This document shows positions 1 through 64,000 of a stretch of DNA of 64,000 nucleotides, in pieces. The translations under genes were made by a program, and so were the position numbers. Numbering within the stretch: position 1 is the stretch's first letter; each line of letters starts with the position of its first letter. The notes below the pieces were generated by a model. That model was given only the letters and a program-made list of their open reading frames with translations, was not told where the DNA came from and searched no databases. The stretch is taken from contig NZ_CP083666.1 in assembly GCF_020097835.1 (NCBI RefSeq), positions 1,178,001 through 1,242,000 of the forward strand, given 5' to 3'. Source of the DNA: Haloprofundus halobius (GTDB lineage: Archaea; Halobacteriota; Halobacteria; Halobacteriales; Haloferacaceae).

Positions 1-1286
1 TCGAACCGATGCGTCGCCGTCCGAATCGACTTCTTCCCCGTCTCGAACGCGGCGAGCGTCTCCCTCGACACCTCGGCGGCCGCCTCCCGGTCGCGCTCGT
101 CCATAATCGCCGTCTCGGCGAACACGGCGTCGTGCTCGTTGCCCGAATCGACTCCGTTGTCCGCGTCGTCACCGAACAACGCCCGCCCGCTCGTCGCCTC
201 CGGGGCCTCGACGCCCGAGAGGTCGCACAGCGTGTCGAACAGGTCGACGAGCGAGACGAGGTCCGAGCGTCGCTCCCCGGCGGGAACCTCGGGGCCGCTC
301 ACGACGAGCGGGACGTGCAGCAGTTCGTCGTACAGGAAGTAGCCGTGGTACATCGTTCCGTGCTCGCCGAAACACTCGCCGTGGTCGGAGGTGAGCACGA
401 CGTGCGTCTGCTCGCGCCGCCCCGTCTCGTCGAGCCAGTCGAACAGCGCGCCGAGTCGGTCGTCCAGATAGCGGACGCAGGCGCGGTACCACGCTCGAAG
501 GACCGAGAGTTCCGCGTCGGTGAGATAGTCGCCGGTCTCGTACTGGCGCATCGCGATGCTCGTCGCCGACGCGCCGTCGGCCGCCGCGAACAGCCGTTCG
601 GGTCGCACGTCGTCGCGGTCGAGGCGCACCGTCGAGGGGAGAAACTCCTCCAGTAGTGGAAGCAGGGGTCGGTGGAGTTCGGGCGTCTCCTCGCGCATGT
701 ACGGCTTCGGCACCCGGTACGGCGCGTGGACCGTCGTGAGATTCGCCATCGCGAACCACGGCGCGTCGGCCTCGGCGACGAACCGGCGGAGTTTCTCCAG
801 TTTGATCTCGGTGTAGTAGTCGTTGCCGCGGGTGGCGATTCGGAACAGGTCACGGCGGACGAACCCGTCGGTGAGCAGTTGCCGGAGGTACGGCAGCGAC
901 GGTCGCTTGGCCATCTCCTCGTACACCTCGTAGTACTCGTCGAAGCCGCGGTCGAGACCGACCGGCGACCCCATCTTCGACGGCCCCGGAATCCCGATTG
1001 TGTCGTACCCCGCGTCGCGGAACCGCTCGGCCATCGTCGTCTCGTCGGCCGACAGCGTCGGCCACGCGCCGGCGAACCCCGTCTCGGAGGGGTAGCGCCC
1101 GGTGAACAGCGCGCCGTGCGACGGCGGCGTCCACGACCCGGCGGCGAACGCGTTCTCGAACGTCGTCCCCTCGGCGGCGAGGCGGTCGAGGTTCGGCGTC
1201 GGTGGTGCGTCGTCGTCGTAGCAGGAGAGCGCGTCGACGCGGAGGGTGTCGCAGACGACGAGGAGGACGTTAGGTGGAGGGCCCAT
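1..1286 (-). CDS. AlkP-superfamily (sulfatase-like) hydrolase, 3' end cut by window
   Basis: The reading frame starts at ATG 1284-1286 and runs off the left edge, leaving 428 codons. The start MGPPPNVLLVVCDTLR carries the first metal-binding Asp, and TSDHGECFGEHG in the second half supplies the second metal site, so the alkaline phosphatase/sulfatase fold is clear. At the nucleophile position it has WTPPSHGALFTG, so Thr replaces the Cys of CxPSR. Formylglycine sulfatase chemistry is therefore unlikely, and phosphatase or phosphotransferase chemistry with a Thr nucleophile is a better guess. No signal peptide or membrane segment is seen, so it should be cytosolic. It is divergent from the glycosyltransferase at 1404, and a TATA-like GATATTACC lies near 1305-1313. 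Substrate unknown; a glycan or lipid-linked sugar is inferred from neighbours. Confidence 0.85.
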   Translation of the reverse strand, partial: MGPPPNVLLVVCDTLRVDALSCYDDDAPPTPNLDRLAAEGTTFENAFAAGSWTPPSHGALFTGRYPSETGFAGAWPTLSADETTMAERFRDAGYDTIGIPGPSKMGSPVGLDRGFDEYYEVYEEMAKRPSLPYLRQLLTDGFVRRDLFRIATRGNDYYTEIKLEKLRRFVAEADAPWFAMANLTTVHAPYRVPKPYMREETPELHRPLLPLLEEFLPSTVRLDRDDVRPERLFAAADGASATSIAMRQYETGDYLTDAELSVLRAWYRACVRYLDDRLGALFDWLDETGRREQTHVVLTSDHGECFGEHGTMYHGYFLYDELLHVPLVVSGPEVPAGERRSDLVSLVDLFDTLCDLSGVEAPEATSGRALFGDDADNGVDSGNEHDAVFAETAIMDERDREAAAEVSRETLAAFETGKKSIRTATHRF

Positions 1287-1373
1287 GGCGGCCGTTTCGA
1301 TGGAACGGTAATATCGTTTGTGTGTCAGAACCCGCCGTCGACGGGGTGACGGCGTCAGACGGAGTCCAGCGGA

Positions 1374-1379
1374 TTTATA
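1374..1379 (+). promoter_or_regulatory. TATA element of the 1404 glycosyltransferase gene
   Basis: TTTATA lies 25-30 bases before the GTG at 1404, the spacing expected for a leaderless haloarchaeal transcript. It supports GTG 1404 as the start. Confidence 0.6.
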
Positions 1380-1403
1380 CGCCTCTCGCCCGCCGCTTCG
1401 CCC

Positions 1404-2438
1404 GTGAACCGACCGAGCGCGCGGGTCGCGATGCTGTATCAGGACCCCCATCCCGCACACCGCGGCTTCGCCGAGGCCGTCGACGCCGACCTCGTCGACT
1501 TCCAGCGACACTCGTTGGGCCCGCTCTCCGACAGCGTCGTCGGCGACGTGTACAACGGGCTTCGGTATCCCTCGTACGACGTGTATCTCGTCGAGGGCTC
1601 GCGACCGCTGTACGCCGCGCTCGCGCACCGCGCGGTCCGGCGCTCGAAACTCGTTTACCTCTGCGCGGACCACGGCCTCTACAGCCTCGGCCGCGCCGAC
1701 TTCGAGGGGAGTTCGGGGTTCAAATCGCTCGTCGGCCGCTTCGGGAGACCGGCCGTCAGGGAGATCGGGTCGCGCTTCGTCGACGGCGTCGTCGCCGTCT
1801 CGGCGTTCGCCGCCGACTTCACGCGCCCCGTCGTCGGCCCCGACACGCCCATCGAAGTCGCTCATCCCTTCATTCAACCGGACGTGTACGACGCGCTCGG
1901 CGGCGTCTCCCCCGCGCTGGACGCGAACGTCGCCGTCACCGTCGGTCGGCCGTGGCGCTACAAGGGTGTCGACATGCTCGTCGAGGCGTGGCCGACGGTC
2001 CGCGAGTCGTTCCCCGAGGCGGAACTGCACGTCGTCGGCGGCGGTCATCCAGGGTCCTATGCCGAGACGCCGGGCGTCGAGGTCCGCGGCTACGTCGAGA
2101 ATCTGGCCGACGCCTTCGCGCCCGCCTCGCTCTACGCCCAACCGTCGCGGATGGACACGTTCCCCGTCAGCGTGCTCGAAGCGATGCGTGCCGGCCTGCC
2201 GCCGCTCGTCACCGAGACGACGGGGACGCGCTCGGAGGCCGGCGCACTCTCTTCGGACCTCGTCGTCGACCCCTCCCCCGAGGCGCTCGCGGCGGGCGTC
2301 GTCGCCTACTTCGAACGCGACGGGGCCGAGCGGCGAGAACTCTCCTCGCGCGCCCGCGAGCGCGGCGCGACGTTCGACGCCGAGACCCGAAAGCGCGCGT
2401 TCGCCGAGGCGTTCGATACCGTTCTCGAAGCACTTTAA
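1404..2438 (+). CDS. Glycosyltransferase, GT4-like (GT-B fold)
   Basis: This 344-residue protein (GTG start) looks like a retaining GT-B glycosyltransferase. The C-terminal half has the usual features: VTVGRPWRYKGVDMLVEAW around residue 175, ELHVVGGG around 210, and YAQPSRMDTFPVSVLEAMRAGLPPLVT around 245, with the family-4 acidic residue in VLEAM. It likely transfers a nucleotide-activated sugar to a lipid-linked or protein glycan on the cytosolic face. It is followed after 24 bases by a phosphodiesterase-like AlkP protein and then a sulfatase-like gene, so the three may be co-transcribed. Donor and acceptor cannot be read from sequence. Confidence 0.85.
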   Translation: MNRPSARVAMLYQDPHPAHRGFAEAVDADLVDFQRHSLGPLSDSVVGDVYNGLRYPSYDVYLVEGSRPLYAALAHRAVRRSKLVYLCADHGLYSLGRADFEGSSGFKSLVGRFGRPAVREIGSRFVDGVVAVSAFAADFTRPVVGPDTPIEVAHPFIQPDVYDALGGVSPALDANVAVTVGRPWRYKGVDMLVEAWPTVRESFPEAELHVVGGGHPGSYAETPGVEVRGYVENLADAFAPASLYAQPSRMDTFPVSVLEAMRAGLPPLVTETTGTRSEAGALSSDLVVDPSPEALAAGVVAYFERDGAERRELSSRARERGATFDAETRKRAFAEAFDTVLEAL

Positions 2439-2462
2439 CGCGGGTGCGTCGATAGCCCGGAC

Positions 2463-4007
2463 ATGACCGTCTACGTCGTCGGACTCGACGGGGCCGACTG
2501 GTCGCTGCTCCGCGACGGTATCGACGCGGGCGACCTCCCGGGACTGGCCCGCATCGCCGACGAGGGCGTCACCGGGAATCTGGAGAGCACGCTCCCGCCC
2601 ATCACCTTCCCCGCCTGGAAATGCTACTCGACCGGGAAGACGCCCGGCAAACTCGGTGTATACGAGTGGTTCGGCTTCGACCGTGAGTCGCGGTCGATCA
2701 CGACGAACGACTCCTCGGACTTCCGCTCGCGGGAGTACTGGGACGTACTGGCCGACCGAGGGTTCACTCCAGCGGTCGTCAACATGCCGACGACGCACCC
2801 GCCGAACACCGACGACGGCGTGCTGACCGTCGCCGGGAGCCCCGCCTCCGAGCACGGCGAGTTCACGAAACCGGCGTCGCTCAAGGCCGAACTACTGGAC
2901 GCGGTGCCGAACTACCGAACGAAACCCGACCTCGTGCTCGACGAGGCGACGCCCGAGGAACTCGTCTCGGAGGCGACGACGCTCGCCGACCAGCGCTTCG
3001 ACGCCGCTGAGTGGTTCGCCGACGAGAAGGGCTGCGACCTCGTCCACCTCACCGTCTTCGTCACCGACACGGTCCAGCACCGACTCTGGGACCAGCCGGA
3101 GAAGATTCGGGAGCTGTACGAACGCATCGACCGCCGCATCGCGGCACTGCTGGACCGCGAGGACACGGAGGCGGTGGTTTTGATGAGCGATCACGGGTTC
3201 ACCGAGATAGACGAGACGTTCCTCGTCAACGAGTGGCTCGCCGACCGCGGCGACCTCACCGTCGGCGACGCGGGCGGCCGCGAGGTACTCGCCTCCGTCG
3301 GCGTCACCCGCGAGCGACTCAAGCGCCTCGTCGACCGCCTCGGCCTCGTCAACCTCGCGCAGGGGCTGCTCCCGGAGTCGCTGCAGCGCTTCTTCCCGAG
3401 CGAGAGCGGCCGCGTCGCAATCCAGGACGCACCTATCGACTGGACGGAGACGAAAGCGATCTCGCTCGGCCGCGGCCCCATCTACCTCAACGACGCCGCC
3501 TTCGAGAGCGAAGCGGCGAAGCGAGCCTATCGGACGTCGCTGTCGGAGGCGCTCTCGTCGCTGGAGACGCCCGACGGCGACCCCGTCGCGTCGGCGGTCC
3601 ACAAGCCGGACGACCTCTATTCGGGCGACCTCTACCGCGCGCCGGACCTCGTCGTCGAGTACGCGACGGGCGTTGACGCGCCCGAGGCCGTCGGCGGCCG
3701 CGTCTTCGGCGAGCGGACCGAGTGGCTGGCGACGCACCGCAGGCAGGGCGTCTTCGGTGCGTGGGGCGAGGAGTTCAGTTCCGGTCGGTTCGACTGCAGC
3801 CTCTACGACCTCGCGCCCACCATCCTCCACTGGTTCGGTGCGCCGGTTCCCCGGGACGTCGACGGCGACGTCCAGCGGGCGATCCTCATCGGCGAACCCC
3901 AACAGCGGAGTGTCGAGGAGGGACCGGAGACGGCGACGACCGGCGGCGGGGCGACGGCGGGCGACGAGGTACAGGAGACGCTGCGCGACTTGGGGTACAT
4001 GGACTGA
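2463..4007 (+). CDS. Type I phosphodiesterase/nucleotide pyrophosphatase-like AlkP-superfamily protein
   Basis: This 514-residue protein begins MTVYVVGLDGADWSLL, giving the metal-binding Asp, and has PPITFPAWKCYSTGKTPG around residues 45-60. That is the Thr-nucleophile motif of the nucleotide pyrophosphatase/phosphodiesterase branch. AVVLMSDHGFTEID near residue 240 supplies the second metal site. It probably hydrolyses or transfers a phosphoester or phosphodiester, such as a sugar nucleotide or lipid-phosphosugar. No signal peptide is seen. The C terminus ends VQETLRDLGYMD, a tail shared with three other AlkP proteins in this locus. It lies 24 bases after the glycosyltransferase and is probably in the same operon. 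Confidence 0.85.
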   Translation: MTVYVVGLDGADWSLLRDGIDAGDLPGLARIADEGVTGNLESTLPPITFPAWKCYSTGKTPGKLGVYEWFGFDRESRSITTNDSSDFRSREYWDVLADRGFTPAVVNMPTTHPPNTDDGVLTVAGSPASEHGEFTKPASLKAELLDAVPNYRTKPDLVLDEATPEELVSEATTLADQRFDAAEWFADEKGCDLVHLTVFVTDTVQHRLWDQPEKIRELYERIDRRIAALLDREDTEAVVLMSDHGFTEIDETFLVNEWLADRGDLTVGDAGGREVLASVGVTRERLKRLVDRLGLVNLAQGLLPESLQRFFPSESGRVAIQDAPIDWTETKAISLGRGPIYLNDAAFESEAAKRAYRTSLSEALSSLETPDGDPVASAVHKPDDLYSGDLYRAPDLVVEYATGVDAPEAVGGRVFGERTEWLATHRRQGVFGAWGEEFSSGRFDCSLYDLAPTILHWFGAPVPRDVDGDVQRAILIGEPQQRSVEEGPETATTGGGATAGDEVQETLRDLGYMD

Positions 4008-4103
4008 GCATCGGAGGCAGACGCCGACGGCGCTGTGGCTCGAACCCCCGCGAAACTCGCGAAAACTCACAAAATTAAAACGAACTGCGGACCTCGGTGA
4101 GGT

Positions 4104-5471
4104 ATGTCCGACCGCCCGAACATCCTCCTCGTCTCCTGGGACAGCGTCCGCGCCGACCACCTCTCCACGCACGGCTACGAGCGCGAGACCGCCCCCTTTC
4201 TGTCGGGCGTCGCCGACGACGGCCTCGTCTTCGAGGACGCCCAGGTGCCGGGCGTCGGCACCATCACGAGTTTCTCCGGCGCGTTCACCGGCGCGCACGC
4301 CGACGCGACACAGCAGTCCATCGAACCCGCAGACTGGAAGGCGGCCAACGCCGACCGCCGCCTGCTCTCGGAGGCGCTCTCGGACGCGGGCTACCACACC
4401 GGCGCGGTCCACTCGAACGCCCTCATGAGCCGATTCTACGGCTGGGACCGCGGCTGGGACGTGTACAAGGACAACGTCGTCACCGAGTCCGGCGGCGACT
4501 CCGACTCCGCGAAGTGGTGGAATCAGGTGAAGAAAGAGCGCCTCTTGCCGACGCTCCGACGCATGGGCGTCGCCGGCGCGGTCATCCATGGCCGGAACAT
4601 CGCGCTGAAGACGCCGTCGTACGTCGAGTGGGAGCGCATGTGGGACGACGTCGAGCAGTTCGTCCGCGACGCGCCCGAACCGTGGTTCCTGTGGGTGCTG
4701 CTCGTCGACACCCACCACCCGTGGTGCGCGCCGCCCGACTACCGCGAGTGGGAGCAACCGGGCTTCCGCGGCGCGCACGCGTGGAACTACGTCATGCGCC
4801 GCTACCCCGAGTGGACCGGCGACCGCCGCCCCGCCATCGTCAACGCCTACGACAACGAGATTCGCCACGCCGACGGGTTCCTCCGAAAGTTAGACGGACT
4901 GCTGGAGGAGATGGAAAACGACGACGCGGCGCTCGTCGTCCACAGCGACCACGGCGACGAACTCGGCGAGCACGGCGAGTACGGCCACTCCTCCCAGCGG
5001 ATGTACGACACGCTCACCCGCGTCCCGCTGGTGATGCGCAACGTCGGCGAGACGGGCCGCGTCGACGGTCCGCACACGCTGCTCGACCTCGGAAGTACGG
5101 TTCTGGATATCGCCGGGAGCGACGAGCGCCTCGCCGACCGACCGTCGCTGCTCGGCGACGAACGCGAAAAGCGAGAGTGGGTCGTCGTCGAGAACCTCGC
5201 AGGCGAGGGCGACGCCCGCGCAGCGGCCGTCGGCGACGAGTGGAAGGTACTTCACCACCCCGACACCGGGTGGCACGCCTACTATCGCCCGGACGACCCG
5301 CTGGAGCGCGAGGACCGCTGGGGCGGCCACCCCGAGGAACTCGAAGCCGTACTTCGGGCGCACCTCGTCGACAGAGAAGGCGTCACCGTCACCGGAAAGA
5401 GGGGCGACGACGGCGACGACGGGATGAGCGACGTGCAGGAACGGCTGACGAACCTCGGCTACATCGACTGA
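4104..5471 (+). CDS. Sulfatase-like AlkP-superfamily hydrolase
   Basis: This 455-residue protein has the superfamily metal sites NILLVSWDSVRADHL at the N terminus and VHSDHGDELGEHGEYGH near residue 280. The nucleophile segment reads VGTITSFSGAFTG, with Thr where sulfatases have the formylglycine Cys. It should therefore not be assumed to cleave sulfate esters. It has no signal peptide. A TATA-like AAAATTAAAAC near 4073-4083 gives it its own promoter. The C terminus ends VQERLTNLGYID. The gene ends at the left boundary of the low-GC TrkH segment and may once have been continuous with the 8.1-10.4 kb homologues. Confidence 0.85.
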   Translation: MSDRPNILLVSWDSVRADHLSTHGYERETAPFLSGVADDGLVFEDAQVPGVGTITSFSGAFTGAHADATQQSIEPADWKAANADRRLLSEALSDAGYHTGAVHSNALMSRFYGWDRGWDVYKDNVVTESGGDSDSAKWWNQVKKERLLPTLRRMGVAGAVIHGRNIALKTPSYVEWERMWDDVEQFVRDAPEPWFLWVLLVDTHHPWCAPPDYREWEQPGFRGAHAWNYVMRRYPEWTGDRRPAIVNAYDNEIRHADGFLRKLDGLLEEMENDDAALVVHSDHGDELGEHGEYGHSSQRMYDTLTRVPLVMRNVGETGRVDGPHTLLDLGSTVLDIAGSDERLADRPSLLGDEREKREWVVVENLAGEGDARAAAVGDEWKVLHHPDTGWHAYYRPDDPLEREDRWGGHPEELEAVLRAHLVDREGVTVTGKRGDDGDDGMSDVQERLTNLGYID

Positions 5472-5474
5472 AAC

Positions 5475-5540
5475 GGCTCTGTCGAAACCCTCAGAAGCTG
5501 ACAAAATTCCTCTGCTGCATACAGAGGGTGTATGCAGCAG
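5475..5540. repeat. IS-end/MITE-like sequence, left boundary of the TrkH segment
   Basis: It begins GGCTCTGTCGAAACCCTC (5475-5492) and continues to a perfect 12-base inverted repeat, CTGCTGCATACA at 5512-5523 and its complement at 5529-5540, with a 5-base loop. Related sequences occur inverted at 7984-8042, at 57100-57154, and (hairpin part only) at 56389-56425. No transposase gene is near. The hairpin could also terminate transcription of the upstream gene. Confidence 0.6.
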
Positions 5541-5580
5541 ACGAAGGATGTTCTGAGAGCAGTACGCCTACTAATGGCAG

Positions 5581-7128
5581 TTACTGCCGCCAAAACGTCG
5601 GTGTAAGGATGACCAGTACCGAGAGTACTTCCAAGCGGCCAATCCACATTAGAAAGACCATGTAGAGTTTTGCGGCATCCGAAAACGGCAGGAAGCTGTT
5701 CATTGGGCCAACAACACCGAAGCCCGGGCCAATGTTCCCCAGCGTGGCAATGGCGACGCTCATCGCCTCAAGCCCAGATAACGACACGCCAGATGTTCGT
5801 AAGCTGTCGAGATACAGAACCACCGTCGAGAGGACAAATATCGTCAAAAAGATCATTATGAACACGAGTACATCTCGAATTGTCTCCTCGTCAACGACTT
5901 CCTGGTCAAGTCGTAGTGGTTTAATGGCCTCAGGATGGACGGACGTGAACAGCGTCCGGAAGACTGCCTTCTTGACGAGAACCCACCTGACAATCTTGAT
6001 CGAACCGGCAGCCGATCCCGCGGATCCGCCTAAGAAATACGCAAACAACAGTATTGTCTGCGCGGAGGCATCCCAGGTGTTGAAATCCATACTCGCGTAT
6101 CCGGTCGTCGTCACAATGGCAATCACCTGAAAGAGCCCCTGCCGGAGCGAATTTTCGAGGTTTCCGGGAATGATGTCAAGGGTCGCGGGTGGTTCGGCGA
6201 GTCCAACGCCGAGAAAGAGCACTGCCGAGATAAGGATTCCAAAGCCGAGGATGGCAAGTAGGTACGTACGGAACTCTGTGTTGTTGGTTAACCGGCGAGG
6301 CTTTCCCTGAAAGACGTACCAGAACAGGGCAAAGTTCGTCCCTGCGACGACCATGAACGGCATCACTGCCCACTGGACGGCAGGCGTGAACGCCTCCACA
6401 CTCCGTGCCTCCGGGGAGAATCCACCGGTAGGCAGTGTCGTGAGTGCGTGCGCAACCGCGTTGTAGAGGGTCATGTTCGGCGCCAATCCACCTAGATGCA
6501 ACCCGTAATAGACGACAATTGCGAGAACGGTGAATCCGATGTAAATGCCCCATAGCCCCCGCGCAGTATGCTGAATACGCGGTGTCAGCTTCTCCAGCGA
6601 AATTCCTGGTGCTTCCTGATTCATGATCTGAGCACCCCCAACTGATAGCTCTGGCAGGATTGCGACCATTAACACGAGAATGCCCATCCCACCGAGCCAC
6701 TGGGTGAGCTGGCGCCACATCAGCATCGCGTAGCCATGGCGCTCAACCGAGATCTCCCCGAGAACAGTAGCACCGGTCGTCGTAAATCCACTCATGCTCT
6801 CGAACAGAGCGTTGACAGGGTTCGCAATAGTGCCCGTTCCAGCGACGAGGTACGGAACCATCCCCACCAACGGCACAACCAGCCACGCAAGACTTACTAA
6901 GAGGAACGCTTCCCGGTGTCTCAGCTCGCCATCGTTTCGAACTCGCTCTAAGAGGGAACCACCGCCAACCATGAGCACACTAGTGGTGATGAATGGAATC
7001 GGATTTTCGCCGTAATAGAGCGCCAGAACAAGCGGGAACAGCGGCGTAATGCCGATGTATTTGAGAACAGTCCCGACAAGGGCCACGCTTACCCTATAAT
7101 CGACATAGACGCTCGGTGTGCGGGCCAT
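5581..7128 (-). CDS. trkH: TrkH-family potassium uptake protein
   Basis: This 515-residue polytopic membrane protein imports K+ as the pore subunit of a Trk/Ktr system. The chain starts in a hydrophobic stretch near residue 10 and has the repeated pore-loop pattern of the family, for example SGFTTTGATVL near residue 110, TLPTGGFSPEA near 225, TTTGYASMDFN near 345 and LGNIGPGFG near 465. Its length is normal for the family. GC content and codon choice are visibly lower than in flanking genes, suggesting transfer. No TrkA gene is adjacent; the cytosolic partner may be elsewhere or replaced by the universal stress protein nearby. Start is ATG 7128. Confidence 0.9.
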   Translation of the reverse strand: MARTPSVYVDYRVSVALVGTVLKYIGITPLFPLVLALYYGENPIPFITTSVLMVGGGSLLERVRNDGELRHREAFLLVSLAWLVVPLVGMVPYLVAGTGTIANPVNALFESMSGFTTTGATVLGEISVERHGYAMLMWRQLTQWLGGMGILVLMVAILPELSVGGAQIMNQEAPGISLEKLTPRIQHTARGLWGIYIGFTVLAIVVYYGLHLGGLAPNMTLYNAVAHALTTLPTGGFSPEARSVEAFTPAVQWAVMPFMVVAGTNFALFWYVFQGKPRRLTNNTEFRTYLLAILGFGILISAVLFLGVGLAEPPATLDIIPGNLENSLRQGLFQVIAIVTTTGYASMDFNTWDASAQTILLFAYFLGGSAGSAAGSIKIVRWVLVKKAVFRTLFTSVHPEAIKPLRLDQEVVDEETIRDVLVFIMIFLTIFVLSTVVLYLDSLRTSGVSLSGLEAMSVAIATLGNIGPGFGVVGPMNSFLPFSDAAKLYMVFLMWIGRLEVLSVLVILTPTFWRQ

Positions 7129-7216
7129 TGAACAGCTATAGTAGTCAAACGATGAACGGATGGACGTTTCGGTTCGGTAGCTCTACGGAGAAACGATTCG
7201 TCGTCTCATCGTCAGG

Positions 7217-7336
7217 TCACTCTTGTTCTTGGATTCTGTCCCATTCTTCCACACAGCTCTCACAGAGAAATCCGGTGAATCCATCCACATTATATCTCTG
7301 AACAGTCGTATCGTCTCCACACCGCTCACATTTCAT
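7217..7336 (-). CDS. 39-residue two-CxxC zinc-finger microprotein
   Basis: A short ORF from ATG 7334-7336 to TGA 7217-7219 encodes a 39-residue protein with CERC at residues 3-6 and CESC at 25-28. This is a compact zinc-binding knuckle pair and little else. Small zinc-finger proteins of this kind are a recognised haloarchaeal class. It sits in the intergenic region between trkH and the Usp gene on the same strand and belongs to the low-GC segment. Cys pairing and size argue for a real gene, but expression cannot be judged. Function unknown; protein or RNA binding is possible. Confidence 0.6.
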   Translation of the reverse strand: MKCERCGDDTTVQRYNVDGFTGFLCESCVEEWDRIQEQE

Positions 7337-7371
7337 AGTTAGTCCTGATAATTAGCTTCGGTAATCTCTGT

Positions 7372-7827
7372 TCACGCATCATGGGCGAAAACGATTCTCT
7401 CTTGCTCCTTCGGGAGTGCAATCACCGGGATTTTGCTCTGTTTGAGTAGCTCAGCCGTGACATCTCCAGTGAGGAATTTAATCCATTTGTTCCCGGCTCG
7501 TGGGACGAACGCAATTGCGGTCGCTTTTTCTTCTTCAGCGGCTATTCGAATCGTTGCTCCAACGTTACGCCCATATAATGTACGGAATTCAAGCGTTGGT
7601 CCGTTATCGGGGAAGACATCCAAAAAGGATTCATATGCTTCCTCAGCGAAACCTTGACGCTGTTCAACGGATGCCTTGTCGGGTACGCCTTCACCTTTCT
7701 CAATGACGTGAACAACAATGACGTGTGAATCCTCATGAGCAAAGTGGTAGATGATTCGGGCAGTATTCGCTGCGTCGTCTGGACCAGCGATCGGTACAAA
7801 CACTTTGTCGAATAAATCGGAAGCCAT
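7372..7827 (-). CDS. UspA-family universal stress protein
   Basis: This 151-residue single Usp domain starts MASDLFDKVFVPIAGPDD at ATG 7827, chosen because GGAGAG precedes it. An in-frame ATG 42 bases upstream is less likely. VIVVHVIEKG and the C-terminal GDVTAELLKQSKIPVIALP follow the family pattern. The nucleotide-binding G-x2-G-x9-G-(S/T) loop is only partly present (GNKWIKFLTGDVT), so ATP binding is uncertain. Usp proteins often sit beside ion transporters as regulators; co-location with trkH on the low-GC segment suggests a role in K+ uptake control. This is inference. Confidence 0.85.
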   Translation of the reverse strand: MASDLFDKVFVPIAGPDDAANTARIIYHFAHEDSHVIVVHVIEKGEGVPDKASVEQRQGFAEEAYESFLDVFPDNGPTLEFRTLYGRNVGATIRIAAEEEKATAIAFVPRAGNKWIKFLTGDVTAELLKQSKIPVIALPKEQERIVFAHDA

Positions 7828-7983
7828 TATCTCTCCTTTTGGCTCTCCGACCAAATTTCCTCCGGTCATATTAACGGATGCGTAATAACGGGCGTTTTGA
7901 TTTCGGCTCCAACAATCTCCCTAAACGCCAGGTGAATTGCCAATCGGTAGGACACGAATTTGAGAAACCTCTGTGCGAGATAT

Positions 7984-8042
7984 GCGCCCTGTATTCAGCA
8001 CGGCTTCGAAAACCCATCACCAATCGAGGGTTTCAACAAGGG
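7984..8042. repeat. IS-end/MITE-like sequence, right boundary of the TrkH segment
   Basis: On the minus strand this reads TTGTTGAAACCCTC (8039-8026), then about 30 bases, then CTGAATACAGGGCGC (7998-7984). It matches the left copy at 5475 in order and spacing (about 55 bases) but in inverted orientation, so the GAAACCCTC ends point outward on both sides. The segment 5475-8042 therefore has the layout of a mobile unit with diverged inverted termini and no transposase. Confidence 0.55.
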
Positions 8043-8062
8043 TACTGAAACAGTTTAGACAC

Positions 8063-8980
8063 TCACAGATAGCCGAGCGCGCTAAGCTTGTCCTCGATAG
8101 CGCCGCTCTCGAGGTTTCGCTCAGTTTCGGGGTCGTGCGTTCCCTCGTCCTCGGCGCTCGTCTCGTACCACGGCACCCGCCGGACCGACGGCAGGGGCAC
8201 CTTCGGGTGGCCGTAGACGCCCCACTCACCGTTCGCGTTGGCGTGGTCGGCGCTGATAACGACGCGTTCGGCGTCAAGGTTTTCGAGGAGGAGGGAAACG
8301 TCGTCCAGCACGTAGCGGAGGTTCGCCCGGTAGCTCTCCCAGACTCGCCCCTCGGTGAGTTCGCCGCGTCGCAGTCGGTCCCACGGCGAGTCCCACCCCG
8401 CGCCTTCGCCGAGCGTCTCGCAGTTCATCCCGCCGCCGAGGGGGTCCGGCACCGACGGGAAGTGCGGCTGCATGTAGTGGACGACGAGGCGGTCGGCGTC
8501 CGTCTCCCGGCCCGCCGCGATGGCGCGGTCGGTGATGGGACGCGCCGGAATCGTCCCGGCGTCGTCGTCCCACGCGTAGCGCCAGACGTCGTCGAGGCGC
8601 AGCAGGTCGCTTTCGGACAACACGCGGTGACTGAACGGATTCCCGGTGACGTACGCCGTCCGGCGCATCTCGTCTCGTCGCTCGTCGGTGAACGTCCGCT
8701 CCATCCAGTCGATGGAGGAACTGCCGACCGAGACGAGTTCGCCGGGCCGATTCAGGAACGGATACTCGTCGGCGACTTCGCGCATCAGGTCGACGCGACA
8801 GGCGTCGAGGAGGACGAGCGCGTCCCACTCGCGGTCGTAGACGTTCGTTCCGGTGGGGTAGAACTCGTTGACGCGGCGAAGGCCGCCGAGGTACAGTTCG
8901 TAACCGCTCTCGCGGAGGCCGGCGACGCCGTCGTCTCTGACTCGACCCTTCGTGTCGGAAACCCAGTCGCCCAGCGTCAT
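8063..8980 (-). CDS. Short AlkP-superfamily (sulfatase-like) protein
   Basis: This 305-residue protein starts at ATG 8978-8980, overlapping the upstream stop by ATGA. It is divergent for the family: ALVLLDACRVDLMREV holds the first metal-site Asp near residue 55, and VVISADHANANGEWGVYGHPKVPLP near 240 holds the Asp-His pair. At the nucleophile position there is a Ser-rich VGSSSIDWMERTF instead of CxPSR. It is shorter than its neighbours (455-514 residues). The end SGAIEDKLSALGYL matches the tail of the other AlkP proteins here. No signal peptide. It is probably the last gene of a four-gene operon with two glycosyltransferases, and its substrate is likely glycan-linked. Confidence 0.8.
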   Translation of the reverse strand: MTLGDWVSDTKGRVRDDGVAGLRESGYELYLGGLRRVNEFYPTGTNVYDREWDALVLLDACRVDLMREVADEYPFLNRPGELVSVGSSSIDWMERTFTDERRDEMRRTAYVTGNPFSHRVLSESDLLRLDDVWRYAWDDDAGTIPARPITDRAIAAGRETDADRLVVHYMQPHFPSVPDPLGGGMNCETLGEGAGWDSPWDRLRRGELTEGRVWESYRANLRYVLDDVSLLLENLDAERVVISADHANANGEWGVYGHPKVPLPSVRRVPWYETSAEDEGTHDPETERNLESGAIEDKLSALGYL

Positions 8981-10365
8981 TCCACGTACCCCAGATCCCG
9001 CAGGTGTTGTTCGACCATCTCGTCGTCCTCGTCGACGGCGACGTCGCCGCTGCGGAGGCGACGCATCCGTTCTCGATGCTCGTCCAGCGCCGCGCTCAGC
9101 GCTTCGTACTCGTCGGGGTTCGACTCCCGGCGGTCGTCTTCCGGTCGTTCCTCGGGCGTCTCCCGCACGTCGAAGAAGAACTCGCCGTCGTCGGCGTGGC
9201 GGAGCAGTTTCCAGCCGTCGGCGCGCCGGGCGTAACAGCGACCGTAGTCGACCTGCCGACCCACGTCGCCGAAGGCGTACTCGCGGGCGTCGACGTCGCC
9301 GCGGACGAGTTCGAGCGCCGACTCGCCCTGCCACGCCGGCGGGGCGTCGACGCCCACCGCCTCGGCGAGCGTCGGCGCGGTGTCGAGCAGTCGAATCTGG
9401 CCGCCGAGGGTCCCGTCCTCGTGTTCTGAGCCGAGACCGTCGAGAACGAACGGCACGCGGACGACGCCTTCCCAGAACTCGGGTGGATGCCCGGCGTGGT
9501 CGTGTTCGCCGACGAGTTCGCCGTGATCGGCGGTGAGACAGACCGCGGTTTCGTCCCGCGCTCCCCGCTCCTCCAACGCGCCGACGAGCGCCGCGAACTG
9601 GGCGTCGGTGTAGGCGCACTCGGCGTCGTAGAGGCAGCGAATCGTCTCCCACTCCTCGTCGGTCATCTCCTCGGGGTGGTGGGTGCCTTTCCGCGAGAGG
9701 CGGCGGCAGTCGGCGACGCTGCGCGGCGCGTCGAGGAACCGCCGTTGGTACTCGTCGGGAGCCTCGTAGGGGTGGTGGACGTCCATGTAGTGCAGCCACG
9801 CGAACCACGGTTGCTCGTCCGGCACCGTGTCGACCCAGTCGAGGAAGCGCCGGTTCAGCGACTCGGCGCGCTCGTACTCGCTGGCGTCGCCGCCGGAGGC
9901 CGTCGCCATCGCGGCGTCGACGCGGTTGTAGACGCGCTCGATGGTCCGAAAGAGGGGACCACTTTTGTCGAGGTTCGACTGGACGAACTGCTTCAACTTT
10001 CCCGCTTCGGCGGACCCGCTGGCGTCGTGCATCAGGTCGAAGCCGCGGTCGTAGTGGTAACTGCCGCTGGCGAAGTGGTTGTCCGTGAAGCCCGCGGTGG
10101 CGTAGCCGTTCTCGCGGAGTCGCTCGGCGAGCGTCACCACACCGCGTTCCGTTTTTCCCTCGGATTCGGGAATGCCCAGCCCTTCGATGCTCGCGAAGTG
10201 ACGACTCGCGTGAATCGCCGGGAACGACGCGGGCGTCGACGGCCCGTTAGCGACGCACTCCGTGAACTCTAGTGCGCCGTCGGCGAACGACCGGGCGAAC
10301 GGCATCACCCGGTCGTCCACCCGGTCGGCGCGCAGCGAGTCGACGGTGACGAGGAGGACGTTCAT
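8977..10365 (-). CDS. Sulfatase-like AlkP-superfamily hydrolase
   Basis: This 462-residue protein begins MNVLLVTVDSLRADRVDD (metal-site Asp) at ATG 10363-10365, four bases inside the upstream glycosyltransferase gene. TADHGELVGEHDHAGHPPEFW near residue 275 completes the metal site. The nucleophile segment reads NGPSTPASFPAIHASR, again Thr rather than formylglycine Cys. The tail is VEQHLRDLGYVE. No signal peptide, so it is predicted cytosolic. Overlaps on both sides (ATGA) show tight translational coupling in the operon 12601 to 8063. Confidence 0.85.
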   Translation of the reverse strand: MNVLLVTVDSLRADRVDDRVMPFARSFADGALEFTECVANGPSTPASFPAIHASRHFASIEGLGIPESEGKTERGVVTLAERLRENGYATAGFTDNHFASGSYHYDRGFDLMHDASGSAEAGKLKQFVQSNLDKSGPLFRTIERVYNRVDAAMATASGGDASEYERAESLNRRFLDWVDTVPDEQPWFAWLHYMDVHHPYEAPDEYQRRFLDAPRSVADCRRLSRKGTHHPEEMTDEEWETIRCLYDAECAYTDAQFAALVGALEERGARDETAVCLTADHGELVGEHDHAGHPPEFWEGVVRVPFVLDGLGSEHEDGTLGGQIRLLDTAPTLAEAVGVDAPPAWQGESALELVRGDVDAREYAFGDVGRQVDYGRCYARRADGWKLLRHADDGEFFFDVRETPEERPEDDRRESNPDEYEALSAALDEHRERMRRLRSGDVAVDEDDEMVEQHLRDLGYVE

Positions 10366-11444
10366 GGCCGACTCTCCGCGTCGGAGGGTAAAAGCGCACG
10401 GTACCTCGATTCGAGTTCGTCGACCACCTCGGTCCACGTCGGCAGCGGCGTCGCGGGCGCGTCGAGTCCGACGACGCGCCGAACGGCGTCGGCCACCGTC
10501 TCGGGGTCGACGCGCGAGACGCCCAGACAGTCCGCCCGCTCGGCCCAGTCGACGAGCGCCCCCGCCTCCCTGACAAGCGCGGGCGTCCCGGCGGCGAGCG
10601 ACTCGGCGACGGTCATCCCGTACGCCTCGTGTGTGGAGAGCGCGAGGTGCGCCGCCGCGCCCGCGTAGAGACTCGGCAGGTCATCGTCGTCGACGAAGCC
10701 GAGAAACTCGATGCGGTCGGACACGCCGGTTTCGCGGGCGAGCGTCTCCAGTTCCGTTCGATAGGGGCCGCTCCCGGCGACGAGCAGGTCGTACTCCGGG
10801 AGCGACCCGAGCGCCCGAATCGCGTGCTGGACGCCTTTGTACTCGACGAGTCGCCCGACCGTGAGCAGGTACGGCCGTGGGCGCTCGCGGGCGAGCGGCG
10901 TCGCGTTCTCGAACCGTTGGACGTCGAGGCCGTTCGGAATCACCGTCGCGTCGACGCCGAAATCCTTCCTCAATCGCTCCCGCTCCCACCCGCTGACCGC
11001 GACGACGGCGTCGGCGCGGCGGAGCGCCCGCGCGCCGATGGGTCGGTAGAGGGCGAGTAACCGGTTCCGGACGCTGTCGGCGCTCGCCCCGTGGTAGTGC
11101 GGCGTGACGACGAACGGCCGCGATCCGCTTCCGAGAGCGGCCAACGCGAGCGGAAACGAGTGGTAGTTGTGCGCGTGGACGACATCGGCGTCGCCGGCCG
11201 CGTCGGCGACGACCCGCGCGACGCCCGGTGCGAAGTGGAACGCACCGCCGGGGGCGACGCCGCGACATCTCCGGATTCGGACGCCGTCTCGTCGCTCGCG
11301 CCCGGAGACGTCGGCCCCGGCGTCGGCGGTGACGACGGTGACCTGGTGACCGCGCGCGACGAGTTCCTCGCTGACTCGTTGGACGTGCGTCTCGACGCCG
11401 CCCGCGCGGGGCGGATAGCGGTGGGTGACTTGAAGAACCTTCAT
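10362..11444 (-). CDS. Glycosyltransferase, GT4-like (GT-B fold)
   Basis: This 360-residue protein starts MKVLQVTHRYPPRAGGVETHV, the typical Gly-rich N-terminal loop of family-4 enzymes that binds the acceptor side. VVHAHNYHSFP near residue 85, LLTVGRLVEYKGVQHAIRAL near 195 and STHEAYGMTVAESLAAGTPALV near 280 are the remaining family signatures, with the E-x7-E pair at the nucleotide-sugar site. It likely acts on a lipid-linked or surface glycan at the cytosolic face. It begins 14 bases after the preceding GT2 gene and overlaps the following AlkP gene. Confidence 0.9.
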   Translation of the reverse strand: MKVLQVTHRYPPRAGGVETHVQRVSEELVARGHQVTVVTADAGADVSGRERRDGVRIRRCRGVAPGGAFHFAPGVARVVADAAGDADVVHAHNYHSFPLALAALGSGSRPFVVTPHYHGASADSVRNRLLALYRPIGARALRRADAVVAVSGWERERLRKDFGVDATVIPNGLDVQRFENATPLARERPRPYLLTVGRLVEYKGVQHAIRALGSLPEYDLLVAGSGPYRTELETLARETGVSDRIEFLGFVDDDDLPSLYAGAAAHLALSTHEAYGMTVAESLAAGTPALVREAGALVDWAERADCLGVSRVDPETVADAVRRVVGLDAPATPLPTWTEVVDELESRYRALLPSDAESRP

Positions 11445-11458
11445 CGGAGCACGGGGCG

Positions 11459-12601
11459 CTACTCGTACTGCTCGCGCAGTTCGGCGTCGACTTCCCAGAT
11501 GGGACCGCCCTCGCCCTGCAGGAGACGGACGCTCGCCCACCACAACGACATCTGCGTGTCGAACAGGGCGTACGCCGACTGCGCCGGGCCGAGGCGCTCC
11601 GTCGATCCGAGCGCGACAGTCGTCAGAAGAAGCGCCGGGACGGCGAGCGCAAGCGGTCCGCCGGCGACCGCGAGCGCGAGGGTGAGCACGACGATGCCGC
11701 CGGCCAGCGCCCACGGTGAGAACACCATGAAACACCAGTTGAACGGGAGGACGACCCAGCCGTACAGCCCGTGGCGGAACAGCGCGTCGCGGTTGCGCGA
11801 GAGCAAGCGAATCAAGCCCATCGCCCGGCGGTCCTTCTGCTTTCGTCGCTTCCGGAACGCCGAGTGCGACGCCTCCATGTACTTCACGTCGGGGTCGAAC
11901 ACGACGCGCCCACCGTTTTTCCGAATCTTCATCGCGAGTTCGGTGTCGTCGGCGATGGAGTCCTCGTCGATGGGGACGATGGCGTCGCGCTCGAACGCCG
12001 AGAACGGCCCGTGGAAGATGAACGTCGAGTCGAGATGCGATTCGAGGGTTTGAATCCGCGCCTGGATATCTCGGTATCCCTCCTCGACCTCGCTGCCGCC
12101 GAGCACGTCGACGTTGCGACCGGTGACGCCCTGCACGTCGGGATCGGCGAGGTTCGCCACCGCCTCGCGGAGCGCGTCGAGCGCGATTTTGGAGTCGCAG
12201 TCGGTCTTGACGACGACCTCGTTCGACGCCGCGGCGTACGCCTCGTTGAGCGCGATTGCGAGTCCGCGTCGTTCGTCCTCGCGTATGAGCGTCAGCGTCG
12301 GCGCGTCGCGTTCCTCGAAGAACGCCTCGACGAGTTCGGGCGTCGCGTCGTTGCTGGAGTCGACGACGACCACTTCGACCTTCTCCATCGGATAGTCGAG
12401 CGAGAGGATATCTTCGAGTTTGTTCTCGACGATACGCTCCTCGTTGTACGTCGGGAGCACGACGCTGACAGTCGGTTCGGTCGGGCGCTTGTCGGCGGGC
12501 GACCCCGCGGGGCGGACGAGACCCAACAGCAACAGGAACAGCGCGTACGGCAGCCCGGCCAGGAAGAAAAACAGGCCGGAGAGCCGAGCGAGACGCTTCA
12601 T
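11459..12601 (-). CDS. Membrane-associated family-2 glycosyltransferase
   Basis: This 380-residue protein has one N-terminal hydrophobic segment (about residues 8-28), a GT2 catalytic domain and about two C-terminal membrane segments around residues 285-340. Catalytic marks are VSVVLPTYNEERIVENKLEDIL, VVVDSSNDAT, KTDCDSKIAL (DxD-type metal site) and the later ED-type region DDTELAMKIRKNGGRV. Start ATG 12601 is preferred because it opens directly into the membrane segment; ATG 12628 would add nine residues. First gene of a probable operon ending at 8063, divergent from aglJ. Product could be a processive or lipid-linked sugar transferase. Confidence 0.85.
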   Translation of the reverse strand: MKRLARLSGLFFFLAGLPYALFLLLLGLVRPAGSPADKRPTEPTVSVVLPTYNEERIVENKLEDILSLDYPMEKVEVVVVDSSNDATPELVEAFFEERDAPTLTLIREDERRGLAIALNEAYAAASNEVVVKTDCDSKIALDALREAVANLADPDVQGVTGRNVDVLGGSEVEEGYRDIQARIQTLESHLDSTFIFHGPFSAFERDAIVPIDEDSIADDTELAMKIRKNGGRVVFDPDVKYMEASHSAFRKRRKQKDRRAMGLIRLLSRNRDALFRHGLYGWVVLPFNWCFMVFSPWALAGGIVVLTLALAVAGGPLALAVPALLLTTVALGSTERLGPAQSAYALFDTQMSLWWASVRLLQGEGGPIWEVDAELREQYE

Positions 12602-12726
12602 AACTGCCGGTATCCGGCGCGGTGACAAAAACCCCGGCGATGTGAGACGCCGCGGTCGCGTCGCGGTTGCGCCGCAGTCGCGTCGCAGTCACGTCGCGGT
12701 GTCCGTCGAAGATGCAGGAAGAAGCG

Positions 12727-12734
12727 TTTTTATG
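12727..12734 (+). promoter_or_regulatory. TATA element of aglJ
   Basis: TTTTTATG lies 25-32 bases before ATG 12759. This supports a leaderless start there rather than the in-frame ATG at 12732 that lies inside the element. Confidence 0.6.
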
Positions 12735-12758
12735 CGCCCCTCGACAACTCATCTCGAA

Positions 12759-13718
12759 ATGGACCGCGCCGACGTCTGTGTGCTCCTCCCCACGTACGAC
12801 GAGGCCGAGACCATCGGCGAGGTCGTCGACGGCTACCGCGCGGAGGGGTTCTCCGACATCCTCGTCATCGACGGACACTCCACGGACGGCACGCGCGACA
12901 TCGCCAGACAGCACGGCGCACGCGTCGAGACTCAGTCGGGGACCGGGAAGGGACAGGCCATCCGCGAGGCGATGCAGTACATCGACGCGCCGTACGTGCT
13001 GATGGCCGACGGCGACGGCACGAATCCGCCGAGCGACGCGGGCGCGATGCTCGAACCGCTCGACCGCGGCTACGAACACGTCGTCGGCAACCGCTTCGCC
13101 GACATGCGCTCGGGTGCGATGACGGGGCTGAACAAACTCGGCAACCGCATCGTCAACCGCGCGTTCGCCTACATCCACGGCGAGGACTTCGTCGACATCC
13201 TCAGCGGCTACCGCGCGTTCACCCGCGACTCCTTCGAGCGGCTCCAGCTCACCGCCGACGGGTTCGGCATCGAGACGGAGATGTCTATCGAGTGCGCGAA
13301 GCGCGACGTGTCGACGGCGGTCGTGCCGGTCACCTACCACCCCCGCCCGGACGGGTCGGACACGAACCTCCGGCCGTTCCGCGACGGCAGCGTCATCTTC
13401 CTCGAACTCTACCGCCGAGCGAAGACGAACAACCCGCTGTTTTACTTCGGCAGCATCGGCACGCTCTCGACGCTCACCGGTGTTTTCCTGGCGTTTTACG
13501 TCGCCTACGAGTGGTTCGTCCCGCCGCGGACCTCTCACGAGGTCATCGCTCTCGGCGCGGCCGCGGGCATCCTCTTCGGCGTCCAACTGCTCATCTTCGG
13601 GGTGCTGGCGGACATGATTCTCACCTTCCACCGCGAACAGCTCCGTCGAATCGGCGAACTCGACGGCGAGGACGCCGACGCCTCGCGCACCAAAACGAAG
13701 CCGAGACAGAAACGCTAG
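12759..13718 (+). CDS. aglJ: AglJ-like dolichyl-phosphate hexosyltransferase
   Basis: This 319-residue GT2-fold protein has LLPTYDEAETIGEVVDGY and VIDGHSTDGTRDI at the N terminus, the metal site ADGDGTNPP near residue 88, and two C-terminal membrane helices (about 225-250 and 260-288). This architecture matches haloarchaeal AglJ, which adds the first hexose to dolichol phosphate in S-layer glycoprotein N-glycosylation in Haloferax volcanii. The known H. volcanii gene also lies near the leu/ilv cluster. Here its neighbours are AlkP-superfamily enzymes and glycosyltransferases instead of the aglB cluster. A DPM1-like dolichol-P-mannose synthase is the alternative. Confidence 0.85.
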   Translation: MDRADVCVLLPTYDEAETIGEVVDGYRAEGFSDILVIDGHSTDGTRDIARQHGARVETQSGTGKGQAIREAMQYIDAPYVLMADGDGTNPPSDAGAMLEPLDRGYEHVVGNRFADMRSGAMTGLNKLGNRIVNRAFAYIHGEDFVDILSGYRAFTRDSFERLQLTADGFGIETEMSIECAKRDVSTAVVPVTYHPRPDGSDTNLRPFRDGSVIFLELYRRAKTNNPLFYFGSIGTLSTLTGVFLAFYVAYEWFVPPRTSHEVIALGAAAGILFGVQLLIFGVLADMILTFHREQLRRIGELDGEDADASRTKTKPRQKR

Positions 13719-13761
13719 GTCGTCGCAGGCCCGACGCACATCACCGAGCGGTATCCCGCCG

Positions 13762-14088
13762 TCAGAACGGTATCAACGCACGGAGCCGACCGAAGACGCT
13801 GTTGCCGACGGCCGCCCGCTCCTCCTCGAACACCGGGTGGAGCTCGTTGAGCAGTTCGGTCTCGTTCTCGAAGCGCTCCTGGTGTACCTGACTCAACGCC
13901 TCCGAGAGGTCGAGCGTGTTGCCGGACGCGTCGCAGGGAATCTCGGTGTCGTCTATCTTCGCGACGAGGTCGTCGCTCGTCGCGGGGAACTGTACCCCGG
14001 CATCGGACAGTCGCGCGTCGAGAGCGGCGATGCCGAACTCGATCTGGTCGGGTTCGGAGCTATCGCGCTGTGGGGGCCGCGCTGCCAT
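13762..14088 (-). CDS. DUF5789-like small haloarchaeal protein
   Basis: This is a 108-residue acidic protein starting at ATG 14086-14088. The core IEFGIAALDARLSDAGVQFPAT followed by DDTEIPCDASGNTLDLSEAL resembles the DUF5789 family, common and uncharacterised in haloarchaea. No membrane segment or catalytic motif. It is divergent from the ribbon-helix-helix gene at 14169; a TATA-like GTTTTTGTC sits about 28 bases upstream. An in-frame ATG nine codons upstream is less consistent with that promoter. Confidence 0.7.
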   Translation of the reverse strand: MAARPPQRDSSEPDQIEFGIAALDARLSDAGVQFPATSDDLVAKIDDTEIPCDASGNTLDLSEALSQVHQERFENETELLNELHPVFEEERAAVGNSVFGRLRALIPF

Positions 14089-14168
14089 GGCGCGCTGTTC
14101 GGACTCGAACGACAAAAACCCCCCCGGCAGTCAGCGTCTTTATCCGACCGCCGCGCCAGATGGTTCGT

Positions 14169-14378
14169 ATGACGGAGTACACGACCGTCTCCATCCCGAA
14201 GGAACTCGCCGAACGCGTCGACGACACCATCGAGGGGACGAGTTTCTCCAGCACGAGCGACCTCGTCCGGTTCCTGCTGCGGAGCATCGTCATTCAGCAC
14301 CAGCGACAGGGCCAACTCACCGAGGCCGAATTCGAGGAGATCGCCGACCAGTTGACCGACCTCGGCTACCTGAAGTAG
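14169..14378 (+). CDS. Ribbon-helix-helix (CopG-like) DNA-binding protein
   Basis: This 69-residue protein begins MTEYTTVSIPKELAERVDD, a beta-strand plus helix, then FSSTSDLVRFLLRSIV, the second helix of a ribbon-helix-helix dimer. It probably binds DNA as a small transcription factor. TTTATCC about 25-30 bases upstream indicates a leaderless start. The tail ADQLTDLGYLK resembles the C-terminal LxxLGY tail of the nearby AlkP proteins; in this small protein it would follow the DNA-binding domain. Target unknown. Confidence 0.75.
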   Translation: MTEYTTVSIPKELAERVDDTIEGTSFSSTSDLVRFLLRSIVIQHQRQGQLTEAEFEEIADQLTDLGYLK

Positions 14379-14412
14379 CGACGCGGCCCGGGCGCTTACG
14401 GCCTCGTCCGAC

Positions 14413-14826
14413 TCACGTAAACGACTCCTGCGGCGGTTCGGCGTCGAGAATCGACAGTTCGAGTCGCGTCCCCGCCCGGTCGAACGCCGCGAGCGACGCG
14501 TCCTCCCACGGCGGAACCGCGACGAGAACGACTCCGGCGAGGTCGTCGCGTTTCGTCACTTCGAGTTTTCCCTGCGGGTGGCTGACGAACCGCGCGCGGC
14601 CACGACCCGCGGGGGTCGCGAGGTCGACCCCGAAGATGGCGTTGACCGACCGTCCGGCGTCGGGGAGATAAAAGTGGGTCAGTACGGGTGTCTCGGACTC
14701 CAACCCGAGGTCAGCCTCGAACTCGTCGGCTGGCGTCGCCGCCAGGACGACGTTCGCTCGCTCCGGTTCGGCGTCCTCGGCGAGGTCCAAGAGCACGTCG
14801 ACCAATCCACGGGTTACGTAGACCAC
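14413..14826 (-). CDS. Conserved haloarchaeal protein of unknown function, possible MPN-like fold
   Basis: This 137-residue protein starts MVYVTRGLVDVLLDLAEDAEPE. The pattern of an N-terminal helix, a central LTHFYLPD and RFVSHPQGKLEVTKRD then VVLVAVPPWE loosely recalls MPN/JAB domains, but the JAMM metal ligands (HxH and the distant Asp) are not present. If it has that fold it would be a non-catalytic version. No membrane segment or signal peptide. Same strand as the 14933 gene, which ends upstream of it. Confidence 0.6.
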   Translation of the reverse strand: MVYVTRGLVDVLLDLAEDAEPERANVVLAATPADEFEADLGLESETPVLTHFYLPDAGRSVNAIFGVDLATPAGRGRARFVSHPQGKLEVTKRDDLAGVVLVAVPPWEDASLAAFDRAGTRLELSILDAEPPQESFT

Positions 14827-14932
14827 GCGCGGGCGCTCCGGGTGCGGTGATATAACCTCGTTGACTCGGCGCGAGCGACCGCGCCGACCGCGTCGATGAG
14901 AGCGCTGGCGGGCCGACGATACCGTCTCGACG

Positions 14933-15616
14933 CTACCCGGAGACCATCGTCTTGAGCGTCTTCGCGTAGAGCGACGGCGTCCGCTTCCGCGAGTTCTCCA
15001 GCGCGTCGGCGAGCGCCGCCGTCGCGTTCTCGTGGATGCCCGCGCCGTGACCGACCAGAATCCGCTCGGGTTTCAGCCCCGACAGCGCACGCGTCGGCGG
15101 GAACAGACGCAGCATCGGGTGGACGCCGAGGCGTTCGCCCTCGACGAGGAAGTACGCCGCCGTCCCGAGCGACTCGGGGACGACGAGCGTGCCGCGGGAC
15201 TCGTCGTAGAGGCCGACCTCCTGCCACGGAGGCACCGTCGAGTTACGGACGGTGAGCGCCCGCACACCCGTGTCGCCGAGTTCGCGGCCGAAGCGCTTCA
15301 CGTCGGCGTTCAGTTTCCTCGCGACGCCGCTCATCCAGTCGGGGACGTACACCGAGACGCCGTGTCGACGGGCGAACGCCGCGGCGTCGCGCTTGTGGCG
15401 GTCCACGCCGACGACGACGCCCGACACGTCGCCGAACGCCGCGAGCAGGTCGTCGACGCCGTCGGCGTCCACGGGGTCGACGACCCACACGTCGCCGTCG
15501 AGTTCCAGCGCGTGGCTCGCCCGCTTCATCTCCTCGTCGGGGTGGGCGATCCACCCGACTCCGTGGTCCCACCGGTCGATCTCGCAGAGGTCCTCGCGGC
15601 CGCCTTTCATCGGCAT
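14933..15616 (-). CDS. Conserved haloarchaeal protein, MBL-like without metal motif
   Basis: This 227-residue protein has start ATG 15614-15616 supported by TTTATCC about 29 bases upstream. Segments GDVWVVDPVDADGVDDLL, VVVGVDRHKRDAAAFARRHG and PERILVGHGAGI resemble the strand-turn layout of metallo-beta-lactamase-like proteins. The HxHxDH signature is replaced (VDRHKRDA), so zinc hydrolase activity is doubtful. No membrane segment. I do not recognise a specific function. Confidence 0.65.
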   Translation of the reverse strand: MPMKGGREDLCEIDRWDHGVGWIAHPDEEMKRASHALELDGDVWVVDPVDADGVDDLLAAFGDVSGVVVGVDRHKRDAAAFARRHGVSVYVPDWMSGVARKLNADVKRFGRELGDTGVRALTVRNSTVPPWQEVGLYDESRGTLVVPESLGTAAYFLVEGERLGVHPMLRLFPPTRALSGLKPERILVGHGAGIHENATAALADALENSRKRTPSLYAKTLKTMVSG

Positions 15617-15763
15617 ACCTCTCGTTGGGACGGAAAACGGATAAATGGCGCTCCGGCGGGACGTGGGCGGTCCCTTCGGTGATCCGCGTCGACGCGCAGT
15701 CCCGACCGACCGGCGGTATCGACGAACAGAACGTTCAAGTCCGACTGTCTGTTGCTCTCGACT

Positions 15764-16261
15764 ATGGTCAGTCTCCGACGGCTGAAACCGCTCGTCGCCG
15801 GACTGCTCGGGTTAACCATCACCGGACTCGGGCATCTGTACCTGCGGCGGTGGCGACGCGGGGTCGCGTGGATTATCCTCGTGCTCGTCGTCGGGCAGGT
15901 GTTCGTCTCGCAAGCGACGCTCGATTTCGTCAACGCGTCGTTCTCGCAGGGCTCGCTGTTCACGCCGCAACAGACCCCGATTCCGTCGGAGACGCTCCAA
16001 GAGCTACTGCTGCTCTCGGTGCTCGCGACGGCCAGCGCCGTCGACGCGTACCTCGTCGGTGTCCGGAAGCTCCGAGACGCCGACGCGGAGGCCAGGTCGG
16101 CGTCCGGGTCCCGCGGCGCGGGCGTCCCCGATGCCGACGCGGCGCGGAACTGTCCGAACTGCGGCAAGGAGTTCGAAGCCGGGATGGAGTTCTGCCCGTG
16201 GTGTGCCGAGCGGGTCGCCGTCGACGACGCGGACGACTCCGGGGACCGAGACGCACCTTGA
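15764..16261 (+). CDS. Membrane protein with C-terminal zinc ribbon
   Basis: This 165-residue protein has two or three hydrophobic stretches (about residues 8-25, 30-50 and 75-97), then a flexible acidic linker and a C-terminal CPNCGKEFEAGMEFCPWC zinc ribbon near residues 130-150. The first part (GLGHLYLRRWRRGVAW) resembles small TM2-like or DUF-type membrane proteins seen beside zinc ribbons in archaea. Function unknown. A 34-base tandem repeat begins directly after its stop codon. Confidence 0.7.
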   Translation: MVSLRRLKPLVAGLLGLTITGLGHLYLRRWRRGVAWIILVLVVGQVFVSQATLDFVNASFSQGSLFTPQQTPIPSETLQELLLLSVLATASAVDAYLVGVRKLRDADAEARSASGSRGAGVPDADAARNCPNCGKEFEAGMEFCPWCAERVAVDDADDSGDRDAP

Positions 16262-16362
16262 CCCGAGACGAGGCGTGACCCGGGACGCATCTGGGCCTGA
16301 GACGAGGCGTTACCCGAGACGCATCTGGGCCTGAGACGAGGCGTTACCCGAGACGCATCTGG
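16262..16362. repeat. 34-base tandem repeat
   Basis: Two full units at 16279-16312 and 16313-16346 differ at one base. Partial units sit on both sides (16262-16278 and 16347-16362). The unit begins CCCGAGACGCATCTGG and ends GAGACGAGGCGTTA. The array starts at the stop codon of the 15764 gene and ends about 40 bases before the TetR gene promoter. Confidence 0.85.
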
Positions 16363-16434
16363 ACTCCGAAACGAACCGGGTCGGCGACGACAGAAGAAGG
16401 TATAAGCGCCGCGTTCGACGAGTGAAACCGACCG

Positions 16435-17043
16435 ATGGGTGACACCGAGACGACAGACGAACCGACGCGCGACGCCATCATGGAGGCGACGTTCCGTGCG
16501 CTGACCAAGCACGGCTACGCCGGGTTGACGATGCAGAAAATCGCCGACGAGTTCGACAAGAGCAAGTCGCTTCTACACTACCACTACGACACGAAGGACG
16601 AGCTGCTGGTCGCGCTGCTCGACTACATGCTGGCGCAACTCGACGAGCGCCTCGCACTCGACGAGGAATCGGACCCGCTTGACCGCCTGACGACGCTCGT
16701 CGACATGCTGCTGTTCGGCCCCGACCGCGAGGCACACAAGGCGTTTCAGACGACGCTCCTCGAACTCCGTGCACAGGCGCCCTACAACGAGGCGTTCCGC
16801 GACCAGTTGGCGACCAACGACGCCGCCATCCACGACCTGTTCGCCGACATCGTCGCCGACGGCGTCGAACAGGGGACGTTCCGCGAGGTCGACCCCGACG
16901 CCGTCGCGACGCTCGTGCTCTCGGCGCTGCAGGGCGCGCGCGTCCGTTGGGTGACACTCGACGAGGACGACGCCCCCGACGAACTCCGCGACGCGCTGTT
17001 CACCTACCTCGTCGACGAACTCCGGCCCGAAGACGACGCGTAG
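16435..17043 (+). CDS. TetR/AcrR-family transcriptional regulator
   Basis: This 202-residue protein has an N-terminal HTH: RDAIMEATFRALTKHGYAGLTMQKIADEFDKSKSLLHYHYDTKDELLVALLDYML is the canonical TetR helix-turn-helix plus helix 4, here given in function rather than detail. The C-terminal ligand and dimerisation domain ends VARRVTL-like and contains FRDQLATNDAAIHDLFADIV. It likely represses a transporter or enzyme gene in response to a small ligand. A TATA-like GGTATAAG near 16398-16405 precedes it. The VOC gene starts 52 bases downstream on the same strand. The operator was not identified. Confidence 0.9.
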   Translation: MGDTETTDEPTRDAIMEATFRALTKHGYAGLTMQKIADEFDKSKSLLHYHYDTKDELLVALLDYMLAQLDERLALDEESDPLDRLTTLVDMLLFGPDREAHKAFQTTLLELRAQAPYNEAFRDQLATNDAAIHDLFADIVADGVEQGTFREVDPDAVATLVLSALQGARVRWVTLDEDDAPDELRDALFTYLVDELRPEDDA

Positions 17044-17094
17044 ACGCTTCTCTCGGCGACGCCCTCTTGACGCCCGCGAGCGTACGCTCAGCCG

Positions 17095-17880
17095 ATGCTG
17101 GTCGGACTCGCACATCTCGGGCTGGAAGTGAAGTACCTCGACCGCGCGAGAGCGTTCTACGGCGACCGCCTCGGCCTCGCCCCCGACGACGCCGCCGGCG
17201 ACCACGCTGTCCTCGCCTACCCCGTCGGCCCCGTCGACCTCAGGATTCGACGGCCGACGGGCGTCCCGCGCGGCGGGCTGCACACCCACTTCGCATTCTC
17301 CGCACCCGGCGACGAGTACGACCAGTGGCTCGACCGTCTCTCGAACCTGGACCCCGAGGAGGTGCAGTTCGGCTCCTACCGGTCGCTGTACGTCGACGAC
17401 CCCGACGACCACTGCGTCGAAATCGGGGGCACCGACGGGGACGAGGCGGAGACGAAGGCGGACTCCCTCCGCGGCGTCGACAGCGGCACCGCTCCCTCGC
17501 TCACGGGCATCTTCGAGGTCGTCCTCGAAGTGACCGACCTCGACGCCGCGGAGCGCCGCTACGCCGAACTCGGGTTCGAGGTCGTCGACCGCGGCGACGA
17601 ACGACGACGCGTCCGCCTGCGGGGACCGGCCGACGCTCGCGAGAACTCGCGGTACCGGCCGTTCGACCTCGAACTGTGGGAACCGCAGTTGGGTCTCGCG
17701 GACGCGCGCGGCGGCGTCCACGTGGAACTGGGACTCGCCGTCGACGACCCCGACGAGGCCGCAGACGCGTTCTCGGAGTTCGCCTGCGGGTCGCTCCCGG
17801 CCGACAGCGACAACGAACGGCGACTCCGCGACCCGGACGGACACGTGTTGACGTTCGTCCCCGATGAGAGAGCGAGGTAA
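17095..17880 (+). CDS. Two-domain VOC (glyoxalase/dioxygenase fold) protein
   Basis: This 261-residue protein contains two vicinal-oxygen-chelate modules. The first begins MLVGLAHLGLEVKYLDRARAFYGDRLGL, and the second begins near residue 135 (GIFEVVLEVTDLDAAERRYAELGF). Candidate metal ligands are His7, His near 65 (GLHTHFAF) and Glu near 110 (CVEIGG) in the first module. The second module also keeps ELGLAV and DGHVLTFVP. Fold and length suit catechol-2,3-dioxygenase-like or glyoxalase-like enzymes, but the substrate cannot be named. It follows the TetR gene by 52 bases and may be under its control. Confidence 0.85.
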   Translation: MLVGLAHLGLEVKYLDRARAFYGDRLGLAPDDAAGDHAVLAYPVGPVDLRIRRPTGVPRGGLHTHFAFSAPGDEYDQWLDRLSNLDPEEVQFGSYRSLYVDDPDDHCVEIGGTDGDEAETKADSLRGVDSGTAPSLTGIFEVVLEVTDLDAAERRYAELGFEVVDRGDERRRVRLRGPADARENSRYRPFDLELWEPQLGLADARGGVHVELGLAVDDPDEAADAFSEFACGSLPADSDNERRLRDPDGHVLTFVPDERAR

Positions 17881-17929
17881 CGCTGCCGCAGTCCGTGGAC
17901 GTAAGAGTGACGAACGTGAACTGTCGACG

Positions 17930-18412
17930 ATGCCCGAGTACCGCAAGGTGTCCGTGGAGTCGGTCTCGAACACGCCGAACCCGACGCGCGAGATGAAGGA
18001 GATAGACGAGGCGGTCGGCGCGAGCGAGTTCGGCTTCAACGTCGTCACCGCCGACCCCGGCGAGCAGGTGCCGTGGGGCTACCACCGCCACCCCGACCAC
18101 GAGGAACTGTTCTACGTGCTCTCGGGCGAACTCCGCGTCGAGACGCAAGACGGCGAGTTCCGGGTCGAAGCCGACGAAGCCTTCTTCGTCCCGCGGGACG
18201 CGCCGAACCGCGCCGTCGCCGCAGGCGAGACACCCTGTCGACTCGTCGCCGTCGGCGCGCCGAAAGACGCCGACAGTGCGATCATCGAGGAGGAGTGTCC
18301 GGCCTGCGGTGAGACGACCGACCGAACGTACGAGGCGGTCGAAGACGCTGGCCGGGCCGTGTACGTGCTCTCGTGCGCTGGCTGCGGTGTCGAGACCCGG
18401 CGCTTCGAGTGA
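17930..18412 (+). CDS. Cupin-domain protein with C-terminal zinc-ribbon-like segment
   Basis: This 160-residue protein carries one conserved cupin barrel: GYHRHPDHEELFYVLSGEL (motif 1, with His, His and Glu metal ligands) around residues 48-66 and FFVPRDAPNRAVA (motif 2) near 87. A C-terminal extension with CPAC near residue 120 and CAGC near 150 probably binds zinc. Likely a small cytosolic metalloprotein or sensor; no reaction can be assigned. Starts 49 bases after the VOC gene stop. Confidence 0.8.
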   Translation: MPEYRKVSVESVSNTPNPTREMKEIDEAVGASEFGFNVVTADPGEQVPWGYHRHPDHEELFYVLSGELRVETQDGEFRVEADEAFFVPRDAPNRAVAAGETPCRLVAVGAPKDADSAIIEEECPACGETTDRTYEAVEDAGRAVYVLSCAGCGVETRRFE

Positions 18413-18474
18413 GACCCGGCGAGACCAGCGAGCCTCGACGGACGTCGACGAGCGCCGCGCCCGGCTCTCGTCGG

Positions 18475-18765
18475 TTATCGAAGGCGGTCGGTGTCGATGT
18501 CGACGCCCGGCGGCGTCACGACGAGGAACTTCCGGAAGTGCATCAGTTGCCCGCCCATATCTTTCACTTCGCGGGCGAATCCGGCGGCGAGTTTGTTCAG
18601 GTCGCCGTGGACCGACAGCACGAGGACGTTCCCCTCCGTGACGTTGCGGACCCACTCGGTCGGTTCCGTCGACCCGTCGAGCACGCCGAGAACGACGTCG
18701 CCGCGAATCTCGGCGTTCTCGATGTGTGATTCGGCAGTTCGGAGGTCGAGGTCGAAGTCGCTCAT
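18475..18765 (-). CDS. DUF5779-family haloarchaeal protein
   Basis: This 96-residue protein starts at ATG 18763-18765 as MSDFDLDLRTAESHIE. GDVVLGVLDGSTEPTEWV, LVLSVHGDLNKLAAGF and FLVVTPPGVDIDTDRL match the DUF5779 family, widespread in haloarchaea and of unknown role. No membrane segment or catalytic motif is visible. A TATA-like ATTTTTGATA lies about 30 bases upstream. It faces away from the leuA regulatory region. Confidence 0.8.
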   Translation of the reverse strand: MSDFDLDLRTAESHIENAEIRGDVVLGVLDGSTEPTEWVRNVTEGNVLVLSVHGDLNKLAAGFAREVKDMGGQLMHFRKFLVVTPPGVDIDTDRLR

Positions 18766-18852
18766 ACGCGGCACTTGCGCGAGGGTATCAAAAATCCTCG
18801 CTTCTCCGCAGCCCTGACTCTCTCTTCCGAGCGAACTCGACACCGATTCGTT

Positions 18853-18868
18853 GTGACCGATCGGTCAC
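18853..18868. promoter_or_regulatory. 16-base perfect palindrome
   Basis: GTGACCGATCGGTCAC reads the same on both strands. It is the first of three perfect palindromes in the 400-base gap upstream of leuA and could be an operator for a dimeric regulator. Confidence 0.5.
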
Positions 18869-18989
18869 CTGCGCCCCGTTCCGAACCAGCGTTCTGGACG
18901 AGTGCCCAGTTCTCATCACTCGCCCTGACAGTCCGCGCGCGAGTCGTTCGCACGGCTAACTGTGCCTCTTCCTGGCGCGCTCGGGGCCG

Positions 18990-19009
18990 AGGTCGGTCGC
19001 GACCGACCT
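18990..19009. promoter_or_regulatory. 20-base perfect palindrome
   Basis: AGGTCGGTCGCGACCGACCT reads the same on both strands. It lies about 125 bases before the leuA TATA element, followed by an AT-rich stretch (AATATTATGAAATATA) at 19016-19031 that could be another promoter. Confidence 0.55.
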
Positions 19010-19082
19010 TCCACAATATTATGAAATATAAGGGATGCAGATGAGAACAAGGACGTTGCTGTCTAGCGGTTTCTCTATCGTT

Positions 19083-19096
19083 CACGAACGTTCGTG
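19083..19096. promoter_or_regulatory. 14-base perfect palindrome
   Basis: CACGAACGTTCGTG reads the same on both strands and ends 38 bases before the leuA TATA element. This is a plausible position for an activator or repressor of leuA. Confidence 0.5.
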
Positions 19097-19134
19097 CCGT
19101 CCTCGTTTCACGGTGAATCTGTCGGAGGGACAGC

Positions 19135-19140
19135 TTTATA
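19135..19140 (+). promoter_or_regulatory. TATA element of leuA
   Basis: TTTATA lies 29-34 bases before ATG 19169. This points to a leaderless or near-leaderless transcript starting at that ATG, which is out of frame with the rest of leuA. Confidence 0.6.
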
Positions 19141-19168
19141 CGTGTGGTCCCCCCGAGCACGCCACACG

Positions 19169-20393
<1,225 letters not shown>

Positions 20394-20556
20394 TGTCCCG
20401 GCGCGGCGTCGCAGGCTCCGACGAGCCACGGGTGAAGCGCCCGGCGACCGGCCGTGTATCCGGGACGCACCGTGCTCCCGATTCGTCTCACAGGATCAGA
20501 GCACCACCCCGTGTGAGGACGACTCGTCCGGGCAACGTTTGCACGGCGCGAAAGGG

Positions 20557-20562
20557 TTTTTA
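20557..20562 (+). promoter_or_regulatory. TATA element of the ilvB leader transcript
   Basis: TTTTTA lies 27-32 bases before ATG 20589 and 289 bases before the ilvB start. Transcription from here would begin at the leader ORF and produce an unusually long leader of about 260 bases. Confidence 0.6.
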
Positions 20563-20588
20563 CCCACGGGTGTTAGCAGACGAACGAG

Positions 20589-20693
20589 ATGCGACAGTCA
20601 CTCACGCGCCGCACGTCCGCGACGGCCCCCGAGCCGTCGCTTCGCGGCGACAGCGCTGTCCTCGGTTCGCTCATTATTGTAGGGGCCGCCTAG
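20589..20693 (+). CDS. Putative 34-residue leader peptide of the ilvBNC operon
   Basis: The ORF runs from ATG 20589 to TAG 20691-20693. The promoter element at 20557 places the transcript start at or within a few bases of this ATG, so it would be translated as a leaderless mRNA. The last eleven residues are VLGSLIIVGAA, with six branched-chain residues (Val, Leu, Leu, Ile, Ile, Val), the products of the operon's pathway. The first 20 residues are Arg, Ser and Thr rich. The stop codon lies inside the loop of a hairpin. By analogy with bacterial ilv leader peptides it may sense branched-chain aminoacyl-tRNA supply; that role is inference. Confidence 0.5.
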   Translation: MRQSLTRRTSATAPEPSLRGDSAVLGSLIIVGAA

Positions 20694-20698
20694 CCCCT
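20623..20698 (+). promoter_or_regulatory. Attenuator-like alternative hairpins in the ilvB leader
   Basis: Segment 1 CGGCCCC (20623-20629) is complementary to segment 2 GGGGCCG (20682-20688). Segment 2 overlaps AGGGGC (20681-20686), which can instead pair with segment 3 GCCCCT (20693-20698). The two pairings exclude each other. The Ile-Ile-Val codons (20673-20681) abut segment 2, so a stalled ribosome would cover it. Downstream is pyrimidine-rich but without a clear U-run. A further hairpin, CGCGCG at 20747-20752 and 20760-20765, follows. In GC-rich DNA such pairings can arise by chance. Confidence 0.4.
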
Positions 20699-20850
20699 CA
20701 CCACCCCCTCTTCCGACGCCGTTTCGCACCGTTTTCGAGAGCGAGCCGCGCGACCACTCCGCGCGCTCCACGACACCGAGCCACACGCACACCACCGATG
20801 CGACCGTACCGACCAGCCACACACCATCGACACCAGAGAGGAGGCACAGC

Positions 20851-22611
20851 ATGAGCGAACAACAGCCAGCCCCGACCGAAGACGACAGAGCGGACGCCGA
20901 CCAAACGGCTGACTCGACTCGGACGCCGGTTACGACCGGCGCGTCCTCAGCCGTCCGCGCGCTCGAAAACGCGGGCGTCGAGACGGCGTTCGGCGTGCAG
21001 GGCGGCGCGATAATGCCCATCTACGACGCGCTGTACGACTCCGACATCCATCACGTCACGATGGCGCACGAGCAGGGCGCGGCGCACGCCGCCGACGCCT
21101 ACAGCGTCGTCCGCGGCGAACCGGGCGTCTGTCTCGCAACGTCGGGACCGGGGGCGACGAACCTCGTCACCGGCATCGCCGACGCCGACATGGATTCGGA
21201 CGCCGTGCTCGCGCTGACGGGACAGGTCCCGTCGACGATGGTCGGCTCCGACGCGTTCCAGGAGACCGATACCACCGGCGTCACCGCACCCATCACGAAG
21301 CACAACTACTTCGCGAGCGACCCCGACACCGTCGGCGACACGGTGGGCGAGGCGTTCGCGCTCGCCGCAGAGGGCCGACCGGGACCGACGCTCGTCGACC
21401 TACCGAAAGACACGACGATGGCGGAGACCGACCGCGAACCCGGCCCGGCCAAGGCACCAGAAACGACGACGCCGCCGACGGAGGCCGACGAAGAATCCGT
21501 CGAGGCGGCCGCCCGCGCCATCGAGCGCGCGGAGAAACCGCTGTTGCTGTTCGGCGGCGGCGTCGTCAAAGCCAACGCCACCGAGAAAGCCCGCGCGTTC
21601 GCCATCGACAACGGCATTCCGGTCGTGACGACGATGCCAGCCATCGGGTCGATGCCCGAGGACCACGAGCTCTGCCTGTCGTGGGCGGGGATGCACGGCA
21701 CCGGGTACGCGAACATGGCGGTCACGCACTGCGACCTGCTCGTCGCCGTCGGCTGCCGGTTCGACGACCGGCTCACCGGCGGCGTCGACACGTTCGCGCC
21801 CGAGGCCGAAGTCGTCCACGTCGACGTCGACGAGGCCGAAATCTCGAAGAACGTCCACGCGGATTACCCGGTCGTCGGCGACGCGAAGGCCGTCCTCGAC
21901 CAACTGACCGAGGAGATCGAGCAGTCGCCGGGCGTCCGCGAGTGGCGACAGCAGTGTCAGACGTGGAAGGAGGAGTACCCGTTGGCGTACAAGACGCCCG
22001 AGGACGAACCGCTGAAACCGCAGTTCGTCGTCGAGGCGCTCGACGAGGCGACGCCCGACGACACCATCGTCACCACGGGCGTCGGCCAGCACCAGATGTG
22101 GGCCGCGCAGTTCTGGACGTTCACGAACCCGCGCACGTGGGTCTCCTCGCACGGCCTCGGGACGATGGGCTACGGCCTTCCGGCCGCAATCGGTGCGAAG
22201 CTCGCCGCCCCCGACAGAGACGTGGTCTGCGTCGACGGCGACGGCTCCTTTTTGATGACGATTCAGGAACTCTCCGTGGCCGTCCGCGAGGACCTCGACA
22301 TCACCGTCGCCGTCCTGAACAACGAGTACATCGGGATGGTCCGGCAGTGGCAGGACGCCTTCTTCGAGGGCCGCCGGATGGCCGCCGAGTACGACTGGTG
22401 TCCGGACTTCGCGAAACTCGCGGAGGCGTTCGGCGCTCGCGGCTTCAGCGCCGAGAACTACGACGAGGCCGCCGACGCCATCGAGAACGCGTTGGCGTAC
22501 GACGGTCCGTCGGTCGTCGACTTCCGCATCCACCCCGCCGAGAACGTCTACCCGATGGTCGCCAGCGGCGGGGCGAACGGCAAGTTCGCGCTCTCGGAGG
22601 ACCAGCTATGA
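20851..22611 (+). CDS. ilvB: Acetolactate synthase large (catalytic) subunit
   Basis: This 586-residue ThDP enzyme makes 2-acetolactate or 2-aceto-2-hydroxybutyrate, the first common step of Val/Leu/Ile synthesis. It has the ThDP-activating Glu in VTMAHEQGAAHAADAYS near residue 75, the central FAD-type domain (LLFGGGVVKANATEKA), and the ThDP/Mg motif VCVDGDGSFLMTIQELSVAVREDLDITVAVLNNEYIG in the C-terminal third, which ends in the NN typical of the family. Start ATG 20851 has a strong Shine-Dalgarno (GGAGG at 20840-20844), unlike the leaderless genes around it, consistent with a long leader. ilvN overlaps its stop by ATGA. Confidence 0.95.
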   Translation: MSEQQPAPTEDDRADADQTADSTRTPVTTGASSAVRALENAGVETAFGVQGGAIMPIYDALYDSDIHHVTMAHEQGAAHAADAYSVVRGEPGVCLATSGPGATNLVTGIADADMDSDAVLALTGQVPSTMVGSDAFQETDTTGVTAPITKHNYFASDPDTVGDTVGEAFALAAEGRPGPTLVDLPKDTTMAETDREPGPAKAPETTTPPTEADEESVEAAARAIERAEKPLLLFGGGVVKANATEKARAFAIDNGIPVVTTMPAIGSMPEDHELCLSWAGMHGTGYANMAVTHCDLLVAVGCRFDDRLTGGVDTFAPEAEVVHVDVDEAEISKNVHADYPVVGDAKAVLDQLTEEIEQSPGVREWRQQCQTWKEEYPLAYKTPEDEPLKPQFVVEALDEATPDDTIVTTGVGQHQMWAAQFWTFTNPRTWVSSHGLGTMGYGLPAAIGAKLAAPDRDVVCVDGDGSFLMTIQELSVAVREDLDITVAVLNNEYIGMVRQWQDAFFEGRRMAAEYDWCPDFAKLAEAFGARGFSAENYDEAADAIENALAYDGPSVVDFRIHPAENVYPMVASGGANGKFALSEDQL

Positions 22612-23339
22612 GCGGCGAAGATTCGACGGACGCTCCGGAGTTCGAGACCGAGAGCGGATACGAGTTCGACGGACCCGGCATGCCCGGTCCTGCGCCCGAC
22701 GAGCGTCCGCACCCGGAGGGCCGACGCAACACCCACGGCGTCCGCATCGACCCGGAGGTCGAGGCCAAACCGCGCCAACGGACGGCCGTGGTCTCGGCGC
22801 TGGTCGAACACGAACCAGGCGTGCTCTCGCGCGTCTCGGGGCTGTTCTCCCGGCGGCAGTTCAACATCGAGAGCCTGACCGTCGGCAAGACGACCGTCGA
22901 CGGCCACGCGCGAATCACGCTCGTCGTCGAGGAGACGGACGCCGGCATCGACCAGGTGAAAAAGCAACTGGGGAAGCTCAAACCCGTCATCCAGGTCGGC
23001 GAACTCGACGACGACGCCGTGCGCGCCGAACTCGTCCTGCTGAAAGTGCGGGGCGACGAACCCGACAAGGTCCACGCCATCACCCAGATGTACGAGGGTC
23101 AGACGCTCGACGCGGGGCCGCGCACCATCACGGTCCAGATAACGGGCGACCAGCAGAAGATAGACGACGCCGTCGACGCGTTCCGGCAGTTCGGCATCAT
23201 CGAAATCGCGCGGACGGGACAGACGGCGCTCGCCCGCGGCGACACGCCGACGACGCCCGGCGAGGAACCGGGCCACTCCACCGAACCGAAGGGCTCGACG
23301 TATCGTGACGAAACCGACGCAGACGACGAAACCAACTGA
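22608..23339 (+). CDS. ilvN: Acetolactate synthase small (regulatory) subunit
   Basis: This 243-residue protein begins in the ilvB stop (ATGA). After an acidic N-terminal extension of about 55 residues comes the ACT domain [32 protein letters not shown], then the C-terminal regulatory part ending near [16 protein letters not shown], and an acidic tail. ACT domains in IlvN bind valine and mediate feedback inhibition of IlvB. The N-terminal extension and tail are longer than in bacterial IlvN (about 160 residues), a common haloarchaeal pattern. Confidence 0.95.
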
Positions 23340-23349
23340 CATACCAATC

Positions 23350-24408
23350 ATGACAGACGAACTCGAAGCGACGATCTACTACGACGACGACGCGGACGCA
23401 ACGTATCTCGACGACAAGACCGTAGCCGTCCTCGGCTACGGCAGCCAGGGTCACGCCCACGCCCAGAACCTCGCCGACAGCGGGGTCGACGTGGTCGTCG
23501 GCCTCCGCGAAGGTTCCGCCTCACGCGCCGCGGCGAAAGATGACGGACTGGAGGTGGCGACACCCGTCGAGGCGGCCGCCGCCGCAGACGTCGTCTCCGT
23601 ACTCGTGCCCGACACCGTCCAGCCGTCGGTGTACGAGGCCATCGAGGACGAACTCGAACCCGGCAACACGCTCCAGTTCGCCCACGGCTTCAACATCCAC
23701 TACAACCAGATTCAGCCGTCCGAAGACATCGACGTGACGATGGTCGCGCCGAAGTCGCCGGGCCACCTCGTCCGCCGCAACTACCAGGCCGACCAGGGGA
23801 CGCCCGGCCTCGTCGCCGTCTATCAGGACACGACCGGCGACGCGAAGGGCGAGGCGCTGGCGTACGCGAAAGCCATCGGCTGCACGCGCGCGGGCGTCGT
23901 CGAGACGACGTTCCGCGAGGAGACGGAAACCGACCTCTTCGGCGAGCAGGCGGTGCTGTGCGGCGGCGTCACCTCGCTCGTGAAGACGGGCTACGAGACG
24001 CTCGTCGACGCGGGCTACAGCCCCGAGATGGCGTACTTCGAGTGCCTGAACGAACTGAAACTCATCGTCGACCTGATGTACGAGGACGGGCTCGGCGGGA
24101 TGTGGGACTCGGTCTCCGACACCGCCGAATTCGGGGGACTGACCCGCGGCGACGTCATCGTCGACGACCACGCCCGCGAGCAGATGGAGGAGGTGCTCGA
24201 ACAGGTCCAGAACGGCACGTTCGCCCGCGAGTGGATCGTCGAGAACCAGGCCGGCCGTCCGAGCTACCAGCAGCTCCGCGAGGCCGAGAAGAACCACGAC
24301 ATCGAGGCCGTCGGCGAGGAGCTTCGCGGCCTGTTCGCGTGGGCCGAGGAGGAACAGGGCGAGACGACAGACGAGGACGAAGACGAGAAATCCCGAGTGA
24401 AAGCATGA
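23350..24408 (+). CDS. ilvC: Ketol-acid reductoisomerase
   Basis: This 352-residue enzyme converts acetolactate to dihydroxyisovalerate with NAD(P)H and Mg2+. The Rossmann loop [17 protein letters not shown] is at residues 25-40, and [14 protein letters not shown] and [12 protein letters not shown] follow, with metal-binding Asp/Glu in the knotted domain ([16 protein letters not shown]). Start ATG 23350 lies 11 bases after ilvN. The C terminus has an acidic haloarchaeal tail. The next small gene starts inside its stop codon. Confidence 0.95.
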
Positions 24409-24755
24409 ACGACCGAGACGGACGAAATCAGGACACGAACGACGAGAAACGGACGATGGCCGACGTGAGCCACACCCACCCCCACACGACCGAGACGTTC
24501 GGGGCGGTGTTCCAGCGTGGCCCGGCGATGGCGGATGGGGGTGAGCTGAGTGGAGCGAAGCGAGCCTCGTTGGACCGGAGGGCAAACGGTGGTGAGCGCG
24601 AGCAACGCGAGCGCGAACGCGGCAGCACGATGCGCGACGTCGACCACACGCCCCGACACGGCGAGGATGTCTCGGAAGTGTGGGCGCGCGGCGGCAACGA
24701 GCGCCAGACCGTCCGCGACGCGCGACGGAGCGCGGGGGAACCGGTAGATGAGTGA
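24405..24755 (+). CDS. Small hydrophilic protein between ilvC and leuC
   Basis: This 116-residue protein starts in the ilvC stop (ATGA) and overlaps the leuC start by 8 bases, so it is translationally coupled on both sides. It has no catalytic motif or membrane segment. Two internal copies of a motif are visible: [21 protein letters not shown] (split here: [10 protein letters not shown], then FGAVFQRG) near residues 19-39, and [20 protein letters not shown] near 77-96. They are separated by a low-complexity Glu/Arg/Gly stretch. My recollection is that a short uncharacterised gene also sits at this place in Haloferax. Function unknown; a role linked to branched-chain synthesis is inferred only from position. 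Confidence 0.7.
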
Positions 24756-26169
24756 GGGAACGCTGTACGACAAGGTGTGGGACCGCCACGCCGTCGCAGA
24801 GTTACCGACCGGGCAGACGCAACTGTTCGTCGGCCTCCACCTCATCCACGAGGTGACGAGTCCGCAGGCGTTCGGTATGCTGCGCGAGCGCGACATGGAG
24901 GTCGCCTACCCCGAACTGACGCACGCGACGGTCGACCACATCGTCCCCACGGCGGACCAGTCGCGGCCCTACGGCGACGACGCCGCCGAGGAGATGATGG
25001 CCGAACTGGAGGAGAACGTCCGCGAGGCGGGTATCGAGTTCTCCGACCCGACCACTGGAAACCAGGGAATCGTCCACGTCATCGGGCCGGAGCAGGGCAT
25101 CACCCAACCCGGCAAGACCATCGTCTGCGGCGACAGCCACACCTCGACGCACGGCGCGTTCGGAGCCTTGGCCTTCGGCATCGGCACGAGCCAGATTCGC
25201 GACGTGCTCGCGACCGGCTGCGTGGCGATGGAGAAGCAGAAGGTCCGCAAAATCGAGGTCACGGGTGAACTCTCCGAGGGCGTCGAGGCCAAGGACGTCA
25301 TCCTCGAAGTCATCCGCCGACTCGGCACCGACGGCGGCGTCGGCTACGTGTACGAGTACGCCGGCGAGGCCGTCGAGAATCTCGACATGGAGGGCCGGAT
25401 GAGCATCTGCAACATGTCCATCGAAGGCGGCGCGCGAGCGGGCTACGTCAACCCCGACGAGACCACCTACGAGTGGTTGGCGGAGACCGACGAGTTCCGA
25501 GGCGACCCCGAGAAGTTCGAGAAGCTCAAGCCGTACTGGGAGTCGATTCGCTCCGACGACGACGCCGAGTACGACGACGTCGTCGTCATCGACGGCGACG
25601 AGCTCGAACCGGTCGTCACGTGGGGCACGACGCCCGGCCAGGGCGTCGGCGTCACCCGGCCGATTCCCGCGCCCGAAGAACTGCCCGAGGAGAAGCAGGA
25701 CACCGCGAGAATGTCGCAGGAGCACATGGGCGTCGAACCCGGCGACACGATGGAAGGCTACGAGATCGACGTCGCCTTCCTCGGGTCGTGTACGAACGCC
25801 CGCCTGCCCGACCTGCGCCGCGCGGCGACCATCGTCGAAGGCCGGCAGGTCCACCCGGACGTCCGCGCGATGGTCGTCCCGGGCAGCCAGCGCGTGCAGG
25901 AGCAAGCCGAGAAAGAAGGACTCGCCGATGTCTTTCGCGAAGCCGGCTTCGACTGGCGCAACGCCGGCTGTTCGATGTGTCTCGGGATGAACGAGGACCA
26001 ACTGGAGGGCGACGAGGCCTGCGCGTCCTCGTCGAACCGGAACTTCATCGGCCGACAGGGATCGAAGGACGGTCGAACCGTTCTCATGAACCCGCAGATG
26101 GTCGCGGCGGCGGCGCTCGAAGGGAGAGTGACCGACGTGCGGACCCTCTCGGAGGTGACGACGGTATGA
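24748..26169 (+). CDS. leuC: 3-isopropylmalate dehydratase large subunit
   Basis: This 473-residue aconitase-family protein isomerises isopropylmalate using a [4Fe-4S] cluster. Cluster cysteines are in [12 protein letters not shown] near residue 345 and [13 protein letters not shown] near 412. [20 protein letters not shown] near 130 is the substrate and cluster loop. [22 protein letters not shown] near the C terminus is the family signature, here mentioned by position. ATGA overlap with leuD shows coupling. It acts in the cytosol with LeuD. Confidence 0.95.
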
Positions 26170-26843
26170 GCGCCGGAGAGACGAGCGACGGTCCGGCCGA
26201 CACCGTCCGGCACGTCTCCGGGACGGGCGTGCCCGTCCGCGGCAACGACATCGACACCGACCAGATAATTCCGGCGCGGTTCATGAAGGTCGTCACGTTC
26301 GACGGCCTCGGCCAGTTCTCCTTTTTCGACCAGCGGTTCGAGAGCGCGACTCCGTCGGAGTCGCGAGACGGAGACGGTGAAACCGTCGGAGCAGACGAGG
26401 AGAAAGACCACCCGTTCAACGAGGACCGCTTCCGCGACTCCTCGGTGTTGGTGGTCAACGCCAACTTCGGCTGTGGCTCCTCCCGCGAGCACGCCCCGCA
26501 GGCGCTGATGCGCTGGGGCATCGACGCCCTCGTCGGCGAGTCGTTCGCCGAAATCTTCGCTGGCAACTGCCTGGCGCTCGGCATCCCGACGGTCACCGCC
26601 GACTCCGGGACCGTAGCGGAGCTACAGGCGTGGGTCGACGAGCACCCCGACGGCGACATCGACGTCGACGTAGAAGCCGAGACGGTCACGTACGGCGGAA
26701 CCACCGTCGACGTGGAGGTCGACGACGCCCAGCGGAAGGCGCTCGTCGAGGGCGTCTGGGACACGACGGCGCTGATGAAGTCGAACAGAAACGCCGTCCA
26801 AGAGACAGCCGAGTCGCTGCCGTACGTGGGGACAGATGACTGA
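26166..26843 (+). CDS. leuD: 3-isopropylmalate dehydratase small subunit
   Basis: This 225-residue swivel-domain partner of LeuC has [16 protein letters not shown] near residue 24 and [16 protein letters not shown] near 98, the two family signatures. An acidic, low-complexity insertion (about residues 60-82, [17 protein letters not shown]) separates them and is absent from bacterial LeuD. It starts in the leuC stop codon. A 33-base gap precedes leuB. Confidence 0.95.
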
Positions 26844-26876
26844 AGCGACGAAAACGCCGACCGAGGAGGGTCGGCG

Positions 26877-27854
26877 ATGACCGACGAGATCGTCGTCATC
26901 CCCGGCGACGGCATCGGACAGGAGGTCGTCCCGGCGGCCGTCCGCGTGCTCGACGCGGTCGGCGAGTTCGAGTTCGTCGAAGCCGAGGCGGGCGACCGCG
27001 TGAAGGAGGAGACCGGCGAAGCCCTCCCGCAGGAGACGTACGACCTCGCCGCGAGCGCGGACGCGACGCTGTTCGGCGCGGCCGGCGAGACGGCCGCGGA
27101 CGTCATCCTCCCGCTCCGTAGAGCGGTCGACTCGTACGTCAACGTCCGCCCGGCGAAGGCGTACCCCGGCGTCGACGCGCTGCGGCCGGAGACGGACCTC
27201 GTGTTCCTCAGGGAGAACACCGAGGGCGTCTACGCGGGCCACGAGGACCGACTCAGCGACGACCTCTCGACGCTGACGCGGGTCGTCACCGACTCCGCAT
27301 CGCGACGACTCGCCGAGTTCGCCTGCGAGTTCGCCGACGGGGGCGACCACGACGGGTTCACCGTCGCGCACAAGGCGAACGTGATGCGCGAGACGGACGG
27401 TCGGTTCCGCGAGGCGGTGCTTTCGGTCGCCGACGAACGCGGCGTCGACACCGACGAGGTGCTGATGGACGCGTTCGCGACGCGGATCTGTCTCGACCCG
27501 ACGCAGTTCGACGTCGTCGTCTGCCCGAACCTCGCGGGCGACGTGCTCTCGGACCTCGCCGCCGGCCTCGTCGGCGGCCTCGGCCTGCTGCCGTCGGCGA
27601 ACGTCGGCCCCGAGCGCGCGCTCTTCGAGCCGGTTCACGGCACCGCGCCCGACATCGCGGGCGAGGGCGTCGCCAACCCGGCGGCGACGCTGTTCTCGGC
27701 GGCGATGCTGCTCGACCATCTCGGCCACGTCGAGGCCGGCGAGAACGTCCAAGCGGCCGTCGAGCGCGTCCTCGAAGACGGGCCGCGGACGCCGGACCTC
27801 GGCGGCGACGCGTCCACCGAGGACGTGACGAGCGCAGTCGTCGAACGGCTCTGA
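26877..27854 (+). CDS. leuB: 3-isopropylmalate dehydrogenase
   Basis: This 325-residue member of the isocitrate/isopropylmalate dehydrogenase family oxidises and decarboxylates 3-isopropylmalate to 2-oxoisocaproate. It begins [17 protein letters not shown]. Further marks are [12 protein letters not shown] near residue 110, the catalytic Lys in [14 protein letters not shown] near 168, [26 protein letters not shown] near 210 (metal-site Asp residues) and [14 protein letters not shown] near 260. ATG 26877 follows a GGAGG-like site. It is the last gene of the leu/ilv cluster. Confidence 0.95.
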
Positions 27855-27933
27855 ACGCGGCGGTGCGTCGTCGTTTCTTTTCGGTGGTTCGTCGCTGCGG
27901 AGCCACCGCTCCGCGCTCCCGGTCGGCAACTCG

Positions 27934-27953
27934 CATAAACAATTATGTCCGAA
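27934..27953 (+). promoter_or_regulatory. Element shared by the glpR and ptfC promoters
   Basis: The 20 bases CATAAACAATTATGTCCGAA match 16 of 20 positions of the element at 29709-29728. It lies 33 bases before the glpR ATG and contains CATAA...TTATG as an inverted repeat. It is a candidate binding site for GlpR or another sugar regulator. Confidence 0.5.
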
Positions 27954-27985
27954 GGAAATCAGTCACAAACGGGAGGGAGCCCGAG

Positions 27986-28750
27986 ATGTTACCCGCGGAG
28001 CGAAAACGGAGAATCGTCGAACTGGTGACCGAGTCCGACGGGCAGTCGGTCGAATCGCTCGCGTCGACGCTGGAGTACTCGAAGGCGACGATACGGCGGG
28101 ACTTGCGCGAACTCGAACGGGAAGGGATGGTCGAGCGCTCGCACGGCGGCGCGGTGCCGGCGACGACCGTCGGCCGCGAGCAGACGTACGACCAGCGGGA
28201 GGTGCAGAACCTCGAACAGAAGGTAGCGATCGGCCAGCGGGCCGTCGACGAACTCGTCGACGGGCAGGTGGCGTTCTTCGACGCCGGGACGACGACGATG
28301 GAAGTCGCGCGGCGGACGCCGCGCGATGGGTCGTTTCTCGCGGTGACGAACGCGCCGCGGATGGCCGTCGAACTCGGCGAGTCCGATGTCGAGGTGAAGC
28401 TCACCGGCGGGACCCTCCGCCAGCGCACGCGGGCGCTCGTCGGACCGACGGCCGAGTCGTTCATGAACCGCACGAACTTCGACGTGCTGTTTCTCGGCAC
28501 CAACGGCGTCTCGCCGGAGGCGGGGCTGACCACGCCCAACGAGGACGAAGCGCGGATGAAGGAGCTGATGGTCGAGCGCGCCGACCGTGTCGTCCTCGTC
28601 GCGGACGCGACGAAGGTCGGCAAGCGGAGTTTCGTGCAGTTCGCCGACCTCTCGGACGTCGACCTGTTCGTCACCGCGGGCGACGTCCCCGCGGGGGCGC
28701 GCGACGCGTTCGAGGGGGCCGAACTCCGCTTCGAGGTGGTGTCGGCGTGA
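27986..28750 (+). CDS. glpR: DeoR/GlpR-family transcriptional repressor
   Basis: This 254-residue protein has an N-terminal HTH (ERKRRIVELVTESDGQSVE and YSKATIRRDLRELEREGMVERSHGGAV, residues 5-55) and a C-terminal sugar-phosphate sensor domain with FDAGTTTMEVA near residue 95 and LFLGTNGVSPEAGLTT near 170. In H. volcanii the homologue in this position represses glucose and fructose kinases. Start ATG 27986 has GGGAGGG upstream. The 1-phosphofructokinase gene begins inside its stop codon (GTGA), so the two are co-translated and autoregulation is likely. Confidence 0.9.
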   Translation: MLPAERKRRIVELVTESDGQSVESLASTLEYSKATIRRDLRELEREGMVERSHGGAVPATTVGREQTYDQREVQNLEQKVAIGQRAVDELVDGQVAFFDAGTTTMEVARRTPRDGSFLAVTNAPRMAVELGESDVEVKLTGGTLRQRTRALVGPTAESFMNRTNFDVLFLGTNGVSPEAGLTTPNEDEARMKELMVERADRVVLVADATKVGKRSFVQFADLSDVDLFVTAGDVPAGARDAFEGAELRFEVVSA

Positions 28751-29655
28751 TTCTCACGGTGACGCCGAACCCGGCGCTGGACCACACGCTTCCGCTGGAT
28801 GAACCGCTGGAGTCCGACCGCGTCAGTCGAACGACTGCCGCCCGGTACGACCCCGGCGGGAAGGGAATCAACGTCTCGAAGTATCTCGACGCGCTGGAGA
28901 CGGAGACGCTCGCGACGGGGTTTCTCGGCGACGCCTTCGGCGCGTTCCTCGAACGCCGACTCCGCGAGTTCGACCTTCCGGCCGACTTCGTCGAAATCGA
29001 CGGCACCACGCGCCTCAACACGACGATTCTCGCGCCGAACGGCGAGTTCAAGGTGAACCAGCGCGGCCCCGAGGTTACCGCCTCGGCGGTCGACGCCGTC
29101 GTCGACACCGTCGCCCGCCACGACCCGGATGCGGTGCTCGTCGCGGGGAGTCTCCCCCCGGGGACGGGTCCGGAGACGGTCGACCGCATCGCCGAAGCCG
29201 GCGGATGGGAGACCGTCGTCGACGTCGACGGACCGCTCCTGCGTCGGCTGAACGCCGACTACGCACTCTGCAAGCCGAACCGCGAAGAACTCGCCGTCGC
29301 CACCGGCGCGCCGGTCGACACCGTCGAACAGTGTCTCGACGCGGCCCGCCGGCTTCGAGAAGGGCAGTACGACCGAATCGTCGCCTCGCTCGGCAGCGAC
29401 GGAGCGATTCTCGTCTCCGACGACGGCGCGTACCACGCCTCGGCGCTGGAGACATCGGTCGTCGATACTGTCGGCGCTGGCGACGCGTTGCTGTCCGGCG
29501 TACTGTCGGCGTTCGCTCGCGACGCGTCCGAACCGACGGCGCTCAAAACCGGAATCGCTGTCGCGTCGACAGTCGTCGCCGTCTCCGGTACCCGCGTACC
29601 CTCGTTCGAAGACGTCTCTGCGAGTATCGAAGCGGTCTGCGTCTCCTCGCTGTAA
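28747..29655 (+). CDS. pfkB: 1-phosphofructokinase (PfkB family)
   Basis: This 302-residue ribokinase-fold enzyme converts fructose-1-phosphate to fructose-1,6-bisphosphate. The substrate loop PGGKGINVSKYLDAL is at residues 37-51, AGSLPPGT near 135 is the family pattern, and VDTVGAGDALLSGVLSAF near 240 carries the catalytic Asp and anion hole. It begins with GTG overlapping the glpR stop. Its neighbours form the fructose PTS, which yields fructose-1-phosphate, so substrate assignment is firm by context. Confidence 0.92.
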   Translation: MILTVTPNPALDHTLPLDEPLESDRVSRTTAARYDPGGKGINVSKYLDALETETLATGFLGDAFGAFLERRLREFDLPADFVEIDGTTRLNTTILAPNGEFKVNQRGPEVTASAVDAVVDTVARHDPDAVLVAGSLPPGTGPETVDRIAEAGGWETVVDVDGPLLRRLNADYALCKPNREELAVATGAPVDTVEQCLDAARRLREGQYDRIVASLGSDGAILVSDDGAYHASALETSVVDTVGAGDALLSGVLSAFARDASEPTALKTGIAVASTVVAVSGTRVPSFEDVSASIEAVCVSSL

Positions 29656-29708
29656 GGATCGATTCGCGTGGATTCTATCGGGTTACGTTTGACTCATGGA
29701 ATAACAAT

Positions 29709-29728
29709 CATAAACGAACATATCCGAA
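29709..29728 (+). promoter_or_regulatory. Element shared by the ptfC and glpR promoters
   Basis: CATAAAC followed by six variable positions and ATCCGAA-type sequence matches 27934-27953 at 16/20. It ends two bases before a TATA-like TATTTTTGAA (29731-29740), the place where haloarchaeal activators bind. A perfect palindrome GTTACAGTAAC follows at 29743-29753. Confidence 0.5.
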
Positions 29729-29772
29729 ACTATTTTTGAACAGTTACAGTAACAATTGTGAGGGAAAGGACC

Positions 29773-30945
29773 ATGTCCGCACGAGACACGACCGAACGCG
29801 TACTCCGCTCGCACGTCACTTCGGTGAAAGAGGACCTGATGACCGGCGTATCGCACATGATTCCGTTCGTCACCATCGGTGGCATCTTCCTGGCGCTCGC
29901 GTACGCCGTCGCGTCGCTCCCGGGGACCGGCGCGAACGTGGAGAACGTCTTCGACGCGACCGGTTCTGCGGGTTGGTTTCTCGCACAGGTCGGCAGCGCC
30001 GGACTCACCATCATGGTGCCCATCCTCGGGGCGTACATCGCCTACGCGATCGCCGATAGACCCGGGTTAGCACCCGGATTCCTGTTGTCGTATCTCATCC
30101 AACAGGGCGAGATTCTGCAGGCGGCAGGGGAGGTCACCGGCCTCGGCGGCGGCGAAGCGGGCGCGGGCTACCTCGGTGCGCTGGTCGCCGGGTTCCTCGC
30201 GGGCTACGTCGCGCGCTGGTTCAAGCAGCGAAACGTCCCGAGCGTCCTCGAACCGATGATGCCGGTGCTCATCATCCCCGTGGCGACGATGGCGATACTC
30301 GTTCCGGTCGTCATCTTCGTTCTCGGCGTCCCCGTCGCCATCGCCAACGCGGCGCTGACGTCGACGCTCGAAGGGATGCAGGGCGGCCAGGCCGTCCTCG
30401 TCGGGGCCATCCTCGGTGCGATGATGGCGTTCGACATGGGCGGCCCGGTGAACAAGGTCGCCTACGTCTTCTCGGTCGGCCTCATCAGCGAACAGATCTA
30501 CGCGCCGATGGCCGCGGTGATGATAGCCGGGATGACGCCGCCGCTCGGCCTCGCGCTGTCGAACTTCATCGCGCCGCAGAAGTACACCGCCGAGATGTAC
30601 GAGAACGCCAAGAGCGCCGTTCCGCTCGGCCTCTCCTTTATCACCGAGGGGGCGATTCCGTACGCGGCGGCCGACCCGCTCCGTGTCATCCCGAGCGCCA
30701 TCGCCGGTAGTGCCGTCGCCGGCGCGGCGTCGATGGCGCTCGGCGTCGCCGTCCGCGCGCCCCACGGCGGCGTCTTCGTTATCCCGCTGTCGAACAGCCC
30801 GCTACTGTTCCTCGCTTGCATCGCGCTCGGGGCGCTCGTCACCGCCGTCGTCGCGACGGCCATCAAACCCGACTTCGAGACGACCGTCGCCGACATTCAG
30901 CAGTCGACCGAGCAACTCGAAGGAACCACACAGACCTCCGACTGA
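29773..30945 (+). CDS. ptfC: Fructose PTS EIIC membrane component
   Basis: This 390-residue polytopic protein has about nine hydrophobic segments and forms the translocation channel of the fructose phosphotransferase system. It opens RSHVTSVKEDLMTGVSHMIPFVTIGG, typical of fructose-family EIIC, and has GGPVNKVAYVFSVG near residue 225 and SFITEGAIPYAAADP near 290, the conserved substrate-site loops. ATG 29773 follows GAGGGAAAGGA. A GTG at 29758, suitably placed for a leaderless start, would add five residues. Only EIIC is here; EIIA and EIIB are separate genes downstream. Confidence 0.93.
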   Translation: MSARDTTERVLRSHVTSVKEDLMTGVSHMIPFVTIGGIFLALAYAVASLPGTGANVENVFDATGSAGWFLAQVGSAGLTIMVPILGAYIAYAIADRPGLAPGFLLSYLIQQGEILQAAGEVTGLGGGEAGAGYLGALVAGFLAGYVARWFKQRNVPSVLEPMMPVLIIPVATMAILVPVVIFVLGVPVAIANAALTSTLEGMQGGQAVLVGAILGAMMAFDMGGPVNKVAYVFSVGLISEQIYAPMAAVMIAGMTPPLGLALSNFIAPQKYTAEMYENAKSAVPLGLSFITEGAIPYAAADPLRVIPSAIAGSAVAGAASMALGVAVRAPHGGVFVIPLSNSPLLFLACIALGALVTAVVATAIKPDFETTVADIQQSTEQLEGTTQTSD

Positions 30946-30983
30946 CCGAAAATAAACTTCCGCTGCGCTCCGTACACAGTACG

Positions 30984-31448
30984 ATGGACCCGAACGACAT
31001 CGACCGACTGATGCCGACCGAACTGATCTCGTTGAACGACCCGCCGACCGAGAAGGAGGCGTGCATCGAGTACCTCCTCGACGTCGTCGCCGACGCCGGA
31101 CGCGTCGATGACCGAGACGGTGCGCTCGCGGCACTCTACCAGCGCGAGGAGGAGACGACCACCGGCGTCGGCAAGGGAATCGGCATCCCGCACGCCAAGA
31201 CCGACGCCATCAGTCGCCCCTCGGTGGCGTTCACGCGCTCGGAGGCGGGCGTCGACTTCGAGTCGATGGACGACGAACCGGCGCATCTCGTCTTCATGAT
31301 TCTCGTCCCCGAGAGCGGCAGCGACGAGCATCTCGCCGTCCTGAGCAGTCTCTCGCGCTCGCTGATGCACGACGAGGTGCGGGAGGCCCTCTACGACGCC
31401 GAGACGCCCGCCGACGTCCAGTCGGTGATGAAGGAGGCGATGGCCTGA
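30984..31448 (+). CDS. ptfA: Fructose PTS EIIA component
   Basis: This 154-residue fructose/mannitol-type EIIA receives phosphate from HPr and passes it to EIIB. The active His is in GKGIGIPHAKTDAI near residue 73. EHLAVLSSLSRSLMHDEVR follows the family pattern. An AT-rich GAAAATAAAC about 30 bases before ATG 30984 could be an internal promoter. The ptsH start overlaps its stop (TGATG). Confidence 0.93.
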   Translation: MDPNDIDRLMPTELISLNDPPTEKEACIEYLLDVVADAGRVDDRDGALAALYQREEETTTGVGKGIGIPHAKTDAISRPSVAFTRSEAGVDFESMDDEPAHLVFMILVPESGSDEHLAVLSSLSRSLMHDEVREALYDAETPADVQSVMKEAMA

Positions 31449-31729
31449 TGGAGCGAACCGTCACCATCGTCCCCGAGGCGGGACTGCACGCACGCCCGGC
31501 CTCGAAGTTCGTGCAGGCGGCCAACGAGCACGACGCCGAGGTAACGGTCGAGAAAGTCGGAGACGATAGTGGCCCGGTGAACGCCGGAAGCATGCTCGCG
31601 GTGACGAGTCTCGGCGCGGCCCACGGCGACGAGGTCAGACTGGTCGCGGAGGGCGACGACGCCGAGGCGGCGCTCGACGCACTCGAAGAAGTGCTCTCGA
31701 CCCCAGAATCGGAGGATTCCGAGGAGTGA
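31448..31729 (+). CDS. ptsH: PTS phosphocarrier protein HPr
   Basis: This 93-residue protein carries the phosphorylated His in GLHARPASKFVQAAN at about residue 15, the canonical HPr site. The segment PVNAGSMLAVTSLGAAHG contains a Ser near position 48 that corresponds to the regulatory Ser46 region, although HPr kinase is not expected here. It overlaps ptfA at its start and ptsI at its end. Confidence 0.95.
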   Translation: MERTVTIVPEAGLHARPASKFVQAANEHDAEVTVEKVGDDSGPVNAGSMLAVTSLGAAHGDEVRLVAEGDDAEAALDALEEVLSTPESEDSEE

Positions 31730-33450
31730 CTGCCGTGAGTGAACGAACACTCTCGGGCGTCGGCGCGACGCCTTTGTCGGGCGTCGGCAGCGTCGTCTGG
31801 TACCGCCCCGGCGAGGCCCTCGAACTCGACGACCCGCCGGAACCGGACGCCGTCGACCCGGCGGCCGAGCGCGAACGCTTCGAAGCGGCGAGAGACGCCG
31901 CCCGCGACGAACTGGAGACCGAGCGCGAACGCGCCCGCGAGCGGGTCGGCGACGAGGAGGCCGCCGTCTTCGACGCGCACCTCCAGTTCCTTGACGACCC
32001 CCAAATCGAGACCGCCGTCGGCGACGAGCTCGACGGCGGTCTCCCCGCGGAGCACGCCGTCCGCGAGGGATTCTCGGGCCCAATTTCGCAGTTCGAGTCG
32101 ATGGAGGGGCGGATGGCCGAGCGCGCCGACGACCTCCGCGACATCCGCGACCGACTCCTCCGTCTCCTGGTCGGCGGCGAGCGGGCCGACCTCTCGGCGC
32201 TCCCCTCGGGGAGCGTCGTCTTCGCCGAGCGGCTGACGCCGAGCGACACGGCGCAACTCGACCCCGAGGTGGTCTCGGGGTTCGTCACCGCGACCGGCGG
32301 GCGAACGTCGCACGCGGCCATCTTCGCGCGGTCGCTCGTGCTCCCGGCGGTCGTCGGCGTCGGCGACGACCTGTTCGCCGTCGAGGAGGGAACGGAGGTC
32401 GTCGTCGACGGCGACACCGGCGACGTGATTCTCGACCCGAGCGAGGAGACGCGCGCGGCCGCAGCAGAATCCGACCGCGCCGATGTTCGCCACGAACCGG
32501 TGGCGACGAGCGACGGCAAACCCATCGAAGTCGCGGCGAACGTCGGCCAACCCGCCGAGTTGGAGGGCGCGGTCGAGCAGGGCGCCGACGGCGTCGGCCT
32601 CTACCGGACCGAGTTCCTCTTTCTCGAACGCGAGTCGCCGCCGGACGAGGAGGAACAGTACGACGCGTACGTCGAGGCGCTCGACGCGTTCCCGGACGGA
32701 CGCGTCGTCGTCCGGACGCTCGACGTCGGCGGCGACAAACCCATCCCGTACCTCGACCTGCCGGAGGAGGAGAATCCGTTCCTCGGCGAGCGCGGAATTC
32801 GCCGCTCGCTCGGCGTCGACGCCGACCTCTTCGAGACGCAGCTCCGCGCGCTGCTCCGGGCGGCGGCCGACGGCGCGGGCGACCTGGCGGTGATGGTGCC
32901 GATGGTCGCCACCGTCGAGGAGTTCGAGTCAGCGCGCGGGGCGCTCGACTCGGTCGCCGCCGACCTCGACGGCGAGGGCGTCGACTACGAGAGTCCGGAG
33001 TTCGGCCTGATGATAGAGACGCCGTCGGCGGCGTTCATGGCCGACGAGTTCGCCGCGCGCGCGGAGTTTCTCTCCATCGGGACGAACGACCTCACCCAGT
33101 ACGTGATGGCCGCGTCGCGTGGGAACGAACGGATCTCGGAACTGCACGACCCACGACATCCGGCCGTGCTGCGCGCCATCGCGCGGACGGTCGAAGGGGC
33201 CGACGGAACTGACGCGTGGGTCGGGATGTGCGGCGAGATGGCGGGCGACCCCGACTTGACCCGACTGCTCGTCGGCCTCGGCCTCGACGAACTGAGTCTG
33301 AGCGCCGTCACGATTCCGGACGTGAAAGCGAACGTCGCGGAAACGGAACGCGAGTCGGCGTCGGCGCTCGCAGAGCGCACGCTCCATGCTAGCACGAAGC
33401 GTGAAGTGGGCCGGCTGATAACTGAGACTACGGAGAACACAGAACCATGA
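31726..33450 (+). CDS. ptsI: PTS enzyme I (phosphoenolpyruvate-protein phosphotransferase)
   Basis: This 574-residue enzyme takes phosphate from phosphoenolpyruvate and passes it to HPr. The phospho-His lies in TATGGRTSHAAIFARS near residue 190. The C-terminal PEP-binding barrel has VGLYRTEFLFL, DVGGDKPIPYL and FLSIGTNDLTQYVMA, with the proton-donor Cys in WVGMCGEMAGDP. GTG 31726 overlaps the ptsH stop; a second GTG at 31735 is an alternative start. ptfB overlaps its end by ATGA. Confidence 0.95.
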   Translation: MTAVSERTLSGVGATPLSGVGSVVWYRPGEALELDDPPEPDAVDPAAERERFEAARDAARDELETERERARERVGDEEAAVFDAHLQFLDDPQIETAVGDELDGGLPAEHAVREGFSGPISQFESMEGRMAERADDLRDIRDRLLRLLVGGERADLSALPSGSVVFAERLTPSDTAQLDPEVVSGFVTATGGRTSHAAIFARSLVLPAVVGVGDDLFAVEEGTEVVVDGDTGDVILDPSEETRAAAAESDRADVRHEPVATSDGKPIEVAANVGQPAELEGAVEQGADGVGLYRTEFLFLERESPPDEEEQYDAYVEALDAFPDGRVVVRTLDVGGDKPIPYLDLPEEENPFLGERGIRRSLGVDADLFETQLRALLRAAADGAGDLAVMVPMVATVEEFESARGALDSVAADLDGEGVDYESPEFGLMIETPSAAFMADEFAARAEFLSIGTNDLTQYVMAASRGNERISELHDPRHPAVLRAIARTVEGADGTDAWVGMCGEMAGDPDLTRLLVGLGLDELSLSAVTIPDVKANVAETERESASALAERTLHASTKREVGRLITETTENTEP

Positions 33451-33950
33451 AACTTGTCGCAGTCACGTCCTGTCCGACCGGAATCGCGCACAGTCAGATG
33501 GGTGCAGAGAACTTAGAACAGACCGCAGAGCGTCTCGGTCACGAGATCAAAGTCGAGATTCAAGGGGCGATGGGCGCGGAAAACGAACTCTCCGCCGACG
33601 AGATTCGAGACGCCGACGCCGTCATCATCGCCGCCGACACCTCGGTCAACCGCGACCGCTTCTCGGAGAAACCGCTGGTGAAAGGAACCATCAAGGACGC
33701 CGTCAACGACCCGGAGGGACTCATCGAGGAGGCGCGAGCGGCGGCAGGTGTCGAGGAGGCCAGCGCCGCCGACGACGCTTCGACCGGCGGCGGCGAAGGT
33801 GTGGCGGCCGGCGCCGGAGAGGGAACCGAGGCGACCACCGCCGACCGCCCGGCCGACGCCGCGCAGACCGGCACACCCGCCGAGACCGACCAGATCGGCG
33901 GCGACCCGAACAAAGGCCTGTTCGCCCGTCTCAAGCGTCTGTTCTCCTGA
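33447..33950 (+). CDS. ptfB: Fructose PTS EIIB component
   Basis: This 167-residue protein has a normal EIIB domain in the first 100 residues. The phosphorylated Cys9 is in VAVTSCPTGIAHSQM, and VEIQGAMGAEN is the second loop. After about residue 100 there is a Gly/Ala/Glu-rich tail ending NKGLFARLKRLFS, an amphipathic basic helix that could bind membrane or EIIC. It is the last gene of the PTS operon. No fructose-bisphosphate aldolase gene follows in this window. Confidence 0.92.
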   Translation: MKLVAVTSCPTGIAHSQMGAENLEQTAERLGHEIKVEIQGAMGAENELSADEIRDADAVIIAADTSVNRDRFSEKPLVKGTIKDAVNDPEGLIEEARAAAGVEEASAADDASTGGGEGVAAGAGEGTEATTADRPADAAQTGTPAETDQIGGDPNKGLFARLKRLFS

Positions 33951-34045
33951 GTTCCCGGGCTCGTTCTCGGGCCATCGCCCGGCCGACGCAGGTCGAATCT
34001 CGACGGTGGTCGATGCTTAAGGCCGTGGCCCGTGAATGGACGACT

Positions 34046-34195
34046 ATGCCGGAGATACACCTCGACGACGAAACCGTCAGCCGACTCGATAACCTCCGTG
34101 AGGAGGACGAGGAGTACGACGAGTTGATCACGGAACTCATCAACATCTACGAAGCGAGCGAGCGAACGCTGTTCCACGGCGGCGACGAAATCTGA
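34046..34195 (+). CDS. 49-residue acidic haloarchaeal protein
   Basis: This 49-residue protein starts MPEIHLDDETVSRLDNLREEDEEYDELITELINIYEAS, a short beta strand followed by two helices. The layout resembles a ribbon-helix-helix antitoxin-like fold (DUF7557-type proteins common in haloarchaea). No toxin gene is adjacent. CTTAAGG about 30 bases upstream may be its TATA element. Function unknown. Confidence 0.65.
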   Translation: MPEIHLDDETVSRLDNLREEDEEYDELITELINIYEASERTLFHGGDEI

Positions 34196-34252
34196 CGGCC
34201 GCCGTCGCTCCCGGCCCGTCTCACCCTCTTGGCGACCGCACCTCCGCGCCAC

Positions 34253-34702
34253 TCACTCCTGGTAGGCGAGGCGGACCTGCTGCCACTTGCCTTTCCGTTC
34301 GAGATGCGACTGCAGTTCGTCGGCGTACTCCTGCGTGAGCCGCTCGGCGCGTTCGAGTCGCTCTTGGTCGACACCCCCGCCGCTGCCGCCGAGACCGAGC
34401 GCGCCCTTTATCGAGTCGAAGAGGCCGCCACCGCCGCCGCGGGTGCCCCCTTCTGGCGCACCGCCCATCGACTGCATCTGCGAGCGCACGTTCTCCAGTT
34501 CGGGGATTATCTGCGGTACCTTCTCCGTGTCGGCGACGATGCGGGCGTTCTCGGCGTCGTCGGCGTTCTCTATCTCGAACTCGGTGGCGGTCATGATGAG
34601 CCCCCACTCCTGGCTCGTGAACGCCGAGTCGCGGACTCGCTGGTTGAACTCCCTGTCGACGGCCATTCGCTCGCCGACGATGCTGTCGGTCCAGTTCTGC
34701 AT
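34253..34702 (-). CDS. DUF5799-like haloarchaeal protein
   Basis: This 149-residue protein begins MQNWTDSIVGERMAVDREF. It has an N-terminal globular part (VRDSAFTSQEWGLIMTATEFEIE), a Gly-rich linker near residues 80-110 (GGAPEGGTRGGGGG), and a C-terminal helix rich in Glu/Arg. It resembles the DUF5799 family restricted to haloarchaea. No membrane segment or catalytic signature. Function unknown. Confidence 0.7.
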   Translation of the reverse strand: MQNWTDSIVGERMAVDREFNQRVRDSAFTSQEWGLIMTATEFEIENADDAENARIVADTEKVPQIIPELENVRSQMQSMGGAPEGGTRGGGGGLFDSIKGALGLGGSGGGVDQERLERAERLTQEYADELQSHLERKGKWQQVRLAYQE

Positions 34703-34773
34703 ACCGAGCGATTAGCACACCGCGAGTATCAGCGTTGTGTCCCGACGCGGAACGGCAGGCGAATCGCGTGACA

Positions 34774-34914
34774 TCAGCGGCGACGCGCGAGCAACAGTCC
34801 CGCCGTCAGCGCGGCGAGAAGCGCCGGGAGCGGTCCGAAGCCGGGGAACGGCGTCGACGTGGTCGAACGCCCCGCGTTCGTCTCGGTTTCGACGGCCGTC
34901 GCCGCGCTTATCAC
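34774..34914 (-). CDS. Putative PGF-CTERM microprotein or orphan sorting tail
   Basis: A short ORF with GTG start at 34912-34914 encodes 46 residues: a Thr/Ser/Glu linker, then FPGFGPLPALLAALTAGLLLARRR-type C terminus (PGF motif, hydrophobic helix, basic end; residues 24-46). That is the archaeosortase A sorting signal, normally found at the end of exported surface proteins. Here there is no signal peptide and the start lies inside the promoter of the 34936 gene. It is either a genuine small membrane protein or the remnant of a larger cell-surface gene. Confidence 0.4.
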   Translation of the reverse strand: MISAATAVETETNAGRSTTSTPFPGFGPLPALLAALTAGLLLARRR

Positions 34915-34935
34915 GGCGGCCCACCCTCTCGAACT

Positions 34936-36210
34936 ATGGAGCGGTACGACCTGCTGTATCGACTGTACGACGAGTTCGACACGAAGACGCTGCGGGAGTA
35001 CCAGAACTTCGTCGACGTGTTCCCGCCCGTCGACTCGCGCGTCGCACTCGACCACTGGCAGGAGGCGAACGACGAACTGGAGGAGCGGAAAGACGAGATA
35101 CGGTCGGCGTTCGCGATGGGCGCGACGTACGCCGAAGTCGTCGCGCGCGCCACCCGAGAGCAGGCGTTCACCGCGTTGGACCTGCATTCGAAATATGGCC
35201 GCGCGGTGAACGCGCTCGTGTTGGACGTCGACGAGACGCTCCGCTCGGCGGGGCGCACGGACAACGAGATCCCGCGCGACACGCTGCACATGCTCACCGA
35301 GTTCCACGAATCCGGTGTGCCGATCGTCATCTGCACCGGCCAGACCTTGGAGAACGTCAAGGGGTTCGCGATTCAGGGTCTCGGTAACGAACTCGTCCAC
35401 TCCGGCGACGTGAGCATCGTCTACGAGGCAGGCACCGGCGTGTTCACCCCCGGTCACGGCTCCGACACGAAGCGCCTGCTGTACGAGAACCTCGACTCGG
35501 ACATCCAGTCGGTGTTCGGCGAGATTCGCTCGCGGGTGTTGCCCGACGCGCCCGAGGAACTCCGGCGGTCGGTCCACCTCCAGGGCAACGAGTTCAACGT
35601 CACGATCAAGCCGAACTTCGAGACGGGGAGCAAACGGGCCGAGGCCGTCATCGACGAGGGGCTCGTCTATCTGCTCGATCTGGTCGGCGAGGCGGTCGTC
35701 AACTCGCTGGACATCGCCGAACTCGCGGAGAGCGAGGCCGGCGGCCGGGCCGAACTCGGCCCGTCGTGGGCGCGGGCGTACTACGCCGACGCGGACAACG
35801 AGATCCGCGAGGTACTCGAATCGGAGCACGCGGTTCCCGAACTGGCGCTCGAAGACGTTCCGTCGGCCGTCTCCGAGCGCTTCGACCGCATCGACATGGC
35901 CTACTACCACGCCGACGCCGCGGAAGTCGGGTCGCTCGAACTCGACAAGGCCGCGGGCGTCGAGTCGGCGCTCGACGTGCTCGGCGTCGACGACCCGTTC
36001 GTCGTCGTGATGGGCGACAGTAAGTCCGACCTCAGAGTGATGCAGTGGGCCGCCGACAACGACGCTGGACTCGCCGCCGCACCGGACCACTCCTCTCGGG
36101 ACGTGCTCGCGCACGTGATGGACACCGACGAACTGGTGTTCGGTCGGGGTCGGTCGGCGGAGATGCTTCGGACGATATCCGCCCTCAACCTGCTGGCGAA
36201 ACTTGGTTGA
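34936..36210 (+). CDS. HAD-superfamily hydrolase
   Basis: This 424-residue protein has an N-terminal helical region (residues 1-90) and then a HAD core: VLDVDETLR near residue 96 (nucleophile Asp and DxD), VICTGQTLENVKGFA near 135 (motif II Thr) and FVVVMGDSKSDLRVMQWA near 358 (motif IV acidic pair). The basic motif III is probably around KPNFETGSKR. The class is phosphatase-like with a large cap (residues 150-340). Substrate unknown. CTTATC about 29 bases upstream suggests a leaderless ATG at 34936. Confidence 0.8.
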   Translation: MERYDLLYRLYDEFDTKTLREYQNFVDVFPPVDSRVALDHWQEANDELEERKDEIRSAFAMGATYAEVVARATREQAFTALDLHSKYGRAVNALVLDVDETLRSAGRTDNEIPRDTLHMLTEFHESGVPIVICTGQTLENVKGFAIQGLGNELVHSGDVSIVYEAGTGVFTPGHGSDTKRLLYENLDSDIQSVFGEIRSRVLPDAPEELRRSVHLQGNEFNVTIKPNFETGSKRAEAVIDEGLVYLLDLVGEAVVNSLDIAELAESEAGGRAELGPSWARAYYADADNEIREVLESEHAVPELALEDVPSAVSERFDRIDMAYYHADAAEVGSLELDKAAGVESALDVLGVDDPFVVVMGDSKSDLRVMQWAADNDAGLAAAPDHSSRDVLAHVMDTDELVFGRGRSAEMLRTISALNLLAKLG

Positions 36211-36260
36211 ACTGGGCGGGTCGCCCCGTGCCGCCTGCCGCTCCTCGAATCGGGCCGAGT

Positions 36261-36282
36261 CGGCTCGAACCGGTTCGAGCCG
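36261..36282. repeat. 22-base perfect palindrome
   Basis: CGGCTCGAACC at 36261-36271 is followed directly by its complement GGTTCGAGCCG. It lies 50 bases after the HAD hydrolase stop and about 42 bases before the TATA-like TTATATCC of the next gene. It may be an operator or a transcript-end hairpin. Confidence 0.6.
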
Positions 36283-36355
36283 TGATTACTACTTCACAAG
36301 AGATAGTCTGTTCTAGCGAAACGATTATATCCAAGACACATCATCACTTGGGACG

Positions 36356-36739
36356 ATGCCTTCGTTCCCCACTCGGTCGTTGTCTGCCGTCGGTGACAGA
36401 CTCTCGCTGGAGGGGACGCCGTTCGACGAGCGGGAGTTCTCGAATCTCTGGTTTCTCGCCGCCCTCGGTTACGGCGTCGGCGACACCGTCACCACCATCG
36501 CGCTCATGGGCTACAGTCAGACCGTGGTCGAGGGAAACCCGGTGCTCCGGTGGACCGTCGCCCAGTTCGGCCAGGGCGGTCTCGTCGGCCTGAAACTGCT
36601 CGCGTTCTTCGCGTGTCTCGCGCTCAGTATCGACGCCGCGCGCGACGGCGACAAACTCTGGTACTACGCGCCGCCGGTGGTGCTCACCTTCGTCGGCGTG
36701 TTCACGACCGTCTACAACGTTCGTCTGATGCTCGGGTGA
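36356..36739 (+). CDS. Small membrane protein, DUF5658-like
   Basis: This 127-residue protein has three hydrophobic helices (about residues 30-52, 70-92 and 102-122). The first contains GYGVGDTVTTIALMGY followed by VVEGNPVLRW, the GDxxTT and ENP-type pattern of DUF5658 proteins. TATATCC about 27 bases upstream supports ATG 36356. Function unknown. Confidence 0.75.
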   Translation: MPSFPTRSLSAVGDRLSLEGTPFDEREFSNLWFLAALGYGVGDTVTTIALMGYSQTVVEGNPVLRWTVAQFGQGGLVGLKLLAFFACLALSIDAARDGDKLWYYAPPVVLTFVGVFTTVYNVRLMLG

Positions 36740-36817
36740 CGGCCGAACCCGACGACAGGCGAACGAATCCGACGAGAGCAAGCAGTCCTTTTAACCCCAG
36801 AGGCAGTATCCCGTGGT

Positions 36818-37543
36818 ATGATTTCACTCGACGAAGCCGTGACGGCCCGACTCGAATCCCACGGTGCGCGCTTCGAGGTGCTCATCGACCCGGACGCCGC
36901 CCTCGCGATGAAGCGCGGCGAGTTCGACGGGGAGTTAGCGGAGGTCATCGCCGCCGAAGACGTCTTCGAGGATGCGTCCCGCGGCGACAGACCGGCGGAA
37001 CAGGACCTGGAGACCGTCTTCGGGACGACTGATCCGATGGAGATAATCCCGGAGGTCGTCGAACGCGGCGAGATTCAGATCACGGCCGAACAGCGCCGCG
37101 AGATGCAGGAGCAGAAACGGCGGCAGCTCATCAACCGCATCGCGCGAAACGCGGTCAACCCGCAGATGGACGACGCGCCGCACCCGCCCGAACGCATCGA
37201 GCGCGCACTGGAGGAGGCCGGGTTCCGCGTCGACCCGATGGAACCCGTCGAAACGCAGGTCGACGACGCGCTCGACGCGCTCCGACCCGTGATCCCGATT
37301 CGGTTCGCCGAGGTCACCATCGCGGTCAACCTCCCGGCGCAGTACGCGGGAAGTGCACAGGCCCGCGTCCGACAGTTCGGCGACTTGGAGCGCGAGGAGT
37401 GGCAGAACGACGGGTCGTGGGTCGGCGTGATGACGTTCCCCGCCGGGATGCAGAACGACTTCTACGACCTCGTCAACGAGCACACCAGCGGCGAGGCGGA
37501 GACGCGGATGATCAAGGACAAAGACGACCTGAAGACGCGATAG
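36818..37543 (+). CDS. Ribosome assembly factor SBDS
   Basis: This 241-residue protein matches archaeal SBDS, which helps release the anti-association factor from the large ribosomal subunit. The N-terminal FYSH domain includes [16 protein letters not shown] and [20 protein letters not shown]. The middle helical domain includes [29 protein letters not shown]-type sequence near residues 87-115. The C-terminal ferredoxin-like domain ends near [14 protein letters not shown]. Length is normal. TTTTAACC about 28 bases upstream supports ATG 36818. Confidence 0.95.
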
Positions 37544-37623
37544 TCCCGCCCGAGAGCGGCGGCTCCGAGTGGCTCTGTCCGGCGTTTCGGAAACGGACGG
37601 ACGCCGAGTGCGAGAACGAGCGG

Positions 37624-37941
37624 TTACCCTTTCTTGAAGCCGACGAGAAAGCCGCCGGTGAACCCGGCGGAGATGGAGAGCGTCGACAGAATCGTCATCA
37701 TCCAGTCCGGCGGTGTCCCCGTCGTGGCGACCTCACCGGTCTTCAGGAAGCCAGCGGTCAGTTTATCCCAGTCGACGGAGAGGATCCCGCGCGATTCGAG
37801 GAACTTGAACAGGGCGAGCTCGAGGCCGACGAGGACTGCGATGACCTTCGCGACTTTCTTCGCCGCGAAGCCGACGATGGCACCGATGACGGTCCCGGTT
37901 CCGGCATCCATCGCGAGTTGTTGTACATCTATCTCCAACAT
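37624..37941 (-). CDS. FUN14-domain membrane protein
   Basis: This 105-residue protein begins MLEIDVQQLAMDAGTGTVIGAIVGFAAKKVAK, with hydrophobic helices at about residues 14-50 and 80-103 that carry the small-residue GxxxG pattern of FUN14 proteins. In eukaryotes FUN14-domain proteins act at the mitochondrial outer membrane; the archaeal role is unknown. An AATAAGTT about 30 bases upstream is a probable TATA element. Confidence 0.85.
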   Translation of the reverse strand: MLEIDVQQLAMDAGTGTVIGAIVGFAAKKVAKVIAVLVGLELALFKFLESRGILSVDWDKLTAGFLKTGEVATTGTPPDWMMTILSTLSISAGFTGGFLVGFKKG

Positions 37942-38127
37942 ACCAGACCGTCCTCACAACTAACTTATTACCTTTGTGGATACGTGTCTACTCGGCGAGA
38001 CGAGAGACACTCTCCGAGTGCGACAGAAGGGGGGCCCAGAACCCAGGAAGGTTCAAAGGGACGCACGACATACACCCGCACATGCGAACCGAGGTGGAGA
38101 GCACCCATCCCTGAAGCCGGGACCGCC

Positions 38128-39414
38128 GTGGTCGCAAAGCGCGTCGACTCCGGGAGCGCGGACCTCGGAGAGATATCGGAACTGGCGCGCGCGGCCGGGT
38201 ACAGCGTGGTCGGTGAACTGACACAGAGCCGCGAGGAGGACCCCGCTTACGAGTTCGGCGAGGGGAAAGTCGACGAACTCGCCGCGTTGGTCCGCCGCAG
38301 CGACGCGGATACGGTCATCATCGACAACAGGCTGGGACCGTATCAGACGTACAACATCGGGCAGAAACTCCCGGAGGGCGTCGAAGTTGTCGACCGATTC
38401 ACGCTCATCCTCGACATCTTCGGCCAGCGCGCGCAGACGCGCAAAGCCCAACTCCAAGTCGAACTCGCGGAGTTGCGGTACGAACTCCCGCGCGCGGAGG
38501 CGAAGGCGAGTCTCGCCAAACGCGACGAACGTCCGGGGTTCATGGGTCTCGGTGAGTACGACGAGAGCCGCGAACAGGACATCAAAGCGCAGATCGCGAA
38601 CATCAAGGGCGAACTGGACGCCATCGCCGACAAGGAGGAGACCCGGCGCGAGCAGCGCCGCGAGTCCGGCTTCGACCTCGTCGCGCTCGCGGGCTACACC
38701 AACGCCGGAAAGTCGACGCTTCTGCGACGACTGGCCGCCGAACTCGACGTCGACGAGAACGAGGACCTCCATCCGGATTTGGACGCGACCGCCGAGTCCG
38801 AGGACCGCCTGTTCACGACGCTCGGGACGACGACACGCCGCGCCGAAACAGGCAAGCGAAACGTCCTCCTGACGGACACCGTCGGCTTCGTCTCGAACCT
38901 GCCGCACTGGTTGGTCGAGTCGTTCAAGTCGACGCTCGACTCGGTGTACCGCGCCGACCTCGTGCTGTTGGTCGTCGACGCCTCCGAGTCCGTCGAGGAG
39001 ATGCGCGAGAAACTCGTCACGAGTCACGACACGCTGTACGAGCGCAACGAAGCGCCCATCGTCACGGTGCTGAACAAGATAGACCGCATCGACGACGACG
39101 AACTCGAAGAGAAGAAAGCGGCGCTGACCGCGCTGGCACCGAACCCCGTGGCGGTGTCGGGCAAGACCGGCGAGAACGTCGAGGAGCTCAAAACGCGCGT
39201 TGAGGCAGAACTTCCGCCGTGGGAGCGCGAGCGGCTGATGATGCCGCTCGTCGACGAGACGATGAGCGTCGTCTCGTGGATTCACGACCACGGTCACGTC
39301 GAGACCGAGGAGTACGACGACGACCACGTTCTCGTCGAGTTCGAGGCGCGTCCCGCAATCGTCGAACAGGCACGGGCGAAAGCCGCCGACCTGACCGCCG
39401 TCGAGTCGGCCTGA
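38128..39414 (+). CDS. hflX: GTPase HflX
   Basis: This 428-residue ribosome-associated GTPase has an N-terminal HflX domain with GEGKVDELAALV and IDNRLGPYQTYNIG, a coiled linker, and a G domain: GYTNAGKSTLLRRL (G1) near residue 193, TLGTTTR (G2), LTDTVGFVSNLPHWL (G3), TVLNKIDRI (G4) and VSGKTGENV (G5). HflX splits stalled ribosomes after stress in bacteria. The start is uncertain: GTG 38128 is the first in-frame start near the conserved domain. An ATG at 38082 is out of frame and stops after ten codons, so a frameshift or short upstream ORF is possible. Confidence 0.9.
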   Translation: MVAKRVDSGSADLGEISELARAAGYSVVGELTQSREEDPAYEFGEGKVDELAALVRRSDADTVIIDNRLGPYQTYNIGQKLPEGVEVVDRFTLILDIFGQRAQTRKAQLQVELAELRYELPRAEAKASLAKRDERPGFMGLGEYDESREQDIKAQIANIKGELDAIADKEETRREQRRESGFDLVALAGYTNAGKSTLLRRLAAELDVDENEDLHPDLDATAESEDRLFTTLGTTTRRAETGKRNVLLTDTVGFVSNLPHWLVESFKSTLDSVYRADLVLLVVDASESVEEMREKLVTSHDTLYERNEAPIVTVLNKIDRIDDDELEEKKAALTALAPNPVAVSGKTGENVEELKTRVEAELPPWERERLMMPLVDETMSVVSWIHDHGHVETEEYDDDHVLVEFEARPAIVEQARAKAADLTAVESA

Positions 39415-39526
39415 TTCGGCCTACGTCGGCCTGAGTCGGCACTCAGTCGCTCACGTTTCCAACCTGTCTACTGCAGCGACGAAACGGAGCTTTATTGTCG
39501 CGGCTTCCCCTCGATTGTCGGGGACA

Positions 39527-40852
39527 ATGCTACTCTCTGGAACCGTCGTCGCCGACGCCGAGACCGTCATCGAAGACGGGGCGGTCGTCGTCGACGACGA
39601 CCGCATCGTGGCCGTCGGCGAGCGGGCGAACCTCTCCGACCGCTACCCGGACCACGAGCGTAAATCGCACGACGTGCTGCTGCCGGGACTCGTCGGCGGT
39701 CACATCCACTCGGTGCAGTCGCTCGGCCGCGGCATCGCCGACGACACCTCGCTTCTCGACTGGCTGTTCGACTACGTCCTCCCGATGGAGGCGAACCTCG
39801 ACGCCGACGGGATGCGCATCGCCGCCGACCTCGGCTACCTCGAACTCGTCGAGTCGGGGACGACGACGGCCATCGACCACCTCTCGGTCCGCCACGCCGA
39901 GGCGGCGTTCGAGGCCGCCGGCGAGGTGGGTATCCGCGGCCGAATCGGGAAAGTGCTCATGGACAAGGAGTCGCCGCCGGGACTCGCCGAGGACACGCAG
40001 GCCGCGCTCGACGAGACGGAGGAACTCATTCGGAGATACCACGGCTCGTTCGACGACCGCATCCGCTACGCCGTGACACCGCGCTTCGCGGTCAGTTGCA
40101 CCGAGGAGTGTCTGCGCGGGTCGCGCGAACTCGCCGACCGCTACGACGGCGTCCGCATCCACACCCACGCCAGCGAGAACCGCGACGAGATAGCCGCCGT
40201 CGAGCGAGAGACGGGGATGCGAAACATCGAGTGGTTGGACGAAGTCGGCCTCACGGGAGACGACGTCATCCTCGCACATTGCGTCCACACCGACGAGTCC
40301 GAGCGCGAAATCCTCGCCGAAACGGGCACGCACGTCACCTACTGCCCCTCTTCGAACATGAAACTCGCCTCGGGTATCGCACCCATCGTCGACTACCTCG
40401 ACCGCGGAATCAACGTCGCACTCGGCAACGACGGCCCGCCGTGCAACAACACACTCGACGCGTTCACGGAGATGCGGCAGGCGAGTCTCCTCCAGAAGGT
40501 GCAGACGCTCGACCCGACGACCACTCCTGCCAAAATCATCTTCGAGATGGCGACGCGCAACGGCGCGAAGGCCGCCGGGTTCGAGACGGTCGGGAAACTG
40601 AAAGAAGGCTGGAAAGCCGACATCGTCGGTCTCACGACCGACATCACGCGCGCGACGCCGCTGCACGACGTGCTCTCGCATCTCGTCTTCTCGGCGCACG
40701 GCGACGATGTGCAGTTCACGATGGTCGACGGCGAGGTGCTGTACGAGAACGGCGAACACGTCCGCGTCGACGCCGACGGAATCAGGGAGCAAGCGAACGA
40801 GTACGACATCACGAAAGAACGCCACGAGTGCGAACACGAGCATCCGGCGTAG
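39527..40852 (+). CDS. Amidohydrolase, 5'-deoxyadenosine/MTA/SAH deaminase-like
   Basis: This 441-residue metal-dependent deaminase has LLPGLVGGHIHSVQSLGRGIADD near residue 50 (HxH metal ligands), VRIHTHASENRDE near 205, VILAHCVHTDESE near 245 and NVALGNDGPPCNN near 300 (metal Asp). Such enzymes deaminate 5'-deoxyadenosine, methylthioadenosine or S-adenosylhomocysteine in archaeal purine and methyl salvage. The exact substrate is not fixed by these motifs. ATG 39527 chosen; a TTTATT at 39490-39495 is a weakly spaced TATA element. Confidence 0.85.
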   Translation: MLLSGTVVADAETVIEDGAVVVDDDRIVAVGERANLSDRYPDHERKSHDVLLPGLVGGHIHSVQSLGRGIADDTSLLDWLFDYVLPMEANLDADGMRIAADLGYLELVESGTTTAIDHLSVRHAEAAFEAAGEVGIRGRIGKVLMDKESPPGLAEDTQAALDETEELIRRYHGSFDDRIRYAVTPRFAVSCTEECLRGSRELADRYDGVRIHTHASENRDEIAAVERETGMRNIEWLDEVGLTGDDVILAHCVHTDESEREILAETGTHVTYCPSSNMKLASGIAPIVDYLDRGINVALGNDGPPCNNTLDAFTEMRQASLLQKVQTLDPTTTPAKIIFEMATRNGAKAAGFETVGKLKEGWKADIVGLTTDITRATPLHDVLSHLVFSAHGDDVQFTMVDGEVLYENGEHVRVDADGIREQANEYDITKERHECEHEHPA

Positions 40853-41017
40853 TCGCGTCGAGTTATTTCCCGTTCGTTCCCGTCCCGAGCGTTTATCACC
40901 GAAGACGGAACCATCCCGCCGCGTGCGCTGAGTAGCGCCGCGATTCGGGCGAGGCGGGAGTACGGCGACCCGGTCGCGGAGCGGTCTGGAGAATGGTACG
41001 CTGTCTGTTCGCCCTCG

Positions 41018-41659
41018 CTACTCCAGCGTCCGCTTCTCCTTCGAGACGACTTGCACGCCTCGAATCGACGTCTCGGGGTACTGGCCGTCGTCGTCCTTCT
41101 CGGCGGCTTTGACCATGTCCCAGACGACGTTTAGCCCGGTTGTGACGCCTTCGAGCGCTTCCATTTCGCAGCCGGTTTTCCCGGTCGTCTCGACGGCGAC
41201 AGTAAGTACTACCCCGTCGTCGCGCACGTCGAACTCGGTGTCGACGTTCGTGATAGGAATCTGGTGGCACATCGGAATCGTCTCCCACGTGTGTTTGACC
41301 GCCTGCACCGCGCCGACGCGGGCCGTCGCCAGCACGTCTCCCTTCTCGATTTCGTCGCCGCGAATCGCGTCGATGGTCGACTCGCTCAGTCGAATCTCTC
41401 CTCGGGCCTCGGCGCGGCGAGCGGTGTCCGGTTTCGCGCCGACGTTGACCATCTGGACGTTGCCTGTCTCGTCGGTGTGAGTCAGTTCCGAGCGACTGCG
41501 TTCGGTGTCGCTTTCGACGTCGGCTTCGACTTCAGTCTCGTCGTCTTCGCCGTCACTAGGGTCGGTGTGGTCGGCGGGATCGGTGCCGTCGGCAGAGTCG
41601 GTCGCATCCACGGGGCCGGTGTGGTCGGCGGGTCCGGCTGGCCGTCCTTTTTCGGTCAT
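41018..41659 (-). CDS. moaC: Cyclic pyranopterin monophosphate synthase MoaC
   Basis: This 213-residue protein makes cyclic pyranopterin monophosphate in molybdenum cofactor synthesis. The MoaC domain begins near residue 58 (VQMVNVGAKPDTARRAEARGEI) and includes HTWETIPMCHQIPIT, KTGCEMEALEGVTTGLNVVWDMVKAAEKD. The first 57 residues are an Asp/Thr-rich low-complexity extension with repeated DPADHTDP-like units not found in typical MoaC (about 160 residues). ATG 41659 overlaps the nnr stop by ATGA, which supports translation from there. Confidence 0.93.
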   Translation of the reverse strand: MTEKGRPAGPADHTGPVDATDSADGTDPADHTDPSDGEDDETEVEADVESDTERSRSELTHTDETGNVQMVNVGAKPDTARRAEARGEIRLSESTIDAIRGDEIEKGDVLATARVGAVQAVKHTWETIPMCHQIPITNVDTEFDVRDDGVVLTVAVETTGKTGCEMEALEGVTTGLNVVWDMVKAAEKDDDGQYPETSIRGVQVVSKEKRTLE

Positions 41660-43104
41660 ATCCCTTCAACCTCGCTGCCGCGGTTCATCGCTTTCGGTAG
41701 CCAGTCGGCGAGGTCCGTCGCGACGAGTCCGTAGCCACGCTCTTCGGCAGCGAGGTCGCCGGCGCGGCCGTTCGCCCACGCGGCGACGCAGGCGGCGTCG
41801 AAGGGGTCCTGCGTCGCCGCGAGCGCACTCGTGACGCCGGCGAGTACGTCGCCGGTGCCGCCGACGGTCATCCCGGCGTTCCCGGTTCGACTCGCTCGTG
41901 TCTGCTCGCCGTCGGATATCACGTCGTACGCGCCTTTCACGAGGAGCGTCTGTCCGAGTTCGGCCGCGAACTCCTCGACCAACTCGGCGCGCTCCTCCCA
42001 GTCGTCGGCCGTCTCGCCGCCCATCTTCTGCAGTTCGCCTTGGTGCGGCGTGCAGACCAGCGTCGCGCCGGTATCGACCTCGGGGACGACCTGCAGCGCG
42101 TCGGCGTCGACGACGGCGGTGCCGGCGAACTCGGAGAAGAACCGCCGGACTGCATCGAGCGTCTCGTCCGCGTCCCCGAGGCCCGGTCCGAGGACGACGG
42201 CGTCTTTGCTCTCGGCGCGACCGAGCAGTTCGTCGACGTGCTCCGGTCGGAGGTGGTCGCCGTCAAGCCCGTGGACGATGAAGTTCTCGCTGTAGCCGCG
42301 AACCGCGTCGGCGACGCTCTCGGGACACGCGACGTTCACGAGGTCCGCGCCCGCCCGGAGCACCGCCTGCGCCGACAGCGCGGGCGCGCCGGAGAACGGT
42401 CCGCCGCCGATAACGAGCACGTCGCCGTTGTCGCCTTTGTGACTCTCAGGGTCGCGAACGACGACGTTCAGGTCACCGGGACCGACGAACCGCTCAGCGG
42501 CCGCAGGAATCCCGATGTCGGCGACGGTGACCGTCGCGTCGAGGTCGGAGAGGCCGGGCTTGTCGTCGTGAAACGTTACGACGCGGTCGGCGTCGACGGC
42601 GACGCCCTCGGCCTCGCTGGTGTCGGCGTCGACGCCGGAGGGGACGTCGACGGCGAGCACCGTCGCGTCGCTGTCGTTTATGGCTCTCGCCGCCGACGCC
42701 TCGGGTTCGCGGAGTTCGCCCGTGACGCCGGTTCCGAGCATCGCGTCGACGACGAGGTCCGGGTCGTCGAGTGCCAACGTCTTCGAGTCACGGACGACCT
42801 TCGTGTCGTACTCCGCGCTCTGTAGCGCCGCCCAGTTCTCACGGGCGATGTCGGTCGAAACCGTCTCCGGGCGGCCGAGCAGGTGGACCGTCACGTCGTA
42901 CGCCTTCAGAAACCGCGCGGCGACGAACGCGTCGCCGCCGTTGTTTCCGCGTCCGGCGACGATAGCCACCGACGCGCCGTCGTCGACGGCGTCGCGCACT
43001 TCGCGAGCGACGGCGTTCCCGCTCGACTCCATCAGTTGCTTCCGAGGGACGCCCAGCGCCTCGGCGTTCTCGTCGACGGCGGCCATCCGACGGGACGTTA
43101 TCAT
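41656..43104 (-). CDS. nnr: Bifunctional NAD(P)H-hydrate epimerase/dehydratase
   Basis: This 482-residue protein repairs hydrated NAD(P)H. The N-terminal YjeF epimerase domain has AIVAGRGNNGGDAFVAARFL near residue 50 and DAMLGTGVTGELREP near 115. The C-terminal ribokinase-like dehydratase domain has VLVIGGGPFSGAPALSA near 240, VLGPGLGD and NAGMTVGGTGDVLAGVTSAL near 425, the nucleotide-binding GTGD loop. Start ATG 43102-43104 with a GTTTTTCG promoter element about 28 bases upstream. moaC overlaps its stop. Confidence 0.94.
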   Translation of the reverse strand: MITSRRMAAVDENAEALGVPRKQLMESSGNAVAREVRDAVDDGASVAIVAGRGNNGGDAFVAARFLKAYDVTVHLLGRPETVSTDIARENWAALQSAEYDTKVVRDSKTLALDDPDLVVDAMLGTGVTGELREPEASAARAINDSDATVLAVDVPSGVDADTSEAEGVAVDADRVVTFHDDKPGLSDLDATVTVADIGIPAAAERFVGPGDLNVVVRDPESHKGDNGDVLVIGGGPFSGAPALSAQAVLRAGADLVNVACPESVADAVRGYSENFIVHGLDGDHLRPEHVDELLGRAESKDAVVLGPGLGDADETLDAVRRFFSEFAGTAVVDADALQVVPEVDTGATLVCTPHQGELQKMGGETADDWEERAELVEEFAAELGQTLLVKGAYDVISDGEQTRASRTGNAGMTVGGTGDVLAGVTSALAATQDPFDAACVAAWANGRAGDLAAEERGYGLVATDLADWLPKAMNRGSEVEGI

Positions 43105-43163
43105 GTCCCGACATTCGACGGCGCGGGCGAAAAACGATGGGGTCGACGACCCTCCGGTGAACC

Positions 43164-44417
43164 TTGGACCCCGTCGCCGTGTCCGCTTTCGCAACGCTTG
43201 ACCCGGCGGCAGACGAACGTGCGGCAGTGACACGTCGCCTCTTCGGAACGCTCTGCGGGTTCGTCTTCCTCGTGAACTTCGGGCGGACGGCGTTCGCTCC
43301 GCTGGTCGAACCGCTGCAGGCGGCGTTCGGTGTCGGTCCGGCGGCCATCGGACTCGTCACGTCGCTCGTCTGGTTCGGTACGGCCGTCCCCCGGATTCCC
43401 GTCGGCTACCTCCTTACGCGCGTTTCACGCCACCGCGTCGTCTTGATGGCAGGCGTGCTATTGACTGCCGCCGCGGCGTTCTCCGCGACAGCGACGTCTG
43501 TGCTCGCGCTGCAGGCCGGGGCGTTCGTCATCGGAATCGCCTCCGGCGCGTACTTCGTCGCCGCAGTTCCGCTCGTCGGCGAACTGTATCCGAAAACCGT
43601 CGGACGTGCGGTCGGTATCCACGGCACGGCGAGTCAGGTCGCCGCCGTCGCCGCCCCCTCTGTCGTCGTCGGAGTGCTCTTCCTCGGCGAGTGGCGTCAC
43701 GTGTTCTGGCTGCTCGCCGCGTGTACACTCCTGTTGACGCTCGTCCTCGTCACGACCGGACGGTCGCGCAGAACCGCCCCCTCGTCGGCCGGCGACGACC
43801 GAAACTTTCGGGAGGCGCTGTCGTACTGGCGCGTCATCCTCACCGGCGTCGCGATGGTCGGCGTCGTCGGGTTCGTCTGGCAGGGGCTGTTCAACTTCTA
43901 CGTCCCGTACCTCACCGCGACGAAGGGGTTCACGCCGACGCAGGCCAGCACGATGCTGACCGTCGTCTTCGCCGCGGGCGTCCCCGCGTTCTGGTTCAGC
44001 GGCCGCCTCGCCGACCGCCTCCCGCACCTTCCCTACATCCTCGGCATCGTCGGCGCGTTCGGGGCGTGCCTACTCGTGCTGACGGCGGTGTCGGGGTTCC
44101 TCCCGGTGTTGATCGTGACGGCGACGCTAGGGTACGTCGTCCACAGTCTGTTTCCCGCACTCGACACGTACATACTCGGCGCGCTCCCGGCAGCGAGTCG
44201 CGGGAGTGCCTACGCCGTCTACAGCGGCGTCGCTCTCCTCATCGAGTCGGGAGGGAGCGGAACCGTCGGCGCGCTCACGGGCGCGGACGTTCCGTTCGAC
44301 GCCGTGTTCCGACTGTTCGTCGCGGTTCTCGTCGTCGAACTCGCCGTCCTGCTCGCACTCTACTCGGCCGGACGACTGCCGGACGGCCGACGCAGCGTCG
44401 ACGTGGCCGCCGACTGA
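43164..44417 (+). CDS. Major facilitator superfamily transporter
   Basis: This is a protein of about 417 residues with 12 predicted hydrophobic segments in two halves separated by a cytosolic loop near residue 190. The motif after helix 2, PRIPVGYLLTRVSRHRVV, is the MFS G-x3-D/R-x2-R signature, and GIASGAYFVAAVPLVGELYP is the fourth-fifth helix pattern. There is no ATG at the front. TTG 43164, GTG 43179 or GTG 43227 could all start it. Substrate unknown. Divergent from nnr. Confidence 0.85.
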   Translation: MDPVAVSAFATLDPAADERAAVTRRLFGTLCGFVFLVNFGRTAFAPLVEPLQAAFGVGPAAIGLVTSLVWFGTAVPRIPVGYLLTRVSRHRVVLMAGVLLTAAAAFSATATSVLALQAGAFVIGIASGAYFVAAVPLVGELYPKTVGRAVGIHGTASQVAAVAAPSVVVGVLFLGEWRHVFWLLAACTLLLTLVLVTTGRSRRTAPSSAGDDRNFREALSYWRVILTGVAMVGVVGFVWQGLFNFYVPYLTATKGFTPTQASTMLTVVFAAGVPAFWFSGRLADRLPHLPYILGIVGAFGACLLVLTAVSGFLPVLIVTATLGYVVHSLFPALDTYILGALPAASRGSAYAVYSGVALLIESGGSGTVGALTGADVPFDAVFRLFVAVLVVELAVLLALYSAGRLPDGRRSVDVAAD

Positions 44418-44519
44418 CACCGCGCTCCTCGTCGCCGTACAAACTGTCGGGTCGAGTGACTCGAACACGTAATCGAATCTGTCGAAGGGTTTACTAACCC
44501 GTCCATGGAATGAGAATCC

Positions 44520-45122
44520 ATGTCAGGACTGCTCCCGTCCGACAGGAACACAGAGCGGGAAGCGCGGCCGCCCCGCGTCCTCTGGCTCGACGACGACGAC
44601 GCGGAGCAACTCATCTCCTCGCTCTCCTCGGAGACCGCCCGCTCGATTCTCACGGAACTGTACGAGCGCGACGGGACAGCCTCGGAACTGTCTGACTCCG
44701 TCGACACCTCGCTGCAGAACGTCCGCCACCACCTCGGCAACCTGCAGGACGCCGGGTTGGTCGAAATCGTCGGCACCGAGTACTCGGTGAAAGGCCGCGA
44801 GATGAACGTGTACGGCCCGGCGGACGGTCCGCTCGTCGTCTGCGCCGGACAGACGGACGACCGCGCGTCCGTTCTCGACTCGCTGCGACGGTTCGTCGGT
44901 GTCACCGCGCTGCTGGCGGTCGGCGCGGCCCTCGTCCAGTGGCTGTTCGGCGCCGCGGTCGTCACCGACCTCGGTGGCCCCGAGACGGCCCCACGCGTCG
45001 GCGACAGCGTCGCGAACGGCGTCGGAGGGACCCTCGGCACGCTCTCGCCGGGGCTAGCGTTCGTCGCGGGCGGCGTGCTCGTCCTCGTCGCGATTCTCGC
45101 CTGGGAGGTCGTAGAACGGTGA
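44520..45122 (+). CDS. Winged-helix regulator with C-terminal membrane anchor
   Basis: This 200-residue protein has a winged-helix domain (residues 25-95; ETARSILTELYERDGTASELSD, then SLQNVRHHLGNLQDAGLVEIVG, the recognition helix) of ArsR/HTH_20 type. Two hydrophobic helices follow (about 122-145 and 175-197). It should therefore be membrane-tethered and could sense an envelope signal. TTTACTAA at 44490-44497 supports a leaderless ATG 44520. The subtilase gene starts 59 bases downstream and may be linked. Confidence 0.85.
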   Translation: MSGLLPSDRNTEREARPPRVLWLDDDDAEQLISSLSSETARSILTELYERDGTASELSDSVDTSLQNVRHHLGNLQDAGLVEIVGTEYSVKGREMNVYGPADGPLVVCAGQTDDRASVLDSLRRFVGVTALLAVGAALVQWLFGAAVVTDLGGPETAPRVGDSVANGVGGTLGTLSPGLAFVAGGVLVLVAILAWEVVER

Positions 45123-45181
45123 ACGACCGCAGGACTCGCGGTGACGAGGCCGGGGCGGGGTCGCCGTAGGGACCCCGAACG

Positions 45182-46555
45182 ATGAGCCGTCGACTCTTGG
45201 CGTGTTTCCTCGTCGTCTGCGTCCTCGTTTCGGCGTCGAGTGCGCCGCTGGCCGGGTCGGTCGTCGCGACGGTGCCGTTACTGCCGGAGTCCGATTCGGT
45301 GACGACTGCCCCATACGGACAGGTGAGCCGAACCGGCGGGCATATCGTCTCCACCGAGCGTGTTCACGACCGAGGAATCACCGGCGACGGCGTCGCAGTC
45401 GGCGTCGTCGGGACGTCGTTCGACTCGGAGGCGGCGTCGATTCGGAGCCACGTCGCCGGTCACCGGCGCGCCGTCGAGCGGAGCACCGACGGCGGAGTCG
45501 CCGTCGGTCCGCGGCGAAGCGACGGACGACACGACACCGCCGTCGCCGCCGTCGTCGCCGAGACGGCTCCCGACACCGAGCTGTATCTCGCCGCTGTCGG
45601 CGACAATCCGACCCCCGAGGAGTACGAGCGAGCCGTCGAGTGGATGATGGCGAACGACGTGTCCATCGTCGTCGACGCCGGGAGCTACTTCTCCTCGGAC
45701 CCGACGACGAACGGCCGGATAACCGCCGTCGCCGAGCGCGCGGCGTCGAACGGAACCCTCTTCGTCACCTCGGCGGGCAACTATGCGAACAGCCAGTGGG
45801 TCGGTGAGGGTCCGTCCGAGGGCTGGGTGAACTTCTCGAACGAGACGCAAGGAAACCGACTGGCCGGCGGCAACGTCACCCGGGGGACGGTCTCGCTGCG
45901 CCTCTCGTGGAACACGTCCGCCGACTACGACCTCTATCTGTACCGCGACCGCGGGGGCGGACCGGACCCAGTCGTCGCGAAGTCCGTCCGCCGGCAGAAC
46001 GCCTCGAACGATAGCGCTCCCGACGACGCCAACGCCTCCGGAGAGTCGTGGGAAGCGATCGACGTATCGGTGCCGCACGGACGGTACTACGTCGCCGTCG
46101 ACGCTCACAACGGCTCGAACGAGAGTCGGCTCAGACTGCTGTCGAGCCGGCAGTCGCTGGAACACACCGTCTCCAACGGGAGCGTCGTGGCCCCGGCGAC
46201 GGGTGACGGAGTCGTCGCCGTGGGCGCCGTCGACGCCGACAGCGGTCGAGCGGCGCAGTATAGCTCTCGGAGCGACACGTTCGTCGACGTCTGGGGCCCC
46301 GCCAGCGTGCGAACCGAGTTTGGGTCGCTCGAAGGTACCTCCGCCGCAGCGCCCTACGTCGCCGGTACCGCGGCACTCGTCGCGTCGACGTCGTGCGAGG
46401 AGTCGATTCGCTCCGAGGAGATGGTCGAACTGCTCCGAGCGTCGGGGGCCGGTGACGACCGATACACGCCCGATTCGGTCCCGGTCGTCGAAGCGACGAG
46501 AGCCATAGAAACCGCCGAGAAGACCGGCGACGACGAGTGTCTCGTCGCCGGGTGA
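45182..46555 (+). CDS. Exported S8 (subtilisin-like) peptidase, catalytic Asp apparently lost
   Basis: This 457-residue protein has a Sec-type signal (MSRRLLACFLVVCVLVSASSA). The subtilase His region (GRHDTAVAAVVAETAPD), oxyanion Asn (FVTSAGNYAN) and Ser region (EGTSAAAPYVAGTAALV) are present. In the Asp motif VAVGVVGTSFD, Gly stands where the catalytic Asp of V-I-D-T-G is expected. A PPC-like beta domain (about residues 235-325) is inserted before the Ser region. I count eleven N-X-S/T sequons, most in that domain, suggesting heavy N-glycosylation outside the cell. It may be a non-catalytic or altered protease. Confidence 0.8.
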   Translation: MSRRLLACFLVVCVLVSASSAPLAGSVVATVPLLPESDSVTTAPYGQVSRTGGHIVSTERVHDRGITGDGVAVGVVGTSFDSEAASIRSHVAGHRRAVERSTDGGVAVGPRRSDGRHDTAVAAVVAETAPDTELYLAAVGDNPTPEEYERAVEWMMANDVSIVVDAGSYFSSDPTTNGRITAVAERAASNGTLFVTSAGNYANSQWVGEGPSEGWVNFSNETQGNRLAGGNVTRGTVSLRLSWNTSADYDLYLYRDRGGGPDPVVAKSVRRQNASNDSAPDDANASGESWEAIDVSVPHGRYYVAVDAHNGSNESRLRLLSSRQSLEHTVSNGSVVAPATGDGVVAVGAVDADSGRAAQYSSRSDTFVDVWGPASVRTEFGSLEGTSAAAPYVAGTAALVASTSCEESIRSEEMVELLRASGAGDDRYTPDSVPVVEATRAIETAEKTGDDECLVAG

Positions 46556-46630
46556 CGTGGCATCGGTACGGCCGCGTCCACGGACTCCCCCTCGGCTTTT
46601 TGTACGAAGACGGGACCACTCACGAGCATC

Positions 46631-49027
46631 GTGTCGTCACCGAACTCGCAGCCGCCCTCCGACACCGATAAGCGTGCGCCCCGGCGAGAGTCGGGCGTGA
46701 CCTGGCGCGAGGTGTTCGGACACGACGAGCCGTATCCCGAGCAGGCCGACGGTATCGAGACGGCCGTCGAGACGGCCGTCGACGGCGGGTTCACCGTCGT
46801 CGAAGGTGCCTGCGGAACTGGCAAGACGATGCTCGCGCTGACCGCCGGTATCGACCGAGTCCGGGACCCGGACTCGCCGTACGAACGCGTCGTCGTCCTC
46901 ACCAGCGTCAAACAGCAACTCCGACAATTCGAAGACGACCTCCGGACCATCAACGCGAACCTCCCCGACGAGTGGCGGCCCGTCTCGGGGCTGACGCTCG
47001 TCGGCAAGTCCGACGTCTGCCCCTACAGCCGCGAGCGCGTCGCCGGCGTCGACGATTCGAACGTCTACGAGCGCTGCGAGGGCTTGCGCGAACGGACGAG
47101 AAACCTCGCGAGCGAGAGCGGGCCGACCACCGCGTCGGCGCTGACAGGCGAGGCGCGACGCGCCCAGACCGGCCTCGCCGACACCGGCGCGGGCGGTCCC
47201 TCCTACCTCCAGGCGGCGGGCGAACCGACGCCGTACCTCCCTGAGATGCCCGAGCACGGCGACACCGAGTTCTGCCCCTTCTACGCGCAGTTCCTCGACG
47301 ACCTGCCCGAGGACGGCGACCCAGTCGAGGCAGTACCGTTCGACTTCGAGGACGCCGGACTGCTGGAACCCTCGGACCTCGTCTCGCTCTCGGCGGGCTT
47401 TGGCACCTGCCCTCACTCGACGATGGGTGCGGTACTTCCCCACGTGGAGGTCGTTCTCGGTAACTACTACCACGCGTTCGACCCGACGACGGTAGCGACC
47501 TTCACGGGCCCGTTGGTCGACGAGACGACGTTTCTCGTCTGCGACGAGGCGCACATGCTCGAACCCCGCGTCCGCGACCTGGTGAGTTCCGGCGTCGGCG
47601 ACCGGAGCCTCCGCGACGCCGAGAACGAGGTGACGCGCGTCATCCAACCCGTCGAGTTCGACGAGGCCGGACAGGAGATGCGCGGGTCGACCGCCGACGC
47701 CGACCTCGTCCGCGGCGAACTGAAGAAGAGCGACGTGACGCTCCGCGAACTGAAGGAGACGCGCAACTTCCTCCGCGACCTCCGCGAGGAACTCGACCGC
47801 CGGGTAACCGCCCACCTTGACGGCGAGGTACCGGATTGGAGAGCGGACCTCACGAGACTGGACGACGCCGAAATCCCGCTCCGGGACCCCGAGGAACCCG
47901 GGGTCGACGAGATAACCGAGTGGGCCGAGGAGGCCGGATACGACGGCGGGACGTGGGTGCGCGCTCAGACGGTGGGAGCGGTCGTCGGTCGTATCCTGAA
48001 CTCGGCGGAGGAGGACGACAAACAGCGGGCCGCGCCGGGCGTCGGCCGCGTGCTCGGCGAGTGGTACCGCTGCGACCACGAGCGCTACTTCCGCGAACTC
48101 GAACTGGAGCGGACGTGGGACGAGATGGAGCCACCGGACTCGTGGCGACGGGCGTACAACGCGCGCCTCGCGCTCTACAACTGCGTTCCCTCCGACGCCA
48201 TCGGCGACCGCCTCGCCGAGTTCGGCGGCGGCGTGCTGATGAGCGCGACGCTCGCACCGATGGATATCTTCCGGACCGTCTCGGGACTCGACGCGCTCGC
48301 CGACTCGGGTCGGCCGGTCGAGGAGCGAACGTACGGGCTGACGTTCCCCGAGGCGAACCGTGCGAGTTTCGCCGTCGACGCACCGAAGTTCACCTACGCG
48401 AACCGCGGCGCACCGGACGAAGAGAACCCCACGCGGCAGGCGTACGCGGACGCCGTCTCGGAGGTCGCACGGTCGCCCGGCAACGTCCTCGTCGGGATGC
48501 CGAGTTACGGCGAGGCCGAGTGGATGGCCGGGGTGCTCGAACGCCGCGTTGACAAGCCCGTTCTCCTCGACGAGTCGAGCGACGACGGGACGACCGAGTC
48601 GCTGAAAGCCGAGTTCTTCGGCGGCGAGGGGAAGGTGCTCGTCACGAGTCTGCGAGGGACGTTGACCGAGGGCGTCGACTACCGAGGCGACCGCCTCTCG
48701 GCGGCGGTCGTCTGCGGCGTCCCGCTCGTCAACACGTCGAGCCCTCGGACGAAGGCGGTGAAGACGGCGTACGACCGCGCCTTCGACGGGTCGGGCTTCG
48801 AGACGGCACTGACGGTGCCGGCGGTCAGAAAAGCGCGGCAGGCAATCGGCCGCGTCATCCGCGGCGACGACGAGGTGGGGGTGCGCGTCTTCGTCGACGC
48901 GCGCTACGCTCGCGAGTCGTGGAACGGCGTGCGGGAGTACTTCCCCGACTACGAGCGCGAGGAGTTCCAGCCGGTAAGCCCGGACATGCTCGGCTTCGGA
49001 CTGGAGCGGTTCTGGTCGAGTCGCTGA
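46631..49027 (+). CDS. XPD/Rad3-family (DinG-like) DNA helicase
   Basis: This 798-residue superfamily 2 helicase is probably 5'-3' and iron-sulfur dependent. It has Walker A VVEGACGTGKTMLAL near residue 60, DEAH box LVCDEAHML near 298, and the C-terminal motifs VLVTSLRGTLTEGVDYRGDRL near 673 and VRKARQAIGRVIRGDDE near 737 (motif VI Arg). Candidate Fe-S cysteines lie between Walker A and the DEAH box (KSDVCPY, YERCEG, EFCPFY, GTCPHS). It likely acts in DNA repair. GTG start at 46631. Not co-directional overlap with neighbours. Confidence 0.88.
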   Translation: MSSPNSQPPSDTDKRAPRRESGVTWREVFGHDEPYPEQADGIETAVETAVDGGFTVVEGACGTGKTMLALTAGIDRVRDPDSPYERVVVLTSVKQQLRQFEDDLRTINANLPDEWRPVSGLTLVGKSDVCPYSRERVAGVDDSNVYERCEGLRERTRNLASESGPTTASALTGEARRAQTGLADTGAGGPSYLQAAGEPTPYLPEMPEHGDTEFCPFYAQFLDDLPEDGDPVEAVPFDFEDAGLLEPSDLVSLSAGFGTCPHSTMGAVLPHVEVVLGNYYHAFDPTTVATFTGPLVDETTFLVCDEAHMLEPRVRDLVSSGVGDRSLRDAENEVTRVIQPVEFDEAGQEMRGSTADADLVRGELKKSDVTLRELKETRNFLRDLREELDRRVTAHLDGEVPDWRADLTRLDDAEIPLRDPEEPGVDEITEWAEEAGYDGGTWVRAQTVGAVVGRILNSAEEDDKQRAAPGVGRVLGEWYRCDHERYFRELELERTWDEMEPPDSWRRAYNARLALYNCVPSDAIGDRLAEFGGGVLMSATLAPMDIFRTVSGLDALADSGRPVEERTYGLTFPEANRASFAVDAPKFTYANRGAPDEENPTRQAYADAVSEVARSPGNVLVGMPSYGEAEWMAGVLERRVDKPVLLDESSDDGTTESLKAEFFGGEGKVLVTSLRGTLTEGVDYRGDRLSAAVVCGVPLVNTSSPRTKAVKTAYDRAFDGSGFETALTVPAVRKARQAIGRVIRGDDEVGVRVFVDARYARESWNGVREYFPDYEREEFQPVSPDMLGFGLERFWSSR

Positions 49028-49051
49028 GCGGTTAGTCGTCGTAACGCCCGG

Positions 49052-49237
49052 TCAGTCGACGTCGTACGCTTCGCGGCAGTCGTCGCCACAGAAGTGGCGA
49101 TGCTGGACCTCGCTCTCTTCGACCCACGCGACGACGCGGTGCGTCGACGACTGGAGAATCGTTTCGCCGCAGTTCGCACACTCGGGGGCGGTCTCCTCGT
49201 CTACGTCGTCGCCGAGCGGCGAAGTGGGTTCGACCAT
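49052..49237 (-). CDS. Small zinc-ribbon protein (DUF7576-like)
   Basis: This is a 61-residue protein with CANC near residue 21 and CGDDC near residue 50, a paired-cysteine zinc ribbon. ATG 49237 is preferred over an in-frame GTG at 49255 because a TAAAGTG element lies 30 bases before it. Such small zinc proteins are common in haloarchaea and of unknown role. It is convergent with the helicase gene. Confidence 0.7.
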   Translation of the reverse strand: MVEPTSPLGDDVDEETAPECANCGETILQSSTHRVVAWVEESEVQHRHFCGDDCREAYDVD

Positions 49238-49317
49238 GTCGTCGCTGTAGGTCACCGGGACACTTTACCGCTGTCGTAGAAGCCTCTTCCGCCGACGCGT
49301 GTTCGTGATTTGGCGGC

Positions 49318-50685
49318 TCACCCGCCCGAGGGGTGGGCGACCGTCCGCTCGGTCCGCGGCGTCACGTCGTCGACGACGCGGACGCGGCCGTCGGGCCACC
49401 GCGTGATCAGGCGCGTCGGCGCCGCGTCTCCGAGGCCGAAGTGCGCGACCGGTTCCGCTTGGCTGTGGCCACCGCATCCCGCGTCGATGAGTCGCGACTG
49501 TGTACCGTCGGTCGTCTCCAACGTGACCGTCGCGCCGCGGGCGGGTGCGCCCGCCTCAGTAAGCGGTTTGGCTCTGAGCCAGTCGTCGTCGTTCGGCGCG
49601 GCGAACAGCGACAGCGGCTGCGACCCGGCCTCACCGTGGACGACCAGCAGTTCGAGGGTGCCGTCACCGTCGAAATCCGCGACCGTCACGCTGGTGCCCA
49701 GCCCTCTCGGTTCGAGCGCTTCGCCCGCGCTGACCCGTCGCCACGCGCCGTCGCTTCGGGTGAACAGGCGGTTCGGCGCACCGAGGGCGTTGACGAACAG
49801 TTCGAGCGACCCGTCGTTGTCGAAATCGGCGGCGACAACTGAACGAGTACGGGTCGGCTGGGTGAATTCTGGCGGGGCGACGTCGCGGAAGCGGTCGCCG
49901 GAGCGCGCGAACAGCCGGGTCGGCCCCTCCCAGTTGCCGCAGACGAACTCGCCGGTCGGCTCCGTCCCCGCACCGACGAACGAGAGACAGCGAGCGTCGC
50001 AGGAGGCGTCGGCGACGCCGCTTCGGGTAGCCACGTCCGTGAACTGGCCGCCATCGTTTCGCAGCAGCCGGTTCGGGCCGCGTTCGGTCGCCGCGAACAC
50101 GTCCATCCGATCGGTGACGAGCGGGCCGCTCGCGAGCGCTCGAACGTCGGCGGCGACGTCCAACCCGACCGACTCGGCCATGTCGGTCACCTCCCGGTCG
50201 TCGCCGAGTTCGTAACACCGCATCGACGACCCGTTGCCCGCGACGAGCATCCCGTAGCGCCCGGTACCGTGGCGGTCGACGGCCGCGACCGACCAGCCGT
50301 TGCGTCGGTTACTCCGACCCGTGTTGACGTCGAGCGAGAAGGCGTCCGTCCACTCCGTGCCGTCGCAGTCGAAGAGGCGGTCGAGGGCCCCGTCGGTCCG
50401 ACCGTAGCCGCCGGCGTTCTGGACGTACACCTCCTCGCGGCCGTCGCCGTCGAGGTCGGCGGCCGCGACGGCGATGCCGCGCCGCCGCTTGTCGGCGATG
50501 ATGCCGGTGGCGATATCGACGAGCGCGCCACCGTCTCCCTCGCTCTCGTCCCACTGGAGGAGTTTGTTCGCACCGCTACTAGAGGTGACGTACGTGAGCG
50601 ACCCCTGGGGACCGGCGGTGACCGCAGCGCCGTACCCCTTGAACGAGGGGGTGTCAGCGAGCAGGTCCGAACGCGCCTCGAACAC
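49318..50685 (-). CDS. FG-GAP/VCBS-repeat protein with C-terminal ASPIC/UnbV domain
   Basis: This 455-residue protein has repeated beta-propeller blades with calcium-loop motifs AAADLDGDGREEV, AADFDNDGSLELF and VADFDGDGTLELL. The C-terminal ASPIC/UnbV module is LETTDGTQSRLIDAGCGGHSQ, then FGLGDAAPTRLITRWPDGRV (given in parts). Related proteins are usually exported or membrane-anchored; this one has no signal peptide at the GTG 50685 start, which a CTTATAG promoter element supports. It may be cytosolic or exported by an unrecognised route. Function unknown. Confidence 0.82.
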   Translation of the reverse strand: MFEARSDLLADTPSFKGYGAAVTAGPQGSLTYVTSSSGANKLLQWDESEGDGGALVDIATGIIADKRRRGIAVAAADLDGDGREEVYVQNAGGYGRTDGALDRLFDCDGTEWTDAFSLDVNTGRSNRRNGWSVAAVDRHGTGRYGMLVAGNGSSMRCYELGDDREVTDMAESVGLDVAADVRALASGPLVTDRMDVFAATERGPNRLLRNDGGQFTDVATRSGVADASCDARCLSFVGAGTEPTGEFVCGNWEGPTRLFARSGDRFRDVAPPEFTQPTRTRSVVAADFDNDGSLELFVNALGAPNRLFTRSDGAWRRVSAGEALEPRGLGTSVTVADFDGDGTLELLVVHGEAGSQPLSLFAAPNDDDWLRAKPLTEAGAPARGATVTLETTDGTQSRLIDAGCGGHSQAEPVAHFGLGDAAPTRLITRWPDGRVRVVDDVTPRTERTVAHPSGG

Positions 50686-50801
50686 ATCTGTTTCAGCCGG
50701 TCCGGCTATAAGAGTGGACGGTCTCGGTTTCCGTCGTCAGGTTCAAAGCCGTCGTCGTCTTCGGGAATTCGGTGTGAGAGTCGGGTGGCGGCGTCTCCGC
50801 C

Positions 50802-51248
50802 TCAGTTCAGCACAGCGTCGAAAATCGCTCTCACGCGAGCACTCGGTGTCATCGAATCGAGTTCCCCGTCAATATCTATCTCGCCGAGCGACTCGGCGAA
50901 CTCAGGACGTCGCCGGAGCGTCGCCACGTGGTAGAGATACGAGAGGCGAAGGAGCCACCGAGCGGCGTCAAGGTCGGCGTCGGTCCGAATCCGGAACGTC
51001 GTCCATCCCGAATCGGGGACGACGTGATGTTCGCTCGTCCTGCCCTCGTCGACTAGCGTGTCACGGAGCCGTTTCGGGTAGTTGATGTCGAGGATGCCGA
51101 ATCGGTGAACGTGCCCGATTTCACGGGTGCCGAGCGTGAACTCGTTCCCGTCGAAGCGGTGCGGGGAGACGCCAACGCCGAGCCACGCCGAGGCGTCGGC
51201 GGTGAGTCGGTCGACGAGCTGTTCTCGTGTGGATGTGGTCGAACTCAT
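50802..51248 (-). CDS. Luciferase-domain (DUF5519-like) protein
   Basis: This 148-residue protein starts at ATG 51246-51248. VGVSPHRFDGNEFTLGTREIGHVHRFGILDINYPKRLRD and HHVVPDSGWTTFRIR resemble the small luciferase-domain family (DUF5519), here described by parts. The name does not imply light emission. No catalytic residue is known to me. GTTATCTC about 30 bases upstream is a probable TATA element. Confidence 0.75.
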   Translation of the reverse strand: MSSTTSTREQLVDRLTADASAWLGVGVSPHRFDGNEFTLGTREIGHVHRFGILDINYPKRLRDTLVDEGRTSEHHVVPDSGWTTFRIRTDADLDAARWLLRLSYLYHVATLRRRPEFAESLGEIDIDGELDSMTPSARVRAIFDAVLN

Positions 51249-51452
51249 ACGGACGATACGCTGGCAGCCGAGATAACGGGCGCGTGAGATGGTGTTACTG
51301 CGTGCTACAGAACGCGAACGCGTCCGATTTCTGGGCCGTGAGAAACGCTCGGAGTTGCTCACCACCGGTATTGCTCACTATAGAGCGCTCTTAGCAGCGA
51401 TTATGTACCCGACTGTGGGACATCCTCTCACCCGGTTACGGGGCACCTTTTC

Positions 51453-51669
51453 ATGAGCCTGCACACGAGCGACGACCTGTCCGACGTTTCTCCCGCACAC
51501 GACTCCCGGCTGGACGGCCGCGCGTTCGGCTCCACAGCGTCACGGTTCGGTACGAGAACGCTCCCGATCGGTGTACCATCTATCCCCGGGATACGCCCGC
51601 CGAAGAACGGGTAACCGTCTGGCTCACCGCCGACCTCAGCGCGTTCGTCGGTCTCGAAGCGAGGCGGTA
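51453..51669 (+). pseudogene. Frameshifted DUF7511-like small gene
   Basis: ATG 51453 opens MSLHTSDDLSDVSPAHDSRLDGRA. From about 51524 the conserved part continues in another frame as VRLHSVTVRYENAPDRCTIYP, then WLTADLSAFVGLEARR to TAA 51667-51669. The C-terminal CTIYPRD and W-L-T-A pattern fits haloarchaeal DUF7511 proteins as I recall them. One missing base near 51520-51525 (CCGCGCGTTCGG) would explain the break. It may be a genuine broken gene or a sequence error. The rest of 51249-51725 shows nothing else I can support. Confidence 0.5.
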
Positions 51670-51725
51670 ACCCGGTTTCCTCAGTTCTCGCCGCGCCAAC
51701 GCGCGTCCGACCAGCTACCGAACCG

Positions 51726-53006
51726 TCAGGAACTGAGCGTCGTCACCGTCTCGGAGATGACCTCCACACCGATGGCCAAACTTCGTTCGTCGACGTCGAA
51801 CCTGCTCGAGTGATGTGGTGCAGGGTGGTCGGTACCGACGATTGCGTACGAGACCGTCCCACCCTGTTCCTCGACTGCCTTCATGAGGTATGTGGCGTCC
51901 TCGCTCGCTCCGAACTCACTCGTCTCCGTGACGTTCGTGACAGAACCATGTTTCCGTGCGACGTCGGCGATAGTCCTGCTGAACTCGAGGTCGCTGTCGG
52001 CTCGCGGCGCTTCGCCCGTGACCTCGAACTCGCCGACGCAGGAGTGCATTTCGGCGGCCGCGTCGATGATCCGTTCTGTCTCCCCGTGCAGGAACCCGAG
52101 GAGTTCGTTCGTTTCCCCCCGGACTTCGCCTTCGATACGCACCTCCTCCGCGATGATGTTCTGCGCAGTTCCGCCGTCGATACGGCCGACGTTGATTCGG
52201 GTCATCCCGTCGGCGTGACGGGGTATCGAGTACAGGTTCTGGACGGCTGTCGACGCCGCTTGCATGGCGTTGCGCCCCCGATTCGGATTCTTCCCCGAGT
52301 GGGCGGACTCGCCGTGGAATCGAGCCTCGAAGTTCGCGACGGCGAGCGGTTTCACGATTCCACCGACGACGTCTCCCGTCGGGTGACCCAGACCGACGTG
52401 GAGCCCGAGGAAGTAGTCGATGTCGTCGGTGTGCCGAGAGAGCGCCATCGGTTTTCCACCGCCGGCGCGCTCCTCGGCAGGCTGGAAGACGAGCTTGAAC
52501 GTCCCGTCGAACTCGTCGCTCCGCTTCACGGCTTCGAACACGCCGAGCCCGATCGTAATATGCGCGTCGTGACCACAGGCGTGCATCACGCCTTCGTTCG
52601 TCGACCGAAACCCCTCGACGGAGGGTACGTGTTCCGAATCGTCCGCTTCCCGTTGAGGGAGCGCGTCGATATCGACGCGGAGAGCGACCGTCGGGCCGTC
52701 AGTCCCCTTCTCGAGGACCGCGATGGCCCCGGTGTGTCCGCCATCTGTCGATTCCAGGACGTCCGGCCGTGCTCCGGCGTCTGCGGCACTGTCGTGCCAC
52801 TCCTGGAGCGTCGCGCTGTCCGGAAGGGCCATCCGATGTTCGCTCGCGTACGCCTCCGCTCCGATATGGAGTCGGTCGACGCCGATTCGTTCTACCTCGT
52901 CGACGATGCGACTCGTCGTGTAGTACTCACACCACGCGGGCTCCGGGTACCGGTGGAACTGCCGGCGAAGCTCACGCAATCGGTCCCGAACGGACTCGTC
53001 ACTCAT
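51726..53006 (-). CDS. M20-family amidohydrolase (AbgA/AbgB-like)
   Basis: This is a 426-residue zinc amidohydrolase. The metal-binding pattern is ALRVDIDALPQREADD near residue 115, VMHACGHDAHITIG near 148 (His-Asp) and LVFQPAEERAGGGKPM near 180 (catalytic Glu-Glu). A His in GLHVGLGHPTG near 205 and the terminal HHSSRFDVDE complete the site. The dimerisation domain lies between residues 215 and 330. It resembles p-aminobenzoyl-glutamate and indole-acetyl amino-acid hydrolases. ATG 53006 lies 8 bases inside the upstream PLP-enzyme gene, so the two act together in an amino-acid conjugate pathway by inference. Confidence 0.85.
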   Translation of the reverse strand: MSDESVRDRLRELRRQFHRYPEPAWCEYYTTSRIVDEVERIGVDRLHIGAEAYASEHRMALPDSATLQEWHDSAADAGARPDVLESTDGGHTGAIAVLEKGTDGPTVALRVDIDALPQREADDSEHVPSVEGFRSTNEGVMHACGHDAHITIGLGVFEAVKRSDEFDGTFKLVFQPAEERAGGGKPMALSRHTDDIDYFLGLHVGLGHPTGDVVGGIVKPLAVANFEARFHGESAHSGKNPNRGRNAMQAASTAVQNLYSIPRHADGMTRINVGRIDGGTAQNIIAEEVRIEGEVRGETNELLGFLHGETERIIDAAAEMHSCVGEFEVTGEAPRADSDLEFSRTIADVARKHGSVTNVTETSEFGASEDATYLMKAVEEQGGTVSYAIVGTDHPAPHHSSRFDVDERSLAIGVEVISETVTTLSS

Positions 53007-54045
53007 CGTCGAGTTCCCCAGCGTCAACGTCGGCGCCGAGCGCCCAATCTAACTTATCTCTGGAGATGTTTCGGCCGGACAGTTGGAGGACGACCGTCTT
53101 CCCGGCGAGTTCGTCGGCTGATTCCAACGCTCCCGCGACACTTGCGGCCCCAGCACCCTCGAGGAGGATATGCTCTCGTTCGACCATGGTTCGGACGGCC
53201 CTCCGTATCGCTTCGTCAGAGACGGTCAACATGTCCGTTAGCTTCTCGCCGAGAATCTCGGAGGTCAACGCGAACGGCACGCGCGACTGGAGTCCCTCCG
53301 CGAGGGTGTCCGCGCTCGGCTGAGGATCGAGGTGCCCCTCGTTCCACGCTCGGTACATCGCGTCCGCGTTAGACGACTGGACACCGACGACGTCCGCGTC
53401 CGCCACGTCACCGACGGTCAGACAGTACCCCGACGCACTACTCCCCCCGCCGATGGGACAGAAGACGGTGTCGATGTCCGGACGGTCGTCGAGAACCTCC
53501 AGTCCCGCCGTCCCGACGCCGGCGATGAGAAGTGGTTCGTTGGCCGAGTGGACGTACCGATACCCGTGCTCGCTGGCCTGTTTTTCGGCCCACTCTCGGG
53601 CGTCGTCGTAGTCGCGCCCCACCCTGTGAACCTCAGCGCCGAATCGCTCGATCGCCTCGACTTTGTCCTCGTTCGGCTCTCCGGGAACGGCGATCACGAC
53701 GGGGATATCGAACGTCCGTCCGGCGTAGGCGACGGACTGGCCGTGGTTCCCCGTACTCGCCGCTATCAGCCCACGGTCGTGGAACTCGGGGTCGAGTTGG
53801 GAGCACAGATTGAGGCCCCCTCGAACTTTGAAGGCGCCCGTCGGGAGAGTATCGTCCCGCTTCAGATACACGTCTGCGTCCAGTTCACCGGAGAGGTACT
53901 GGCTTCGGACGAGCGGAGTCTTCGGGAGGTGGCGGTCGGTGACTCGTCGCGCTCTGAAGACGTCTCCGAGTGTTGGTGGTGTGAGATCGTGATAGGGAAA
54001 TACTGTCGTTTCGTCAGGTGATTCTATTGGCTCATACGCAGTCAT
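52999..54045 (-). CDS. Threonine dehydratase-like fold-type II PLP enzyme
   Basis: This 348-residue protein has the PLP-binding Lys in LPTGAFKVRGGLNL near residue 72, the substrate loop ASTGNHGQSVAYAGR near 97, and the phosphate-binding Gly loop CPIGGGSSASGYCL near 200. It lacks the C-terminal ACT-like regulatory domain of biosynthetic threonine deaminase, so it resembles catabolic or specialised members such as EutB-type dehydratases. Coupling to an M20 amidohydrolase suggests the hydrolase frees an amino acid that this enzyme then deaminates or lyses. The substrate is not determined. Not part of the ilv cluster. Confidence 0.82.
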   Translation of the reverse strand: MTAYEPIESPDETTVFPYHDLTPPTLGDVFRARRVTDRHLPKTPLVRSQYLSGELDADVYLKRDDTLPTGAFKVRGGLNLCSQLDPEFHDRGLIAASTGNHGQSVAYAGRTFDIPVVIAVPGEPNEDKVEAIERFGAEVHRVGRDYDDAREWAEKQASEHGYRYVHSANEPLLIAGVGTAGLEVLDDRPDIDTVFCPIGGGSSASGYCLTVGDVADADVVGVQSSNADAMYRAWNEGHLDPQPSADTLAEGLQSRVPFALTSEILGEKLTDMLTVSDEAIRRAVRTMVEREHILLEGAGAASVAGALESADELAGKTVVLQLSGRNISRDKLDWALGADVDAGELDDE

Positions 54046-54107
54046 GCTCGGAATTGGTCCATCCGACCCATAACTGTGTTCCTCGTCTCGTGTCCTCTCG
54101 TAATCAG

Positions 54108-54164
54108 TTCGAGTTGGATCGCGCCCTCTTTCGAGTTCGATTGCACCCTCTTTCGAGTTCGACC
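54108..54164. repeat. 22-base tandem repeat upstream of the PLP-enzyme gene
   Basis: Units at 54108-54129 and 54130-54151 and a partial third at 54152-54164 share TTCGAGTT and GCCCTCT/CACCCTCT. The array lies 63-119 bases before the PLP gene start and abuts the end of the MutS-like gene. It could be a tandem operator. Confidence 0.7.
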
Positions 54165-54165
54165 G

Positions 54166-55917
54166 TCACTCCCGCCAGCGCGCGTCCGACAGCGTCTGCT
54201 GGACCGCCTCCTCGCCGACGGCCGCCGCGAGCGTCTGAAACCCCTGTCGCTCGACGTTGTCCTTCGCGTTCGCGACGAGTCGGGAGACGATGAACTCCGG
54301 CGTCGACTTGCCGACGGTGCCGAACCGCGGTTGGTAATCGACGCGGAGTTCCAGGTCGGGCGTCAACCCTTCCGCGAAGATACCGTCGATGCGCGCCGCC
54401 ACCGGTAGCGGACTCAGGTCGTCGGCGAGGTGCGTGACGTAGACGCCGACGGCGTTTCTGTCGACGGTGAGGCCGACGAGCCCACCGAGCAAATCGGCCG
54501 CCCGCCCGGGTTCGGTGATGGCCTCGAACTCGTCGACGAGCATCAGCGTCCGCCCCTCGCCCGACAGCGGCGGGACGATGGATTTGAGCGTCGATTCGAG
54601 GACGCCGGCGTTGAAACTCGCGTGCCGCCGGTGGAAGACGACGGTGTCGAAGTCGCCGACCTGCGCGCGAGTCGCCGGCACGGGCAGGCCCATCGCGGCC
54701 AGCAGTGCCACCTGACACAGCGTCTCCAACAGCGTCGTCTTCCCGCCGGAGTTCGCGCCCGTCAGGACGGTCACGCGCTCGTCGGCGGGCGGTTGCGGGT
54801 CCGCCGAGAGCGTGTGGTGGCCGACGGCGTAGGTGACGGGTTGGACGTCGTCGTCCAAGAAGAGGTGGCGCGCGTCGACGGCGGCGACGCCGAACGGTTG
54901 GCCGTCGCGTCCGCCCAGTTCCGGTCGGACGAGGTCGTGTGTGTCGGCAAAGCGGGCCAAAGAGAGCGCGAACGCGCTGTCTTCGACCGCGCTCACGGCG
55001 GCGTCGATGTCGTCGCGGGCGGCCTCGATGGTCTCTCTGAGGTCGGCGGCGACGCTGGCCTCGCGCTCGTCGACCCGCTCGCGGAGGTCCGCGGCGAGCG
55101 TCCGGAGCGTGGTACTGACGAAATCCGCGGCGTCGACGGGGTCGTCCGCCGCCGCGCCGAGCACGTCCTCGCGCGAGAGTTCGGTCTCGGCGGCGACGTA
55201 GTCCGCAACCGCGTGCTCGAAGTCGTCGAGGTTACGCGCGCCCGCCTCCCGCACGGTTTCGAGCAGGTCGAACGCGCCGGATTCGAGGCGCTCGGCGGCT
55301 TCCAGCCGCTCGCGGAGGCGGTCGAGTTTCTCGTCCGCGCCTTCGAGCACGTCGTCACCCTCGACGTAGCCGAGCGCGCCCACGGCCTCCGAGAGCGCGT
55401 CCTCGTCGGCGTCGGCAAGCGGCGCGAACGGTCCCACATCGAGGCCGATGTCGCGCAAGGCAAGCGCGGTTTCGACGGCGGCGCGTTCCGTTCCGCCCGC
55501 CTCGTCGTAGGCGGCGAACGCCGCGAGCACGTCGTCTCGGGCGGCGTCGTCCAGCTCGGCCCACGCCTCGCGGGCGGCCTCGATCTCGTCGAGTCGCGCC
55601 TCGCGGGCGGAGCGCTCCGGCAGCGGCGTCAGCACGCGGATTCGGTCCCCTGCGTGGCGCGTCACCGCGTGTTCGCCCGCCAGCGAGAGCAACTCGTCGT
55701 AGACGGAGCGGGCGTCTCTCGTCCCGAGCGTCGCCATCCCGGCGTCGCCGTTGGCCCGCCGGAGGATGCGCGTCGCGCGTCCGGCGGGGATTCCTGCTTC
55801 GGTCAACGCCCGCACGTCGGCGGATTCGATGGCGTCGACGGCGGCGGCGACGCCGAGCGCTTTTTGCAATCTGTCGCTCGTCTTCGGTCCGACTCCCCAG
55901 TACTCCTGCAGTCGCAT
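54166..55917 (-). CDS. MutS-family ATPase with N-terminal helix-hairpin-helix
   Basis: This 583-residue protein starts MRLQEYWGVGPKTSDRLQKALG, a helix-hairpin-helix DNA-binding motif. Helical and coiled regions follow (residues 100-330), then a MutS ATPase: VLTGANSGGKTTLLETLCQ (Walker A) near residue 385, TLMLVDEFEAITEPGRAADLL (Walker B) near 460, and VYVTHLADDLSPL near 500. It lacks the mismatch-recognition domain of MutS and the Smr nuclease of MutS2, and belongs to the haloarchaeal MutS-like group often named MutS5. It may act on branched DNA or recombination intermediates. The role is inferred. Confidence 0.85.
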   Translation of the reverse strand: MRLQEYWGVGPKTSDRLQKALGVAAAVDAIESADVRALTEAGIPAGRATRILRRANGDAGMATLGTRDARSVYDELLSLAGEHAVTRHAGDRIRVLTPLPERSAREARLDEIEAAREAWAELDDAARDDVLAAFAAYDEAGGTERAAVETALALRDIGLDVGPFAPLADADEDALSEAVGALGYVEGDDVLEGADEKLDRLRERLEAAERLESGAFDLLETVREAGARNLDDFEHAVADYVAAETELSREDVLGAAADDPVDAADFVSTTLRTLAADLRERVDEREASVAADLRETIEAARDDIDAAVSAVEDSAFALSLARFADTHDLVRPELGGRDGQPFGVAAVDARHLFLDDDVQPVTYAVGHHTLSADPQPPADERVTVLTGANSGGKTTLLETLCQVALLAAMGLPVPATRAQVGDFDTVVFHRRHASFNAGVLESTLKSIVPPLSGEGRTLMLVDEFEAITEPGRAADLLGGLVGLTVDRNAVGVYVTHLADDLSPLPVAARIDGIFAEGLTPDLELRVDYQPRFGTVGKSTPEFIVSRLVANAKDNVERQGFQTLAAAVGEEAVQQTLSDARWRE

Positions 55918-55978
55918 GGTCGTGGCTGAGGCGGACGCGTCTTAGTGGTTACTCGTTCGCCGCCGCAAAAATCCGACC

Positions 55979-56218
55979 TCAGTCGAACGCGACGGTCGAT
56001 TCTCTCGTCGCGTCCGACACCGAGAGCGAGGCGAGAATGTGCGCTAGCGTCGTCACCGCCTCCTCGTGGTCGGCGCGCGACGCCTGCAGCGACATCGGCG
56101 TCACGCCGAGTTCGCGGTACGGTTCGAAGTCCGCTCGCGTCGCTGCGCCACGTCGGACGTACTCTTGGCCGAGGAGGACGAGCAGGGAGTGGAACTGGAC
56201 GAGTTCCTGCTTTTTCAT
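55979..56218 (-). CDS. UPF0058-family protein
   Basis: This is a 79-residue protein from ATG 56216-56218, MKKQELVQFHSLLVLLGQEYV. The N-terminal helix with KKQEL and the C-terminal helix HEEAVTTLAHILAS match the archaeal UPF0058 family. Function unknown. Longer in-frame starts upstream would enter the hairpin region and are unlikely. Confidence 0.85.
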   Translation of the reverse strand: MKKQELVQFHSLLVLLGQEYVRRGAATRADFEPYRELGVTPMSLQASRADHEEAVTTLAHILASLSVSDATRESTVAFD

Positions 56219-56295
56219 TGCGAGTGTTCTTCGGGCTGAAGCCGGGTAAGCGCCACGGTGGGGCGAATTACGAGCGTAGTCGTCACGGTAATCCG

Positions 56296-56343
56296 ATCGA
56301 GATATCCAGAGAGATGTCTGAATAGACATTCGGATATCTCGAT
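56296..56343. other. Large nested inverted repeat
   Basis: ATCGAGATATCC (56296-56307) pairs perfectly with its complement at 56332-56343. Inside it, ATGTCT (56314-56319) pairs with AGACAT (56324-56329). It forms a 48-base, AT-rich stem-loop between the UPF0058 gene and the IS-end-like copy. Confidence 0.75.
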
Positions 56344-56388
56344 GGTTTTGACTTCATCGAATCTATATTCTATTGATAGTTTTACGAA

Positions 56389-56425
56389 GCGCTGCTGAAT
56401 AGAGAGGATGCATTCAGCGCACGAC
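56389..56425. repeat. IS-end/MITE-like hairpin copy
   Basis: GCTGCTGAATAGAGAGGATG followed by CATTCAGCGC resembles the hairpin portion of the copy at 5512-5540. GCTGAAT and ATTCAGC pair (7 bases). It lies left of the SnoaL-like gene. Confidence 0.45.
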
Positions 56426-56552
56426 GTGTACCATCTCCGCGCGACCAAACTCCCACGGAGTTAGCCCTCGACAGGACAACTAGTTCCCTCGGTAGCTGTC
56501 ATTTCGGTCGTGCCAGCTCGTTTTTCCCCCTCGGGAGGGTATTTTTCGAGTG

Positions 56553-57005
56553 ATGACTGTGGCTATTTTAGACGAGAACAAAGAAACTGTCCGCCGGTAC
56601 TACAAAGAGGTCGTGGAAGCCGGCCATACGGAACTGCTCACCGAACTGATCGCCGAGGACGTCGTCAACCACAATCCGTTATCCGACGAGTCGCTCACAG
56701 CCGAGGAGGCGCGGGGATTCGAGGGGTTCCGCCGCCACGTTGAGGTATTTCAGGAGGCCTTCCCCGACAGAACGTTCAGTATCGAGGACCTGATCGCCGA
56801 GGGAGATAGCGTTTCGGCCCGGCTCAGGTTCGAAGGAACGCACGAAGGACGGTTCGCTGGAATCGAACCCACCGGGAACCGGATATCGGGGTCCTCAATG
56901 GCGTTTTACCGCATCGAAGACGGGAAGATCGTCGAACGGTGGTACGAGACTGACAATTTGGAGTTGTTCAAGCAACTGGACGCCATCGAACGACACGCCC
57001 AGTAA
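56553..57005 (+). CDS. SnoaL-like polyketide-cyclase-fold protein (ester cyclase)
   Basis: This is a 150-residue protein of the NTF2-like fold. NKETVRRYYKEVVEAGHTELLTELIAEDVVNHNP opens the family pattern and GFEGFRRHVEVFQEAFPD with FRIEDGKIVERW-type ending (YRIEDGKIVERWYETDN) closes it. It is probably a small cyclase, isomerase or dehydratase, or a binding protein; no substrate can be named. ATG 56553 chosen; GTG 56550 is one codon earlier. GC is slightly lower than neighbours and it is flanked by IS-end-like sequences. Confidence 0.8.
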   Translation: MTVAILDENKETVRRYYKEVVEAGHTELLTELIAEDVVNHNPLSDESLTAEEARGFEGFRRHVEVFQEAFPDRTFSIEDLIAEGDSVSARLRFEGTHEGRFAGIEPTGNRISGSSMAFYRIEDGKIVERWYETDNLELFKQLDAIERHAQ

Positions 57006-57099
57006 CGTCTCACCTCCTTTCTCCTCTATGAGAGTTATAACCAACCGCTCAGTAAGCCCGATTAGCACGGTCTTGGTCTCGACGGACCGCACTCGGTAA

Positions 57100-57154
57100 G
57101 CGCCCTGTATTCACCACGCCATCTCTGTCACGGGTTGCGGACTTCGACAGAGCC
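57100..57154. repeat. IS-end/MITE-like copy right of the SnoaL-like gene
   Basis: On the minus strand it begins GGCTCTGTCGAA (57154-57143) and ends GTGAATACAGGGCGC (57114-57100). The order and 55-base span equal the copies at 5475 and 7984. Orientation matches the 7984-8042 copy. Confidence 0.55.
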
Positions 57155-57183
57155 ACCGATTCCGACTGCTACGACGGGCCGGG

Positions 57184-57987
57184 CTATCGGTTCCACCCGC
57201 CGCCGAACGACTCGAACCGTTCGAGGTCGTGGCCGTACAGCACGTCCGCGTCGTGGCGACGCTGGAGTTCCTTGAGGAGTTGGAGGCTGTCGAACCAGTC
57301 GCGCTCGCTCCACAGCAAGCCCGGACCGAGCGGGACTTCGTCGGTGTAGTTGGCGTCGACGTAACACTCGTCGCCCGCGATGAGTACTGTTTCGTCGGGG
57401 AGGTCTATCTTCGCGCCCATCACGCCGGGCGTGTGGCCGGGGAGGTGGAGCAGTTCGAAACCCTCGAACAAGGTGGTGCGGTGGCGGTGAACGATCTCCC
57501 AGTTGAGGTCGTAGTCGAAGTCCGAGGCGAGATAGGCGATAGAGCCCTCCGTCGTCTTCGCGCTGTAGTAGGCGAACTTCAGTTCCTCCTCGTGGACGTA
57601 TACCGGAACGTCGGTACCCGCGAAGTTGTACAGGCCGCCCGCGTGGTCGAGGTGGAGGTGGCTCATCACGACGGCGTCGATGTCCGAGAGCGCGTAGCCG
57701 GCGGCGTCGAGGTCGGATTCGAGATCGTGCTCTGCGGCGTCGTGGTGTTCGAACGCCCCGTACAGCGGCGCGGGCCAGTAGCCGTCGCCAGCCTCGGGGT
57801 GCGACCCGGTGTCCCACAGCACCGTCGCCTCGGGGTGGTCGACGACGGCGTTCCAGACGACGAACTCGGTCATCTCGTGGTCGGGGTTCGGGTTGTCGGC
57901 GCGTCCCATCGCGTAGCCGTCGACGACGTAGTTCGTGTCCGCGCGGACGCGCCCCCGGTCGAGCAGGTGGATGCTGGCGTCAACCAT
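57184..57987 (-). CDS. MBL-fold hydrolase, AHL-lactonase-like
   Basis: This 267-residue metallo-beta-lactamase-fold protein has the zinc motif VVMSHLHLDHAGGLYNF near residue 110 (HxHxDH), His in LHLPGHTPGV near 188, Asp in LIAGDECYVDANYTDE near 205 and His in LYGHDLERFE near 255. This is the AttM/AiiB-type lactonase layout. Lactone or thioester substrates are plausible; quorum-signal hydrolysis is unproven in haloarchaea. ATG 57987 is supported by GTTATCGC about 31 bases upstream. Confidence 0.85.
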   Translation of the reverse strand: MVDASIHLLDRGRVRADTNYVVDGYAMGRADNPNPDHEMTEFVVWNAVVDHPEATVLWDTGSHPEAGDGYWPAPLYGAFEHHDAAEHDLESDLDAAGYALSDIDAVVMSHLHLDHAGGLYNFAGTDVPVYVHEEELKFAYYSAKTTEGSIAYLASDFDYDLNWEIVHRHRTTLFEGFELLHLPGHTPGVMGAKIDLPDETVLIAGDECYVDANYTDEVPLGPGLLWSERDWFDSLQLLKELQRRHDADVLYGHDLERFESFGGGWNR

Positions 57988-58072
57988 AGGGAGAGTAGGG
58001 TCGGCCCGGCGATAACTGTTCAGCACGCCGAGAGATGTAACGGCCAAACCCTTGCGCGTCGAATACGGAGAT

Positions 58073-58408
58073 ATGGACGACCCGACCGTCGCGGAGGAGT
58101 GGCCCGATCAACCGCTGACCGGCGAGGAGACCCGAGAACTGCTGGACGACGAGGTGACCGTCGTCCACGTGATGGACCACGACCCGGCGACGCGCGGCGT
58201 GATTCTCGGCGACGACGACCCCGGCCCGGACGAGGCCATCATCGAACTCGTGCTCGAAACCGACGACGAGTACCGGATGTACAGCTACACGCGCGACAAC
58301 GAGGGCGCGCGCTGGATGGACTACGGCACCGAGCAGAAGGGAACCGAGGGAGACGAACAGATGCGAACCACGTTGGAGAGCTACCGGGTGTTCGCGTCCG
58401 CAGGGTGA
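58073..58408 (+). CDS. Hypothetical acidic haloarchaeal protein
   Basis: This 111-residue protein begins MDDPTVAEEWPDQPLTGEETREL after GGAGAT. TVVHVMDHDPATRGVILGDDD and EYRMYSYTRDNEGARWMDYGTE suggest an alpha/beta globular domain. No membrane segment, cysteine motif or known family is recognised. Divergent from the MBL-fold gene. Confidence 0.65.
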   Translation: MDDPTVAEEWPDQPLTGEETRELLDDEVTVVHVMDHDPATRGVILGDDDPGPDEAIIELVLETDDEYRMYSYTRDNEGARWMDYGTEQKGTEGDEQMRTTLESYRVFASAG

Positions 58409-58471
58409 GAGCTCGCGGAAACGCGGGCCGCCACCGAACCGTTCAGGAGGGTCGCCGGAGAACCGCTCGTC

Positions 58472-59767
58472 GTGCGAACCCCCTCGCTGGACGCCGTGCG
58501 CGGCTTCCGTCGCCCGGTCTACCTCGTCGCGCTCGGCCAACTCGTCAACCTGTTCGGCTCCGGCCTCGTCTACCCCTTCGCGACGGTCCACTTCCACCTC
58601 GAAGTCGGCATCTCGCTCGGCGTCGTCGGCTTCGGCCTCCTCTGCAACAACGTCGCCACCGCGGTCGGCACCGCAGTAGGCGGCTTCGCGGCCGATAGCG
58701 TGGGACGGAAGCCGGTGATGGTGACGAGCATGGCGCTGTCGACGGCGACGCTGACCGCCTACGCCGCGGTGACGAGTGCGACTGGATTCGTCGCCGTCGC
58801 GACGGCCGCGGGACTGACTTTAGGCCTGTTCCCGCCGGCGAGTCAGGCGATGATCGCTGACCTGACCGAGGGAAGCGAGCGCGACCGGGCGTTCGCGCTC
58901 CTCAAAGTCGCTAACAATGCCGGCTTCGGCCTCGGCTTCGTCGCCGGCGGCGTCCTCTACAGCATCGCGGAGTTGGCCGTCTTCGTCGCCGACGGCCTCA
59001 CCTGCGGCGTCGTCGCCGTGTTGCTCTGGGCGACGCTGCCGCGCGTTCGGCGGGGCGATGAAGTCGACTCGGACGCGACGACCGACGCCACGTCGTCGCT
59101 CGCGGCGGCACTCTCCGACTGGCGACGTGCGGTCACCCGTCCGCGAATCGTCTTTCTCGCGCTGCTCAACGTCGGTTTCGCGGTGATGTACGCGCAGATG
59201 CAGGCGACGGTTCCGGTCGTCGCCACCGAGACGCTCGGTCTCACGTCCGCCGAACTCGGTACCTTGTACGTCCTCAACCCGCTCGTCATCGTCACGCTCC
59301 AACTGCCGCTCGTCGCCGCAGTCGGCGACTGGCGGCGCACGCGGGGGCTCCTCGTCTCGGCGGGTTTCTGGGCGGCGGCGATGCTCGCCGTCTGGGTCGT
59401 CGCGCTCGGGCCGCTCGTCGGTGTCTCGATTCCCGCGTTCGTCGGCGTCGCGCTCGTCGGCGCGTTCCTCGTGCTCAGGACGCTCGGCGAGATTCTGCAC
59501 TCGCCGCTCGTCTCGTCGCTCGCTAGTGACATCTCTCCGGCGGCCGAGCGCGGGTCGGGGCTCTCGCTCGTCGAAATCGCGAAGCGACTCGGCTTCGGTA
59601 TTGGCGCGGCGCTCGGCGGCGCGTTCTTCGACTTCGGTATCGGACACCTGCTCTGGCCCACGCTCGCGCTCGGCTGCGTGGGTCTCGCCGTCGGCGTGCT
59701 GGAGCTGGAGCGCCGGGTGACGCCCGCCGAAAACGGGGCGACGGGCGCGACGGCGACGGCTGATTGA
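58472..59767 (+). CDS. Major facilitator superfamily transporter
   Basis: This is a 431-residue protein with about 12 hydrophobic segments. GGFAADSVGRKPVMVTSMAL near residue 70 is the MFS signature loop, and TLGLFPPASQAMIADLTEGSERDRAFALLKVANNAGFGLG is the typical fourth-fifth helix region (described in parts). It is closest in style to multidrug or sugar efflux MFS proteins. Start GTG 58472. Substrate unknown. It converges with the AlkZ-like gene, with only 3 bases between their ends. Confidence 0.88.
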   Translation: MRTPSLDAVRGFRRPVYLVALGQLVNLFGSGLVYPFATVHFHLEVGISLGVVGFGLLCNNVATAVGTAVGGFAADSVGRKPVMVTSMALSTATLTAYAAVTSATGFVAVATAAGLTLGLFPPASQAMIADLTEGSERDRAFALLKVANNAGFGLGFVAGGVLYSIAELAVFVADGLTCGVVAVLLWATLPRVRRGDEVDSDATTDATSSLAAALSDWRRAVTRPRIVFLALLNVGFAVMYAQMQATVPVVATETLGLTSAELGTLYVLNPLVIVTLQLPLVAAVGDWRRTRGLLVSAGFWAAAMLAVWVVALGPLVGVSIPAFVGVALVGAFLVLRTLGEILHSPLVSSLASDISPAAERGSGLSLVEIAKRLGFGIGAALGGAFFDFGIGHLLWPTLALGCVGLAVGVLELERRVTPAENGATGATATAD

Positions 59768-59770
59768 GGC

Positions 59771-60898
59771 TCAGTCGACCAATCGGAGTTCGACTGCCGT
59801 GCCGAGAAATCGGCCGATCTCTTCGACTTCGGTCCGCAGCGGCACTTCGAGTTCGGGGTCGAACCGCTCGAAGGGGTCGACGACGACTGCGGGCGTCGCA
59901 CGGGTGCGGTCGAGTTTCCACGTCCCACGCACTTCGCCGTCGACGACGAGCGTCGGTCGGATGATGCCTGCGCCCGGCCAGACAGACAACTCGTGTTCGC
60001 GTGGAATCGGGCGGTTCTCCTTCTCGTAGCCGAGCAGGAAGGAGTCGTAGCCGGGTAGCAAGTGAACGACGTTGCTCGGGACCGTTCCCGACTCGTACGC
60101 GTCGAGGTCCTCGGTGAGCATCTCGGCCGGTCGTCCGTCGATTCGCACCTCGGTCGTCTCGTCGGCGACGAGTCCCCACGCGAGTTTCACGTCGCGCACG
60201 TACAGCCCAGACCACGCCGCGAAGTCGTCCATCGACGCGGGCTGGAACGCCCGTAGGTATCGACGGGCGAGGTCGACTAACGCGACCTGTCTGTCCGGCG
60301 GGTCGTCGACAGATACCCACTGGTCGAGTAAATCGTACGCCATCTGTCCCTCCTTCGGAGCGACCTCGCAGAGGATGCCGAGCAGCGCGGCGCGGCGGAC
60401 GAGAAAGTACGGCGCTTGGCTCTCGGGGTCGAGGTCGACGCCGCCCTCGCGGAGGCGGTGGGCGATTTCCGCCCGCGTCAGCGGCCCGTCCTCGCGGAGC
60501 GCGTCGCGAATCAGTTCCATCGCTCGGGCGATATCGCTCTCGTCGAGTCCCATCGATTCGAGTCGCTTCGGTTCCGGACCGCGCGACGCGAACGTCTCGC
60601 CGAACAGCGAGAGGTAGCGCGGAAGATCGGCGGCGGCGACGAGGTGGAACGTCCCGCGCATGCACCACGTTCTCACGACCGACCGCTCCTCGTACAGCGC
60701 GCGTTCGAGGTCCGCCTCGGTCAGCGATTCGCTTCGTGCGCGAACACCGAGCGCGGCCGCCGGTTTCTCTTGGGCCTGGAGGCCGCAGACCGACGCGAGC
60801 AGTTCCGGGGCGGACGTCTCGGCGTCGGCGCGCGGCGCGAGTCGTTGCGAGCGGAGGCGATAGCGAGCGGCGTCAGCGGCGGTGAGTTCAAGCGGCAC
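59771..60898 (-). CDS. AlkZ-like winged-helix DNA glycosylase family protein
   Basis: This 375-residue protein belongs to the HTH_42/AlkZ (YcaQ) family. LASVCGLQAQEKPAAALGVRAR near residue 35 contains the Q-x-Q-type motif used for catalysis in AlkZ. RSVVRTWCMRGTFHLVAAADLPRYL near 70 and LLPGYDSFLLGYEKENR near 285 are other family marks. AlkZ proteins excise interstrand crosslinks or alkylated bases. GTG 60898 is preferred because AAGGAT precedes it; GTG 60925 and TTG 60961 are alternatives. Confidence 0.8.
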   Translation of the reverse strand: MPLELTAADAARYRLRSQRLAPRADAETSAPELLASVCGLQAQEKPAAALGVRARSESLTEADLERALYEERSVVRTWCMRGTFHLVAAADLPRYLSLFGETFASRGPEPKRLESMGLDESDIARAMELIRDALREDGPLTRAEIAHRLREGGVDLDPESQAPYFLVRRAALLGILCEVAPKEGQMAYDLLDQWVSVDDPPDRQVALVDLARRYLRAFQPASMDDFAAWSGLYVRDVKLAWGLVADETTEVRIDGRPAEMLTEDLDAYESGTVPSNVVHLLPGYDSFLLGYEKENRPIPREHELSVWPGAGIIRPTLVVDGEVRGTWKLDRTRATPAVVVDPFERFDPELEVPLRTEVEEIGRFLGTAVELRLVD

Positions 60899-60911
60899 GG
60901 TCTGAATCCTT

Positions 60912-60949
60912 CGTCGAACCGTCACGCAGTTCGCGTGTGACGTTCGACG
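60912..60949. promoter_or_regulatory. Imperfect inverted repeat before the AlkZ-like gene
   Basis: CGTCGAACCGTCACGC at 60912-60927 pairs with GCGTGTGACGTTCGACG at 60933-60949 with small bulges. It overlaps the region just upstream of the chosen start and could be an operator or mRNA hairpin. It also encodes residues if an upstream start is used. Confidence 0.4.
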
Positions 60950-61011
60950 GGGTCGGAACAACGCGACGTGACTAAACGTTTCGTTGCGTTCGTTGGTCGT
61001 GGCCGCTGAGT

Positions 61012-61563
61012 TCAGTCACGCGTCTCGGCGGTGACGGCGAGCGAGAATCCCCACTCGAATCGTCCGTCAGGCTGTTCGTCGGCTTTGGCTCCCGGAGAGT
61101 ACTGTTCGTAGTGAGACTCGAACCTGTAGGTACCAATCTGAAACGGCTCACCGTTGTTCTCGGGGGAGTCCCAGACGTTTCGCTCTCTCTGTAGCGTTTC
61201 GTTCGGGTCGAGAGTCAGCGAATGGTACTTTGAATCTACCGCGAGGTTCTGGTTCGTGGGTCGAAGCGTGACATCGGAGGGAAAAGTCAGAAACCCATCA
61301 CCAAGTAGTATCAATCCGGGGTCCTGTTCGATACTGTCGATAGCGCCGAACACCTTTTGATACGGTGTCGCCCAGTACTGCGCTCGTGACGATGTGTTCG
61401 TCACGCTAATCGAGATTCTAGGTGGACGCTCTGGGCCGATTTCGGACCTGACAACTTCGGCGTGCAGTTGTAGACCGAACTCGTCGGGAGAGGAGTCTAC
61501 GTGCTCGACTCGAAGGAAGCGCCCCGAGAACGGTGGCTTCTCGTCGTCGTTCAGTCTAGTCAC
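61012..61563 (-). CDS. Hypothetical beta-sandwich-like protein
   Basis: This 183-residue protein from GTG 61563 has alternating strands (LQLHAEVVRSEI, PPRISISVTNTSS, FLTFPSDVTLRP) typical of an Ig-like or BsuPI-like domain. GC and codon use are less biased than in neighbours (rare AGA, AAA and TTC mix), suggesting transfer. It has no signal peptide or lipobox. An upstream stop in frame shows that the ORF cannot extend. Function unknown. Confidence 0.65.
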   Translation of the reverse strand: MTRLNDDEKPPFSGRFLRVEHVDSSPDEFGLQLHAEVVRSEIGPERPPRISISVTNTSSRAQYWATPYQKVFGAIDSIEQDPGLILLGDGFLTFPSDVTLRPTNQNLAVDSKYHSLTLDPNETLQRERNVWDSPENNGEPFQIGTYRFESHYEQYSPGAKADEQPDGRFEWGFSLAVTAETRD

Positions 61564-61646
61564 GAACTGTCCTTCGAGAGGGTTCGCCTTAGCCGTTCAG
61601 CGGCCGGTCGTCAACGGAGTAGGGCCGACTCGAACGACGTCTTCGC

Positions 61647-62795
61647 CTACCGCGACTGCCGGTAGATGAGGTTGCGCTGAATCTCGTTTGCGCCCTCGTA
61701 GATGACCGGGATGCGCACGTCGCGGTAGACGCGGGCGATGCGGCGGTCGGTCAGGATGGAGCGCCCGCCGTGCAGTTGCATCCCGCGCTCGGCGCAGAAG
61801 TTCGCGACTTCAGTCGACTTCGTCTTCGTCGCGGCGGCCCAGAAGCCGGCGTCCTCGTTGTCGGCGACCTTCTGCGCGGCGCGCCAGTTGAGCGCGCGGG
61901 CGGCCTCGAACTCCATGCGCATGTCCGCGAGAATGTGCTGGACGGCCTGGAACTCCGAGACGTTTCGGCCGAACGCCTCGCGGTCGTGGACGAACGACCA
62001 CGCCTCTTCGATGGCCGCGGCGGCGAGACCGAGTCCGTGGCCGCCGACGGCGACGCGGCCGTGGTTGAAGAAGTCAGCGAGCATGTAGAAGCCGCCGCCC
62101 TCACTGCCGATGAGGTTCTCCTCGGGAACCACGCAGTCGTCGAAGACGATGTGGCCCTGCTTGGAGGCGCGCATCCCCATCTTCTCGGGGATGTGCTCGG
62201 CCTCGTAGCCGTCGGTGTCGGTCTCGACGATGAACATCGAGTAGTTCGAGTAGCGGTCGTCGGCGTTGCCGGTCTTCGCGTAGACGGTGAGCCACTCCGC
62301 CTCGACGGCGTTGCCGATCCAGTACTTCTCGCCGTTGAGGACGTAGCCGTCGTCGGTCTTCTCGGCGCTCGTCGTCATGCCCGCCATGTCCGACCCGGTG
62401 TCGGGTTCGGAGACGGCGAGGCCCGAGATCTGCTCGCACTCGGCGACGGGACGGAGGTACTCCTCTTTCTGCTCCTCGCTCCCGTAATGCTCGACGATTT
62501 CACAGCCGAAACTCGCGAGCATGAGGGTGAGACCGATACCGGCGTCGGCGCGGTAGAACTCCTCGGCCAGCGCGAGCACCTGATACATGTCGTACCCCTC
62601 GCCGCCGTACTCCTCGCCAATGTCCTGAGCGATGAGACCGGCGTCCTGGGCCGCTTCCAGAATCTCCCACGGGTAGTCGCCCGTGCGGAAGTACTCCTCG
62701 GCGTTCGGTTCGATGTGCTCCTCGGCGAACTCCCGGGCCGCCTGCTTGACCTCGCGGGCGTGTTCCGGGACGATGGTCTCGTCCAGAAGGTCCAT
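61647..62795 (-). CDS. Acyl-CoA dehydrogenase
   Basis: This is a 382-residue FAD enzyme of fatty-acid or branched-acyl beta-oxidation. YGSEEQKEEYLRPVAECEQISGLAVSEPDTGSDMAGM near residue 105 contains the FAD-binding signature (in parts), HGGRSILTDRRIARVYRDVR near 340 and the catalytic Glu in IPVIYEGANEIQRNLIYR near 365. Length is standard. CTATTTTACT near 62821-62830 is a TATA element. The acyl-CoA ligase gene upstream on the same strand ends 163 bases before its start, which suggests joint acid activation and oxidation. Confidence 0.92.
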   Translation of the reverse strand: MDLLDETIVPEHAREVKQAAREFAEEHIEPNAEEYFRTGDYPWEILEAAQDAGLIAQDIGEEYGGEGYDMYQVLALAEEFYRADAGIGLTLMLASFGCEIVEHYGSEEQKEEYLRPVAECEQISGLAVSEPDTGSDMAGMTTSAEKTDDGYVLNGEKYWIGNAVEAEWLTVYAKTGNADDRYSNYSMFIVETDTDGYEAEHIPEKMGMRASKQGHIVFDDCVVPEENLIGSEGGGFYMLADFFNHGRVAVGGHGLGLAAAAIEEAWSFVHDREAFGRNVSEFQAVQHILADMRMEFEAARALNWRAAQKVADNEDAGFWAAATKTKSTEVANFCAERGMQLHGGRSILTDRRIARVYRDVRIPVIYEGANEIQRNLIYRQSR

Positions 62796-62958
62796 ACCGA
62801 TACGTCAGTGGCACGTAGTAAAATAGCTCGTGGAACGGTAACTAACGGGCGTGAGGTTTACTCGGCGCGTCCGCGTCCAGCCGTTTATTCTGGACGACGA
62901 AGGTCTCAGGGAGAATCGTGCCGAGTGCGTCTCTCTTCGAGCGCGAGTAAACGCGCTC

Positions 62959-64000
62959 TTAGTGGTTTCCCTCGCCTGTCGACCCCGGTGCACCGTCGGT
63001 CGACGACTCGCCGGCGCTGTCGGCTTCACCGCCGTTCTCGTCCGGTTCGGCGCCTCCGACGCCCGAATCGGTCTCTTCGCCGTCGGCGTCCTCGGTCTCT
63101 TCGCCGGCCGCGGCGACATCGCCGTTTTCGTCGTCTTGTTCGGTGTCGGATTCGTCGTTTTCGCCGATTTCGCCTCTACTGTATTCGCCGTCGTCACCGT
63201 TTTCGTCGTCGTCGCCCGAACTCGACTCGGCCTCCTCGACGATGCCTCCGGCGTGTTTCGACGCGTCGTCTGTCGTATCTCGGTCGGGAGACGCGTCCGC
63301 CGCTCCCGTCCCAGTCGCTCCCGAGATCTCCGACTCGTTCGGTTCGCCGAGTTCGCGCGTCGACTCCGCCGACTCGGCGTCTTCGATGCGGACGCCGTCG
63401 CCCAGCCGTTCGCGGAGCGCCGCCCGGTCGACGGTGCCCGAGACCGTCCGAGGGAGTTCGTGGTCGAACTCGATGGTCCGCGGGAGTTTGAACCCCGCGA
63501 GTCGCTCCCGACAGAACGCTTCGACGTCCTCGACGGAGAGGCCGGGGTTCTTCGGCACTAGAAGCGCTGCGACCCGTTCGCCCCACTCCTCGTCGGGGAC
63601 GCCGACGACGGCGGCGTCGGCGACGTCTGGATGCGAGCGAAGCGTCTCGACGATTTCGCCGGGGTCGACGTTCTCGCCGCCGGTGATGATTCGGTCGTCG
63701 AGACGGTTGAGCACGTAGACGCGGCCGCCTTCGTCGCGGTAGCCGACATCGCCGGTGCGGAGGCCGTTCGGTCCGAACGCCTCGGCTGTCGCCTCGTCGT
63801 CGCCGTAGTAGCCCGGCGAGACCGTCGGGCCGTCGACGACCAACTCGCCCACCTCGTTCGGCGGGAGCTCCGCTCCGTTCTCGTCGACGACCGTCAGTCG
63901 CGTCCAGAACAGCGGGCGGCCGACCGTGCCGGGGTTGTCGTACGCCTCCTCCGGGCGGGCGGTCGAAATCTGCGAGGCCGTCTCGGTCATCCCGTACGTC
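62959..64000 (-). CDS. AMP-forming acyl-CoA ligase (MenE-like), 5' end cut by window, long acidic tail
   Basis: The visible 347 residues begin TYGMTETASQ, the AMP-forming core motif. ENGAELPPNEVGELVVDGPTVSPGYYG, FGPNGLRTGDVGYRDEGG (adenylate-binding Asp), RLDDRIITGGENVDPGEIVE and KLPRTIEFDHELPRTVSGTVDRAAL follow, including the acetylation-type Lys region where Thr/Asp stand. The pattern best fits o-succinylbenzoate-CoA ligase-like or fatty-acyl ligases. After residue position near RERLGDG there is a tail of about 145 residues made almost wholly of Glu, Asp, Gly, Ser and Ala, absent from normal ligases. A GAGCGCG/CGCGCTC hairpin (62939-62958) abuts the stop codon. Confidence 0.85.
   Translation of the reverse strand, partial: TYGMTETASQISTARPEEAYDNPGTVGRPLFWTRLTVVDENGAELPPNEVGELVVDGPTVSPGYYGDDEATAEAFGPNGLRTGDVGYRDEGGRVYVLNRLDDRIITGGENVDPGEIVETLRSHPDVADAAVVGVPDEEWGERVAALLVPKNPGLSVEDVEAFCRERLAGFKLPRTIEFDHELPRTVSGTVDRAALRERLGDGVRIEDAESAESTRELGEPNESEISGATGTGAADASPDRDTTDDASKHAGGIVEEAESSSGDDDENGDDGEYSRGEIGENDESDTEQDDENGDVAAAGEETEDADGEETDSGVGGAEPDENGGEADSAGESSTDGAPGSTGEGNH

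Follow-up and report, generated by a model that had tools for sequence, protein, structure and literature searches.

Seven AlkP-fold proteins with Thr or Ser nucleophiles, candidate glycan modifiers, in the aglB cluster of Haloprofundus halobius

The aglB-anchored N-glycosylation cluster of Haloprofundus halobius encodes seven proteins of the AlkP superfamily (P1 to P7) whose active sites, as judged from their residues, cannot be those of true sulfatases. On balance, we favour the view that the seven are cytosolic AlkP-fold glycan modifiers with a Thr or Ser nucleophile, among which P3, P5, P6 and P7 are most likely sulfotransferases of the Agl30/Agl31 type and P1, P2 and P4 retain the two-metal site of a phosphodiesterase. 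Of the comparable systems studied by experiment, the nearest points to addition, not removal, of sulfate on the sugar chain by at least some of the seven.

Gene content and neighbourhood of the cluster

The genes follow the order aglB-flippase-P1-P2-P3 / GT-P4-P5 / GT2-GT4-P7-P6 / AglJ-like (Table 1), in agreement with the proposed co-encoding with glycosyltransferases and N-glycan machinery. Five AlkP genes (P3 to P7) lie at positions 1-10365 of the window, i.e., the whole stretch of 64,000 nucleotides that was analysed, and each of the five open reading frames was located where the original prediction had placed it, with the start of P6 corrected to 8980. All five are real, but the predicted set was too small: two more AlkP genes, P1 and P2, are present just outside the window on its upstream side (L001:16089-17738 and L001:14320-15867), with the flippase and AglB genes next to them, so that the true set is seven. 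The upstream glycosyltransferase gene and P7 overlap stop to start, as do P7 and P6 (ATGA).

Table 1. Genes of the cluster inside the window and a short gene after it, with C-terminal tails and nucleophile positions.
Feature	Position	Strand	Remarks
P3, AlkP superfamily, PF00884 type	1..1286	-	Thr nucleophile in SWTPPSHG; C-terminus past the window edge, ends VERNLRELGYLE
Glycosyltransferase, GT4-like	1404..2438	+	Divergent from P3, upstream of P4
P4, AlkP superfamily, PF01663 type	2463..4007	+	Thr48; full two-metal ligand set; tail VQETLRDLGYMD
P5, AlkP superfamily, PF00884 type	4104..5471	+	Thr in GTITSFSG; tail VQERLTNLGYID
P6, small AlkP-like, no Pfam match	8063..8980	-	Ser89 at the nucleophile column; tail AIEDKLSALGYL
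P7, AlkP superfamily, PF00884 type	8977..10365	-	Thr in PSTPASFP; tail VEQHLRDLGYVE
Glycosyltransferase, GT4-like	10362..11444	-	Judged from its own sequence MKVLQVTHRYPPRAGGVETHVQ; strand shared with P7-P6, overlaps P7
Glycosyltransferase family 2	11459..12601	-	Strand shared with P7-P6
AglJ-like GT2, last gene of the cluster	12759..13718	+	
Short ribbon-helix-helix-like protein	14130..14378	+	Also carries the tail (QLTDLGYLK)

Six of the seven proteins match a Pfam family (PF00884 for P3, P5 and P7, PF01663 for P4); P6 matches none, and hhalign relates its family to the sulfatase-type group (98.8%). The hallmarks of the AlkP superfamily are present, i.e., an Asp after strand 1, the nucleophile, the D-H motif and a downstream His. 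In family alignments the catalytic residues are invariant inside each group, and the D-H metal motif is kept, as had been predicted. Structure prediction, proposed as a check of the original prediction, was of use for P5 only: its weak model (pLDDT 51) matches MCR-1 and LtaP among sulfatases and, being weak, supports the fold alone, the tail and the exact nucleophile (T53 or T55) being unreadable from it, and the P6 model was unusable (pLDDT 46). A search of genome contigs with P5 retrieved relatives only in Haloprofundus marisrubri and at two distant bacterial loci. The viral contigs searched gave no relatives.

In P1 to P5 and P7 only a few residues, by eye, precede the first metal-ligand strand, which upholds the earlier claim that signal peptides are lacking. 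No signal or membrane segment was seen by eye in the sequences of P3, P5 and P7, which do not have the membrane-anchored extracytoplasmic catalytic domain of EptA/LtaS-type enzymes.

The proximity of AlkP genes to aglB exceeds chance, since in other genomes far more matches to both Pfam families than expected lie at most 20 kb from aglB (23/142 versus 1.7 for PF00884, P ~ 2e-19; 12/139 versus 1.6 for PF01663, P ~ 1e-7). At least one AlkP gene is present in 34 of 51 aglB regions, and at least three in 21 of the 51. Three genomes from another family also contain the block formed by P1 to P4 and P7 (58-74% identity).

Active sites and alternative chemistries

The nucleophile column contains Thr in six of the locus proteins and Ser in P6 (other site residues D59, H173, D245, H246 and H258), and the formylglycine motif C-x-P-S-R is absent from all seven, as had been claimed for P3 to P7. 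A Thr indeed occupies this column in the four proteins for which it had been predicted, although which Thr of the P5 segment GTITSFSG is meant remains ambiguous (T53 in the family alignment versus T55 in the MCR alignment). P1, P2 and P4 share an invariant NPP/PhnA ligand set (D9, T48, D202-x3-H206, D243-H244 and H425). Among the aglB-linked AlkP proteins of 51 haloarchaeal genomes, the column contains Thr in 83, Ser in 29 and Cys in three, the latter being motif-bearing sulfatases that we used as Cys controls.

That P1 to P7 could be true sulfate-removing sulfatases, in which formylglycine arises from a Cys or Ser, is suggested by their Pfam and NCBIfam names, by the strong resemblance of P3 to sulfatases and by the Ser of P6, in principle a Ser-type site. 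The locus proteins do share the overall fold and the D/D-H metal residues of S1 formylglycine sulfatases (e.g., choline sulfatase), but they have no C/S-x-P/A-x-R: the site is without Cys, and the Arg of the maturation motif at +4 is present in 0/112 Thr/Ser proteins and 3/3 Cys controls, which leads us to reject a formylglycine sulfatase, Ser-type sites included, as extremely improbable. The warning that annotation as sulfatases would mislead was therefore justified; real C-x-[PA]-[SA]-R sulfatases are encoded elsewhere in the same genome. Another possibility is that the proteins are phosphotransferases of the EptA/LtaS type working on the cytosolic side, where a lipid or nucleotide would donate a phospho-alcohol group (e.g., phosphoglycerol or phosphoethanolamine) to the Thr, for placement on the lipid-linked glycan. 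In sequence comparisons, phosphoethanolamine transferases are the best solved relatives of P5 (6bne, E 4e-13), nearer to it than any sulfotransferase; the D/T/D/H residues (Thr nucleophile, D-H motif and downstream His) are identical, Thr-to-Ala mutants of these transferases align at the GTITSFSG segment, and the low-confidence P5 model points the same way. However, the known EptA/MCR and LtaS/LtaP enzymes are membrane-anchored with an outside catalytic domain, whereas the locus proteins have neither transmembrane anchor nor export signal and reach no NCBIfam cut-off. Moreover, the precedent established by genetics at aglB is one of sulfation (PMC11980604) and our literature search gave no phospho-substituted haloarchaeal N-glycan, and we consider this reading quite unlikely.

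A phosphodiesterase or pyrophosphatase activity is easier to envisage for P1, P2 and P4 (PF01663), which might cleave nucleotide sugars or dolichol-phosphate-linked sugars in pathway control or quality control. Their Thr nucleophile and both metal sites are those of PhnA (3szy) and NPP phosphodiesterases, and Thr48 of P4 falls opposite the nucleophile of phosphonoacetate hydrolase, replaced by Ala in mutant entry 3t02; P4 is nearer to this hydrolase than to any sulfotransferase. Yet the enzyme, although the closest relative of known structure, is a distant one (E 7e-7, below the equivalog cut-off), and P1, P2 and P4 differ from it in their glycan locus and in a C-terminal tail, both shared with the sulfatase-type group; hydrolysis by these three proteins is thus a tentative proposal, somewhat less probable than its opposite. 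The phospho-chemistry of the original prediction is not supported as a general reading and is possible for P1, P2 and P4, with their complete ligand set.

The Agl30/Agl31 precedent and the C-terminal tail

Agl7 of Hfx. volcanii is reportedly credited with glycan sulfation. Likewise, genetic evidence in Halobacterium salinarum identifies Agl30 (VNG1056C) and Agl31 (VNG1057C) as AlkP-like N-glycan sulfotransferases of the aglB cluster: their deletion reduces N-glycan sulfation and their expression in Hfx. volcanii adds it (PMC11980604). The single experimental precedent for AlkP-like proteins of an aglB cluster is thus sulfotransfer to a glycan, and the prediction that the enzymes are specifically phosphohydrolases or phosphotransferases is not supported. 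Translation of the published cloning primers of Agl30 and Agl31 gave the C-termini HLEDLGYL and LEELGYT (PMC11980604). The locus proteins have in common with them an AlkP-like nature, a gene in an aglB cluster and a C-terminal LxxLGY, a feature noticed in this analysis, and P3, P5, P6 and P7 are probably sulfotransferases of this type. The likeness comes from published descriptions and primer-read C-termini, and it sets two demonstrated enzymes against seven genes known from sequence alone, a large number for one glycan. Agl31 is soluble; Agl30 has no InterPro family, as P6 has no Pfam family, but is membrane-associated (PMC11980604), whereas P6 has no clear membrane segment. A further point against sulfotransfer is VNG1063H, the third AlkP protein of the H. 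salinarum cluster (primer-derived end KELGYIE), for which no role in sulfation was seen (PMC11980604).

The tail (consensus V-x3-L-x2-LGY), carried by an acidic linker that is poorly conserved, is present in 102 of 110 aglB-linked AlkP proteins and is rare: two DNA patterns searched in two whole genomes yielded 14 matches, all from AlkP or CysD-like genes. In haloarchaeal CysD-like proteins the ending is LRDLGYM (17 of 17, from 12 loci). CysD, the ATP sulfurylase small subunit, has a fold unrelated to AlkP, and the E. coli protein (LKKRQGYF) shares only the GY. The shared tail probably serves for docking or packing. The idea of a CysD docking tag found strictly in haloarchaea is weakened by a bacterial relative of the Thr type (L009), extended at its N-terminus, that also carries the tail; the tail is hence not limited to cytosolic haloarchaeal proteins, which counts against the sulfotransferase reading.

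Glycan sulfation and the sulfate donor

The scheme that follows is inferred as to the reaction, its donor and what each protein does. On the dolichol-phosphate-linked glycan, and before its flipping and transfer by AglB, P3, P5, P6 and P7 would each sulfate a different sugar. The metal-bound Thr or Ser would accept the sulfuryl group from an activated donor, giving a covalent sulfo-Thr/Ser, from which a sugar hydroxyl would take it in line. Without formylglycine there would be no ester release by hemiacetal elimination, so that transfer would be favoured over hydrolysis. P1, P2 and P4, members of the same set, may act on phosphodiesters, by transfer or by cleavage, or may likewise be sulfotransferases.

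The donor is a difficulty for glycan sulfation. A genome-wide search for PF01747 (ATP sulfurylase) and APS kinase gave no match to the former and no convincing one to the latter in the 51 genomes, so that PAPS, the usual donor, may be absent. Some genomes, though not this one, have APS-kinase matches that are weak and partial (positions 4-117). The presence of either enzyme failed as a correlate of AlkP number, as no genome has a convincing copy of one. AlkP-fold enzymes acting as sulfatases in reverse could sulfate N-glycans through sulfo-Thr/Ser from a non-PAPS donor (e.g., APS from CysD-like proteins), the common tail joining transferases and sulfate-activating proteins in one assembly, an extension that we regard as unlikely.

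The cluster draws attention to a large class of haloarchaeal genes annotated as sulfatases yet unable to make the sulfatase cofactor. If this class corresponds to sulfotransferases, it would identify which enzymes give the archaeal cell surface its charge, raise the question of how sulfate can be transferred by an AlkP fold and expose a gap in sulfate activation in the genomes searched. The LxxLGY tail provides a simple handle to find their partners.

Gene set and neighbourhood of aglB

The original prediction described five ORFs encoding proteins of the alkaline-phosphatase (AlkP) superfamily; all five (P3 to P7) exist in the window and read as stated. The sequence of the 3.9 Mb genome contains two further AlkP genes (P1 and P2) to the left of the window, then genes for a polysaccharide flippase and AglB. 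The nearest named relative found is Haloprofundus marisrubri (92% for P5). The P7 gene overlaps by a few bases both with that of P6 and with its upstream glycosyltransferase gene, so the three are probably translated from a single transcript. The TrkH-Usp pair, of low GC content (0.53 vs about 0.67), looks inserted, since the genes flanking its position are almost adjacent in H. marisrubri (locus L008) and in a further genome, G065.

Features of the AlkP gene set and related loci
Feature	Position	Strand
aglB, flippase, P1, P2, P3 (left end of set)		minus
glycosyltransferase, P4, P5		plus
TrkH and Usp genes, between P5 and P6	window 5581-7869	
P6, P7, GT4, GT2		minus
AglJ-like GT2 (right end of set)		plus
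Short ribbon-helix-helix-like protein beside cluster, ends QLTDLGYLK	window 14130-14378	
Second, divergent AglB-like protein, with a Thr-type AlkP gene bearing the tail no more than about 6 kb away	G000 C1:105504-113847 (L007)	
Pair of neighbouring CysD-like proteins, each with the C-terminus RLRDLGYM	L111:1219-2172 and 2444-3496 (G000 C1:1776978-1778751)	
Bacterial Thr-type AlkP relative, N-terminal extension, C-terminus SRLESLGYAH	L009:8984-11212	

AlkP genes are present in 34 of 51 haloarchaeal genomes surveyed up to 20 kb either side of aglB; 26 genomes have two or more and 21 have three or more. With the genus of the present genome left out, the best-scoring genome-wide matches listed were enriched less than 20 kb from aglB about 14-fold (PF00884) and 7-fold (PF01663) over expectation, with P values that are only indicative because only best-scoring matches were counted and the genomes are related to one another. 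This neighbourhood, with glycosyltransferases and a flippase, supports the original prediction that the AlkP proteins belong to glycan assembly.

Nucleophile position and active sites

We aligned 117 proteins (P1 to P7, seven others of this genome and AlkP proteins near aglB elsewhere) at the nucleophile position, where formylglycine sulfatases have Cys-based C-x-[PA]-[SA]-R. The residue is Thr in 83, Ser in 29 and Cys in three, with a gap in two; of the Cys proteins, two come from this genome, where they lie on a secondary contig, and one from the edge of another genome's region. Arg at +4 is found in all three Cys proteins vs 0 of 112 Thr/Ser proteins, and its restriction to the former lends good support, at the sequence level, to the earlier claim that the AlkP proteins of the cluster are not formylglycine enzymes or sulfatases. 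A Ser-type sulfatase is likewise ruled out for the Ser members as judged from the missing +4 Arg.

P1, P2 and P4 match PF01663, and P3, P5 and P7 match PF00884. P6 matches no Pfam family and was assigned to the AlkP group by comparing a 19-member profile of its family with a sulfatase-type profile (98.8%, E 5e-17, across the D-H half); conserved in this family are D59, position 89 (Ser, as in P6, or Thr), H173, D245, H246 and H258. All of D13, T53, H204, D282 and H283 are invariant in the PF00884 group, the P5 nucleophile being T53 by family alignment and T55 by pairwise alignment with phosphoethanolamine transferase. The NPP-type two-metal set is complete and invariant in P1, P2 and P4 (D9, T48, D202-x3-H206, D243-H244, H425), and the Thr of P4 aligns with the nucleophile of phosphonoacetate hydrolase, recognisable from the Ala at that position in entry 3t02.

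A shared C-terminal tail

P1 to P7 (7/7) and 102 of 110 AlkP proteins near aglB end in a common tail, V-x3-L-x2-L-G-Y plus up to four residues, which the two Cys-type sulfatases encoded in this genome lack. In all three groups its residues vary no more than those of the catalytic site; the preceding linker is almost without conservation. Two DNA patterns for the tail, covering some codon choices only and thus yielding a sample, gave 14 matches in two complete genomes, all in AlkP or CysD-like genes. The CysD-like proteins match PF01507 with scores below the CysD cut-offs, and 17/17 end in LRDLGYM; beside the L111 pair, no further sulfate-activation gene was recognised. Escherichia coli CysD, ending in LKKRQGYF, shares the GY, which thus predates the haloarchaeal tail, and the likeness between AlkP and CysD-like tails may be convergent. 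The tail of the bacterial L009 protein indicates that this feature is neither purely haloarchaeal nor purely cytosolic. The ribbon-helix-helix-like protein beside the cluster also carries the tail, and four other genomes encode proteins with its ending near aglB.

Sulfate transfer and its donor

Zaretsky et al. 2025 (PMC11980604) studied three AlkP-domain genes of the Halobacterium salinarum aglB cluster. In that work, deletion of VNG1056C (Agl30) or VNG1057C (Agl31) strongly reduced a di-sulfated N-glycan, expression of either in Haloferax volcanii produced a sulfated glycan, and no role was detected for the third gene, VNG1063H; we found no discussion there of nucleophile, donor or C-terminus. 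Translation of its cloning primers gives the C-termini HLEDLGYL (VNG1056C) and LEELGYT (VNG1057C), and that of a detection primer KELGYIE (VNG1063H).

Haloarchaeal glycan sulfation is reported, yet the 51 genomes contain no ATP sulfurylase (PF01747) and no convincing APS kinase (PF01583; P-loop-sized or weak partial matches only). This search, which covered these two families, suggests but does not prove that the usual PAPS route is missing in the haloarchaea surveyed.

We infer the functions of P1 to P7 from neighbourhood, active site and the precedent in a relative. For P3, P5, P6 and P7, sulfate transfer to the lipid-linked N-glycan is the best-supported function, which we favour with moderate confidence; for P1, P2 and P4, phosphodiester chemistry is just as probable.

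Follow-up and report, generated by a model that had tools for sequence, protein, structure and literature searches.

A mobile potassium-uptake segment of Haloprofundus halobius as a probable single-cassette member of a two-layer, integron-like cassette system

Introduction

Haloarchaea exchange genes extensively, and the routes by which single genes travel among them are understood only in part. A mobile insertion cassette (MIC) carries a passenger gene between repeats of a known IS family, is flanked by a target duplication and has no transposase, whereas integrons rely on attC recombination sites with the consensus RYYYAAC...GTTRRRY. MICs are described in PMC3913671. PATEs, which are known in haloarchaea and have near-terminal palindromes, lack terminal inverted repeats and do not duplicate their target (PMC3119063). 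Integrons have been reported from archaeal MAGs (PMC9668308), and a word search of the main text of that paper gave no word beginning with halobacteri-, haloarch- or halophil-. A study that applied IntegronFinder to 47 halophilic archaeal genomes has introns in integrons as its topic; the accessible part names loci in a bacterial halophile and in metagenomes and is silent on attC clusters in haloarchaea.

Here we describe a low-GC segment in a stretch of 64,000 nt of Haloprofundus halobius DNA (the window; positions count from its first letter), which an earlier note, made from the letters alone, had taken for a non-autonomous mobile unit with potassium-uptake cargo. Our best reading is that it belongs to a set of transposable, integron-like cassette units, of which we found no description in the open-access literature.

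Results

The segment spans 5475-8043 and has a GC content of 0.52 inside compared with 0.68 outside, in line with the lower GC remarked on before. Its inverted ends are real: on both sides a terminal repeat is followed by a core (Table 1), and the core of the left end (LE) forms a strong hairpin (z -3.6 and -5.0 on its two strands). Because the octamer ACTGAAAC stands directly before the left end and again directly after the right end (RE), the exact right boundary is 8043; the earlier note had the left boundary correct at 5475 and the right one, 8042, one base short. In all four other genomes of the genus (4/4) the orthologous gene pair is uninterrupted, with small gaps only, which represents the empty site. 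The earlier note had named, as signs against itself, relatives with the same gene order and no ends, or ends that occur singly; we found instead that the insert is absent from the relatives and that the ends recur in pairs. Sulfatase/AlkP family genes stand next to the segment on the left and in second place on the right, and the long ORF directly to the right gave no match in a Pfam search.

Table 1 Features of the mobile unit and its flanks in the window.
Feature	Positions	Strand	Remarks
Target duplication, left copy, ACTGAAAC, 8 bp	5467..5474	.	matches right copy 8/8
LE terminal inverted repeat, GGCTCTGTCGAAACCCTC	5475..5492	+	1 mismatch to IS5-family repeat GGCTCTGTTGAAACCCTC
LE core, 11+5+11 palindrome, TGCTGCATACA-GAGGG-TGTATGCAGCA	5513..5539	+	offset +38 from tip
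trkH, potassium-uptake membrane protein, 515 aa	5581..7128	-	PF02386, E 8.1e-61
Cysteine-rich microprotein, 39 aa, two CxxC pairs	7217..7336	-	translated from sequence; match to PF23550 (treble-clef model) weak, below cut-off
Universal stress protein (Usp)	7372..7869	-	PF00582, E 3.8e-10
RE core, TGCTGAATACAGGGCGCATATCTCGCACA	7972..8000	-	offset +43 from tip; reads TGCTGAATACAGGGCGC... from 8000 downwards
RE terminal inverted repeat, ACCCTTGTTGAAACCCTC	8026..8043	-	4 mismatches to IS5-family repeat GGCTCTGTTGAAACCCTC
Target duplication, right copy, ACTGAAAC, 8 bp	8044..8051	.	matches left copy 8/8

The Usp gene more likely starts at 7827 than at 7869. Inspection by eye showed no transposase in any ORF of 50 aa or more within the segment (TrkH, the microprotein and Usp were the ones searched with Pfam), as the earlier note had stated. 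The ends, the 8/8 duplication, the empty site, the cargo and the missing transposase together support its view of a non-autonomous mobile unit.

In other haloarchaea, this 18-bp terminal repeat also flanks transposase genes of the IS5 family. The exact sequence GGCTCTGTTGAAACCCTC lies 52 bp before five transposase genes of the type found at locus L122 (88-100% identical, one of them over 129 aa only), and for two of these five, L122 and L136, both terminal repeats are within 900 bp. The L122 protein is a member of the IS5 family (NCBIfam NF033579, 217 bits). Because the 18-bp repeat is shared with elements of this family elsewhere, the unit is likely transposed in trans by an IS5-family transposase; against this, the IS5-like transposase of its own genome is only 44% identical to that of L122 and seems truncated, and no good terminal repeat lies close to it.

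Among 179 candidate end pairs at 120 other loci, 42 showed a direct repeat of at least 7/8, compared with 0 of 895 shifted controls, which exceeds chance; the 42 include L111 and L123 as two entries, which are copies on a single record and share their duplication. The set of stretches behind part of our counts holds at least 120, and the counts taken from it are lower bounds. Copies with other cargo, which the earlier note had suggested looking for, do exist: this genome has several additional end pairs with different genes between them. Across six units of this genome, the target duplication (TSD) is 8/8 in the window unit, 6/8 in four others and 4/8 in strict 8-bp register in the unit E2 (L022), which has a 9-bp direct repeat; this comparison covers units with certain boundaries, and L034, which gave 2/8 or 4/8 at the boundaries tried, and window positions 56360-57154 stand outside it.

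Miniature elements of 124-125 bp have the same terminal repeat and no cores, and thus the cores are not needed for transposition. We considered these as remnants of an autonomous element and rejected this, as they are separate elements that share the repeat and lack the cores. The IS6/IS26 family, suggested by GGC.CTGTTG and the 8-bp duplications, was likewise rejected: the IS240 (IS6 DDE) domain had 0 matches in the own genome, and matches to the end model do not bracket an IS6 transposase in 30 loci fetched from the 38 positive of 60 genomes. At L049, the sole IS6 locus read base by base, an IS6 element with ends GGCACTGTC... merely adjoins a cassette end.

A plain non-autonomous transposon of the IS5 type, that is a MIC, would require a terminal repeat, a TSD and an empty site, all of which were found, and the IS5-family elements with the same repeat fit it as well. 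The cores would then be inner transposase-binding sites and the arrays described below would result from mutual insertion followed by decay. We regard this as unlikely, because the miniature elements argue against cores as required transposase sites and because of the following properties of the arrays.

Each end consists of the terminal repeat and a core similar to TGCTGAATACAG at a fixed offset of +38 or +43. Both cores were present in 14 of the 42 TSD-verified units, with one LE (+38) and one RE (+43) in 13 of the 14, and the cargo of these units is unrelated. Cassettes of ~0.3-4 kb stand in arrays in this genome and in relatives, joined by fused sites of ~83 bp whose two cores are ~39 nt apart; the inner motif CTG-A/C-ATACAG seen before is indeed present and, beyond the earlier reading, marks the cassette boundaries in these arrays. 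A site at E<=1e-4 was detected in at least 78 of 119 family genomes, with 38 candidates scored per genome; one core/end scoring run took 150 of 655 candidates, and 12 of 44 plasmid records were fetched. One viral contig showed the core pattern.

If units had been nested by transposition, complete terminal repeats and duplications would be expected, but 11 aligned fused sites lack both repeats. Their two-core spacing is regular, 42 of 71 full sites have TT.CTGAC in the middle, and the orientation of a site agrees with that of its own array in 91 of 92 cases, all of which argue against nested insertion. These 92 sites and the 90 cassettes below come from arrays selected for holding clusters, not from a random sample, and cassette length was limited to 150-5000 bp. 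On the other side, nested insertion would be expected to leave the imperfect repeats of three ends on plasmid C3 (3 to 6 mismatches) and the two further RE-type terminal repeats inside the G055 array. This array begins with a complete RE and finishes with a complete LE; because it has no clean TSD and contains the two inner RE-type repeats, it may represent several adjoining units. In contrast to the plain transposon, the cassette reading also accommodates tyrosine-recombinase genes that adjoin cores, as shown below.

Cassettes are shared between arrays. The window cassette is 86.8% identical over 2531 bp to the first of three cassettes in E2, which has two internal sites, and the match ends at the LE core, the point at which a terminal repeat in the window unit stands opposite a fused site in E2. 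Six further homologous pairs were found among the 90 cassettes, and five of the six had no matching neighbours in the 700 bp examined; in the remaining pair (G036 vs G036) the next 454 bp also match, and hence it may be a duplicated block. E2, with its two internal sites and 9-bp direct repeat, and L070, with one internal site and an 8/8 TSD, point to transposition of several cassettes together.

The same arrangement could arise through single-strand HUH transposition of the IS200/IS605 type, as in PATEs, with each cassette end as the preferred target of the next. The cores are near-terminal palindromes, the strong hairpin of the window LE core fits this idea, PATEs are already known from haloarchaea, and target-specific insertion would also produce arrays of one orientation. 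Furthermore, at one of eight Y1 loci, L333, a core pair resembling a fused site is found 83-149 bp away from a degenerate IS200-type gene that contains a stop. Nevertheless, in five genomes of the genus none of the eight Y1 loci (0/8) had the domain flanked on each side, within 300 bp, by cores of at most 3 mismatches, the array-rich genome G036 gave no Y1 match at all, and solo units have the terminal repeats and TSDs that PATEs lack. We therefore rejected an HUH/IS200 origin as a working candidate and hold it to be quite improbable.

A small tyrosine recombinase of 234 aa is encoded between two cores. It matches PF00589, and the XerA/C/D models in its C-terminal part only. Two homologues align from the LE core through the RE core, and at least one core (at most 3 mismatches) lies beside the gene at 19/19 loci of the recombinase clade compared with 0/15 distant homologues. 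The core is at the clade-typical distance in 18 of the 19. Judging from this arrangement, the recombinase would act on the cores, and the point of strand exchange is likewise an inference. Against such a role, only 8 of the 19 clade loci have a core of at most 3 mismatches on each side of the gene, and some members of the second sub-clade have a stop-side core that resembles the RE core. Random windows of the same clade loci reached equal scores in 0.5 to 14.5% of draws, and single cores in the weaker loci (L283 and L284) may for this reason be due to chance.

The adjacency test used 22 of 30 homologue loci, and the other eight were looked at separately: L297, a fragment with 70% identity, shows a core at 38 bp; L287, a contig-end fragment with 88% identity, shows one weak and oddly placed core; and L295 and five loci at 37-46% identity have no cores. 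Also against the proposed role, the same-genus genomes G010, G055 and G070, which contain sites or arrays, have no recombinase homologue at E<=1e-10, and in the own-genome copy a Tyr replaces the conserved His of the HxxR motif. The recombinases of the Salinirubellus and Halorubrum plasmids keep the catalytic His. Viral contigs gave no relatives of the recombinase by the patterns used. Other tyrosine recombinases are located near sites at L030 and L254.

Cassettes, paired inverted sites and a tyrosine recombinase share the outline of an integron, and archaeal integrons are on record, which would allow a divergent true integron, namely an attC cluster without a neighbouring integrase. Against this, the pair RYYYAAC...GTTRRRY occurred in 0/71 full sites (shuffles, mean 0.08) and the integron-integrase model gave no match to the recombinase at E<=0.001. 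The eight strands of four fused sites folded with z values from +0.35 to -2.30; C3:69602 beat nearly all shuffles, the other three did not clearly do so, and attC-like folding is unsupported in three of four. ORFs of at least 70 aa, found in 81 of the 90 cassettes, point in the two directions in 39 and 42 cases, and 9 further cassettes have no such ORF. The true-integron reading is largely refuted and we give it very little weight. Last, although Usp and TrkH genes are often found together in haloarchaea, an ordinary host operon of differing composition with ends alike by chance has next to no credibility, being refuted by the TSD, the empty site and the second copy elsewhere in the genome.

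Discussion

We consider it probable that the segment belongs, with its single cassette, to a two-layer mobile gene-cassette system of haloarchaea. In the first layer, an IS5-family transposase of the cut-and-paste type, acting in trans, would use the outer 18-bp terminal repeats to mobilize the whole unit, with the 8-bp duplication as the result. In the second, the core just inside each terminal repeat would serve as the recombination site: joined cassettes have no terminal repeats between them and share two cores fused into a site of ~83 bp, and arrays of one orientation result. The 234-aa tyrosine recombinase would excise cassettes and insert them at core sites. We withhold the name integron because the attC consensus is missing from the sites, profile searches do not identify the recombinase as IntI and the genes run in both directions.

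There is perhaps an even chance that haloarchaea own a gene-capture platform independent of integrons, in which transposable arrays, served by a dedicated tyrosine recombinase that acts on two-core sites, in at least three families, exchange stress, transport and regulatory genes. With its sites in so many genomes of one family, the cassette system would provide a concrete vehicle for gene exchange and would explain islands of low-GC single genes. It would also add a second instance of the integron principle, realized through different sites and a different recombinase.

The mobile integron resembles this system: its cassettes hold about one gene and one recombination site apiece and form co-oriented arrays, a tyrosine recombinase gene adjoins sites, and transposon ends bound the whole unit. 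In contrast, the haloarchaeal sites lack the attC consensus and mostly a clear single-strand fold, the recombinase is a short one of the phage-integrase type, cassette genes point both ways, and no clade recombinase was found beside the long G055 arrays that were read. MITEs with the IS5-family repeat share the 18-bp terminal repeat and the 8-bp duplication, but the elements of 124-125 bp have neither cores nor room for cargo, unlike the window unit. PATEs and IS200/IS605 elements have near-terminal palindromes in common with it, and PATEs also the missing transposase, whereas the window unit has terminal inverted repeats and a target duplication. The MIC, finally, accounts for the window unit taken alone, with its IS-family repeats, duplication, passenger genes and absent transposase; to this the haloarchaeal system adds internal cores and multi-cassette arrays with fused sites.

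A mobile cassette in the window and related units in the same genome

The window (C1:1178001-1242000) comes from a haloarchaeal genome, G000, of 3.95 Mb in five contigs. The low-GC segment of the window carrying trkH, a microprotein gene and usp (the window unit) has a GC content of 0.52, compared with 0.68 in its flanks, and its termini are inverted copies of GGCTCTGTTGAAACCCTC, with one mismatch at the left and four at the right. Its left and right ends (LE and RE) each comprise an 18-bp terminal repeat and an inner core, located at +38 in LE and at +43 in RE. A target duplication (TSD) flanks the unit, and no transposase was seen among the ORFs inside it. The insertion site was empty in all four other genus genomes compared (G010, G070, G036 and G055), where the joined flanks aligned with 83 to 90% identity and small gaps only. 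Taken alone, the window unit fits the definition of a mobile insertion cassette.

Searches with both ends of the window unit detected more ends in its own genome, several of them as inverted pairs enclosing different genes, whose cargo families were assigned by Pfam. For six units of this genome, the 8-mers flanking the two ends agreed at 36 of 48 positions, which was equalled in 1 of 720 permutations. The window unit scored 8/8, four units 6/8, and E2, the three-cassette unit, 4/8 in strict register; the flanks of E2 carry a 9-bp direct repeat, ATTTATTAA. This comparison excluded L034 and the decayed unit in the window, whose boundaries are uncertain; L034 scored 2/8 or 4/8 depending on the boundaries tried, and no convincing TSD was found at the decayed unit.

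Units, recombinases and other features (window positions unless a locus or contig is named)
Feature	Position	Content or remark
Target duplication ACTGAAAC	5467-5474 and 8044-8051	both flanks of window unit; 8/8 match
Window unit	5475-8043	trkH, 39-aa cysteine-rich microprotein, usp gene; all minus strand (ORFs and Pfam)
Second, decayed unit of same kind	56360-57154	RE-type end with GGCTCTGTCGAA at 57154; other end degenerate; cargo SnoaL-like protein
E2, own-genome unit	L022	three cassettes
Own-genome unit	L028	HTH_10 regulator and DoxX
Own-genome unit	L032	DUF7344, TrmB and PIN proteins
Own-genome unit	L033	two ORFs, no Pfam assignment made
Own-genome unit	L034	CBS protein
Own-genome unit	L035	LURP-one-like protein, match below cut-off
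701-bp unit, twice on one Halobaculum plasmid	L111:918-1618 and L123:6431-7131	same duplication AAGAACTC
IS6-type element	L049:1170-1960	ends GGCACTGTC; inserted at cassette-end tip
IS5-family transposase, own array plasmid	C3:58156-58857 (L217:8157-8858)	just inside RE-like core
Tyrosine recombinase, own genome	C2:80535-81240 (L026:2536-3240)	234 aa
XerA-like recombinase, own genome	L030:6346-7335	329 aa; ~1.2 kb from lone RE core (L030:5107-5156)
Tyrosine recombinase, G036	L254:2614-4118	adjoins array
Y1 (IS200-type) gene, G055	L333:1350-1821	internal stop; adjoins fused-site-like core pair

The terminal repeat in public genomes

The exact 18-mer was found in at least 120 stretches of public genomes, mostly of haloarchaea, with Methanomicrobia and a few others. 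Among the matches listed, 42 of 179 possible inverted pairs had flanking direct repeats scoring 7/8 or better (35 of them perfect), compared with 0 of 895 shifted control comparisons. The TSD-bearing pairs include 124-125-bp miniature elements without cores. Cores at both ends were present in 14 of the 42 TSD units listed, in 13 of these at +38 in one end and +43 in the other. TSD-verified cargo includes Usp, glyoxalase, alpha/beta hydrolase, HNH, GYD and a formate/nitrite transporter. Small Methanomicrobia elements with 8-bp duplications are likewise bounded by the 18-bp repeat, and single exact matches occur in Bathyarchaeota, Elusimicrobia and Dehalococcoidia MAGs among the matches listed (loci L072, L104, L117, L181; L088, L116, L139). 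The repeated Halobaculum unit probably reflects a larger duplication rather than two insertions.

Five transposase genes of the L122 type start 52 bp inside an exact repeat (L122, L078, L096, L136 and L142). The L122 protein belongs to the IS5 family and is identical to that of L078; the resemblance of L142 spans 129 aa only.

Cassette arrays and fused sites

A model built on right-end sequences (R1, one row of which misses a base) gave at least 67 matches at E<=1 in the own genome when 150 of 655 candidates were scored; many were core-only and clustered on plasmid C3. Here adjoining cassettes meet at fused sites, ~83-bp two-core junctions that lack the terminal repeats, which share one orientation at 63-70 kb and have the opposite one near 76, 77 and 88 kb. 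The IS5-family transposase on this plasmid is apparently truncated at its start. A second model (R2), built from 11 fused sites, matched at E<=1e-4 in at least 78 of 119 family genomes.

Orientation was scored on 92 matches at E<=0.5 in stretches of G055 and G036 picked for their clusters. Within arrays, co-oriented sites numbered 33/33, 26/27, 10/10, 8/8, 8/8 and 6/6, and the 92-site consensus (capitals, 90%) was CCTCTgTATct.GCA ... tT.cTGAC ... TGCTGAATA.A..GCGC. The longest array, in G055, opens with a complete RE including an exact terminal repeat, and at its other end stands a complete LE bearing a single mismatch. Because no clean TSD was found there and two more RE-type repeats lie inside, this array may consist of several adjacent units.

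Cassettes, taken as the stretches of 150-5000 bp between sites (n=90), had a median length of 684.5 bp (291 to 3981) and a median GC of 0.51. Their ORFs run in mixed directions (39 versus 42), and nine cassettes have no ORF of 70 aa. None of six own-array proteins submitted gave a Pfam match.

Cassettes as units

The window cassette and the first cassette of E2 are 86.8% identical over 2531 bp, in an alignment that begins inside the RE terminal repeat and stops at the LE core. Past this core the window unit has the terminal repeat, and that end resembles the far end of E2 (75% over 60 bp). Six more homologous pairs, from different genomes or arrays, were found among the 90 cassettes. Apart from the sites themselves, the neighbours were unmatched within the 700 bp examined in five pairs; in the sixth, from two G036 arrays, the following 454 bp also match. 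The cleanest pair (G036 versus G055) is 95.9% identical over 418 of 426 bp, ending a few bases from both cores, with a terminal repeat on the RE side in G036 and a fused site in G055. In other pairs, alignments either enter the site or fall short of it, so the sharpness of the boundaries is uneven. The cassettes act as units.

A tyrosine recombinase beside the cores

A survey of Phage_integrase domains in five genus genomes showed one recombinase near sites, in the own genome and in G036. The two loci align from the LE core to the RE core and no further. Homologues at E<=1e-10, most of them below 60% identity, occur in 47 of 119 family genomes; 44 plasmid records also carry homologues. Close homologues (the clade, >=72% identity) were examined at 19 loci; at all 19 the gene adjoins a core with three mismatches or fewer, and at eight it does so on both sides. 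No such core lay beside the gene in 15 homologues at 34-51% identity. Random windows from the same loci scored equally in 0.5 to 14.5% of draws. In the closer sub-clade (nine loci), the best cores, some of which have four or five mismatches, occupy -45 to -47 on one side and +31 to +37 on the other. In the second sub-clade (10 loci), the cores with at most three mismatches occupy -61 to -67 on one side and +35 to +38 on the other, except for one at +58 (L284). Eight plasmid clade records come from Haloarculaceae, Haloferacaceae and Natrialbaceae, and fused sites spanning most of the model lie near the gene in four of eight plasmid loci (L336, L338, L341 and L343). The link of the recombinase to the sites is positional.

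The conserved residues R, K, HxxR, W and Y are kept across the clade. The own-genome copy has Tyr in place of the His of HxxR and, judged from its sequence, may be weak or dead. The best solved relatives are XerA/XerD-type recombinases, in the C-terminal part. Separately, the recombinase adjoining the G036 array at L254 seems to be split into two ORFs of 141 and 347 aa.

Interpretation

All these observations are most simply accounted for by a system of transposable cassettes, in which the outer repeat would explain the target duplication and the empty site, and the inner cores would explain the arrays, the exchange of single cassettes and the neighbouring recombinase. IntI and the attC consensus were both tested and neither was matched, so we refuse the label of integron and describe the system as one of transposable cassettes.
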